This document shows, one piece after another, positions 1-43,511 of a stretch of 43,511 nucleotides of DNA. Positions within the stretch are counted from its first letter, which is position 1; the number at the start of each line of letters is the position of its first letter. Below the pieces are notes generated by a model. The model was not told where the DNA came from. It worked only from the letters and a program-made list of their open reading frames with translations, and did no database searches. Source of the stretch: an uncultured Arenicella sp. (GTDB lineage: Bacteria; Pseudomonadota; Gammaproteobacteria; Arenicellales; Arenicellaceae); NCBI GenBank assembly GCA_937922925.1, contig CALAKU010000080.1, positions 1-43,511 on the forward strand. The letters are read 5' to 3'. The position numbers and the translations under genes are program-made.

Positions 1-665
1 AAGGATGTTTGCATGATCCAGGCTTGGTCGCTCGCAACCCCAAAATTTGGCGATACCATGATGTTGGCGATTACATTATCAGTGCCGGTTTGAGCGCTTA
101 GCCAGGTTGACAATGTGGCGCCAGTGGAGGTGCCGATCAGAATCACTTTGTCACCGATTTGTTGGGCGATTTCGAGTGCTTCACGAGTGTCGTTGAGCCA
201 CGCAGAGACAGTGCCTTCAAGCATGGCGTCGTCGTCGCGCCCATGGCCTGCAAGGCGGCTAAAAAACACATTAGCTTGAAGCTTGTCGGCTAAGGCCTCG
301 GGGACTGGGCTGATTTCTTTGTGTGTTGCCGAGAAGCCATGCAAATATACCAGCGATATCGGTGTTTTACGGCGCTCACCATTAAACCAGCGAATGGTTT
401 TCTCTGTGCCTTGAATTAGGTTTGGCACTTCACGCTCGGTCTCGGCAAGCTTTGCTTCGAGTGCAATGAGCTCTTGAGCCTCGGCGGTTTTTTCGCTTTC
501 TTCGCTCAAGGCCTTTATTTCGCTCAAGGCTGTTATTTCGCTCAAGGCTGTTTCTTCGCTCAAGGCTGTTGTCTGGCTCAAGGCTGTTCCAGAGCTAAAA
601 ACACTCATCATTAAAAACGCCGCTAGGTAGGTGCAACGTATTTTGTTTTTGTTTTGGCATTGCAT
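1..665 (-). CDS. Secreted alpha/beta-hydrolase, 3' end cut by window edge
   Basis: Reading right to left from ATG at 665, 221 codons are open to the window edge, so the C-terminus is missing. An AGAGGT ribosome site lies about 7 nt upstream. Residues 1-29 look like a signal peptide with a hydrophobic core (YLAAFLMMSVFSSG). Residues 28-57 are a hexapeptide repeat of the form ALSExT. The catalytic domain follows, with an oxyanion-type HGF at 109-111 and the nucleophile elbow GTSTG at 178-182 (Ser180). This pattern fits serine hydrolases such as lipases, esterases or monoacylglycerol lipase-like enzymes acting in the periplasm. The acid and His of the triad lie outside the window. The substrate is unknown. 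The gene is divergent from the small secreted protein at 850. Confidence 0.8.
   Translation of the reverse strand, partial: MQCQNKNKIRCTYLAAFLMMSVFSSGTALSQTTALSEETALSEITALSEIKALSEESEKTAEAQELIALEAKLAETEREVPNLIQGTEKTIRWFNGERRKTPISLVYLHGFSATHKEISPVPEALADKLQANVFFSRLAGHGRDDDAMLEGTVSAWLNDTREALEIAQQIGDKVILIGTSTGATLSTWLSAQTGTDNVIANIMVSPNFGVASDQAWIMQTS
495..584 (-). repeat. 18-bp tandem repeat, five units, in frame
   Basis: Five imperfect 18-bp units (495-512, 513-530, 531-548, 549-566, 567-584) each end in GCTCAAGGC on the + strand. The length is a multiple of three, so on the minus strand they encode ALSExT-type hexapeptides just after the signal peptide of the hydrolase. Copy number could change by slippage without breaking the frame. 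Confidence 0.85.
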
Positions 666-849
666 AGTAAGACCTCTAATCATGATCTGTACTGACACCA
701 TTGTGTTGCGAGCGGGCCTATCTAATACAGGTGCCGTATTGCTCAACACCGATATCTTTGTTAGTGTGAATAAACCCAAAGACTAACCATGCCGGGCTTT
801 GTTTGGCACCTTGCCCCTACTAAGCTCGCGAGCACAAGGAGTTTTCAAC

Positions 850-1251
850 ATGTTAATGAAGAATACCTTGAAACTTATTTCTAACCAATCGCGTTTACGA
901 TTTCGCTCAAAGCTCGAGCAATTCTCAAGGCCACCGAGGCTCTCAAGGCCAGAGCTCAACCCTAAGCTCAGTGTTTTTGCTGCCCTTATGATTGGCTTAT
1001 TTTTTACCGCAATGGCCACAGCCCAATCGGTTGAGGATGTTCGCTGGAAAACTGAGGAGCAGGTGAGGTCGGTGCTGGGCGAGCCTCTAAAGACGAGTAA
1101 CCCGGTAGGAACACACGCGAGTTACACGCTTTGGGAATATCAAGAATTTACGGTTGCCTTTGCAAACAATAGAGCCTTTCATCTATTCGATAAAAACAGT
1201 CTCCGTAAAATCGAACTGGATGAAAACCGCGCTAGCGAATCAGGTCAGTAG
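850..1251 (+). CDS. Small secreted protein of unknown function
   Basis: 133 residues from ATG at 850, chosen because AAGGAG lies 8 nt upstream. An upstream in-frame ATG at 799 lacks such a site. A long basic N-terminal region (about residues 1-40) leads into a hydrophobic segment (LSVFAALMIGLFFTAMATAQS), which suggests a signal peptide or membrane anchor. The remaining roughly 70 residues have the pattern WKTEEQVRSVLGEP...YTLWEY...F, loosely like the small lipoprotein/SmpA-type fold in which a short VxxxLGxP turn precedes beta-strands. I do not recognise a family with confidence. Its 3' end overlaps the 3' end of convergent dapE by 12 bp. It sits apart from any operon, so context does not suggest a role. 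Confidence 0.6.
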   Translation: MLMKNTLKLISNQSRLRFRSKLEQFSRPPRLSRPELNPKLSVFAALMIGLFFTAMATAQSVEDVRWKTEEQVRSVLGEPLKTSNPVGTHASYTLWEYQEFTVAFANNRAFHLFDKNSLRKIELDENRASESGQ

Positions 1252-2382
1252 ATTTACCATTACGGCTTTGTAAATGCCTGAGAGCTGATGAGGGGTTTTT
1301 AAGTCCACGCACTCGTTTACTTTGTGAATCGTTGCATTAATGGGGCCAAGTTCCACCACTTGTGCGCCGGTCGGGGCGATAAAGCGCCCATCTGAGGTGC
1401 CGCCACTGGTCGACAATTGCGAGTCGATGTTTAGCTCGGTCTTTATCGCGGCTTGGCATGCGTCGACCAATGCGCCGGGCTCGGTCAAAAAGGGTTCCCC
1501 AAAAAGAGTCCAGTCGATCTCATAAGCGTGGCCGAGTTGATTTAGCTCTGATTCGATACGGCGTTGAATCGCATCAGCAGTTTGTTCTGTCGAATAGCGA
1601 ATATTAAATGTGATGGTAACTGTATCGGGGATCACATTTGTGGCGCCGGTGCCGCCGCCGATATTGGAGATTTGAAAACTCGACGCCGGAAAGTAATCAT
1701 TGCCTTTATCCCACTCTATATTGGTTAATGCGGTAATCACTTCGCCGCTTTTGTGAATAGGGTTATCCGCCAAATGTGGGTAGGCGACATGGCCTTGTAC
1801 TCCTAGCAGGCGCAATATCCCGCCAAGTGAACCACGTCGACCATTTTTAATCACGTCGGCAAGCTGATTGCTGGAACTGGGTTCGCCGACTAAGCAATAG
1901 TCTATTTTTTCACCGCGCTTCTCTAAGGTCTCGATCACCTTGCGGGTGCCACATGTCGCGGGGCCTTCCTCATCAGAGGTAATTAGTAAAGCGATAGACC
2001 CTTTGTGATTGGGGTGTTTCTCGACAAAAGATTCTATCGAGGTGATGAATGCAGCCAGCGATGTTTTCATGTCGGCGGCACCACGACCCACTAATTGTCC
2101 ATCGCACTCGGTCGGCGTAAATGGGTGGCTCTGCCAGGCATCTGGATCACCAATCGGCACCACGTCGGTGTGGCCAGCAAAGGTGAGGCAAGGCCGTTCG
2201 CTACCTCTACGTGCCCATAGATTCGTAACCGTGCCGTGATGGTCGCTGAACTCCAACCATTCGATACTAAAACCAATGCTGGCCAATCGCTCGGCCATCA
2301 ATGCTTGGCAGCCTGCGTCGTTGGGAGTTACCGAGGGTGCCGCAATCAGCGTTTTAGTTAACTCAAGAGTTGGGTCGCTCAC
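1240..2382 (-). CDS. dapE: Succinyl-diaminopimelate desuccinylase
   Basis: DapE hydrolyses N-succinyl-LL-2,6-diaminopimelate to succinate and LL-diaminopimelate, for lysine and peptidoglycan. The 380 residues match the family length (E. coli about 375). M20 di-zinc metallopeptidase landmarks are visible: H71 and D73 in AGHTDVV, D104 in GRGAADMK, and E138/E139 in SDEEGPA, the catalytic Glu plus a metal ligand. A C-terminal His lies in GPINATIHKVNE. The start is GTG. It follows dapD by 7 bp, so the two succinylase-branch enzymes are probably co-transcribed. In E. coli dapE lies elsewhere, so this pairing is a local arrangement. Confidence 0.97.
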   Translation of the reverse strand: MSDPTLELTKTLIAAPSVTPNDAGCQALMAERLASIGFSIEWLEFSDHHGTVTNLWARRGSERPCLTFAGHTDVVPIGDPDAWQSHPFTPTECDGQLVGRGAADMKTSLAAFITSIESFVEKHPNHKGSIALLITSDEEGPATCGTRKVIETLEKRGEKIDYCLVGEPSSSNQLADVIKNGRRGSLGGILRLLGVQGHVAYPHLADNPIHKSGEVITALTNIEWDKGNDYFPASSFQISNIGGGTGATNVIPDTVTITFNIRYSTEQTADAIQRRIESELNQLGHAYEIDWTLFGEPFLTEPGALVDACQAAIKTELNIDSQLSTSGGTSDGRFIAPTGAQVVELGPINATIHKVNECVDLKTPHQLSGIYKAVMVNLLT

Positions 2383-2389
2383 AGTACTT

Positions 2390-3214
2390 TTAATCCGTTC
2401 TCAACAGTTCGTTTAAGCCAGTTTTACCGCGCGTTTTCGCATCTACTTTTTTCACGATGACCGCGCAATACAAACTATGGCTGCCGTCTTTTGATGGCAG
2501 TGAACCAGACACCACGACTGAGCCAGCGGGCACTCTGCCGTAGTGAACTTCGCCGGTCTCGCGATCGTAAATCTTGGTGCTTTGGCCGATGTAAACGCCC
2601 ATCGAGATAACACTGCCTTGTTCGACCACCACGCCCTCGACAATTTCTGAGCGCGCGCCAATAAAACAATCGTCTTCGATAATGACAGGGCCAGCTTGGA
2701 TCGGTTCCAAGACACCGCCAATCCCAACGCCGCCAGATAAATGCACGTTTTTGCCAATTTGAGCACAGGAACCAACCGTCGCCCACGTATCGACCATAGC
2801 GCCTTCATCAACATAAGCGCCAATATTTACGTAGCTTGGCATAAGAATCACACTGGGGGCGATATAAGAGCCTTTACGCGCTGTGGCTGGGGGGACAACA
2901 CGAAAACCTTCTTCACGAAATCGCTCAGCAGAATAATCAGCAAATTTTGATGGCACTTTATCAAAATAGTTAGTTTGCGACCCCGCTACCAAGTCGTTGT
3001 CACGCAGAGCAAACGATAACAGCACGGCCTTTTTTAGCCACTGATTGACTTGCCATTGACCATCGACTGGTTGCGCGACTCTCGCTGTACCGCGATCCAG
3101 CATGTCTATGGCCGCTTCGACGGCCTCTCGTACCTCTGACGGGGCCGATGAAGGTGAAAACTCAGCTCGGCGCTCAAAGGCGTCATCGATGATTTGTTGT
3201 AATTGCTCGGTCAT
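2390..3214 (-). CDS. dapD: Tetrahydrodipicolinate N-succinyltransferase
   Basis: DapD transfers succinyl from succinyl-CoA to tetrahydrodipicolinate, the first step of the succinylase branch of lysine/diaminopimelate synthesis. The length of 274 residues equals the E. coli enzyme. An N-terminal helical domain is followed by a left-handed beta-helix of imperfect hexapeptide repeats (for example [19 protein letters not shown], then [15 protein letters not shown] and [14 protein letters not shown]), typical of trimeric acyltransferases. It starts at ATG 3214 with no strong ribosome site visible. It lies 83 bp downstream of glnD, the same glnD-dapD neighbourhood as in enterics, and just ahead of dapE. 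Confidence 0.97.
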
Positions 3215-3297
3215 TGGGCTGTTGATTGTGTTGACTAACTTTGGGAAGGGGATTATCCAGCAGATTAGATAAAACTGCCATGTCGACGCGTAAAATT

Positions 3298-6087
3298 CTA
3301 CGCGCTTTTTTTGCCCAACTTGGTCTTTCTAGTGCTTGTCTTTTGGGCTGTTTTCTCTGCTTTCTTGAGATCTTTTTCAACCATGTTCTTAGGCGTTTTT
3401 GGGTTTGCCTTTGGGCTGCTCTCGGAGGTGTCTAAGGCTGTGCAAATCTGCTCTTGCAGCTTGCTCAACAAGGTTTCGTCGACCACTGGCGTGTGGTCGC
3501 CATGGCGAATGTAAAAAATGTCTTCGGCGCGCTCGCCGAAGGTAGCGACTCGGGCACTTAGCAAAATTAGATTGTGCCGCTTAAGAATACGCGCCACATT
3601 GTGTAGTAAACCCGGCTGATCTTGAGCAACGACCTCCATGGTGGTGTAGCTTTTTGCATTAAATAGAAAACGCACTGATGGTTGAATCGGAAAGTGCTTT
3701 AAAGCTCTTGACGACTTACCCCGAGAAATTGGCTTATCGTCTCGGTATTCAAGAATAAGGCTGCGCAGGCGCTGCTCTAAGAACGTGCAATATTGTTTGT
3801 CTTGAGCCAGCTCAAGGTCGGGCACCACCGCGTTAAAACTGTACAGGGCAAAGCCATTTGAGCTCAGCTGTAAGCGTGCTTCGATAATATTCAAATCCAG
3901 CGCATCGAAGGAACCGGTCACCTGAGTTAACAAGCGATTAGTTTCGGGTGCAAATACAAAAAACATATTGGCTTCCAAGCGCTCGCTATAGCGAACCGAC
4001 ACCAGTGGAATGCCCATTGCTGAATTTAGTATCAGGCTACTGGCGTGCCAGGCAATGTAGTAGGGCTCGTTGCGGATAAAATAGTCGTTTGGCAGCGTAT
4101 TCCAGAACTGATGAATAAGCTCGCTATTGCTGCGCTTTTCTCCAACTTGTTCAACAATCAAGGCCATCGCCGTCGATTGATCGTCTTTTACGTGCTCATT
4201 GGCGTCGATTGGTTGAGCTAGGCCCTGGCGTAAGGCTTGTCGTGTTGCTTTGTACAGCTCTAAGAGGAGCTGGCCTTTCCAAGCATTCCAGACTTTGGGG
4301 CTGGTGCCGCGAATATCAGCGAGGGTTAAAAGGTAGAGATTGTCTAAGTGTTCTATATCGCCGACGATCTCGGCAAATTCTTTGATAACGTCTGGGTCTG
4401 AAATGTCGCGACGTTGAGAAAAGTGCGACATGCGTAAATGTTGTAACACTAGCCAGCCAACCAGGCGCGCATCGTATTCGCTTAGATTATGCGAGATACA
4501 AAATTCATAGGCATCGCTCTCTCCTAAGATCGAGTGATCGCCACCACGGCCCTTAGCAATATCGTGGAAAAGCGCGCCTAAAAATAGCCGTTCAGGTTTG
4601 TATAGCTTCGCTAAAATTTCGCTGGCTACTGGAAATTCGTCAGGGTATTTGCGCAAGCGAGTAAGCTTTTCGATGACTTTGAGGGTATGACCATCGACGG
4701 TGTACACGTGGAAAAGGTCGTGCTGCATTTGCCCCACAATAGAGCCAAACGCAGGCACATAAGCCCCGAGCAATCCGTAGGCATTCATGCGACTAAGCGC
4801 ATTAGTTAAGCCAATGCCTTCGTGTTTAAACAGAGATAAAAACAGAGCCTTGGTTTGTTCGTCGTCGCGGAACTGCGAATTAATTTTATCCAAATTTGCT
4901 CGAATTGAGCGAATGGTGTCTGGATGAATCGTTGTGATTTTATGTTCTTGCATCAAACAAAAGAGTTTGATCATCGCGCGAGGTTGTCGAGCAAACAGAT
5001 CTGGCTCAGTTTGTTCGATCATTTTGTTTTTGAGCATGAAGTGCTCGTCCAATTTTCGCCCTTTGAGCAGCGAGAAGCGTGTGTTGGCATTCAAACGATA
5101 ATTGCTTATTAGCAACTCGTTGAGGTAGATCACGTTTTTGACGGTGCGATAATAGCGCTTCATCAATTGCTCAACGGCCAAATGCGCTTGTGTGTCTTGA
5201 TAACCAAAATCTTGCGCAAGCTGCCGCTGGGTATCGAACAAGAGCCGGTCTTCGCGTCGTTGAGTAATTAGGTGTAAGCCAACTCGCATCTTCCATAAAA
5301 TATTGCGTGCGCGAACCAACATTCTGTATTCGTCGTCGTTGATCAGTTTTTGCTCATTCATTTCTTTGAACGAGCGAACCCCATAGTGCCTATTGTAGAT
5401 CCAAAGAATGGTTTGCAGATCGCGCAGACCACCAGGGCTTTCTTTAATGTTTGGCTCCAGAGAGTAAGCGGTGTCTTGGTAGCGTTTGTAACGAAGTTCT
5501 TGTTCTTCTATTTTTGCGGTAGCAAATTTGTCGTTTGACCAAATTCGAGCAGTGCGAATTTTCTCATCAAGCTGCGCCACCAGCTTCGTATCGCCAGCTA
5601 AACGTCGGGCTTCGAGCAGATTCGTGAAAATGGTGACATCAGCGCGCGCTTCTTTTATGCAATCTTTAACAGAGCGAACACTGTGGCCAATATCAAGGCC
5701 GATGTCCCACAAAAAGCGCAAAAACGATTCAATAAATTCCTTCGCGGCGTCGTAATCCTCGTCTGCAAGTAAGATGAGCAAATCGACATCTGAAAAAGGG
5801 TGCAATTCGCTACGCCCATATCCGCCAACCGCGACTAATGATGGTTCGCGGGTGAGTTCATGTTGGTTCAAATAGTGTGCCCAGATAACACACACTAGCT
5901 CGTCGATCATCCAGGTAAATCGCTCTACCAGTTCTGCTGATGAAACTCCTTCACCTTGATGTTTTGCAAGCTGTTCCAGAGCTTGTTTAATGACTTTCTT
6001 AAATGGCGCGATCGGGAGTTGCGCCTTGGCTTCAAGGCTGCGTTTAAAAACGGCTGGATTCAATAATTTATTCTTACCAAAGTGCAT
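3298..6087 (-). CDS. glnD: Bifunctional PII uridylyltransferase / uridylyl-removing enzyme
   Basis: GlnD senses glutamine and adds or removes UMP on PII proteins, which controls glutamine synthetase and nitrogen gene expression. In order: the nucleotidyltransferase motif [15 protein letters not shown] at residues 88-102, whose Asp residues bind metal; a helical linker; the HD domain with FHDIAKG (H508, D509) for uridylyl removal; and two C-terminal ACT domains for glutamine sensing (for example [17 protein letters not shown]). At 929 residues it is slightly longer than E. coli GlnD (890). The extra length includes a lysine-rich C-terminal tail of about 25 residues. It begins 9 bp after map, so it is probably in one transcript with map and perhaps dapD-dapE. 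Confidence 0.97.
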
Positions 6088-6096
6088 GAACTTGCC

Positions 6097-6867
6097 CTAA
6101 GGTAGAACGGCGTTCTCTGACGTGGTTAAGATTTCATAGCCTGTCGAGGTTACAAGCAGTGTGTGCTCCCACTGAGCCGACAGGGAGTGATCTCTGGTGA
6201 CTACCGTCCAATTGTCGGCGAGCAATCGAGTTTCTCGTTTGCCCGCGTTAACCATCGGCTCAATCGTAAACGTCATACCTTCTTGTAACTCCATGCCGGT
6301 ATTTGGCTTGCCGTAATGCAAAACTTGAGGGTCTTCATGAAACACGCGGCCAATGCCATGACCACAGTATTCTCTGACGATGGAGAAATTTGCCGCCTCT
6401 GCGTGTTGTTGAATAGCGTGACCGATATCACCAAGCTTCACGCCCGGTTTAACCATTTCAATACCAATCAGCATGGATTCTTTGGCGGTTTCACTCAAGC
6501 GTTTAGCTAAAATACTCGGTTGCCCAACGTAGTACATGCGGCTGTTGTCGCCATGATAGCCATCCTTAATCACCGTAACGTCGATGTTGATGATATCGCC
6601 ATTTTTCAGCTTCTTCTCTCCAGGGATGCCATGGCAGATTACATGGTTAACTGATGTGCAAATAGACTTTGGGAATCCACGATAATTTAAGCAAGCGGGA
6701 ATGGCATCTTGCTCATTAACAATATACTCGTGACAAAGACGGTCGAGTTCATCCGTGGTAACCCCAGCAACGACATAAGGCTCAATCATGTCTAAGACCT
6801 CGCTTGCCAAACGACCAGCAACTCTCATCAGTTCGATTTCTTGCTCGGTTTTTATGCTAACAGCCAT
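6097..6867 (-). CDS. map: Methionine aminopeptidase, type I
   Basis: Map removes the initiator Met from nascent proteins in the cytoplasm. The 256 residues from ATG 6867 fit the short type I form. A TTG two codons upstream (6873) is a possible but less likely start, and neither has a clear ribosome site. The metal-ligand pattern is visible: the two Asp in NIDVTVIKDGYHGDNSR, the His in CGHGIGRVFHEDP, the Glu in TIEPMVN and the Glu in QWEHTLLV. It heads the minus-strand map-glnD-dapD-dapE group. map is usually divergent from rpsB in this lineage, but here about 3.7 kb of accessory genes lie between them. Confidence 0.96.
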   Translation of the reverse strand: MAVSIKTEQEIELMRVAGRLASEVLDMIEPYVVAGVTTDELDRLCHEYIVNEQDAIPACLNYRGFPKSICTSVNHVICHGIPGEKKLKNGDIINIDVTVIKDGYHGDNSRMYYVGQPSILAKRLSETAKESMLIGIEMVKPGVKLGDIGHAIQQHAEAANFSIVREYCGHGIGRVFHEDPQVLHYGKPNTGMELQEGMTFTIEPMVNAGKRETRLLADNWTVVTRDHSLSAQWEHTLLVTSTGYEILTTSENAVLP

Positions 6868-7092
6868 AGTCAAAGGATAGAAAAGGTCTCAATAAACAGG
6901 CCGCTAGTGTAACAAAAATGCGGGCGGAGCGCGGTCAACAAAACTTGGTGTTTGAGTTGCTGCGCAAGGCGGCGCAAAGAAAGTCGCAATCTACGGTGAA
7001 TAAGATTAGTATCATTGAGGTCACGCAAGACAAAGACAAAAAAATAAGAAGAAAACAAAGCAAACAAAAAAAAACAATAGTCGGAGATAGAG

Positions 7093-7854
7093 GTGGAGTT
7101 TAGTTTACTCAGACGCGCACAATTTAATTTTTGGCGCATGGCTGAACCGCGAGCGGTTTTTGAATGGCAAAGCTTTTACGCGCTTAAGCCCTTGTTGAAG
7201 CGTCTTCCCAAAGGTGATGGTCACAGCGTGATTGTCTTTCCTGGGTTTGTTGGTAGCGATCGTTCAACAAAACCGATGCGTGAAATCCTTGATGCACTGG
7301 GCTATAAATCAGCAGGCTGGGGCTTGGGCCAAAATTTGTTTTTTGATGAGCAGCTTGAAGCTGAAATGGAAGCGTTAGTCAGGGAAGAGGCCGAGAAAAG
7401 TGGTGGCAAAGTATCCTTGGTGGGTTGGAGTCTTGGGGGGGTGTACGCGCGCGAGATTGCCAAACGCTGCCCAAATCAAGTTCGATGTGTGATTGCTTTG
7501 GGTTCACCGATTTCGGGTCGCATGCGTCAAACCCATGCCTCTAACCTGTTTAGAGCCATCAATGGGCAGCCTTCAAACCTAGATCGAACCCGCTATCGTG
7601 AGCTTCCAAAAGCACCCCCGGTGCCAACCACGTCTATTTTTTCAAAGTCCGACGGGATTGTTGCTTGGGAGGCTTCCAAACAAGAAACGTCTGAACTCAG
7701 TGAAAACATTGAGGTGCCAGCCTCGCATTTGGGTCTGGGTGTAAACCCCTTGGTTATCGCGCTATTGTCTAACCGCTTGGCTCAAGATCCAAAGAACTGG
7801 CAAAAGTTCGAGCCAAAATGGTGGTCAAGACTATTGATCAAGACGCCCAAGTAG
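7093..7854 (+). CDS. Alpha/beta-hydrolase, lipase-like
   Basis: 253 residues from GTG 7093, with GGAG 6 nt upstream. ATG 7138 is the alternative start. No signal peptide is seen. A short hydrophobic strand (HSVIVFPGFVGSD) precedes the nucleophile elbow GWSLGG (Ser113). A plausible acid is Asp187 in SKSDGIV and a plausible His is His212 in PASHLG, so a full triad is present. The GWSLGG elbow and the GSPISG segment resemble PGAP1/lipase-class hydrolases. The natural substrate is unknown. It lies in the accessory block between map and rpsB, beside a second hydrolase and a WS/DGAT acyltransferase, so a role in neutral-lipid or ester turnover is a reasonable inference, not shown. Confidence 0.75.
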   Translation: MEFSLLRRAQFNFWRMAEPRAVFEWQSFYALKPLLKRLPKGDGHSVIVFPGFVGSDRSTKPMREILDALGYKSAGWGLGQNLFFDEQLEAEMEALVREEAEKSGGKVSLVGWSLGGVYAREIAKRCPNQVRCVIALGSPISGRMRQTHASNLFRAINGQPSNLDRTRYRELPKAPPVPTTSIFSKSDGIVAWEASKQETSELSENIEVPASHLGLGVNPLVIALLSNRLAQDPKNWQKFEPKWWSRLLIKTPK

Positions 7855-7901
7855 ACTTGAGGCAGCGCACACCTAATTTAAACTTAGCTTGAGTTGATCA
7901 A

Positions 7902-8795
7902 CTATGCGGCTCTGGCAATAGTGTCGGCGATGATTCGCGTGAATTTGGGTAGCAACTGCTTGGGTAAGTCATGACCCATCCCTTCGATTAAATGCAATTG
8001 TGCGTTATGAATGTTGTTGGCCGTGTCCTGCCCAGCCTCCACTGGCACTAATACATCTTGCTTGCCATGGATGACACTTACCGGAAGGTTAATTCGTCGA
8101 AGCAACGGTCGGCGATCACCGGTTTTCACTATGGCAGCCATTTGGTGAGCGAAGCCCTTGGGAGAATGGGCGCGACGCACGGTACGTAAAATACGCTCGG
8201 TGAGCTCGTCTTTACTCGCCGGATAATCCGGGCTTCCAATCATGGCCCACGTTTTCAATGCATGTGCGAGATAGGCATCCTCTTGATCCGGGCTAGGTCG
8301 GGTGATTAATTGCCAGATCACACGTGGTTTCGCAGCAGGCAAGTCTGGGGAACCAGAGCTTGACATAATAGAGGTGAGGCTCAGGCTTCGATCTGGATGT
8401 TCGGCCGCGCATATCTGCGCGATCATTCCGCCCATCGAGGCACCAACCCAATGCGCCTTTTCGATATCCAAAGCATCCAGAACACCGATCGCATCGCTAG
8501 CCATATCATGTAAAGAATAGGGCGCCTTTACCTTGAGCCCCAGTTTCTGTCGGGCGAGCATGGCGATAGGATTAACATTGATGTTTGTTTGAATTTGTTC
8601 CGACAAACCTATGTCTCGATTGTCAAAACGGATAACACGCAGATTGTGCTCCACTAACTGCTCACAGAACGCGTCTGGCCACGCGATCATCTGGGTGCCG
8701 AGGCCCATAATCAGAACAACTGCTGGATGCTTTGCATCGCCAAATTCCTCGTAGGCCAAACGAAGCCCGTTGGCCATTAAATACTGCTCACTCAC
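7902..8795 (-). CDS. Alpha/beta-hydrolase fold esterase
   Basis: 297 residues starting at GTG 8795. The classic alpha/beta-hydrolase order is clear: VVLIMGLGTQ oxyanion strand, FDNRDIGLS, nucleophile elbow GASMGG (Ser120), a cap region, then HGKQDVLVP carrying the acid and EGMGHDLP carrying the catalytic His. The FDNRDIG signature is common in methylesterase/RdmC-like and heroin-esterase-like hydrolases. The exact substrate cannot be inferred. It converges with the upstream hydrolase, leaving 47 bp that contain a 12-bp palindrome at 7892-7903. It is on the same strand as, and about 150 bp downstream of, the WS/DGAT gene, so co-transcription is possible. Confidence 0.8.
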   Translation of the reverse strand: MSEQYLMANGLRLAYEEFGDAKHPAVVLIMGLGTQMIAWPDAFCEQLVEHNLRVIRFDNRDIGLSEQIQTNINVNPIAMLARQKLGLKVKAPYSLHDMASDAIGVLDALDIEKAHWVGASMGGMIAQICAAEHPDRSLSLTSIMSSSGSPDLPAAKPRVIWQLITRPSPDQEDAYLAHALKTWAMIGSPDYPASKDELTERILRTVRRAHSPKGFAHQMAAIVKTGDRRPLLRRINLPVSVIHGKQDVLVPVEAGQDTANNIHNAQLHLIEGMGHDLPKQLLPKFTRIIADTIARAA

Positions 8796-8911
8796 TCTTA
8801 GAACCTTAATTCAGTTTTACGCGGGCCGTTTGAAGACCAAGCGACGTTTTCGTTTCTATTGTTATTTCTTTGCTTTTTCTGCGTGTTTTCTTTAACTAGT
8901 GGAAAGTGGCG

Positions 8912-8958
8912 TTTTGGCTATGCCTTTTTCGCCGGTGTCTTTTGGCTATGCCTTTTTC
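8912..8958. repeat. 28-bp repeat, 1.7 copies, across a stop codon
   Basis: A 19-bp segment, TTTTGGCTATGCCTTTTTC, occurs at 8912-8930 and again at 8940-8958, giving a 28-bp period. The right copy spans the TAG stop (8946-8948) of the WS/DGAT gene. 28 is not a multiple of three, so gain or loss of units here would change the reading frame downstream of the lysine-rich tail. Confidence 0.85.
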
Positions 8959-10532
8959 TTCGTGCCCTTTTTTTTGGTTACCTTTACTTTTGTAATCTTC
9001 TTCTTTGTCACTTTCTTTTTTGCTGCTTTCTTCTTCGATGCTTTCTTTTTTGCTGCTTTTTTGGGGGGTGACTTCTTTTTGGCGACGATTTTTGTCTCTG
9101 ACTTTGTGAATTCGACCTGAGCCCCAACTGTGACTTCGTAGAGTTCTTCGTAGGCTTCGCGCAAACATTGTGCATAAAACGCCGGATCGGGCATCATCTC
9201 GCGACAAGCGCTTACGCCAATATTAAAATTGCCGCAGTAGCTCATAATTCCATGAAACAAACCCATGCCATCAATGGGTGGCCCCAGAGCAAAATTACTC
9301 ATGAGCCTCGCGCCGGTAAAATACAGCGGCACTTGTGGCCCGGGTACGTTGGTAATCACGCAATTGTAAAAGGGTTTGACTCGATTCGCCAAGCCCAGTC
9401 GGCTATAGACTTTGGCTGCTGACGCGGCAAGTGTCGATGGGATGAACTGCGAATAATCAGTCATCGCTTTGGCGCCCACAGCCGATGTTAACTGTTTGGC
9501 TCTGGCTGTGCCCTCGTTGACCCGACTTAGGCGCTCCAGTGGATCAGCGATGTCGCTGCCGATGCTCACTGTCATCTGCGAAACCTGGTTGCCCGCAGTG
9601 CCTTGTTGATCAACAGTACGTACATTGATCGGTGCCATGGCAGCCAAGGACCTCTGTGGTAATTCGTTTTTACTTTCCAGATATTTACGCAAGCCACCAC
9701 CACAAATAGTAATGGCGACGTCGTTGATGGTTGTCCCATTTCCGACGGCGTCTTTGATTGCTTTGATCGAGCTTAGGCGCATTTCCACGGCCTCAAAGAC
9801 CCGATGCGGCGAGATATTGGTATTAAACCGCGTTCTAGGAATATCGGTAACGCGGCTTAGACGCCCTCGGGCTAAGCCCGTGACCGCCTTGGCGACGCCA
9901 GGGATGGTGTTTTTTGCGACCTCAAAAATCCGCGCTGGCGTTTTAATATTATTGAGCTGCGTTTGCCATAACAAGCGTCCGTAGCTGGGTGTCCTCTCTT
10001 TGGCAACGTTTTCACTGCTTTGCTCAGGGTATTCGCTACTAAGGTCATGAATCGCCCCCATCACTTCAACGCCCGAGGCGCCGTCGATCGCGGCGTGGTG
10101 CATCTTGCTCACCAAGGCAAAGCAACCTTTAGGAAAGCCTTCGATGTTGTCTAAGCCTTCGATAATATAAAATTCCCAAAGTGGTCGAGACCTATCAAGC
10201 GGCCTCGCATGCAGACGGGCCACCTGTATACAGAGCTGGCGCCAATCGCCGGGTTTTGGTAACGCGATGTGGCGAATGTGAAATTCTGGGTCGAACAAGC
10301 CATCGGACTTCCAGTAAGGATGATCAAGGCGCATTGGCACCTCGACGAGAACATTGTTCATGGCCGGGACTCTGCTAGCCCGAGCCGCGACATTGGCCAT
10401 AATCTGTTTGAAGCCGACTTTGCCTCCCGAAGCAGTCCTCGGATCATAGATCGCAAGGCCGCCGACATGCATGGGGCTGTTTGACGTTTCAAGATATAAA
10501 AAAGAGGCGTCTAATCCAGTAAGCTGTTGCAC
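8946..10532 (-). CDS. Wax ester synthase / diacylglycerol acyltransferase with lysine-rich tail
   Basis: WS/DGAT enzymes join acyl-CoA to fatty alcohols or diacylglycerol, making storage lipid at the inner membrane. The 528 residues start at GTG 10532, and the N-terminus (MQQLTGLDASFLYLE) is typical of the family. The catalytic motif HHAAIDG is at 145-151, preceded by PLDRSRPLWE at 111-120. A later NVPGPQVPLYF segment also fits the family. Residues 478-528 are an unusual tail of KKK blocks separated by A, T, S or V, like histone H1 or PHB-granule proteins, and outside the catalytic fold. The gene is part of the three-gene block between map and rpsB. Whether it makes wax ester or triacylglycerol cannot be told. 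Confidence 0.92.
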   Translation of the reverse strand: MQQLTGLDASFLYLETSNSPMHVGGLAIYDPRTASGGKVGFKQIMANVAARASRVPAMNNVLVEVPMRLDHPYWKSDGLFDPEFHIRHIALPKPGDWRQLCIQVARLHARPLDRSRPLWEFYIIEGLDNIEGFPKGCFALVSKMHHAAIDGASGVEVMGAIHDLSSEYPEQSSENVAKERTPSYGRLLWQTQLNNIKTPARIFEVAKNTIPGVAKAVTGLARGRLSRVTDIPRTRFNTNISPHRVFEAVEMRLSSIKAIKDAVGNGTTINDVAITICGGGLRKYLESKNELPQRSLAAMAPINVRTVDQQGTAGNQVSQMTVSIGSDIADPLERLSRVNEGTARAKQLTSAVGAKAMTDYSQFIPSTLAASAAKVYSRLGLANRVKPFYNCVITNVPGPQVPLYFTGARLMSNFALGPPIDGMGLFHGIMSYCGNFNIGVSACREMMPDPAFYAQCLREAYEELYEVTVGAQVEFTKSETKIVAKKKSPPKKAAKKKASKKKAAKKKVTKKKITKVKVTKKKGTKKKA

Positions 10533-10670
10533 AGAATTTTGCTCGTTTGGTTGTGTTTTCAGGGCTTGTCATCAAAGGTTGCCATGATATCGGTGGTGGT
10601 TCAATGACAATGGCTGATATGGGCAACGAAATTAAAGGCCAAAAGCCTATTTTTGTGCGCTCATCAGTCT

Positions 10671-10698
10671 TTGCAACAATGGGCGACTATGGTATAAA
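10671..10698 (+). promoter_or_regulatory. Probable sigma70 promoter of rpsB operon
   Basis: TTGCAA at 10671-10676, a 16-bp spacer and TATAAA at 10693-10698, with an extended -10 TG at 10690-10691. Transcription would start near 10705 and give a leader of about 200 nt before rpsB. It fits the high expression expected of a ribosomal gene. Confidence 0.55.
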
Positions 10699-10704
10699 CG
10701 CGCC

Positions 10705-10902
10705 TCAACTAAATCGTCCACTTGATAAACCGAGTGACCGGGTGCTTTTTGTTGATTTAAGTTACTGTTTTTCTTTGATAATCCCAAGTTGAATTCGTCA
10801 ACAAGGGTAGGCAATCAAGCCGAGTTATAGAACACTGTTTCTGCATCAAAAAGTTGGTCGCTAGAGCAAGCGGATTAGACTAAACCCAAATCGGAGAAAA
10901 AC
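10705..10902 (+). promoter_or_regulatory. rpsB: Long rpsB leader, possible S2 autoregulation region
   Basis: The 370 nt between the WS/DGAT start and rpsB hold no convincing gene. The last 198 nt would be the untranslated leader if the 10671 promoter is used. In gammaproteobacteria S2 represses its own operon through the rpsB leader. I see the length and position expected for this but have not derived a conserved fold. The ribosome site CGGAG is at 10892-10896. Confidence 0.35.
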
Positions 10903-12006
10903 ATGTCTAACGTAACTATGCGCCAGATGCTGGAAGCAGGCGTACACTTTGGCCACCAAACTCGTTATTGGTCACCAAAAATGCGCCCATTTATCTTTGG
11001 CGAGCGCAATAAAATCCACATTATCAACCTAGAGCAGACTCTGCCAATGTTCAACGACGCCTTGAACTACATTGGTCAAGTTGTCGGTAATGGTGGTCAA
11101 GTCATGATGGTTGGGACAAAGCGCCCTGCCAGTAAATTGGTTAAAGACGCGGCCGAACGTGCCGGTGCGCCATACGTTAACCATCGTTGGTTAGGCGGTA
11201 TGTTAACCAACTACAAGACAGTCAAGAATTCAATCAAACGCCTAAAAGAGCTGGATACCGCCATGGTCGAAGGCACCAATGCGCGTTTGAGTAAAAAAGA
11301 GTCACTGACTCTAGAGCGCGAGCGCATCAAATTAGAGCGCAGCCTCGGTGGCATTAAAAATATGCCAGGTTTGCCGGACGCCTTGTTCGTAGTTGATGTG
11401 AAAACTGAATACATCGCTGTTTCAGAAGCAAACAAACTCGGCATTCCGGTGATCGCCGTGGTCGACACCAATTGCGCACCTGACGGTATTGACTATGTAA
11501 TTCCCGGCAACGACGACGCGATCCGCGCGATTCGCTTGTATGTGGAGTCTGTCGCCGACACGATTGTGACAGCCAGACAAGCGGCTCAAATCAAGCCAGC
11601 TAAAGTTGATTCAGACAGCGCTTATGTTGAAGTCAATGAAGACGACGAGCCCGTTGCAGACGCGGCGCCAGCCGCTGAAGTCGCGGCCGTTGTAGAGGCT
11701 GCGCCAGTCGAAGAAGCTGCGCCAGCCGAAGAAACTGCACCGGTCGAAGAAGCCGCGCCGGTTGAAGAAGCTGCGCCGGTCGAAGAAGCTGCGCCAGCCA
11801 GTGATGCTTCAAGCCAAGATAAGCTGACTGACCTTAACGGCATTGGCCCTGTCATCGAAGGTAAACTTAACGCCATGGGTATTACCACGTTCAAGCAAAT
11901 CGCTGAACTTACGCCCGAAGACGTTGAGCGCATCGATGGTGAGTTGAATTTTAAGGGCCGCATCGGTCGCGAACAGTGGATTGAACAGGCGAAAGCCAAA
12001 ATTTAA
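10903..12006 (+). CDS. rpsB: Ribosomal protein S2 with Ala/Glu linker and helix-hairpin-helix tail
   Basis: S2 binds the back of the 30S subunit and is needed for S1 docking. Residues 1 to about 228 are ordinary S2 (start [20 protein letters not shown] within the first 25 residues, and a clear [12 protein letters not shown] segment), near the usual 240 residues. About 140 extra residues follow. An acidic Ala/Glu/Pro linker of EEAAPV repeats (about 230-305) leads to a 62-residue domain (306-367) beginning [17 protein letters not shown] and ending [17 protein letters not shown]. This domain has the GIG turn of a helix-hairpin-helix fold, as seen on the ends of some L21 and NuoE proteins. It heads the rpsB-tsf-pyrH-frr group. 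Confidence 0.96.
11710..11799 (+). repeat. 18-bp tandem repeat in rpsB linker, five units
   Basis: Five consecutive 18-bp units (11710-11727 through 11782-11799) are variants of GAAGAAGCTGCGCCAGCC and encode EEAAPA/V hexapeptides. The period keeps the frame, so linker length can vary by slippage without losing the C-terminal domain. Confidence 0.9.
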
Positions 12007-12189
12007 TTCATATTTATCCGTTGCTCAGATGGCTGACTCGTTTAAGGCGGTCGGCCGTTACTTGAGAGGATAGCGAGCTACAGCCCGAGCTGGCTTTGCT
12101 AGCGGTTGCCGCGATTTAAAGCACGGCTTCGGAGCACCAAGAAGGTCGCCAATCCCAACAGAACTAAGACATTATTTATAGGTGATGAA

Positions 12190-13068
12190 ATGGCAATTAC
12201 AGCCGCTTTAGTTAAAGAACTGCGCGAGCGCACCGGCGCTGGCATGATGGAATGCAAAAAGATGTTGACCGAAACAAATGGTGACATCGATGCCGCAATC
12301 GAAGAGCTGCGCAAAAAAGGCGCGGCTCAAGCCGATAAAAAAGCCGGTCGAATCGCGGCCGAAGGCACCATCGTAACTTTGGTTGAGGGCAATGTTGGTG
12401 TTGCGGTCGAAGTGAACTCAGAAACGGATTTTTCCGCCAAGAACGACGGTTTTGTAAACTTCGCTAACGCGGTAGCTGCTGCGGTATTGGAAAACCAACC
12501 AGCCGATGTGGCTGCGTTGGCAGAAACCAACTTAGCCGATGGCCAAAGCGTTGAAACGGCGCGTCAGGCTTTGATTCAAGAGATCGGTGAAAACATCACC
12601 GTACGCCGTTTCCAAGTGATAACCGCGGCCGATGGTGACACCTTGGGCGCGTATCAACATGGCAACAAAATTTCCGTGGTCACTCGTCTTGCTGGCGGTG
12701 ATGAAGCCTTGGCCAAAGACATTGCTATGCATGTAGCAGCCAGTAAGCCGGTGTGTGTTTCATCAGATCAAGTGCCAAGTGATTTACTTGCCAAAGAGCG
12801 CGAAATTTACGCGGCTCAAGCGGCTGAAAGTGGCAAGCCTGCGGAGATTATGGAAAAAATGGTTGAAGGCCGAATCCGTAAATACTTAAATGAAGTAACC
12901 TTGCTTGGCCAAGCCTTTGTCAAAGACCCAGATCAAACGGTCGAGAAGTTACTAAGCTCGGCCAATGCCAGCGTAAGTGAGTTTGTGCGCTATGAGGTCG
13001 GTGAGGGTATTGAGAAAAAAGAAGATGATTTCGTTAAAGAAGTCATGGAACAAGCAGGCAAGTCTTAA
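12190..13068 (+). CDS. tsf: Elongation factor Ts
   Basis: EF-Ts is the nucleotide exchange factor that frees EF-Tu of GDP. The start is ATG 12190 ([18 protein letters not shown]), with AGGTG 5 nt upstream. An in-frame ATG at 12106 would add 28 residues with no homology to the family. The 292 residues match the usual 280-290. The N-terminal UBA-like domain carries [12 protein letters not shown], and the core contains the TDF motif in [14 protein letters not shown] that contacts EF-Tu. It follows rpsB by 183 nt. That spacer is GC-rich with several possible hairpins, consistent with the attenuation known between rpsB and tsf in enterics, though I cannot assign a fold. Confidence 0.97.
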
Positions 13069-13127
13069 CTAAAGGCATTAAATACCAGTCGATAAGAAAT
13101 TAACCATAACCCGCCGCGGAGCCCTTT

Positions 13128-13868
13128 ATGACGCCACCGAGTTCAACCAATACGTATCGACGAATTCTTTTGAAACTCAGTGGCGAGGCGCTTGCCGGTA
13201 ACTCCGGCGACAGCCGTTTTGGTATCGACGCTAAAGTGCTTGACGACGTTTGTGGCGAAATAGCGGGCGTTGTAAATGCTGGAACTCAGCTCGCGGTAGT
13301 GATTGGAGGCGGTAACTTTTTCAGAGGCATATCAGCCTCTGAATCGGGTATTGAGCGCGCCACGGCCGACTACATTGGCATGTTAGCCACTGTAATGAAT
13401 TCTTTGGCGATTCAACAGGGCCTCAAGCAGATCGGTGTGGAAGCCCGTGTGCAGTCAGCGATTCCTATCTCACCAGTGTCGGAACCTTATGTTCGCCTAA
13501 GAGCGCTCAAGCATTTGAACTTGGGCCGAGTTGTGATCTTTGCTGCTGGTACCGGCAATCCTTATTTTACTACCGACACCGCAGCCAGTCTTAGAGCCGC
13601 TGAAATCAATGCAGATATCTTGGTTAAAGCCACTAAGGTTGATGGGGTTTATGATAAAGACCCCGTTAAGTTTGACGACGCTACCCGCTACGAAAAAATC
13701 AGTTACGATCAAGTGTTACAACAGCGCCTTGGTGTCATGGATGCAACCGCGATTGCACTGTGCCGCGACAATAATATGGCGCTGCGAGTGTTATCCATCG
13801 AAGAACCCGGTGCATTAACAAAGATGGCACAAGGTCAAGAAATTGGTACACTGATTACCGGTTCGTAG
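13128..13868 (+). CDS. pyrH: UMP kinase
   Basis: PyrH phosphorylates UMP to UDP in pyrimidine nucleotide synthesis. It is the bacterial hexameric type, unrelated to eukaryotic UMP/CMP kinase. The 246 residues match the family. The N-terminal RILLKLSGEAL, then VVIGGGNFFRG and the Asp-rich ADILVKATKVDGVYDKDP form the amino-acid-kinase fold that binds UMP and ATP. It starts at ATG 13128 with GGAG upstream. It lies between tsf and frr in the conserved order. Confidence 0.97.
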   Translation: MTPPSSTNTYRRILLKLSGEALAGNSGDSRFGIDAKVLDDVCGEIAGVVNAGTQLAVVIGGGNFFRGISASESGIERATADYIGMLATVMNSLAIQQGLKQIGVEARVQSAIPISPVSEPYVRLRALKHLNLGRVVIFAAGTGNPYFTTDTAASLRAAEINADILVKATKVDGVYDKDPVKFDDATRYEKISYDQVLQQRLGVMDATAIALCRDNNMALRVLSIEEPGALTKMAQGQEIGTLITGS

Positions 13869-13938
13869 ATAAATGATAAGCGTAGTGACTCAAACGCATT
13901 ATCTGATAACAAGTAAAAACTATCGCTAAAGGCAGGAT

Positions 13939-14496
13939 ATGATTGACGACATCTTGAAAGACGCTGAACAGCGCATGCAAAAAAGCATCGAATCAATGCG
14001 CGGTGACCTTGCGAAAATTCGTACGGGTCGCGCCAGTCCGGCGTTGATTGATCATTTGAGTGTCGATTATTACGGCAACGCGACGCCGATCAATCAAGTG
14101 GCCAATATTTCGGTTCAAGACGCCCGCACTTTGGCGGTTCAGCCATGGGAAAAAAACATGGTGCCCGTGGTGGAGCGAGCCATTCTTGAAGCCAATTTAG
14201 GATTAAATCCGGTTACCGCCGGCGACGTCATTCGCATTCCTATGCCGCCGTTGACAGAGGAGCGTCGTAAAGAGTTAGTCAAAGTAGCATCAGGCGAAGG
14301 CGAAAACGGCAAAATCGCGGTACGCAATATCCGCCGCGATGCCAATAATGATCTTAAGAACTTGCAAAAAGAAAAAGAGATCAGCGAAGACGAAGAAAAA
14401 GGGGGCAATGATCGGGTGCAGAAACTCACCGATACCTATGTTGCTCAAGTGGACGAAATCGTCAAAGAAAAAGAAGCCGAAATTCTGACTGTTTAG
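13939..14496 (+). CDS. frr: Ribosome recycling factor
   Basis: RRF splits post-termination ribosomes together with EF-G. The 185 residues equal the standard length. The tRNA-like three-helix domain is recognisable from [21 protein letters not shown] near the N-terminus, with the GRASPALID turn and the second domain around QPWEKNM and PPLTEERR. An AGG ribosome site lies 7 nt before ATG 13939. It is 70 nt after pyrH and 6 nt before uppS, so frr-uppS-cdsA-dxr probably form one transcript. Confidence 0.97.
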
Positions 14497-14502
14497 CTTG
14501 GC

Positions 14503-15459
14503 GTGGTTACCAAAACAATGGTTGCCAAGCTAAAGTTATGGAGTGCTAAGCTGCGAGCGTTGACGATTTTGTCGCGTCAACAGGCGCCCACCTCGATAGC
14601 CGACTTGTCACCTAAGCCCCATCACATTGCTGTGATCATGGACGGCAATGGTCGTTGGGCTAATTCCAAAGGTTTAACTCGAGTAGCAGGCCATAAACGG
14701 GGCGTTGATGCAGTTAAAAATTTAATCAAAAATTGCATTAAAAACGACATTAAGGTGCTGTCTTTATTCGCGTTCAGCAGCGAAAACTGGGGCCGGCCTG
14801 AATCAGAAGTGCAAGCTCTAATGGAGCTTTTGACTAACGCGCTTGATACACAAACCAAAAAGCTCGACGAGAATGGCATACAGTTGCGATTGTTAGGTGA
14901 TCTCTCGCGCTTTAACAAGAAAATTCAAGAACTTGCAAGCAAAGCTCAAACTGCTACGCAAGACAATCAAAGCCTGATTTTGAACGTTGCCATTAACTAT
15001 GGGGGGCGCTGGGACATCTTGCAGGCCACTAAGGCGATCAGTGCAAAAGTTGTATCCGGCGAAATTGCCGCAGACCAAATAGATGAAGCCGTTTTCGAAC
15101 AACATTTAGCGACCGCCGATATACCCGACCCAGATTTATTGATTCGCACCAGTGGGGAATACCGAGTTAGTAACTTTTTGCTTTGGCAGACGGCTTATTC
15201 GGAATTCTATTTCAGTGATGTCTTGTGGCCTGACTTTGATGAGCAAGCTTTCAATCAAGCTTTGTTGACCTACACCAATCGCGATCGACGTTTTGGTGGA
15301 GCTAAGGACAAGCCTTCCGCGGCTAAAGTGCAAGAGAGTGATGAACAGCATTCGCGCCAATACGCTCACGATGAGTTTGATGAAAAACACTCAAGCCCTG
15401 ACCGAATCGCCGAGTCACAAACCGATAGTGCGCCGAAAGAGGGGGTTAAACATGCTTAA
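14503..15459 (+). CDS. uppS: Undecaprenyl diphosphate synthase, extended at both ends
   Basis: UppS makes the C55 lipid carrier for peptidoglycan and O-antigen from FPP and IPP. The core is unmistakable: HIAVIMDGNGRWA with the catalytic Asp at about residue 46, then LFAFSSENWGRP, and DLLIRTSGEYRVSNFLLWQ and RDRRFGG near the usual C-terminus. The 318 residues exceed the usual 250. About 40 residues precede the core and about 50 polar, charged residues follow RRFGG, reaching into cdsA. GTG 14503 is the first start and ATG 14518 is equally possible. The stop overlaps the cdsA start by 8 bp, which suggests translational coupling. Confidence 0.94.
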   Translation: MVTKTMVAKLKLWSAKLRALTILSRQQAPTSIADLSPKPHHIAVIMDGNGRWANSKGLTRVAGHKRGVDAVKNLIKNCIKNDIKVLSLFAFSSENWGRPESEVQALMELLTNALDTQTKKLDENGIQLRLLGDLSRFNKKIQELASKAQTATQDNQSLILNVAINYGGRWDILQATKAISAKVVSGEIAADQIDEAVFEQHLATADIPDPDLLIRTSGEYRVSNFLLWQTAYSEFYFSDVLWPDFDEQAFNQALLTYTNRDRRFGGAKDKPSAAKVQESDEQHSRQYAHDEFDEKHSSPDRIAESQTDSAPKEGVKHA

Positions 15460-16255
15460 GCAACGTGTAATTACGGCCATATTATTGATCGCCTTTGTGT
15501 TGATCGCACTGCTTAATCCCAACCCGGTCTACTGGCAGGCCTTTGTTATTTTTGCGGTCTCGCTTGGGTTCTACGAATGGCTGAAATTTTGTGATATCCA
15601 GAATGTTGCCTTTCAAGTAGGGGCCTTTGCTGTATTTTTTGCGAGCGTATGGGCTTTAAACAACAACCTTCTCAAAACTGAGCTTGTGATCTGGAGCTTG
15701 TGTGTGTTGTGGGTATTGCTGCTCACGTTTACGCTTCGTGGTGGGCTCCAATTTTTGCACCAACGATGGCTTAAGTTGCTTGTTGGTGTACTTATTTTGA
15801 GTGCTGCATCCTGGTTGATTGTTGAGTTTAAAAAACTCGAAAACGGCCCGTGGTGGATTCTTTGTTTCTTCGTATCTGTATGGGCCGCCGACGTGGGCGC
15901 CTATTTTGTTGGTCGTCGATTTGGCAAAACCAAATTAGCCCCGAGCATCAGCCCGGGCAAAACGGTGGAAGGCCTGTTTGGCGGGCTTGCTTTGGTGATG
16001 TTGGTGTTCGTGCCGATTTTATTTTTTCTATTTAATGCCTCAGCCGCACTATTGCTGTTAGCAACTGTGCTCGTCACAGCACTGGTGTCAGTGGGCGGGG
16101 ATTTGTTTGAGAGTAAATTAAAGCGCCACGTAGCCTTGAAAGACAGCAGTCAGATTTTGCCGGGCCATGGGGGAGTGCTAGACCGCATCGACAGTTTGTT
16201 GTCAGCAGCGCCGTTTTTCTCGGCAGGGTTATTGCTCTTGGGCTACTTGGGCTAA
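15452..16255 (+). CDS. cdsA: Phosphatidate cytidylyltransferase (CDP-diglyceride synthase)
   Basis: CdsA converts phosphatidic acid and CTP to CDP-diacylglycerol, the precursor of all bacterial phospholipids, in the inner membrane. The 267 residues from ATG 15452 have a strong purine-rich ribosome site (GAGGGGG). The longer frame from 15293 is not needed. Many hydrophobic segments are seen, and the family signature near the C-terminus (KLKRHVALKDSSQILPGHGG, then LDRIDS) is intact. SPGKTVEGLFGG lies upstream of it. The start overlaps uppS, and the stop shares TAATG with the dxr start, so translation is coupled along the operon. Confidence 0.96.
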   Translation: MLKQRVITAILLIAFVLIALLNPNPVYWQAFVIFAVSLGFYEWLKFCDIQNVAFQVGAFAVFFASVWALNNNLLKTELVIWSLCVLWVLLLTFTLRGGLQFLHQRWLKLLVGVLILSAASWLIVEFKKLENGPWWILCFFVSVWAADVGAYFVGRRFGKTKLAPSISPGKTVEGLFGGLALVMLVFVPILFFLFNASAALLLLATVLVTALVSVGGDLFESKLKRHVALKDSSQILPGHGGVLDRIDSLLSAAPFFSAGLLLLGYLG

Positions 16256-17418
16256 TGACGCAATCCATTACTATTTTAGGGTCAACCGGTTCGGTCGGTA
16301 AAAGCACCTTGGCTGTGCTCGATCTACACCGCGATCTATTCAAGATAGAGGCACTAACGGCAAACACCGATGTGGCCTCGCTATTTGAGCAATGTTGTCA
16401 GTATAAGCCGCGCGTAGCGGTAATGGCCGATGACGCTGCGGCCGAGCAGTTGGCGGTTCAGCTCAAGGACGCAGGCCAGACTGACGTTGAGGTGCGCGCT
16501 GGGCACGCTGCGCTAATAGACGTAGCAGGGTCGCCTAATAGTTCGTCTGTGATGGCGGCAATCGTTGGGGCTGCTGGCTTATTGCCAACCTTGGAAGCGG
16601 TGAAAGCGGGCAAACGTGTATTAATCGCTAACAAAGAACCCTTGGTGATGACGGGCTCGCTGTTTATGCGTGAGGCCGAGGCCAGCAAGGCATTGGTTTT
16701 ACCCATCGACAGTGAGCACAACGCCATCTTTCAAAGCCTGCCTGATGATCAAAACAAAGCCGGCGTCGCGCGCCTGCACTTGACGGCCTCTGGCGGGCCC
16801 TTTCGAGGTCGATCTTGGGATTCCTTGAGCGAGATAACACCTGAACAGGCATGCGCACATCCGAACTGGAGCATGGGCCAGAAGATTTCGGTGGACTCAG
16901 CCACCATGATGAATAAAGGTCTTGAACTAATCGAAGCATCAGCTCTGTTCGCTATGCCTGCTCAAAAAGTGGACATCGTAGTGCATCCACAAAGCATTAT
17001 TCATTCCTTGGTCGAGTATTTGGATGGTTCTTTTTTAGCACAACTTGGCGCGCCCGATATGCGCATACCGATTGCACACGCGTTGAGTTGGCCGCAACGC
17101 ATAGCCAGTGGCGCGCAAACTTTGAGCCTGTTCGATGTCGCTCGATTAGATTTTCAGGCCCCCGATATGGCGAACTTACCTTGTTTACGGCTGGCTCGAT
17201 CTGCGGCTGAGCAACAAGGTGCCGCGCCAGCAGTACTTAATGCGGCAAATGAAGTGGCGGTCGCGGCATTTTTGGAGCGCCGCATACCGTTTACCAGAAT
17301 ACCTCGAGTGATTGAAACGGCCTTAGAGCAGCTCGCAAGCCTTGATTTTAGTTCCGTCGACGAGGTATTAAAGATTGATAATGAAGCACGGCAAGTGGCG
17401 GTGTCGGCGCTAGACTGA
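16255..17418 (+). CDS. dxr: 1-deoxy-D-xylulose 5-phosphate reductoisomerase
   Basis: DXR catalyses the second step of the MEP isoprenoid pathway, reducing and rearranging DXP to MEP with NADPH and divalent metal. The 387 residues are close to the family norm of about 398. The N-terminal NADPH-binding ILGSTGSVGKSTL, the metal and substrate segment LPIDSEHNAIFQ and the loop VHPQSIIHSLVEY are all present. It supplies isoprenoid units that the neighbouring uppS turns into the C55 carrier, which explains the conserved linkage. The start overlaps the cdsA stop by one base. Confidence 0.97.
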   Translation: MTQSITILGSTGSVGKSTLAVLDLHRDLFKIEALTANTDVASLFEQCCQYKPRVAVMADDAAAEQLAVQLKDAGQTDVEVRAGHAALIDVAGSPNSSSVMAAIVGAAGLLPTLEAVKAGKRVLIANKEPLVMTGSLFMREAEASKALVLPIDSEHNAIFQSLPDDQNKAGVARLHLTASGGPFRGRSWDSLSEITPEQACAHPNWSMGQKISVDSATMMNKGLELIEASALFAMPAQKVDIVVHPQSIIHSLVEYLDGSFLAQLGAPDMRIPIAHALSWPQRIASGAQTLSLFDVARLDFQAPDMANLPCLRLARSAAEQQGAAPAVLNAANEVAVAAFLERRIPFTRIPRVIETALEQLASLDFSSVDEVLKIDNEARQVAVSALD

Positions 17419-17463
17419 CCTCTCTAGGTTGGGAAGCGGTAACTGAGCGGTGACGAGGTTTTA

Positions 17464-18828
17464 GTGTCTCTGATATACAGCATATTTGGGTTTATATTGG
17501 CCATCGGGATTCTGGTGGCTGTGCATGAATTCGGCCATTTCTGGGTGGCGCGTAAACTTGGCGTTAAAGTATTAACGTTCTCAATCGGCTTTGGTAAACC
17601 GCTTTGGAGTAAGGTGGCCGGCGAAGACCAAATCGAATACCGTATTGCCCGAATTCCACTGGGCGGTTACGTCAAAATGCTCGGCGAGGGTTCGACGGAT
17701 GAACCGATTCCGGCTAAAGATGCTCATCGAGCCTTCGATAATCAGCCGATTTGGAAGCGCGCATGCATTGTCGCGGCGGGGCCGGGAATTAACTTTTTAT
17801 TTGCGATCATCGTTTTTATGGGTATTGGCATGCTCGATCAAGACCGAGTCATACCCGTGTTTGGTGATGTGCCCGAAGCCTCGGTTGTAGGCCAGTTAGG
17901 CGTGCAGGGCGGCGATCGCTTGCTTAAAGTTGATGATCGCGAGGTGCAAACCTTAATGCAGCACGATTTGTACTTGTTTAATAAAGTATTAAAGCGTTCG
18001 CCCATAGAACTGACTGTTGAATCACAAGGGCAGGTTCGCGAGCTTACCATCGATACCAGCGATATCCCTATCTACAAAATTAATCCCCAAAGCCTGATGC
18101 GTTTATTAGGCTTTGTTGAAATAGCGCCGCCCGACACCACCGAAATCGAATTTGTTCAGCCCGGGTCGCCCGCAGAGCAAGCTGATATTCGTGCAGGCGA
18201 TCGTTTAGTCGCAATAGATCAAGAGCCACTATCAGGCTGGCGCGAGCTGGGCGAAAAAGTATCGCCCTCTGCCGGCAAAGCGCTAAGCCTTGGTGTTGAA
18301 CGCGACGGGCAAACATTTGAAGTGCGGGTTACTCCAGCAGCAGTCAAAGTGGGCGAACAAGAAATAGGCCGTTTGGGTGTGCAGCGAGTCTTTATCCCTT
18401 ATCCCGATGATCAAAAAGTCACCATTTCACGTGGGCCAATCGAAGCCCTCGGTCATGGCGTGCGCCAGACCTGGGAAATGTCGACTTTGATCGTGCGTAT
18501 GTTGGGGAAAATGATTACTTTGCAGGTGTCGTATCAAAACATTAACGGCCCGATTATGATTGCCGACGTGGCTGGTAAAGCGATTCAAATTGGCCCTGAA
18601 GTGTATCTCACCTTTTTAGCCTTGATCAGCATCAGTTTGGGAGTGATGAATTTGCTACCCATACCCATGCTCGATGGAGGCCATTTAGCCAGCTATGTTA
18701 TTGAAGTGTTTGCGGGCAAAGATATTGCACAAAGAGCCTTTATTGCAATGCAGCCCTTGGGTTTATTGATGTTGGCGGGCCTGATGAGCTTGGCGTTTTA
18801 TAATGATATTTTGAGGATATTCAATTAA
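17464..18828 (+). CDS. rseP: Intramembrane zinc protease RseP
   Basis: RseP cuts anti-sigma factor RseA within the membrane after DegS, releasing the envelope-stress factor sigmaE. The 454 residues match E. coli (450). HEFGH at residues 21-25 in the first transmembrane helix supplies the two His ligands and the catalytic Glu. The third ligand is in the later motif NLLPIPMLDGGHL. Two PDZ domains lie between, for example around FGDVPEASVVGQLGVQGGDR and the second around QPGSPAEQADIRAGDRL. The start is GTG 17464. It precedes bamA, whose gene is under sigmaE control in E. coli. Confidence 0.96.
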   Translation: MSLIYSIFGFILAIGILVAVHEFGHFWVARKLGVKVLTFSIGFGKPLWSKVAGEDQIEYRIARIPLGGYVKMLGEGSTDEPIPAKDAHRAFDNQPIWKRACIVAAGPGINFLFAIIVFMGIGMLDQDRVIPVFGDVPEASVVGQLGVQGGDRLLKVDDREVQTLMQHDLYLFNKVLKRSPIELTVESQGQVRELTIDTSDIPIYKINPQSLMRLLGFVEIAPPDTTEIEFVQPGSPAEQADIRAGDRLVAIDQEPLSGWRELGEKVSPSAGKALSLGVERDGQTFEVRVTPAAVKVGEQEIGRLGVQRVFIPYPDDQKVTISRGPIEALGHGVRQTWEMSTLIVRMLGKMITLQVSYQNINGPIMIADVAGKAIQIGPEVYLTFLALISISLGVMNLLPIPMLDGGHLASYVIEVFAGKDIAQRAFIAMQPLGLLMLAGLMSLAFYNDILRIFN

Positions 18829-19225
18829 AATCGAGTTCGGGCGATAGTTGAATATGACATAGCGCGCGCTTTACATTGTATTGCTTTACATTGTATTAAA
18901 GCAGCGTTGCGAACAATCTCTGTACGATTTATTTGCTTATGGTGGAGAGATTGTTGACGGCGTTTGCCATAGTGAGCGTCGAATTTGAATTAGGGGTATG
19001 CGTAATACACTCCATTGAACCAAGCAGTCGCCTTTTTGGTAGGCGATTGAGCTTAAGCGATTAAGGGTTCATATGAGTATTAGTGTGAAAGTGGTATCAA
19101 TATTTGGGTTGGAGATATCAGCGTTTGGATATCAATGCATTCGACCAATAGTTTGCAACCGCGGTTACGTATAAGAAAATGAAATTGGGCTGATAAAAAC
19201 AAAATTTGCAGCCACTGAGGATTTT
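18829..19225. other. 397-nt non-coding region before bamA with repeats
   Basis: No gene is seen. It holds a 15-bp direct repeat in tandem, GCTTTACATTGTATT (18868-18882 and 18883-18897). A 10-bp perfect inverted repeat follows, AACAATCTCT at 18912-18921 and AGAGATTGTT at 18946-18955. An 8-bp stem (one G-T pair) lies at 19026-19033/19041-19048. No T-run follows these stems, so they are not classical terminators. I could not find a convincing sigmaE promoter. Confidence 0.7.
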
Positions 19226-21508
19226 ATGATCAAAAAGTTGTTTGTTTGTCTTGCGCTCTACTGCGTTGCAGCCGTTGCCATCGCCCAAGAGTCATTCTTG
19301 GTGACCGATATTCGTGTTAAAGGTTTGCAGCGAATTTCAGCCGGTTCGATTTTTAACTATCTGCCTGTCAAAGTCGGCGACACTTTTGATCCCGCTTCCT
19401 CTACCAGCTTAATTCGTGAACTCTACAAAACTGGCTTTTTCGAAGATATTGAGATCACCACCGAAGGCACCGCGATTGTCATCTCGGTCGAAGAATATCC
19501 TTCAATCAATCAAATTGAATTTGCTGGTAACAAGCTGATAAAAGAAGAAGCGTTGCGTGAAGCGCTCGCAGGCAATGATTTTATTGAAGGGCGAGTGTTT
19601 AAGCCCAATGTGCTAGATCAAGTAAAACAGGAGTTGAAGCGCCAGTACCTGAATCAAGGTAAATATAATGCTGAAGTTGGCACTGAGGTAATCGATCTTC
19701 CGCGAAATCGTGTCAAAGTAAAACTGCATGTAAAAGAAGGCCCAACCGCCAAGATCAAAAAAATCAATATTGTCGGCAATGAATACTTCTCCGACGCGAT
19801 GTTACTCGATGAATTTGAGTCTTCGGATTCAGTCCCTTTTTGGCGTTTTTGGGGCTCAGCCGATCAATACTCTCGTGAGAAAGTCACCGGCGATTTGGAA
19901 ACCTTGCGCAGCTTCTACCAAAATCAGGGCTTTTTGGATTTTGAAGTTACGTCAAATCAGGTCAGTATATCGCCTCAAAAAGACGGCATATTTTTAACCA
20001 TTAATGTCGACGAAGGAGAGCGTTATACGGTTTCAAACTTTGTTTTGAATGGTCGTTTAGTGGTTCCTGAAGAACAATTACTTCCCTTGGTGTTTATCAA
20101 ACCAGGCGGCGTTTATTCGCGGCGCGATGTCGACACCACGGTTGAGGTCATCGGTGCGCGCTTGGCAGAAGAGGGCTACTCTTATGCCGAAGTGGTGCCT
20201 GTGCCCAATGTTAACGCCGAAGACAACACCGTTGCGTTCTCGATCAATGTAAAACCCGGCCGGCGTGTGTACGTGCGACGCATCGACATTGTTGGCAACC
20301 AGTTGACCAACGACCAAGTGATTCGACGCGAATTACGTCAGACCGAGGGCGGCGCGTTCTCACCAAGCCGTGTAAATCGGTCTAAGATTCGTCTGCAGCG
20401 ATTGAGTTTTTTCGACAACGTAGAAATTGAAACCGTACCAGTCGCGGGTCGCGAAGACCAAGTCGATCTGCAAGTCGAAGTCGAAGAGCGTTCAACAGGC
20501 CAGTTTCTTTTCGGGCTCGGTTTTTCTGCTGACGATGGTGCCCTAATTCAGGCGAGTGTGTCGCAATCGAATTTGTTCGGTACTGGCAACCAATTGAATT
20601 TCAGTGTGCAGCGTTCGGATATTATCGAGTCGATCTCCTTGCAGTACACCAAGCCCTACGCAACTCGCAGTGGCATCAGCCGTACCATCAGCCTAAGTGG
20701 GCGCAGTATCGATTCGGCCCGTGCCAACACCTCTGAATTTATTACCGAAACCCTGGCGTTGAATACACGTTGGTTGTTCCCGATCAACGAGAACAATTCA
20801 TTCTCTTTGGGGGCTGGTTTTGAGCGCATTGATTTGCAGTCAACTCCGTTCTCTGTTCCCGAAGTGGTTGAATTTATTGATGCGAACCCGAACAACGATT
20901 TGCTTACCCTGTCTGCGGCTTACGCGTACGACACCAGAGATAGCTTGTTATACCCAACCGCAGGTGCGAATGTCCGCTTGTCTTTGGATGCAACGGCTCC
21001 GGGGAGCGATTTAGAATTTTACCGTTTGAACCTAGAAACTGCGTATTACTATCCGTTTACGCGTAAAATAGCGCTCAAATTGAGTGCCGATTTGGGTTTT
21101 GGCGACGGCTTTGGCGATACCGAAGCACTCCCATTCTTCAGAAACTACTTCGCTGGTGGTACCCGAACCGTGCGCGGGTTCGAGGCTCGCTCACTCGGCC
21201 CACGTGATACCAGTGATTTCCCTGATCCGTTTGGCGGAAGCAAACGAGTCTTGTTGAATGCTACGCTCTTCCTGCCCGTTGGTGACGGTGCTCTGGATAA
21301 ACGACTCCAGCTTTTTGTTGATGGTGGACAAGTATTCTCCGATGAGCAAGATGTCGAGCTTGATGATATCCGTTTCTCAGCCGGTATAGGTTTTAACTGG
21401 ATTTCACCAGTAGGGCCTTTATCAATTTCATACGCCGTGCCTCTTAATGATGAAGAGGGCGACGAAGTCGAACAATTTCAATTCAGTGTTGGGCAACTTA
21501 TTCAATAG
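19226..21508 (+). CDS. bamA: Outer membrane protein assembly factor BamA
   Basis: BamA is the core of the machine that folds beta-barrel proteins into the outer membrane. The 760 residues fit a slightly short family member (E. coli 810). A signal peptide ends near AVAIA, about residue 20. Five POTRA domains run to about residue 410 (repeated patterns of VxxIxxxGN, for example KIKKINIVGNEYFSD and VRRIDIVGNQLTND). The C-terminal half is a 16-stranded barrel with the diagnostic loop-6 VRGFE motif in the TRTVRGFEARSLGPR segment. The start has GAGG 7 nt upstream. It is followed by skp. Confidence 0.97.
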   Translation: MIKKLFVCLALYCVAAVAIAQESFLVTDIRVKGLQRISAGSIFNYLPVKVGDTFDPASSTSLIRELYKTGFFEDIEITTEGTAIVISVEEYPSINQIEFAGNKLIKEEALREALAGNDFIEGRVFKPNVLDQVKQELKRQYLNQGKYNAEVGTEVIDLPRNRVKVKLHVKEGPTAKIKKINIVGNEYFSDAMLLDEFESSDSVPFWRFWGSADQYSREKVTGDLETLRSFYQNQGFLDFEVTSNQVSISPQKDGIFLTINVDEGERYTVSNFVLNGRLVVPEEQLLPLVFIKPGGVYSRRDVDTTVEVIGARLAEEGYSYAEVVPVPNVNAEDNTVAFSINVKPGRRVYVRRIDIVGNQLTNDQVIRRELRQTEGGAFSPSRVNRSKIRLQRLSFFDNVEIETVPVAGREDQVDLQVEVEERSTGQFLFGLGFSADDGALIQASVSQSNLFGTGNQLNFSVQRSDIIESISLQYTKPYATRSGISRTISLSGRSIDSARANTSEFITETLALNTRWLFPINENNSFSLGAGFERIDLQSTPFSVPEVVEFIDANPNNDLLTLSAAYAYDTRDSLLYPTAGANVRLSLDATAPGSDLEFYRLNLETAYYYPFTRKIALKLSADLGFGDGFGDTEALPFFRNYFAGGTRTVRGFEARSLGPRDTSDFPDPFGGSKRVLLNATLFLPVGDGALDKRLQLFVDGGQVFSDEQDVELDDIRFSAGIGFNWISPVGPLSISYAVPLNDEEGDEVEQFQFSVGQLIQ

Positions 21509-21597
21509 TCCAAAACTAAGCTAAGCGGTTATAAGCAAAACTGGTATAACCAAAAAACTAATCAGAAAATCGAAAATAGATTAAAGGTAGAACGATA

Positions 21598-22101
21598 ATG
21601 TTAAAACGCAGTGTAATGTTGATTGTCTCAATGGCGGCTTTGATGTACGCCGGGCTTGCATCAGCAGAACTTAAAATCGGTGTCTATGACGCGCGTCAAA
21701 TTTTGGCAGCGATGCCTTCCGTAGAAAAAGAAGAGAAAAAGCTAGCGGCCGAATTCGAGCCAAAGCAAAAAGACATCGATGACAAAACTAAAGCTTTGCA
21801 AAAACTTGAAGAAGATCTCAAGAAAAATGCCGTCACTTATTCAGAGGAACAGCGACAAGCCAAAACGCTTGAATACCAAAGCAAGCGACGCGAGCTACAG
21901 CTATTGGCCGAAGACACGCAACGCCTGATTCAGCTTCGTCGTAATGACGTGGTGCGTAAAATTCAAACTGAGTTAGACAAAGAGATTTACAAGCTCGCCG
22001 AAGAAGAAGGTTATGACTTAATCTTGCGCAGCGGTGTTTTATACGCTGGCCCTAAAGTCAATATCACCAAAGATATTCTAGAGCGCATCGCAACTCAGTA
22101 A
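21598..22101 (+). CDS. skp: Periplasmic chaperone Skp (OmpH family)
   Basis: Skp is a trimeric, jellyfish-shaped chaperone that carries unfolded outer-membrane proteins across the periplasm to BamA. The 167 residues match the family. A signal peptide is cut after about residue 23 (YAGLASA), then comes a long charged coiled coil (about residues 40-120, rich in K, E and Q) and a short C-terminal beta cap. Between bamA and skp, a 7-bp inverted repeat (GGTTATA at 21527-21533, TATAACC at 21545-21551) is visible, with no T-run. The operon ends in the terminator at 22122-22162. Confidence 0.95.
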   Translation: MLKRSVMLIVSMAALMYAGLASAELKIGVYDARQILAAMPSVEKEEKKLAAEFEPKQKDIDDKTKALQKLEEDLKKNAVTYSEEQRQAKTLEYQSKRRELQLLAEDTQRLIQLRRNDVVRKIQTELDKEIYKLAEEEGYDLILRSGVLYAGPKVNITKDILERIATQ

Positions 22102-22121
22102 TCGTTCCTTATCTCCTAAAT

Positions 22122-22162
22122 GGGCTGATGCGCATTTTGTGTCATCAGCCCGATTTTGTTTT
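22122..22162 (+). terminator. Rho-independent terminator after skp
   Basis: A perfect 9-bp stem, GGGCTGATG (22122-22130) and CATCAGCCC (22143-22151), closes a 12-nt loop and is followed by a T-rich run (GATTTTGTTTT). It ends the bamA-skp transcript exactly where lpxD sits in most relatives. Confidence 0.85.
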
Positions 22163-22206
22163 AAGGTAAGCTAAAATCCGTAGTCCAATTAAAATGGAAC
22201 CCGAAC

Positions 22207-22653
22207 GTGACTTTATTTGATATTCACGAGATAAAAAATCTACTGCCTCATCGCTACCCATTTTTATTGGTAGATCGAGTTCTTGATGGTTCGCCAGGCG
22301 AACATTTGCGAGCCCTGAAAAATGTGACTTACAACGAACCTTTTTTTGAAGGTCATTTTCCAAATCGCCCAGTCATGCCTGGTGTGTTAATTGTTGAGGC
22401 TCTCGCTCAATCGGCGGCATTAATGGCAAGCTATGGGCGCGATGACATCGACACCACCAACCGCATTTATTATTTCACTGGCATTGATAAAGCACGCTTT
22501 AAGCAACCCGTCGAACCCGGGGATCAATTGATTTTTGAAGTTAGCTTGGTGCGCAAAATTAAAAACATGTGGAAGTGCCAAGGTACGGCCACGGTAGACG
22601 GAAAGCTGGCAGCCAGCGCTGAACTCATGTTCACCTTCAAGGATATTCAATGA
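22207..22653 (+). CDS. fabZ: 3-hydroxyacyl-ACP dehydratase FabZ
   Basis: FabZ dehydrates 3-hydroxyacyl-ACP in fatty acid synthesis, competing with LpxA for 3-hydroxymyristoyl-ACP. The 148 residues from GTG 22207 fit the family. Hot-dog fold motifs are present: [14 protein letters not shown], then [15 protein letters not shown] with catalytic H50, and E64 in IVEALAQSA. The stop overlaps the lpxA start (ATGA), so fabZ-lpxA are translationally coupled. The gene lies directly behind the terminator that ends bamA-skp, and the usual lpxD is missing ahead of it. Confidence 0.96.
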
Positions 22654-23429
22654 GCACCTTAATTCATCCTACCGCGGTCATTGAAAAGGGTGCCGAACTT
22701 GGTAGTGACGTCGCTATTGGCCCATACGCGGTAATTGGCCCAAATGTGATCATCGGCGATGGCACTCGAATTGATGCGCACGTGGTAATTGATGGACACA
22801 CTGAGTTAGGAAAAAACAATCGAGTGTTCTCCTACACTGCGATTGGCGGTGAACCACAGTCGGTTTCTTACAAGGGCGAGCCGACAAAAACCGTCATCGG
22901 CAACGACAATGTATTCCGAGAAAACATCACGGTGAACCGTGGCACCGTGGATGATGAAGGGATTACCCAAATTGGCGACGGCAACCTTTTTATGGCGTAT
23001 GTACACATCGCCCATGATTGCCGTCTTGGTTCCAATTTGTTGTTCTCTAACAATGCCAGTTTAGCGGGTCATGTTCATGTAGACGATTACGTGGTGCTCG
23101 CTGGTTATACATTGGTTCATCAATTTGTGCGAATTGGCGAGCACAGTTTTTGTGGAGTAAATACTTACTGCACCTTAGACGTTCCTCCATTTATGTTGGT
23201 GGCGGGCAATAAGGCAATCACGCATGGCATTAATATTCGAGGATTGCGGCGGCGTGGTTTTGAAAAAGACACTATAGCTGAGCTAAAGCGAGCCTATCGC
23301 ACGATTTATCGTTCAGGCCACACGATGGCCCATGCCCTTACTGAATTGGCCGCCCAAGAATGGCATAGCCCAGAAGTCGATCAGCTCAAACAATTTATCG
23401 AATCGTCTACACGCGGAGTGATTCGCTAG
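22650..23429 (+). CDS. lpxA: UDP-N-acetylglucosamine acyltransferase
   Basis: LpxA starts lipid A synthesis by moving 3-hydroxyacyl from ACP to UDP-GlcNAc. The 259 residues are near the E. coli 262. The N-terminal left-handed beta-helix is visible as hexapeptides ([20 protein letters not shown] and onward). The catalytic His lies in [14 protein letters not shown], followed by a helical C-terminus. The start overlaps fabZ by 4 bp. lpxB follows, so fabZ-lpxA-lpxB-rnhB is probably one operon. Confidence 0.96.
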
Positions 23430-23471
23430 GCTTTTGATGTTGTTAGAAATCGTATTCGCTGAGTTCGCCCT

Positions 23472-24632
23472 GTGAAAATCGGTATTATTGCTGGCGAGAA
23501 ATCTGGCGATTTATTGGGCTCAGATTTAGTGGCGGCAATTAAACTGCGCTACCCAAATGCTCAGTTCAAAGGATTGGCCGGGCCACTAATGCAGGCGCAG
23601 GGCGTTGAAAGCTTGGCTGACATGGATAAGTTCAGCATCATGGGAGTTGCCGAAGTTCTTAAGAACGTAGTCTACTTGTTTCTTACTCGCCGCCGGATCC
23701 GTAAAACCCTGCTGGCGTGGAAGCCAGACATATTTATTGGCATTGATGCGCCGGATCTAAATCTCAACATTGAGGTCGCCTTAAAAGAGGCGGGCATTCC
23801 AACTGTGCATTACGTTAGCCCCACCGTTTGGGCTTGGCGAGGCCATCGAATTCATAAGATAAGGCGCGCGGTCAGCCTAATGTTGACCTTGTTTCCTTTC
23901 GAAAAAACCTATTATGAGAAGCAAAACATAAGAGTTGCATTTGTTGGCCATCCTCTCGCTAAACAGGTGCAAGGCTGGCAACTGAGCCAGTCTTTTGTTG
24001 AGACGATTAACAACGACAAAGATCAAAGAGTTATCGCATTACTGCCGGGCAGCCGGATGAGCGAGGTCTCGCGTTTGGCTCCGATCATGTTCGATGTCGT
24101 TGAAAAGCTGCAACAGCAACGAGATGATGTTTTATTCGTTTTGCCGGCCGCCAAAGATGAACTCTATGATTATTTAGAATCAATGCTTGCACAGCATGGC
24201 GCTAAAGTGTGCTTACTCAAAGGGCAGTCGCGCGACGTCCTAGCAGTTTGCGAGTCAGCGGTACTTGCTTCTGGAACTGCAGCATTAGAAGCGGGCTTGT
24301 TCGCCAAGCCGATGATTGTTATGTACAAAGTAGCCAAATTAGAACAATGGTACGCCGCGAGAACCATGCAGGTAAGCCACTTTTCCATGCCCAATCATTT
24401 GTTGACGCCGCCACCAGTGCCAGAGCTTATTCAAGACAATGCAAGCGCAGAACAACTTCATGCTCACTTACAAAAACTATTAGATGACAAGGCCTATTTT
24501 CAGCAAATGAAAGACAGGTTGGCTTTGATCGCCCCCCAATTGGATGTCGATTCGGCGCAACTTGCTTGCGACGCGATTTTTGACTTACTCGACAGTGTTA
24601 AAGCCAAGCAAGTTGAAAAAAGCGAGCAATAA
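23472..24632 (+). CDS. lpxB: Lipid A disaccharide synthase
   Basis: LpxB joins UDP-diacylglucosamine and lipid X into the lipid A disaccharide at the inner membrane. The 386 residues from GTG 23472 fit the GT19 family. Characteristic stretches are [14 protein letters not shown] at the N-terminus, then [26 protein letters not shown], and [19 protein letters not shown] near the nucleotide site. It lies 42 nt after lpxA. rnhB begins about 20 nt past its stop. Confidence 0.96.
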
Positions 24633-24651
24633 GCAAAATGGCGAGGTGCAA

Positions 24652-25218
24652 TTGATCGCTGGAGTTGATGAGGTTGGCCGAGGCCCTTTGGCAGGCCCGG
24701 TTGTCACGGCCGCCGTGATTTTGCCAGAGGCCTATGCACTAGAAGGGTTGACCGACTCTAAGAAGGTATCCGCGAGTAAGCGAGAGTCATTGGCAATCGC
24801 AATTAAAGAGCAATCTATCGCCTGGTGTATTGCTCAGGCAAGCGTTGAGGAAATAGATAAATTTAATATCCTTGGCGCCACCATGTTGGCCATGCAGCGA
24901 GCAGTCGCAGGCCTTAAACTGACGCCAGAATTCGTGCTGGTTGATGGAAATCGTAGCCCCGGTTTCGATATGCCCAGCAAAGCGATTGTTGGCGGCGATG
25001 GTTTGGAATCAGCTATTTCCGCTGCCTCGATTATTGCCAAACAGTTTCGTGATGCCATGATGATAGAACTTGATGCTCAGTTTCCTGGCTATGGTTTTGC
25101 ATCTAACAAGGGTTATCCCACGAAGCAGCACCGAGAAGCTCTAAAAAAATACGGAGCCACTCCTTGGCACCGACGCAGCTTTGCACCGGTGCAAGCAAGC
25201 CTCGACTTTAAAGAGTAG
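24652..25218 (+). CDS. rnhB: Ribonuclease HII
   Basis: RNase HII removes RNA, including single ribonucleotides, from DNA. The core begins [16 protein letters not shown], with catalytic Asp/Glu at residues 6-7. VLVDGNRSP and the later metal residues in [10 protein letters not shown] are present, as is the usual [16 protein letters not shown] place the start at TTG 24652 because GAGG lies 5 nt upstream, giving 188 residues. GTG 24646 is possible, while ATG 24544 lies inside lpxB and adds a non-family segment. It ends the fabZ-lpxA-lpxB-rnhB group, the order common in gammaproteobacteria. Confidence 0.93.
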
Positions 25219-25283
25219 TGAACCCAGCCGTTTCGATGACTGTTTATTCTACAGATGAAAATAACGGCGCTAGATATCAATAG

Positions 25284-25793
25284 ATGACGTCGATTAAGCC
25301 ACCAACCTCAATTCATTGCCGATTTGCTGTGTCTGCCGATTTTGAATCAATAATGGATTTGTTGCGTCTTTTGAATGAGAAGGAAGCAGCAACGAATAGC
25401 GCACATCAAGACGCTTTCAATGAAATCCAATCATCGTCCTATTTTAAAATCTTGGTAATCGAAAACTCTCCGGTCGAGAGCCCAGAAATCAACAACCCTG
25501 AGACCCAAAATAGGGCTTCTCTATTAGCTTGCCTAGCGATTAATATCATCCCTAATTTAACTACTAATGCGTCACCTTATGCGCTGATAGAGAACGTGAT
25601 TGTTCGCCCAGAATACCAAGCCATGGGGCTGGGTAAAAAGCTCATGAGGCATGCGGTTGAATATTGTAAAAGTCACTCATGTTATAAAATTATGTTACTC
25701 GCAGGCGTTCATGATGATGCCGTTCTTGGTTTTTACCGTACCTGTGGTTTCGATCAAGACGCCAAAAAGGGATTTGTTTACTACTTGAATTGA
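25284..25793 (+). CDS. GNAT-family N-acetyltransferase
   Basis: 169 residues. Acetyl-CoA-binding motif A is clear in ENVIVRPEYQAMGLGKKLM (the QAMGLG loop), followed by HAVEYCKSHSCYKIMLLAG and a C-terminal GFYRTCGF, all standard for the Gcn5 fold. Substrate specificity cannot be read. The N-terminal 80 residues are less conserved, with an Asn/Ser-rich insertion around residues 60-75. It sits between rnhB and the next gene, whose ATG 25802 lies 8 bp past this stop, an unusual place for an accessory gene in the rnhB-dnaE interval. Confidence 0.85.
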   Translation: MTSIKPPTSIHCRFAVSADFESIMDLLRLLNEKEAATNSAHQDAFNEIQSSSYFKILVIENSPVESPEINNPETQNRASLLACLAINIIPNLTTNASPYALIENVIVRPEYQAMGLGKKLMRHAVEYCKSHSCYKIMLLAGVHDDAVLGFYRTCGFDQDAKKGFVYYLN

Positions 25794-25801
25794 TCGGCGA
25801 A

Positions 25802-26518
25802 ATGAGTGACACATTTGTTTACGCGCAGGAACTGAAATCGTGCTTTAAAGTCAAAGCTCATTACTATCAATTACGGATAAAAAGTCATCGTTATCTGTGC
25901 CGATCTGTCCTCGAAATTTGTCACCAAAAATCGGGTCACCAAAATCGAGCTGATAAGAGGCTTGACGCTTTGGTAGTGATGATGAATCCGGGTTCCTCAA
26001 AGCCTTTATATCAAGATAGTGAAATCGCCATACTAAGCCGCCATCGCTTATTCACTATGGCGGATCAACGAGAACTGGTGGATGTGCAGCCAGATCCCGC
26101 GCAATACCAATTGATGCGTTTAATGTTGCAGCAAGAATGGAGTCGAATTCGCTTGGTGAATTTGTCAGACCTTTGCCAAGGCAATAGCCAGCAATTCGCT
26201 CACTTGCATCAAGCCATTACTGAACTGGATCCAAGCCATCCTGAGAGTATTGTGCATCCAAAGCGGCGAGCCGAATTAAGAGGCCACCTTGAAAGAGCGC
26301 CGCGTGTGATTGCGGCTTGGGGCAAACAAGCTGTGCTGAGGGAGCAGGCCTTGGCCATGCTTGACGAAATGGATGCCCCAATTGGTATTGATACCGTTGA
26401 ACCTTGGTTTCGTTTTGCAAGCCCATATCGAAAAGATCAAAAGCTTGAGTGGTTAGACATGATGAGAGATCGATTAGGCTCAAAAAACAACAATAATCAG
26501 CCGCCAGAAAAAGTGTGA
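25802..26518 (+). CDS. Uncharacterised protein, possibly DUF1643-like
   Basis: 238 residues from ATG 25802. A TTG at 25790 would overlap the acetyltransferase. The core has a strand followed by a loop, DALVVMMNPGSSKPL, then a later helix-rich half with RLVNLSDLCQGNS, and APRVIAAWGKQAVL near residue 180. The MNPGSS/WG combination recalls DUF1643 and uracil-DNA-glycosylase-like folds, but I am not certain. No catalytic residues can be assigned. It follows the acetyltransferase by 8 bp and precedes dnaE by 18 bp, so it is probably in the same transcript. Its function is unknown. Confidence 0.55.
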   Translation: MSDTFVYAQELKSCFKVKAHYYQLRIKSHRYLCRSVLEICHQKSGHQNRADKRLDALVVMMNPGSSKPLYQDSEIAILSRHRLFTMADQRELVDVQPDPAQYQLMRLMLQQEWSRIRLVNLSDLCQGNSQQFAHLHQAITELDPSHPESIVHPKRRAELRGHLERAPRVIAAWGKQAVLREQALAMLDEMDAPIGIDTVEPWFRFASPYRKDQKLEWLDMMRDRLGSKNNNNQPPEKV

Positions 26519-26524
26519 TCGGTC

Positions 26525-26530
26525 TATAAT
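26525..26530 (+). promoter_or_regulatory. TATAAT box 6 nt before dnaE start
   Basis: A perfect TATAAT lies at 26525-26530, so a transcript would start at or near the ATG at 26537. No good -35 hexamer is seen 17 bp upstream and no ribosome site precedes dnaE. This leaves open a leaderless dnaE mRNA, but it may be chance. Confidence 0.3.
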
Positions 26531-26536
26531 TTGGCC

Positions 26537-29500
26537 ATGCACCGCTCCTTTGTACATTTGCATTTGCACTCCGAATATTCGCTGGTGAACGGCATGATTC
26601 GAGTGCCTGCCTTAGTGGAGCAAACTCGTACAAACCAAATGCCCGCGGTCGCAATGACCGATATTGGAAATCTCTATGGCGCGGTTAAATTTTTCAATAA
26701 AAGTGTGGCCCAAGGGGTTAAGCCAATTATTGGCGCCGAGGTCTATATAGAGAACCCAGACAAGGTTACCCAACCGTCGTCTCTGGTGCTTTTAGTCCAA
26801 GATCAAAAAGGCTACGTTAATTTATCTGAACTCATTTCTTTGGGTTTTCGCGTTGGTCAGGCGCATGGTAAACCCATTCTTAAAAAAGCCTGGCTGCAGG
26901 AGCGCGCAGAAGGTCTGATTTGTTTATCTGGTGGTCTGCGGGGCGAATTAGGCCACGCAATTTTAGGTGGGCGAGAAAAGTTTCTCGATGCACTTATTGG
27001 CGAATATCAATCTTTGTTTGGAGATCGGTTCTATATTGAAATTCAGCGCGTTGGCCAAGCCTACGAAGAAGAATATATTGCCGCGGCGGCGATGCTTAGT
27101 GTTCGGCATGGCGTCCCATTGGTCGCCACAAATGACGTTCATTTCATGCGTCAAGAAGACTTCGAGGCGCATGAGGTGCGGGTTTGTATCAACGAGGGCA
27201 GGGTACTAACCGACTCGCGAAGGGTAAGGCACCATACTAATCAGCAGTATTATAAAAGCGCGCAAGAGATGATCGATTTGTTCGAGGATCTTCCAAGCGC
27301 AATTGACAATACATTAATCGTCGCTCAGCGCTGTAATTTCGCCTTGCACATGGGCGAATACTTTCTACCTGATTTTCCTGTGCCTGAAGGCGAAACCATC
27401 GAATCGCATTTGCGCAATGAGTCGTTTCGCGGGCTTGATGTGGTGCTCGATCGCCGATTTCCCGAGGGCACTACGGCCGAGGTAGTGCAGGAATATCGCG
27501 AGCGCATGGAATTCGAGCTCAAGATTATTTTGGAAATGGGTTTTCCCGGTTATTTCTTAATCGTCGCTGATTTTATTCAATGGGCGAAAGACAACGGCGT
27601 GCCAGTGGGGCCGGGCCGTGGATCTGGTGCGGGTTCCTTAGTGGCGTATGCTCTCAAAATCACCGATCTTGATCCTATTGAGCATACTCTACTGTTCGAG
27701 CGATTTTTGAATCCAGAGCGTGTATCAATGCCGGATTTCGACGTCGATTTTTGTATTGAAGGTCGCGAGCGAGTGATCAACTACGTGGCCGAAAAGTACG
27801 GGCGCGAGCGGGTATCGCAAATCATTACTTATGGCACCATGGCTGCAAAAGGCGTGGTTAGAGATGTTGGCCGAGTGATGGGTATGTCGTATGGGCATGT
27901 TGATGGTATTGCTAAATTGATTCCTTTCGATTTGGGTATCACCTTAACCAAAGCCCTAGACCAAGAGCCAGAACTCAAGGAGCGTTATGACGAAGAAGAC
28001 GAGATAAGCGAGTTGATCGATATGGCCCTAAAGCTCGAAGGGCTCGCGAGAAATGTCGGTAAGCACGCCGGTGGTGTTGTGATCTCACCAACCGATTTGA
28101 CCGATTTTACGCCTCTGTATTGCGAGCACGGCAGCGAGCAGATCGTGGCGCAATACGACAAAGACGATCTTGAAACCATTGGTTTGGTCAAGTTCGACTT
28201 TCTTGGGCTAAAAACGCTCACGATTATTGATTGGGCGGTAAAAGCGGTAAACCAGTATCGGGCGTCCCGCGATGAATCCGCGGTAGACATCACTAAGTTG
28301 CCACTCGATGATCAAGCGACCTACGACTTACTAAAGCTAGGTCAAACCACGGCGATCTTCCAGCTGGAATCGTCGGGTATGAAGGAGCTGATCAAGAACT
28401 TAAAGCCCGATCAGTTCGACGACATCGTGGCGTTGGTTGCGTTGTATCGCCCAGGCCCCTTGGGCGCGGGCATGGAGAAAGTGTATTGCGACCGCAAGCA
28501 CGGTAAGGAACGCATCGAGTATCTGCATCCCATGCTTGAGCCGATATTGAATAACACACAGGGAATTATTCTGTATCAGGAGCAAGTGATGGAAATTGCT
28601 CAGGTGATGGCAGGCTACTCTTTAGGTGGGGCCGATTTGTTGCGCCGTGCCATGGGCAAGAAAAAGGCCGAAGAGATGGCCAAGCAAAGAGCCATTTTTG
28701 AGCAGGGAGCGGCCGAGCGAGAGGTTCCAAGTCAAGTTGCGGCCGACGTGTTTGACTTGATGGAATATTTCGCGGCCTATGGTTTTAACAAAAGCCATTC
28801 GGCGGCCTATGCGTTGGTCGCTTATCAAACTGCGTGGCTCAAAACCCATTATCCATCGCAGTTTATGGCCGCGTGTATGTCGGCGGATATGGAAAATACC
28901 GACAAGGTTGTTACCTTATTAAATGAAGCTAATAAGCTTGATTTGCGTGTTCAGCATCCAGATATCAATTATTGCCAGTATCAGTTCATCGCATTGGATG
29001 ACACCACTATTGTTTATGGCTTGGGGGCGATCAAAGGCATTGGCAAGCCAGTGATCGAAAACATCATTGAAGCCCGCGAACACGGCGGAGAATTTAAAGA
29101 CCTTTATGATTTGTGCGCAAGAGTGGATACCAAGCGAGTTAATCGCCGTGCTCTTGAAGCCCTGATCAGAGCTGGCGCATTAGACGACCTAGGCATTCAT
29201 CGGGCAAGCTTGGTTGCCAGCCTTGATCTGGCCTTAGAAGCCGCAAATCAGCAGCACAAGAGTGCGGCAGCGGGGCAGAACGATATGTTTGGTATTTCGG
29301 CTCCGGCGGACGCGGTGCAAACCTACAATGAAGTAGACCCGTGGACAAAAGAAGATTTACTCGCCCGCGAGAAGGAAACGTTAGGGCTTTACCTGAGCGG
29401 CCATCCTATTGATATGTACATTGATGAGCTTGATCAGTTCACCAGCTGTCGACTAGAGAATATTGATTTGGGTAACGAAAAAGGCAAGCGATCAGTTACT

Positions 29501-29995
29501 CTGGCTGGCTTAGTTGTGGGCGTGCGAACCATGCACACCAAGTCGGGTTCGCGTATGGCTTTCTTACAGTTAGATGACAAAACTGCACGAGTAGAGGTTG
29601 GGGTATTTGGAGAGCTGTACGACCAACGACGCGATGTGATTCATAAAGACAAAGTGCTCGTCGTTAAAGGTAAAGCCAGCCACGACCATTTTAGCGGTGG
29701 AATTCGTTTATCAGCTGACGAGCTATTTGATATCGAACAAGCACGAGCGCATCTGGCGCGACATATGCAAATTAGGTTACAAGCAACGCAAATTGATCCT
29801 CAGTTAATTGCCCACTTGAAACAAATTCTAGCGCCCGACGAAAATGGTCAATGTGGTGTGGGTTTTGAATTTAAATCCAATGCCGGTTTTTGCAAATTAG
29901 ACGTCGCCCACGACTGGCGGATTGTCCCCAGCAAGATCATGATGGAGCAATTAAATACCATTTTGGGCCATAATCAGATACGGCTGATTTATTAA
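26537..29995 (+). CDS. dnaE: DNA polymerase III alpha subunit
   Basis: DnaE is the catalytic subunit of the replicative polymerase. The 1152 residues from ATG 26537 match E. coli (1160). The N-terminal PHP domain starts FVHLHLHSEYS (H7, H9, H11). The polymerase active site PDFDVDFC at 399-405 carries D402 and D404. GPGRGSGAGSLVAYAL precedes it, and YRPGPLGAGM, YQEQVM and NKSHSAAYALVAYQTAWLK follow. A tandem HhH and OB-fold domain is seen towards the C-terminus (VTLAGLVVGVRTMHTKSG). A TTG 6 nt upstream is less likely. No clear ribosome site is seen. accA, often the next gene, is not present. Confidence 0.97.
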   Translation: MHRSFVHLHLHSEYSLVNGMIRVPALVEQTRTNQMPAVAMTDIGNLYGAVKFFNKSVAQGVKPIIGAEVYIENPDKVTQPSSLVLLVQDQKGYVNLSELISLGFRVGQAHGKPILKKAWLQERAEGLICLSGGLRGELGHAILGGREKFLDALIGEYQSLFGDRFYIEIQRVGQAYEEEYIAAAAMLSVRHGVPLVATNDVHFMRQEDFEAHEVRVCINEGRVLTDSRRVRHHTNQQYYKSAQEMIDLFEDLPSAIDNTLIVAQRCNFALHMGEYFLPDFPVPEGETIESHLRNESFRGLDVVLDRRFPEGTTAEVVQEYRERMEFELKIILEMGFPGYFLIVADFIQWAKDNGVPVGPGRGSGAGSLVAYALKITDLDPIEHTLLFERFLNPERVSMPDFDVDFCIEGRERVINYVAEKYGRERVSQIITYGTMAAKGVVRDVGRVMGMSYGHVDGIAKLIPFDLGITLTKALDQEPELKERYDEEDEISELIDMALKLEGLARNVGKHAGGVVISPTDLTDFTPLYCEHGSEQIVAQYDKDDLETIGLVKFDFLGLKTLTIIDWAVKAVNQYRASRDESAVDITKLPLDDQATYDLLKLGQTTAIFQLESSGMKELIKNLKPDQFDDIVALVALYRPGPLGAGMEKVYCDRKHGKERIEYLHPMLEPILNNTQGIILYQEQVMEIAQVMAGYSLGGADLLRRAMGKKKAEEMAKQRAIFEQGAAEREVPSQVAADVFDLMEYFAAYGFNKSHSAAYALVAYQTAWLKTHYPSQFMAACMSADMENTDKVVTLLNEANKLDLRVQHPDINYCQYQFIALDDTTIVYGLGAIKGIGKPVIENIIEAREHGGEFKDLYDLCARVDTKRVNRRALEALIRAGALDDLGIHRASLVASLDLALEAANQQHKSAAAGQNDMFGISAPADAVQTYNEVDPWTKEDLLAREKETLGLYLSGHPIDMYIDELDQFTSCRLENIDLGNEKGKRSVTLAGLVVGVRTMHTKSGSRMAFLQLDDKTARVEVGVFGELYDQRRDVIHKDKVLVVKGKASHDHFSGGIRLSADELFDIEQARAHLARHMQIRLQATQIDPQLIAHLKQILAPDENGQCGVGFEFKSNAGFCKLDVAHDWRIVPSKIMMEQLNTILGHNQIRLIY

Positions 29996-30446
29996 AAAGT
30001 TTTTGTAAAGGTTTTCTAAGTTATTGCTCTTTCAATCTTTTTTTTCTTAGTGGTATACTTTAAAACGATTAAATTTTACTACAGTCATTGACTGAAGCGG
30101 CTGAATGTGGGGTTGCTGAGTAAATTGCGTCGAGCTTAAATTAGTCTCGCTTGTCGTTAAGCCCGCTATAGCCGGGCCGATACAAAGCTTGATTTAACGG
30201 TTGACTCAAAATTAGTAAAATAGTGCAGTCACAGACCAGTAGATTACTGGCAACTATTGATGAAGTGGCTACGAACTCGGCATCGGCCTAATTTAGTCTT
30301 GTTTGATACTCAGTAGCAATTCAGTAGGCTGTAGAATGTAAGCAATTAAAAACGTGGCTTGATCCCTCCTAACTTTATCAAGCCCTAGAAAAACAATCAG
30401 TAGCGTAGCTGTCGCCCAATCAGTTTAACGCTGCGAAGAACTTGCT
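29996..30446. other. 451-nt non-coding gap between dnaE and tilS
   Basis: All frames are broken and I see no remnant of accA. It has an extended -10 box, TGGTATACT (30051-30059), with a weak -35 (TTCAAT 30031-30036) after a T-run. Further on there is a short GC-rich stem-loop (GCCC/GGGC around a GCTATAGC palindrome, 30161-30177) without a T-run. A leader for tilS or a small RNA are possibilities. I cannot assign either. Confidence 0.6.
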
Positions 30447-31787
30447 GTGAAACTGCAAAATGTCATCGACATGTTGGATATTGAAAAATTTGCAAACGAA
30501 ATCTTTGAGGCTTTAACGCTTCCAAAGAGTGGGCGTTATTACGTCGCCTTTAGTGGTGGTGTTGACTCAACCGTCTTGCTGCATTTGATGTGCAGCCTCC
30601 GAGAGCGTATGGGTTTCGAGCTCAATGCCCTGCATGTCGATCACGGATTGAATGACCAGAGCAGCGAGTGGCGATCGCATTGCGAGTCTGTTTGCCGGCA
30701 ACTCGATGTCCCTTTTTTACATACCAAGCTTCATCTAGATACCCATGCCGAGGCCGCAGCGCGATCGGCTCGATACCATTGGATGAGCGAACAAATTCAA
30801 GCCGGCTCTATCTTATTAACAGCCCATCATCAGCAGGACCGCGCGGAGACTTTCCTATTTAATCTACTGCGTGGCGCAGGCAGTGCAGGCTTGTCATCTC
30901 TGCGGGCAGTTCGGCCGTTTTATTCCTCACGTTTGGCGCGGCCTTTATTGTCGTTTTCTCAAGTAGAGGTTTTGGAATATGCCAAACAACAAAAGCTTTG
31001 TTGGGTAGAAGACCCAAGCAATAAAGAAACACAGTTTGCTCGCAACGATATTCGACAAAACATATTGCCAGCCTTATCGACATTTCGAGAAGATGCGATT
31101 CGCAATATCGCTCGTGCCGCTGCGAATCTCGAGCGCGAAAACAGTTTGATGCGCGAAGTTGCTATTGCTGATCTTGTCGAAGTTAGGGAACATCCCAAGC
31201 ATCCTTTAGATCAGTCTTATGCTTTGTGTACCGATGATCTAGTATTTCTGTCGCCGGCACGGCAAGCCAATTTGATTCGATTTTGGTTGCATAGTTTGCA
31301 ATTGCATACACCAAGCCAACGTTTTCTCGCCAGCATTTTAGGCGCGATCGATAACCCGCCAAGCCCAACTGCGGTATTGCAGGAAGAGGGCGTTCAGTTT
31401 CGCTTCTATAAAGGCTTTATGTATGTCATGCCAGCATCCCAAGGCGACCCCATTTTTGAGGCAGTGGATTGGCAAAATCCGGCTCAACCCTTGGCATTAT
31501 TTGCAGATCGCTTGCAGGTCGGCGCGAAGCCTAAGTTACATGAATTAATTGGCCAGCAAAAAAGAGCGACCCTGCGTTTAGTGGCCCGTGAGCAAGTTCA
31601 ACAACCGCAGGCCTTGCAAGGGCACTCTTTAAATCTCAAGAAATGGATGCAAGACATTGGTGTGCCGCCATGGCGCCGCCGCTCTTTGCCGATTCTTACG
31701 CTGGTCGAACCTAACAAAAACGTGGTGTTAGCGCCGGTAGACCAAAATCATCACAACGATTGGATATCTCTTCACTGCGCAGTATAA
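30447..31787 (+). CDS. tilS: tRNA(Ile)-lysidine synthase
   Basis: TilS modifies C34 of the CAU-anticodon tRNA-Ile with lysine so that it reads AUA. The 446 residues match the long (E. coli-like) form. The PP-loop SGGVDS is at residues 36-41, followed by LHVDHGLND and TAHHQQDRAETFLFNLLRG, then WVEDPSN. The C-terminal substrate-recognition domain ends with LKKWMQDIGVPPWRRRSLPIL, the usual arrangement. The start is GTG 30447, and ATG 30471 is an in-frame alternative. It precedes pyrG. Confidence 0.95.
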   Translation: MKLQNVIDMLDIEKFANEIFEALTLPKSGRYYVAFSGGVDSTVLLHLMCSLRERMGFELNALHVDHGLNDQSSEWRSHCESVCRQLDVPFLHTKLHLDTHAEAAARSARYHWMSEQIQAGSILLTAHHQQDRAETFLFNLLRGAGSAGLSSLRAVRPFYSSRLARPLLSFSQVEVLEYAKQQKLCWVEDPSNKETQFARNDIRQNILPALSTFREDAIRNIARAAANLERENSLMREVAIADLVEVREHPKHPLDQSYALCTDDLVFLSPARQANLIRFWLHSLQLHTPSQRFLASILGAIDNPPSPTAVLQEEGVQFRFYKGFMYVMPASQGDPIFEAVDWQNPAQPLALFADRLQVGAKPKLHELIGQQKRATLRLVAREQVQQPQALQGHSLNLKKWMQDIGVPPWRRRSLPILTLVEPNKNVVLAPVDQNHHNDWISLHCAV

Positions 31788-31899
31788 GTGGCTCGCCTAG
31801 AGCTTAGACGGCTATTTCTTTTGGCTCATTTTTCTGTTGCTTAGATAAAACACTGGGCAAAACACATTGTCGCGAGAGCCCCTCTCACGTATTATGTAG

Positions 31900-33633
<1,734 letters not shown>

Positions 33634-33643
33634 AGGCGATATT

Positions 33644-34477
33644 ATGCAAATAGCAGACTTTGAAGCAGGCTTAGACAAACCTTTTTTCTTGATTGCCGGG
33701 CCATGCGTTATTGAGTCAAGGAAACACGCTTTGGAAGTGTCCAAAATGATTCGGGACATTACCGGCGAACTCGGTATTAACGCGCTGTATAAGTCTTCTT
33801 TTGATAAAGCCAACCGAACCTCGGGCTCCTCATTTCGCGGTCCCGGTATCCAAGAAGGTTTGGAAATTTTGCAAGAAGTGCGCGAAACCACCGGCATGCC
33901 TGTGCTCACCGATGTACACACGCCAGAGCAAATTGAGTTGGCCGCGAAGTATGTCGATATGCTGCAAACCCCGGCTTTTTTGTGTAGACAGACCGATCTG
34001 ATCGAAGCCGCAGGAGCCTGCGGTAAACCAGTCAATATCAAGAAGGGCCAGTTTCTTTCGCCGCCAGAAATGGTCAATGTGACCAAAAAAGCCGAGGCGG
34101 CCGGGGGCAAAGGTCGCATCTCAGTGTGTGAGCGTGGTGCGTCATTTGGTTATAACAATTTGGTGGTCGATATGCGTGGTTTAGCGCAAATGCGTGAGAC
34201 TGGCTGCCCAGTTGTGTTCGATGCAACCCATTCCGTACAACTGCCTGGCGGTCAAGGCGACCGCTCCGGGGGGCAAAGAGAATTCGTACCGGTACTTGCA
34301 CGCGCAGCAGTCGCGGCTGGTGTATCGGGCTTATTTATGGAAACGCATCCCAATCCCGATGAAGCTAAAAGCGATGGTCCAAACGCATGGCCAACGCAGA
34401 AACTCAAACAACTACTTATCGTCTTACAGCAAATCGACCATTCCACGAAAACCGGCGGTTTCGTTGATGGCCTTTAA
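33644..34477 (+). CDS. kdsA: 3-deoxy-8-phosphooctulonate synthase, metal-type
   Basis: KdsA condenses PEP with arabinose 5-phosphate to KDO-8-phosphate for the LPS inner core. The 277 residues from ATG 33644 fit, with GAAGG upstream. [19 protein letters not shown] is the family phosphate-binding signature. The N-terminal motif reads [10 protein letters not shown]: residue 21 is Cys where the E. coli enzyme has Asn. In the family a Cys at this place marks the metal-dependent class II enzymes. It lies between pyrG and eno, as in Pseudomonas-type gene order. Confidence 0.96.
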
Positions 34478-34556
34478 CAATGCGCTCTGATCTTCGATGA
34501 TCTATGTGCCTTACTCTAGGGCCGTTTAGAAGCAAAACTCATTCTTAGCTATTTAG

Positions 34557-35849
<1,293 letters not shown>

Positions 35850-35876
35850 TTGAAGTCTGACGACGTTTAATCAAAG

Positions 35877-35905
35877 CGGCCAGCAATCAGTTGGCCGTTT
35901 TTTTT
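35877..35905 (+). terminator. Rho-independent terminator after eno
   Basis: A perfect 6-bp GC-rich stem, CGGCCA (35877-35882) and TGGCCG (35892-35897), is followed directly by eight T. It separates the housekeeping cluster from the C1 operon. Confidence 0.9.
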
Positions 35906-35927
35906 GCCCAATCTATATCTAATTTTA

Positions 35928-36059
35928 GTGGCCCGCCAAATAAGTATTAAAAGATACCGCACTGAAAAGGTCACCGTAAAAGATGAGGTGAGTCTAGCCC
36001 AAACATTGATTGCTGAAGCCTGTCTTAAAGAGTTTAAAGCCGTATTGCCTCAGTCTTAA
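35928..36059 (+). CDS. Possible 43-residue ORF between eno and the C1 operon
   Basis: An open frame from GTG 35928 to TAA 36059 encodes a basic 43-residue peptide (VARQISIKRYRTEKV at its start, ending KAVLPQS). It begins 23 nt past the eno terminator, has no clear ribosome site and I recognise no family. It may be chance or a remnant of a longer gene. Confidence 0.2.
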   Translation: MARQISIKRYRTEKVTVKDEVSLAQTLIAEACLKEFKAVLPQS

Positions 36060-36061
36060 TG

Positions 36062-36090
36062 TTGGTTAGGCCGACTTTTGGATTTATGAT
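36062..36090 (+). promoter_or_regulatory. Probable sigma70 promoter of the C1 operon
   Basis: TTGGTT (36062-36067), a 17-bp spacer and TATGAT (36085-36090) would start transcription near 36097, giving a leader of about 20 nt before the HD-domain gene. The -35 match is weak and the -10 match is good. No regulator gene is in view. Confidence 0.4.
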
Positions 36091-36116
36091 TAGCGTAATT
36101 GAGCGGAAATATTTTT

Positions 36117-36701
36117 ATGAAAACAGTCCAATTTACTCAAATGGCAGACGGTACAGCTGCTGAATATGCGTTTCTTGATCGGCTTGAGGATGATTATAAA
36201 GCGGGTCTGGTCGATCGCATTTTGGTGTCGCTTGAGCGACTAAATCAGTCACTTTCAGGGTATCGCGTGTCGCGTTTAGAACATTGTTTGCAAGCAGCGA
36301 CACGCGCTCACCGAGATGGTAAATCGGAGCAATGGATAGCGGCTGCCTTGCTGCACGATCTTGGCGATGAGTTGGCGCCGTATTCGCATTCAGAGATGGC
36401 AGCCGCCATTCTTAGGCCTTTCGTTAGTGATGAAATCTATTGGGTTGTTAAGCATCACGGTATTTTTCAAATGTATTACTATGCTCACTACAGTGGCGGC
36501 GATAGGCATGCTCGCGAGGTCTATCGCGATCATCAGTTTTATCAAAGCGCGGTCGATTTTTGCCATCACTATGACCAAAATTGTTTTGATCCGGCTTACC
36601 AAAGTGAGCGGCTTGAATTTTTTAAGCCAATTCTTGAAACCGTGTTCGCAAAACCCCGGTCTTTTGATGAAGAACACAGCGCACGCTATGGCAAAAGATG
36701 A
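36117..36701 (+). CDS. HD-domain protein heading the C1 operon
   Basis: 194 residues from ATG 36117, with a GAGCGGA site upstream. A TTG at 36099 is unlikely. The N-terminus FTQMADGT...EYAFLDRLE and the HD core are typical of a conserved small family annotated as predicted HD phosphohydrolase. Potential metal ligands are H56 (RLEHCLQ), H80-D81 (LLHDLGD), H91 (YSHSEM), H113/H114 (VVKHHG) and D153 (CHHYDQ). This H...HD...H...H...D set matches di-metal HD enzymes, including mixed-valent di-iron oxygenases of the PhnZ/MIOX kind, but the Tyr/Glu lid of PhnZ is not evident. Whether it is a phosphohydrolase or an oxygenase is open. As first gene of the corrinoid operon it may act on the methylated substrate or its demethylated product. 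Confidence 0.75.
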   Translation: MKTVQFTQMADGTAAEYAFLDRLEDDYKAGLVDRILVSLERLNQSLSGYRVSRLEHCLQAATRAHRDGKSEQWIAAALLHDLGDELAPYSHSEMAAAILRPFVSDEIYWVVKHHGIFQMYYYAHYSGGDRHAREVYRDHQFYQSAVDFCHHYDQNCFDPAYQSERLEFFKPILETVFAKPRSFDEEHSARYGKR

Positions 36702-36712
36702 TTTTATGGCAC

Positions 36713-36729
36713 AATTGCGTGTCGCAATT
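36713..36729 (+). repeat. Inverted repeat between HD gene and corrinoid-protein gene
   Basis: AATTGCG (36713-36719) and CGCAATT (36723-36729) form a perfect 7-bp stem with a 3-nt loop, in the 116-nt gap between the first two genes. No T-run follows. It could be an operator half-site pair or an RNA-processing hairpin. Confidence 0.6.
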
Positions 36730-36817
36730 TGGACAAAAAAAGAACCTTAGGTAAATCACAATACCGACGTTATTAGTAAACGCTGATAACGAACAACAAA
36801 ACGCTTAGAGGCGAGTT

Positions 36818-37510
36818 ATGAGTGACCAAGACGATTTCGAACTCAGTGAGTTAGACGACAAAGAGCTGGTTGAGCAAATTCAAGACGATTTGTACGACGG
36901 TTTGCAAGATGAGGTCTATGAAGGCGTCGAAATTTTGTTAAGCCGAGATTGGGATGCCAACAATGTACTTGGTGACGCTTTAGTCGGCGGTATGAAAGTC
37001 GTTGGTGAAGATTTCAGAGACGGCATTTTATTTGTTCCTGAGGTGCTTAAAAGCGCAGGCGCTATGAAAAGCGGTATGGAATTACTTCGTCCTATCTTGT
37101 CACAAAGCTCGGTAGATTTATCGCTCGGTAAGTTCGTCATCGGCACAGTCAAAGGCGACATTCACGACATTGGTAAGAATCTAGTCGGTATGATGCTTGA
37201 GGGCGCAGGCTTTGAAGTCATCGATCTTGGTATTAACACCGATGTTGACGAATACCTTGGTGCTTTAGACGAGCACAAACCCGTAATCATGGGCATGTCG
37301 GCTCTGCTAACCACAACGATGCCCTATATGGGGGTTGTGATTGAAGAGATGGACAAGCGTGGCATGCGTAACGATTTTCACGTTATGTGTGGTGGCGCGC
37401 CGCTGAATCAAGAATTTGCTGATGCTATTGGCGCAGATGCATACGGTCGTGATGCCGCGCGCAGTTCCGAAATGGCGCAAACCTATGCAGAAGCGGCGAA
37501 GGTCGCCTAA
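36818..37510 (+). CDS. Corrinoid (cobalamin-binding) methyl carrier protein
   Basis: 230 residues, the size and layout of MttC/MtbC/MtmC-type corrinoid proteins. An acidic N-terminal helical cap (about 15-100) is followed by a Rossmann-like B12-binding domain. The base-off/His-on motif DxHxxG is at D114, H116 and G119 (KGDIHDIGKN). The SxL segment is at S161-L163 (MGMSALLTTTM) and a GG loop is in MCGGAPL. The His lower ligand and loops needed to hold cobalamin are intact. It would carry methyl between the MttB-like enzyme (43120) and the pterin methyltransferase (39772), cycling Co(I)/Co(III)-methyl. GAGG lies upstream of ATG 36818. Confidence 0.95.
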   Translation: MSDQDDFELSELDDKELVEQIQDDLYDGLQDEVYEGVEILLSRDWDANNVLGDALVGGMKVVGEDFRDGILFVPEVLKSAGAMKSGMELLRPILSQSSVDLSLGKFVIGTVKGDIHDIGKNLVGMMLEGAGFEVIDLGINTDVDEYLGALDEHKPVIMGMSALLTTTMPYMGVVIEEMDKRGMRNDFHVMCGGAPLNQEFADAIGADAYGRDAARSSEMAQTYAEAAKVA

Positions 37511-37526
37511 CGAATGCAAAATTAAG

Positions 37527-37581
37527 CGATGCCTCGCGAGCATGCAAGGCATCGTTGGTCGTAACCTGATGCGTAGCATCA
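37527..37581 (+). repeat. Two intercistronic hairpins before DUF1638 gene
   Basis: An 8-bp stem, CGATGCCT (37527-37534) with AGGCATCG (37547-37554), is followed by a 6-bp stem, TGATGC (37567-37572) with GCATCA (37576-37581). Neither has a T-run. They may tune mRNA stability, leaving the corrinoid protein more abundant than the downstream enzymes. Confidence 0.5.
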
Positions 37582-37599
37582 ATTGAGTGAGGGTGTGTC

Positions 37600-38271
37600 A
37601 TGCCGGTTTCCTCGAGTCAAGTAGCCACTGATAAGCGCTTGGTTTTGGGGTGTGGTGCTCTGGTTTATGAGTTGGTTGAGCTAACTCAACAAAACGCAGA
37701 GCTAAAACAGAAAATCGATTTGCATTGCTTACCCGCTCATTTACACAACACGCCTCAATTTATTGCACGCGAAGTCGATCTGTTCCTGCTAGAGCATGCT
37801 CATAAGTACCAAGACATTTTTGTTGCTTATGCCGATTGTGGTTCAGCCGGGGATCTCGACAAAGTGCTCGCTAAGCATAATGCTCAGCGCTTACCGGGCG
37901 CGCATTGTTACGAGTTTTTTGCGGGCGCGCCAGTGTATGAATCTATGCTCGACGAAGAGCTGGGTAGTTTTTTTCTTACTGACTATCTAGTTCAATTTTT
38001 CGAGCGTATTGTCATGCAAGGCTTGGGCTTGAATGATTATCCCGAACTGCGGGACATGTATTTTAAGCACTACACTCGTCTCATTTATCTGGCTCAAACG
38101 GAAAATCCGGAGTTGCAAGACTTGGCAAAACAACAAGCCAAGCAACTCGGTTTACGCTATGAGTATCGTTTTGTTGGAAAACAAGGGTTAAACCCGGTGA
38201 TTGATTTTCCCTCGGGAAAGTCGTTGGCAAACCAGAAAATTGCGGTCGAGGTTCAATATGATCCAACTTAG
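37600..38271 (+). CDS. DUF1638-family protein
   Basis: 223 residues with the hallmark pattern of DUF1638: RLVLGCGAL near the N-terminus (Cys18), HCLPAHLHNTP (Cys43), FVAYADCGSAGDLD (Cys80) and PGAHCYEFFAG (Cys103). The Cys/His positions suggest metal or cofactor binding, but no activity is established to my knowledge. The family is often found next to corrinoid methyltransferase genes in methanogens and acetogens, which fits its place here. AGGGTG lies before ATG 37600. The 3' end overlaps the next gene by 14 bp, which suggests translational coupling with metV. Confidence 0.85.
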   Translation: MPVSSSQVATDKRLVLGCGALVYELVELTQQNAELKQKIDLHCLPAHLHNTPQFIAREVDLFLLEHAHKYQDIFVAYADCGSAGDLDKVLAKHNAQRLPGAHCYEFFAGAPVYESMLDEELGSFFLTDYLVQFFERIVMQGLGLNDYPELRDMYFKHYTRLIYLAQTENPELQDLAKQQAKQLGLRYEYRFVGKQGLNPVIDFPSGKSLANQKIAVEVQYDPT

Positions 38272-38728
38272 GCATTTTGCAACGCGCCATGCGCGAGCCT
38301 ACGAAATAGTTTATAACGCCAGCAGCCCAGTCATTTTGGCGGGTATCCGCGTGATGCAAAAAGTGTTTGGGAATCGCTTAGATGGTGTTTTTACGTGGTT
38401 TGAAAAACACAGCAAAGGCTTGCTGTTCGATTGTCAGATGTGTGGCAATTGCGTGCTTTCCAGCACGGGCATGACCTGCCCAATGAACTGCCCTAAAACC
38501 ATCCGTAATGGCCCCTGCGGCGGCGTGAGAGAAAACGGTCACTGCGAAGTAAAACCGGATATGAAATGCGTTTGGGTTGAGGCGTGGAGTGGTTCTCAAA
38601 AGATGAAACACTCGAGCAAGATCGAAACCGTACAGTTTGCGCCAAACTATCAGCACAAAGGCAGCAGCGCTTGGATTCGGTTGGCTAACGAGCAAGGGAT
38701 TGGTGTGGAGGTGCAACATGAGGCGTGA
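38258..38728 (+). CDS. MetV-like zinc/Cys protein (MTHFR C-terminal domain family)
   Basis: 156 residues from ATG 38258. A longer upstream frame only extends into DUF1638. A short N-terminal helical part precedes a Cys-rich core: C59, C62, C65, C74, C78, C87, C96 and C104, in CQMCGNC, TCPMNCPK and NGPCGGV. This is the methylene-tetrahydrofolate-reductase C-terminal family. In acetogens the similar MetV protein binds zinc and partners with MetF in the MetVF complex. The gene overlaps metF by 11 bp, supporting a physical complex. It may help MetF bind folate or pass electrons. The metal is inferred. Confidence 0.85.
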   Translation: MIQLRHFATRHARAYEIVYNASSPVILAGIRVMQKVFGNRLDGVFTWFEKHSKGLLFDCQMCGNCVLSSTGMTCPMNCPKTIRNGPCGGVRENGHCEVKPDMKCVWVEAWSGSQKMKHSSKIETVQFAPNYQHKGSSAWIRLANEQGIGVEVQHEA

Positions 38729-39725
38729 AAACCCCACCATCCATCCACCGGTAGAGCATCCCGGTTCGCCGCTACCTGAAGAAGCAGGCCATCGTTCTCG
38801 AGGTCGGTTTGAGCGCGTACTGCGTGCCGGGGATTTTGCGGTTACCAGTGAAATTGCACCGCCTGATTCCTCAGACGCCGATGAAGTGTATCTGCGTGCC
38901 CAATTGTTTGATGGCGTCTGTGACGCGATCAATGCAACCGACGGTTCTGGCGCTAATTGTCATATGTCCTCAGTGGCGGTCTGTGCCTTGTTAACCCATG
39001 TGGGTTATTCGCCGATTTTACAAATATCGTGCCGCGATAAAAATCGCATTGCGATTCAAGGCGATATTTTAGGGGCCGCGGCCTTAGGCGTATGCAACGT
39101 CTTAGCACTCAGTGGCGATGATGTCTCAGCAGGCGATCATCCTGAAGCAAAGCCGGTTTTTGATTTGGATTCGATATCTCTATTGACCACGATTAAAACC
39201 ATGCGCGATGAGCAACGTTTTCTAAGCGGGCGAAAATTAGATCGTGCGCCAAAAATGTTTGCTGGTTCATCGATCAATCCATTTGTGCCGCCGGTTCATA
39301 ACCGGATTACCCAATTAGAGAAAAAAATAAACGCTGGGGCCGAATTCATTCAAACGCAATATTGCTTTGATATGCCAATGCTCAAAGAAATGATGAGCCA
39401 AGCGGTAGACAAAGGCTTAACCGAGCGCGCTTTTATTTTGGCGGGGGTTGGCACGCTGGCATCCGCTAAAACCGCGCGTTGGTTACGCGCTAACGTACCC
39501 GGCGTACACATCCCCGATGAGATTATCGCCCGGCTCGAAGGTGCAGAAAATCAAAAAGCGGAAGGCCAAAAAATATGTGTTGAACTCATGCAGCAATGCA
39601 AAGAGATCGAAGGCATTCACGGCGTACATGTAATGGCCTATCGGCAAGAACAATTTGTGGCCGAGATGGTCAAAGAATCCGGTGTTCTTGATGGTCGTCT
39701 GTGCTGGGCGCCAGAGCAACACTAA
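38718..39725 (+). CDS. metF: Methylene-tetrahydrofolate reductase
   Basis: 335 residues from ATG 38718, with a strong GGAGGTG site inside metV. MetF interconverts 5,10-methylene-THF and 5-methyl-THF with FAD. The catalytic Glu is in AVTSEIAPPD (E45), the flavin/folate segment is NVLALSGDDVSAG, and INAGAEFIQTQYCFDMPM is the later barrel strand. The rest is the TIM barrel. E. coli MetF runs reductively. Here, beside methyltransferase genes, the oxidative direction is the likely role: methyl-THF made from the demethylated substrate would be oxidised to methylene-THF. The N-terminus has an extra 25-residue polar segment. Confidence 0.94.
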   Translation: MRRENPTIHPPVEHPGSPLPEEAGHRSRGRFERVLRAGDFAVTSEIAPPDSSDADEVYLRAQLFDGVCDAINATDGSGANCHMSSVAVCALLTHVGYSPILQISCRDKNRIAIQGDILGAAALGVCNVLALSGDDVSAGDHPEAKPVFDLDSISLLTTIKTMRDEQRFLSGRKLDRAPKMFAGSSINPFVPPVHNRITQLEKKINAGAEFIQTQYCFDMPMLKEMMSQAVDKGLTERAFILAGVGTLASAKTARWLRANVPGVHIPDEIIARLEGAENQKAEGQKICVELMQQCKEIEGIHGVHVMAYRQEQFVAEMVKESGVLDGRLCWAPEQH

Positions 39726-39771
39726 CTATCTGAAAAATTTTATACCCAAAACCTCAAGTGCGAGAAGCGTA

Positions 39772-40665
39772 ATGACTAAAACCATTTTATCCTCACCAAA
39801 CAAAGAAGTTGCGATCGGCTTTGGCAGCCCATTCGTTATGATTGGTGAGCGAATCAATCCAACAGGCCGCAAAATCCTAGCAGCCGAAATGAAAGAGGGC
39901 GATTACTCGCGGGTTGAGTCCGATGCCATCGCACAAGTTCAAGCCGGCGCGCAAATGTTGGATGTGAATGCCGGCATTCCATTGGCTGATGAACCCGCTA
40001 TTTTGGCAGAAGCCATTCGGCGTGTTCAGGCCGTGGTCGATGTCCCTCTCGCGATTGATTCATCGATTATTGAGGCGCTCGAAGCTGGGTTGGAAGCTTA
40101 TCAAGGCCGCCCTTTAGTAAATTCAACCACCGCCGAAGACGAAGTCATGGAGCGCGTTTTACCGTTGGTCAAAAAATACGACGCTGCGGTAGTGGGTATT
40201 TCCAATGACGAAACGGGTATCTCGGAAGATCCGGACGTACGTTTTGAAATTGCCAAGCGCATTGTTGAGCGCGCTCAAGACTATGGTATCAAGCCAGCTG
40301 ATGTGGTCATCGACCCGCTGGTTATGCCGATTGGGGCGATTGGTCAAGCTGGTAATCAAGTCTTCCATTTGTGCAAACGCCTACGCGAAGAACTTAAGGT
40401 GAATACCACTTGTGGCGCGTCGAATGTGAGCTTCGGATTACCCAATCGCCATGCCATTGCCAATGCCTTTTTGCCGATGGCAATGGGGGCAGGGATGACA
40501 TCGGCAATCGTGAACCCGCTGCACGGCGGAGTCGTCGAAGCGGTTCGTGCCGCCGACGTTCTAATCTACAACGATCCCGATTGCGAACAATGGATCGCGA
40601 ATTATCGCGAACCACCAAAAGAGGGCGAAGAAGGTGGCCGTCGTCGCCGCCGTCGTCGCGGCTAA
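39772..40665 (+). CDS. Pterin-binding methyl-THF/corrinoid methyltransferase (MtvA/MtgA-like)
   Basis: 297 residues from ATG 39772. The longer frame adds an unlikely segment. A pterin-binding TIM barrel is seen: MIGERINPTGRKI at 23-35, LDVNAGIP at 63-70, LAIDSSI at 93-99, NSTTAEDE at 117-124, VIDPLV at 179-184 and CGASNVSFGLP at 214-224. These match the DHP-synthase-like barrel of methyltetrahydrofolate:corrinoid methyltransferases (AcsE, MtvA). It would move methyl from the corrinoid protein to THF. It ends in seven consecutive Arg (residues 290-296), an odd tail shared in style with two other proteins of this operon. GFA follows 6 bp on. Confidence 0.93.
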   Translation: MTKTILSSPNKEVAIGFGSPFVMIGERINPTGRKILAAEMKEGDYSRVESDAIAQVQAGAQMLDVNAGIPLADEPAILAEAIRRVQAVVDVPLAIDSSIIEALEAGLEAYQGRPLVNSTTAEDEVMERVLPLVKKYDAAVVGISNDETGISEDPDVRFEIAKRIVERAQDYGIKPADVVIDPLVMPIGAIGQAGNQVFHLCKRLREELKVNTTCGASNVSFGLPNRHAIANAFLPMAMGAGMTSAIVNPLHGGVVEAVRAADVLIYNDPDCEQWIANYREPPKEGEEGGRRRRRRRG

Positions 40666-40671
40666 AACGCC

Positions 40672-41082
40672 ATGAGTGAGACGGCATATCAAGGCGGATG
40701 CTGTTGCGGCAATATCCGCTATAAAGCAGAACGGCTCAATGAGCTTTGGTACTGCCATTGTCAGCAATGTCGCCGCATGACCGGGCACTACATGGCTGCC
40801 GCACAGGTCGAGCTAGAGAAAATCGAAATAAGCGGTGAGCCGAAATGGCACTATGTCTCTGAGACATCGCGTCATGGTTTTTGCCCCGATTGCGGGTCGC
40901 AACTGTTTTGGCGTAACGACAAAAACGATTACTTGAGTGTCACCGGCGGCAGCCTTGATTCGTCAAATACGCTTCGCTCTGGCGGGCATATTTTTTGCGC
41001 AGAAAAAGGTGATTACTATCAAATTCCCGATGGCGAAGCTCAGTTTTTTCGTTGGGATAGTACGTTTTTTAATAACGAATAA
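40672..41082 (+). CDS. GFA-family zinc protein (CENP-V/GFA domain)
   Basis: 136 residues with the diagnostic GFA Cys pattern: C10 and C12 in GGCCCGNIRY, C28/C30/C33 in YCHCQQC, and C71/C74 in FCPDCGS. This zinc fold is named after glutathione-dependent formaldehyde-activating enzyme. Many members have other or unknown roles, so formaldehyde activity is not certain. In this operon a link to formaldehyde, which can equilibrate with methylene-THF, is attractive. It starts 6 bp after the pterin methyltransferase and precedes RACo by 48 bp, so it is an integral operon gene. Confidence 0.85.
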   Translation: MSETAYQGGCCCGNIRYKAERLNELWYCHCQQCRRMTGHYMAAAQVELEKIEISGEPKWHYVSETSRHGFCPDCGSQLFWRNDKNDYLSVTGGSLDSSNTLRSGGHIFCAEKGDYYQIPDGEAQFFRWDSTFFNNE

Positions 41083-41130
41083 TCACGCTTGGTCGGGCAT
41101 ACTAATGGGCTCGCTAAACGGTTCAAATTC

Positions 41131-43086
41131 ATGTCTGAAAATACTTCATCTTCTGTTCGCCTTGTTTTTACCCCTTCGGGCTTGTCCGCCACGGCTGAGG
41201 CCGGCAGCAGCGTATTAGAAGTCGCTCAAGAGACCGGCGTTGCGATTCGATCTTTATGCGGTGGCAATGGTAACTGCCGCCAGTGCTGGATTGAAATTTC
41301 CGAAGGCTCGCACAGCAAACACGGCATCGACAGTTCGGCCGACAATGTTTCCCCAGTCACCGAACTCGAAGAGCGCCTCTATCAGCGCAGCGCCAAGTTT
41401 CAAGGGCTACGCTTAGCGTGCCGAACGCGTGTTCACGGCGATTTGCTGATCGACGTACCTGAGCGCAGTCAAGAAAACCTGGCCTATATCTCAAAAAAGA
41501 ACGTCGCGCGCGATTTCGATTTATTGCCTGTCGTTAAAGTGGCGCCGGTCGAATTAGCGGAAGCCACTTTGGACACCAATCCGTCGGCCAGCGAGAACCT
41601 GATTGAGCGCTTGCAAGAACAAGGGTTCGATGCGCAAATCAATGCTCGGCTATTGCGCGGTTTACAGCCGCTAGTAGCCGAGACGAAAGGGCGTTTTTCA
41701 GTCGCGGTGCGCGACGATCAAGAAGTGGTAGCACTGTACGCTGAGCCAAACCCAACCTTGCTCGGTGCGGCTATTGATATTGGCTCGACGACTTTGGCGC
41801 TGTATGTCTACGATTTGCAAAGTGGCGCATTGATGTACGAAAACTCCGCCATGAATCCTCAGATTCAATACGGCGAAGATCTGATGAGTCGTGTGTCGTA
41901 TGTGATGATGAACAAAGGTGGCGATCAAAAAATGACCGCGGCCGTGCATCGTAAACTGACTGAAATGCTGCACGAGGCATGTAAACAGTTAGAGCTGGAG
42001 CACAAGCACTTGCTCGAAGTCGTGTTAGTGGGCAACCCCATCATGCACCACTTATTTTTTGGATTATCACCGGTGGAGTTGGGCCAAGCCCCGTTTACCT
42101 TGGCGACGCGAGATTGGTTGGAAATGAATGCCAGCGAGTTGGGCATAGATTTGTTTCCAACCACACGGATGGCCTTTTTGCCATTGATCGCCGGCCACGT
42201 TGGTGCAGATACGGCCGCAGCTTATTTGAGCGAAATCGACACCATGCAGTCGCAAACCACGCTGCTGGTGGATATTGGCACTAATGCAGAGATTATGCTG
42301 GCCAAAAACGGTTTGGTTTATGCGACTTCATCGCCCACTGGCCCTGCTTTTGAAGGTGCGGAAATCAGCGCAGGCGTGCGTGCCTCCCATGGCGCGATTG
42401 AGCGAGTTCGCATCGATGAACAAAGCTTGGCGGTGCGCTACAAAGTCATTGGCCTTGACGCATGGTCAGACGAAGAAGCCTTCAGCGCCGCCCAACCCAG
42501 AGTCATCGGTTTGTGTGGCTCAGGCATCATTGAAGTCATGGTGGCGATGGCGCAGGTGGGCTTAATTGATAAAACGGGTTTATTCGTGCAAAGCCGAGCG
42601 CCCGAACGCTTTGATAAAAACGAAGACGGCACAGTTCGCTACCTTTTGGTCGAACAGGGCGAGCATTCAATTTACATTGAGCAGACCGATGTTCGATCTA
42701 TTCAGCTCGCTAAAGCCGCGCTTTCAGCCGGCGTGCAATTGCTAATGGATTATCTTGAGTGTGAAGCATTTGATCATGTTTTATTAGCCGGGGCTTTTGG
42801 TGCGCATTTAGACCCTGAGTTTGTCGCCGACCTCGATATTATTCCGAGCGCCACGCGAGACCAAATCCGTTCCGTTGGAAATGCAGCCGGGATTGGTGCT
42901 AGTAAAGCGCTATTAAGTAACAATGAACGCCAAAAAATCATCGAAGCGGTAAAACGTGTTCGCAAAATCGAAAGCGCCAACGAGCCAAATTTTCAAGAAT
43001 ACTTTGTTCAAGGCATGACGTTTTCAGTGTCGCCGATTGCGGCACAAAAAAACACACGCCAGCGTCGACGCCGAAGAGCGTCATAA
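41131..43086 (+). CDS. RACo-like corrinoid activator (2Fe-2S plus ASKHA ATPase)
   Basis: 651 residues from ATG 41131. An in-frame TTG at 41089 is unlikely. The N-terminal ferredoxin domain has the 2Fe-2S Cys set C43-x5-C49-x2-C52 and C97 (SLCGGNGNCRQCW and RLACRTR). After a linker, the ASKHA ATPase part carries GAAIDIGSTTLALYVYD, LLVDIGTNAEIM and GLCGSGIIEVMVAM. This is the layout of RACo/RamA-type activators that reduce inactive Co(II) corrinoid to Co(I) at the cost of ATP. Its presence argues that the corrinoid protein really works as a Co(I) carrier. It ends RQRRRRRAS, another arginine-rich tail. Confidence 0.93.
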   Translation: MSENTSSSVRLVFTPSGLSATAEAGSSVLEVAQETGVAIRSLCGGNGNCRQCWIEISEGSHSKHGIDSSADNVSPVTELEERLYQRSAKFQGLRLACRTRVHGDLLIDVPERSQENLAYISKKNVARDFDLLPVVKVAPVELAEATLDTNPSASENLIERLQEQGFDAQINARLLRGLQPLVAETKGRFSVAVRDDQEVVALYAEPNPTLLGAAIDIGSTTLALYVYDLQSGALMYENSAMNPQIQYGEDLMSRVSYVMMNKGGDQKMTAAVHRKLTEMLHEACKQLELEHKHLLEVVLVGNPIMHHLFFGLSPVELGQAPFTLATRDWLEMNASELGIDLFPTTRMAFLPLIAGHVGADTAAAYLSEIDTMQSQTTLLVDIGTNAEIMLAKNGLVYATSSPTGPAFEGAEISAGVRASHGAIERVRIDEQSLAVRYKVIGLDAWSDEEAFSAAQPRVIGLCGSGIIEVMVAMAQVGLIDKTGLFVQSRAPERFDKNEDGTVRYLLVEQGEHSIYIEQTDVRSIQLAKAALSAGVQLLMDYLECEAFDHVLLAGAFGAHLDPEFVADLDIIPSATRDQIRSVGNAAGIGASKALLSNNERQKIIEAVKRVRKIESANEPNFQEYFVQGMTFSVSPIAAQKNTRQRRRRRAS

Positions 43087-43119
43087 CGGCATCTATTCCC
43101 ACAAATCGAGGATAAAATT

Positions 43120-43511
43120 ATGGCCAGAGAGCGAAGAAGAGGCGGGCGTAGAGCTCGTGCCGAAGCCCCAGCCGAGTCGACCGCACCTGCATACATCAAG
43201 CGTAAAATCCCCTATTGGGAAGTGCTTAATGACGAGCAGCTGAGTTTGATCGAATACAACGCCGACACCATTCTCGAGGAAATCGGTATCGATTTTACCG
43301 AAGATCAAGAAACCCTAGATATATTCGAAGCCGCCGGAGCCAGCATCGACGGCGAGCGAGTTCGTTTTCCGCGCGGTTTATGTCGCGAAATCATTCAAGC
43401 TACGGCGCAAAAACAATTCACACAGCACGCCCGAAACCCCAAGCGCAATGTTGAAATTGGTGGCGATAACATGGTGCTGGTACCGGCCTATGGGCCGCCG
43501 TTTGTGTACGA
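43120..43511 (+). CDS. MttB-superfamily methyltransferase, 3' end cut by window edge
   Basis: ATG 43120 with GAGG upstream. 130 codons run to the window edge. After an arginine-rich N-terminus (ARERRRGGRRARA), the sequence KRKIPYWEVLNDEQLSLIEY, then ILEEIGIDF and FEAAGASIDGERVRFP, is the typical MttB-superfamily start. Superfamily members demethylate trimethylamine (with pyrrolysine) or quaternary amines such as glycine betaine (without pyrrolysine). No TAG interrupts the visible part, but the pyrrolysine site lies further on, so the class cannot be told here. With the corrinoid protein and RACo beside it, it is very likely the substrate-demethylating enzyme of the operon. Confidence 0.85.
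   Translation, partial: MARERRRGGRRARAEAPAESTAPAYIKRKIPYWEVLNDEQLSLIEYNADTILEEIGIDFTEDQETLDIFEAAGASIDGERVRFPRGLCREIIQATAQKQFTQHARNPKRNVEIGGDNMVLVPAYGPPFVY

Follow-up and report, generated by a model that had tools for sequence, protein, structure and literature searches.

The nine genes at the end of the window (the whole 43,511-nucleotide stretch analysed, contig C80 of the Arenicella-like marine gammaproteobacterial draft genome G000; 2.69 Mb, 104 contigs, 87.6% complete) match the recently described aerobic, cobalamin-dependent betaine demethylase and split methionine synthase MtgBCDE, and are not an exotic set. The newly noticed feature is a group of arginine-rich tails on the four types of enzyme that need to contact the corrinoid protein MtgC, together with an acidic N-terminus on MtgC itself. 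We assign a probability of about three in four to the joint reading of an MtgBCD-type aerobic quaternary-amine demethylase in which MtgC and MtgD are probably reversible for methionine and the tails serve as putative docking tags.

Gene content and synteny of the operon

All nine ORFs of the set are on the + strand (36117-43511), and in profile searches the domain of each reached at least the Pfam curated cut-off. The set begins with an HD-domain protein (36117-36701; Pfam HD 26.3 bits, cut-off 22) and the hub corrinoid protein gene mtgC (36818-37510; PF02310 and PF02607; B12-binding domain 87.9 bits, cut-off 32.1). These are followed by a DUF1638 protein (37600-38271; 82.6 bits, cut-off 27), a metV-like DUF5981 gene (38258-38728; 92.9 bits, cut-off 23), a metF2-like methylenetetrahydrofolate reductase gene (38718-39725; MTHFR 114.7 bits, cut-off 24) and mtgD, encoding the methyltetrahydrofolate:corrinoid methyltransferase (39772-40665; PF00809, Pterin_bind, 95.7 bits, cut-off 25.5; 362.9 bits against the NF005719 profile, cut-off 259). 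A GFA-family protein (40672-41082; PF04828 72.5 bits, cut-off 24.3) precedes a RACo/RamA-like corrinoid reductive activase (41131-43086; PF14574, PF17651, PF17650 and PF00111), whose RACo C-terminal domain scored 248.2 bits (cut-off 27) alongside three more domains in the same protein. The last gene is the 5' part of an mtgB-like mttB (43120-43511; MTTB 139.1 bits, cut-off 25).

With the metV and metF starts set at 38258 and 38718 after the starts of homologous relatives, two gene pairs overlap (DUF1638/metV and metV/metF) and the remaining intergenic gaps span 6-116 bases, confirming the initial annotation of nine same-strand, partly overlapping genes. Judged from this spacing, the nine genes are likely co-transcribed. 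Between eno and the operon we read by eye a terminator-like hairpin on the + strand (35877-35905; 6 bp, 9-base loop, T8), which the automated terminator scan did not list, its loop exceeding the limits of the scan. Because this hairpin and T8 follow eno, read-through is improbable, and the operon is probably not transcribed from the housekeeping cluster. The window scans for promoter-like sites (5 versus 8.9 expected) and terminator-like sites (12 versus 10.4 expected) were uninformative, and no Rfam match to a cobalamin riboswitch was found in the window at gathering scores.

The search for the same neighbourhood in other genomes that the initial annotation had called for returned the eight-gene order mtgC-DUF1638-metV-metF-mtgD-GFA-RACo-mttB in all seven same-genus loci fetched, and this conserved synteny excludes chance as the source of the gene set. 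In three of the seven, HD and a partner gene are inserted after mtgC. In sister loci L028, L029 and L031, mtgC is flanked by genes for a DAO+GCV_T protein of the dimethylglycine-dehydrogenase type and a formate-THF ligase (Pfam assignments made on the L028 copies), and contig C103 of G000 carries a gene 88% identical to the sisters' DAO+GCV_T gene. A TonB receptor after mttB could not be read as BtuB (57.8 bits, cut-off 599.7).

We consider the HD and GFA proteins accessory to the pathway of the operon. The HD model (pLDDT 92) found PhnZ and TmpB as its best PDB matches, and the ligand pattern H..HD..H..H..D is conserved in an alignment of the window with 36 hand-picked loci of 80 (L107 and L116 were left out because of stops within the chosen coordinates, and L124 along with them). 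The protein shares this fold and these ligands with PhnZ, TmpB and MIOX (PMC8177086) at about 20% identity, and is probably a diiron oxygenase of their type but not TmpB, as predicted from the model. The YxxE substrate loop (PMC8177086) is missing, with LSGY aligned where PhnZ has YIGE, and scores against the TmpB and PhnZ families were far below their cut-offs (NF049941, 29.3 bits, cut-off 300; TIGR03276, 37.4 bits, cut-off 214.6). In seven sister genomes the HD gene adjoins a GBBH/TmpA-like 2-oxoglutarate-oxygenase gene, which gives the TmpAB route from 2-trimethylaminoethylphosphonate to glycine betaine its appeal. Three sister partner proteins nevertheless failed as TmpA (304.8-313.1 bits, NF049936 cut-off 400) and as gamma-butyrobetaine dioxygenase (304.5-323.8 bits, TIGR02409 cut-off 414.75). 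With YxxE missing, these family cut-offs missed and no ortholog of the partner found in the G000 draft, we rejected this route for HD. Many marine Gammaproteobacteria have this putative HD oxygenase next to their genes for betaine demethylation, which hints at an additional, uncharacterised step.

Methyl flow and methionine supply

The mttB piece in the window covers positions 1-125 of the 500 in the MTTB profile and ends at the contig end. The remainder (PF06253 positions 175-500), which extending the contig had been meant to reach, forms the end of contig C91 (G000:C91:28160-29137, - strand), leaving about 50 residues unseen between the two pieces. A complete MttB from a sister genome scored 443 bits against the deposited glycine betaine methyltransferase 9YCE and 117 bits against the pyrrolysine MttB 7XCL. 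The complete sister protein of L032 also missed the profile for pyrrolysine trimethylamine MttB (TIGR02369, 251.9 bits, cut-off 525), and this enzyme, which has an in-frame amber codon, was rejected on that score and on the finding of no stop in the readable mttB parts of the window genome. Likewise, MtgC stayed far below the cut-offs for its anaerobic glycine-betaine counterparts (NF047996, 195.2 bits, cut-off 370; NF047995, 160.4 bits, cut-off 310).

Substrate and direction of flux are read from the gene content as follows. In a first step, MttB (MtgB) would methylate the Co(I) of MtgC at the expense of a betaine, for which glycine betaine is the likeliest candidate in view of the 9YCE score and of the dimethylglycine-dehydrogenase-type and formate-THF ligase genes described above. 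MtgD would then pass the methyl group to tetrahydrofolate, after which MetV/MetF2 would oxidise methyl-THF to methylene-THF. Co(II) would be re-reduced by RACo with the aid of DUF1638, a family that the available text of PMC5764234 ties to B12 reactivation. The MtgC/MtgD pair probably works backwards as well, towards methionine, and the tails and the acidic MtgC N-terminus may be complementary docking tags that hold this split, exchangeable methyltransferase together. Domains, synteny and precedent thus back the demethylation to methylene-THF with RACo reactivation that was first proposed from the sequence, a proposal that missed the second direction, to methionine.

Neither the MetH activation domain (PF02965) nor the MetE domain (PF01717) was found in the 87.6% complete G000 draft, in line with the usual, though not universal, lack of MetH and MetE alongside the aerobic MtgBCDE system, and both are also absent from the 98% complete same-genus genome G004, which carries the operon including DUF1638 and MTTB. 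Yet an unlinked MtgE (PF02574) is encoded on contig C53 of G000 (NF005718, 467.4 bits, cut-off 338), and methyl flow through MtgC/MtgD is therefore probably two-way, including methionine synthesis. Such a role is not general in the genus, since seven of the nine same-genus genomes with DUF1638 keep the MetH domain. Nor did searches of the draft find CbiC or CobS, so that the cell appears unable to make corrinoids de novo and would depend on cobalamin from outside; of the loss of corrinoid synthesis or salvage that the initial annotation had held to count against the pathway, the synthesis part thus appears to apply.

That retention of metH, the incompleteness of G000 and the activity of Bmt/MtgE alone on DMSP or betaine in vitro, as given in the available text of PMC12366255, would all suit an operon that serves catabolism only, oxidising betaine methyls via methylene-THF while an undetected MetH, or Bmt acting alone in betaine:homocysteine transfer, supplies methionine. 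We regard this as unlikely, because the near-complete G004 has the operon without PF02965 and PF01717 and because mutation of mtgC or mtgD makes Ruegeria auxotrophic for methionine, according to the available text of PMC12478193. It is still less probable, indeed very unlikely, that the locus is decaying, with mttB broken, HD deprived of its partner and the pathway defunct in this strain. The visible division of mttB into two pieces, the absence of HD's GBBH-like partner from G000 and the remnants of GBBH-like and HD genes, both upstream of mtgC, in sister genome G007 would fit decay, but both mttB pieces are open, without a stop codon, and end exactly at contig ends, and the ORF listing shows no break in any of the operon's remaining reading frames. 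The readable parts of mttB thus do not bear out a pseudogene.

Arginine-rich tails and the acidic MtgC N-terminus

In the window, arginine-rich tails are found at the C-termini of MtgD (40621-40662, + strand) and RACo (43051-43083, + strand) and at the N-terminus of MttB (43120-43170, + strand), and the first 24 residues of MtgC (36818-36889, + strand) have a net charge of -10. The tail is likewise C-terminal in MtgE. Across loci, tails were present in 19/19 MtgD (not counting MetH-type ORFs truncated where a stretch ends), 21/21 RACo and 28/28 MtgE but in 0/18 other MtgE homologues, and a phylum sample had the tail in all 28 readable MtgD. For MttB, 57/69 proteins had at least five arginines in a 20-residue window and, by a looser count, 69/69 had at least four, 12 of them only four; in an earlier count (n=71), L079 had reached four through a misplaced region and not a tail. 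The MtgC N-terminus had a net charge of -7 to -13 in 18 of 20 rows. The divergent cluster L017 has neither tails nor an acidic MtgC N-terminus, a contrast that rests on a separate comparison of protein ends because its MtgD- and RACo-like ORFs were lost from the counts.

For these counts, non-overlapping ORFs with a minimum of 100 residues were picked by length, and those with identical ends were collapsed, which merges rows that bear two names, such as L048 and G001. This ORF choice also lost the tailed MtgE of L149 and L150 and the MtgD of L208, L211 and L215, and L216 (Gemmatirosa) gave no usable gene. C-terminal tails were absent from MetF (0/14), GFA (0/14) and DUF1638 (0/20), the last despite its supposed role in reactivation. 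Arginines near the start also occur in MetV (at least four in 11/12), and 114 of 1243 unassigned ORFs had an N-terminal window with at least five. The arginine tail is missing from one MttB-type protein of S. meliloti (418 residues), and the matched MtgB-type chains 9YCE and 2QNE, the latter presumably from D. hafniense, are without one as deposited, unlike Arenicella MttB. An origin of the tails as a GC artefact was rejected, as the GC content of the window is 48.5% and the tails draw on each of the six Arg codons. A structure prediction of MtgD from four sequences had a mean pLDDT of only 39.7 and the model was not used.

From these sequence patterns, we propose that the tails may be electrostatic docking tags for the acidic N-terminus of MtgC. 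More tentatively, at somewhat less than even odds, they might constitute a shared charge code by which four tailed partner types (MtgB donors, MtgD, MtgE and RACo) dock on one acidic corrinoid hub, many MttB paralogues thereby plug into the same MtgC and the tail marks the clients of the hub. Alternatively, the tails might be generic binders of polyanions (RNA, polyphosphate, membrane or condensates), shared because the proteins localise to such a surface and not because of MtgC. Their low-complexity, R/G-rich sequence is of a kind often seen in nucleic-acid binders. Nevertheless, the tails mark the four families that have MtgC as shared partner and are missing both from proteins of the same fold that are not part of the system (the MtgE homologues above) and from the C-termini of MetF, DUF1638 and GFA. 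The charge of MtgC is moreover complementary, and the tail-less L017 lacks an acidic MtgC too, which together make generic polyanion binding rather doubtful.

MetH solves the problem of partner-finding as a single chain, whereas split modules must find one corrinoid protein, a matter not addressed in the available text of PMC12478193 and PMC5764234. Arginine tails and an acidic hub would, if the docking reading is true, be a simple answer. They would also account for the way in which a genome with as many as 19 MTTB genes (G055) could make do with one hub, and the tail would provide a sequence tag for finding further MtgC clients.

Comparison with known systems

As in the aerobic MtgBCDE system, the B12-binding MtgC, pterin-binding MtgD and PF06253 MtgB of the window are separate proteins, and the operon encodes both a RamA/RACo-like activase and DUF1638. 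According to the available text of PMC12478193, this system has been demonstrated by genetics in Ruegeria pomeroyi, MtgBCD is a major route of ocean betaine turnover, and mtgBCD lies near betaine-demethylation genes in marine Alpha-, Gamma- and Deltaproteobacteria; the gene set is therefore not the oddity in a Gram-negative chromosome that it was first taken for. Ruegeria and Phaeobacter inhibens, whose split methionine synthase is described in PMC5764234, share the MTTB, corrinoid and pterin methyltransferase proteins, MetF2, the RamA/RACo-like protein, DUF1638 and an MtgE elsewhere in the genome (available text of PMC12478193 and PMC5764234). In contrast to both, as far as that text extends, the Arenicella genes form one operon, which includes HD and GFA genes that it does not mention; arginine tails are likewise unmentioned there. 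The anaerobic MtgABC of Desulfitobacterium hafniense has the chemistry in common, from betaine via a corrinoid protein to THF (available text of PMC12478193).

Arenicella MtgC is 63.5-65.9% identical to corrinoid proteins on S. meliloti and Paracoccus methylovorus plasmids, and 62-66% identical to 15 proteobacterial plasmid MtgC in the best band of matches. Sinorhizobium meliloti pSymB (CP090106.1) shares the order mtgC, DUF1638, metV, metF, mtgD, RACo, but has a hypothetical gene and one of the Virulence_fact family (PF13769) in place of the HD and GFA of Arenicella. On pSymB, mttB and bmt are nearby, upstream of mtgC and with mttB on the opposite strand, and all four partner proteins carry tails, as in Arenicella.

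Organization of the operon and its relatives

Nine plus-strand genes (HD, mtgC, DUF1638, metV, metF, mtgD, GFA, RACo and mttB) occupy window positions 36117-43511, and all nine encode domains exceeding the Pfam cut-off, confirming the same-strand set of the initial annotation. The genes upstream, identified by inspecting the window ORFs, are pyrG, kdsA and eno. The operon had also been described as attached to this housekeeping cluster; it does stand behind eno, but a terminator-like hairpin with T8 (35877-35905, read from the window sequence) intervenes, so the tie is just positional. Another hairpin (11 pairs, 28 bases, loop of 6) between mtgC and DUF1638, at 37527-37554, could set the ratio of mtgC to downstream mRNA.

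The window is contig C80 of a draft genome (G000) of 2.69 Mb in 104 contigs, with 87.6% completeness. The last gene, mttB, is truncated by the contig end and covers profile positions 1-125 of 500; positions 175-500 are found on the opposite strand of contig C91, at its end, and about 50 residues between the two parts are not covered by sequence. Neither readable half contains a stop codon, which speaks against the mttB pseudogene that the initial annotation had named as potential counter-evidence. A TonB-dependent receptor gene follows mttB on C91 (L015 5961-8048) and likewise in the same-genus loci L030, L032 and L033.

A search of other genomes for the same neighbourhood had been proposed, and the order mtgC-DUF1638-metV-metF-mtgD-GFA-RACo-mttB was kept in 7/7 fetched same-genus loci (L027-L033), three of which (L028, L029 and L031) have HD and a GBBH-like gene inserted behind mtgC. 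Twelve loci represent other families of the order: mtgC, DUF1638, mtgD and RACo occur together in nine, DUF1638 alone in two and a divergent cluster (L017) in one. DUF1638 was matched in 36/61 genomes and MTTB in 44/61, with a maximum of 19 MTTB matches per genome. One same-genus genome (G003, locus L129) has a single MTTB match and a tailed MtgE without a DUF1638 match, possibly owing to genome incompleteness.

Arginine-rich tails and a proposed MtgC hub

Comparison of protein ends revealed arginine-rich low-complexity tails at the C-termini of MtgD and RACo, at the N-terminus of MttB and likewise at the C-terminus of the unlinked MtgE. With a C-terminal tail defined as at least five arginines in a 20-residue window of the last 25 residues, and with sequences collapsed, tails were present in MtgD (19/19), RACo (21/21) and MtgE (28/28) and were found in no MetF (0/14), DUF1638 (0/20), GFA (0/14), MtgC (0/17), GBBH-like (0/10) or FTHFS (0/5) protein; MetV (1/12), DMGDH-type (2/35) and HD (4/75) proteins had them occasionally. 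MtgE homologues of other types (MetH or its homocysteine part, MmuM-like and others) were tailed in 0/18 cases, a difference from MtgE with Fisher p 3.5e-13 when sequences are counted as independent despite their kinship. For MttB, a 20-residue window within the first 45 residues of collapsed sequences held at least four arginines in 69/69 and at least five in 57/69. This is the weaker criterion, because 114 of 1243 unassigned ORFs have a window with at least five arginines within their first 40 residues; at least five in the last 20 residues were counted in 41 of 1251, and some ORFs in this background look antisense or GC-rich.

In a phylum sample, MtgD was matched at E 1e-60 in 42/398 genomes and was tailed in 28/28 readable loci, of 29 fetched besides the window's own. 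In S. meliloti pSymB, tails are present on bmt, MttB, MtgD and RACo, and the partner genes read from Paracoccus aminovorans, Azoarcus, Terrarubrum, Pseudorhodobacter and Shinella are likewise tailed. Seven of eight further named MttB proteins, one of the seven from the R. pomeroyi megaplasmid, have at least five arginines in the first 35 residues, the exception being a 418-residue S. meliloti protein. All six arginine codons are used in the tails, which indicates that the amino acid itself is under selection. A 760-residue 'virulence factor' on a Terrarubrum flagellatum plasmid (L213 5757-8039) also matches RACo, bears a C-terminal arginine tail and is apparently a fusion.

Because MtgC is the common partner of the four tailed types, by published or family function, and MetF, which acts on folate, is untailed, we favour the reading that the tails would dock on MtgC rather than bind folate. 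The N-terminal stretch of MtgC is acidic: 18 of 20 rows carry a net charge between −7 and −13, and the two that do not are L017 and Vescimonas (−1 and −3). The MtgD- and RACo-like proteins of L017 are untailed as well. In the haloarchaeon Halomicrococcus, RACo has four scattered arginines in its last 20 residues with no run, and MtgC again starts acidic, but halophile proteins are often acidic anyway and this is a weak control. Caveats to docking on MtgC are that the first 45 residues of MetV contain at least four arginines in 11/12 proteins and at least five in 7/12, and that DUF1638 is untailed. As deposited, 2QNE and 9YCE contain no counterpart of the MttB tail, nor do 2YCK and 1F6Y of the MtgD tail. 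A chiefly open-access literature search found no paper reporting such a pattern; by term search, 'arginine' is absent from the main text of PMC12478193 and of PMC12366255, as is 'arginine-rich' from PMC5764234. The tail-and-hub pattern is the part most worth following, with the putative HD oxygenase second.

The HD protein, substrate and cobalamin

The HD protein model (mean pLDDT 92.0) is closest in structure to PhnZ and TmpB, with MIOX lower among the matches (E 0.09). The H..HD..H..H..D ligands are conserved. PhnZ and TmpB are described as having a YxxE loop (PMC8177086), which is missing from the window protein. HD is likely a diiron oxygenase. Close orthologs occur in eight same-genus genomes, G000 included, and in seven of these HD has as its neighbour a GBBH/TmpA-like gene that either served as the query or shares 64-70% identity with it; this gene was not found in the G000 draft, nor any remnant in the window. 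In G007, decayed GBBH-like and HD remnants with internal stops lie upstream of mtgC (L033 7358-7525 and 7612-7779). Among the closest 80 named HD loci, with neighbour types assigned by Pfam on representatives, HD lies directly behind a DMGDH-type gene in 18, a SoxG-type gene in 16 (six of them Thioglobus or SUP05 records) and a GBBH-like gene in eight; the remainder have other neighbours, in several cases housekeeping genes by look. Gene neighbourhood often ties HD to betaine catabolism, and behind DMGDH-type or SoxG-type genes (as in L059, L073, L077 and others like them) it is a candidate for a further step of that pathway.

In L028, L029 and L031, mtgC is adjoined by genes for a DAO+GCV_T protein of the dimethylglycine-dehydrogenase type and a formate-THF ligase, Pfam identifications that rest on the L028 copies; a gene 88% identical to the sisters' DAO+GCV_T gene lies at the end of G000 contig C103. 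MttB is complete in L032, where it scores 704 bits against 4YYC, 447 bits against 2QNE and 443 bits against the deposited glycine betaine methyltransferase 9YCE versus 117 bits against the trimethylamine methyltransferase 7XCL. Glycine betaine is our best guess for the substrate. CbiC was not found in any of 13 same-genus genomes searched, and CobS was not found in G000, G001 and G004 but is present in the other ten. With neither found in its draft, G000 would probably need imported cobalamin. This bears on the loss of corrinoid synthesis or salvage that the initial annotation had also listed against its proposal; of all the counter-evidence listed there, at most a part was encountered.

Methionine synthesis and the described modules

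The MetH activation domain PF02965 is present in 29/61 genomes searched and was not found in G000 (87.6% complete) or in G004 (98% complete, operon present); the MetE domain PF01717, searched in 21 genomes, was not found in either. G000 contig C53 encodes an MtgE/Bmt protein (PF02574; NF005718 at 467.4 bits, cut-off 338) with a LysR-like gene and a gene of the enolase superfamily as neighbours, and look-alikes of this pair adjoin mttB in L028 and L029. A dual role in betaine demethylation and methionine synthesis appears likely in G000 but not general across the genus, because PF02965 also occurs in 7/9 same-genus genomes with DUF1638 and G000 is incomplete.

According to PMC12478193, proteomics and mutants show that MtgC and MtgD of R. 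pomeroyi serve both functions, in a system that further includes MtgB (PF06253), MtgE, MetF2, DUF1638 and a protein resembling RamA. The same study locates mtgC in marine Alpha-, Delta- and Gammaproteobacteria, where it is frequently close to later demethylation genes. Fitness data from P. inhibens show DUF1638 and a RamA-like protein working jointly with three modules of methionine synthase (PMC5764234). Bmt (MtgE) by itself can use DMSP or betaine in vitro (PMC12366255), which complicates the modular view. The original observation was right, and this recent literature lowers its surprise: given the modules described in R. pomeroyi and P. inhibens, the operon is a member of an already described system.
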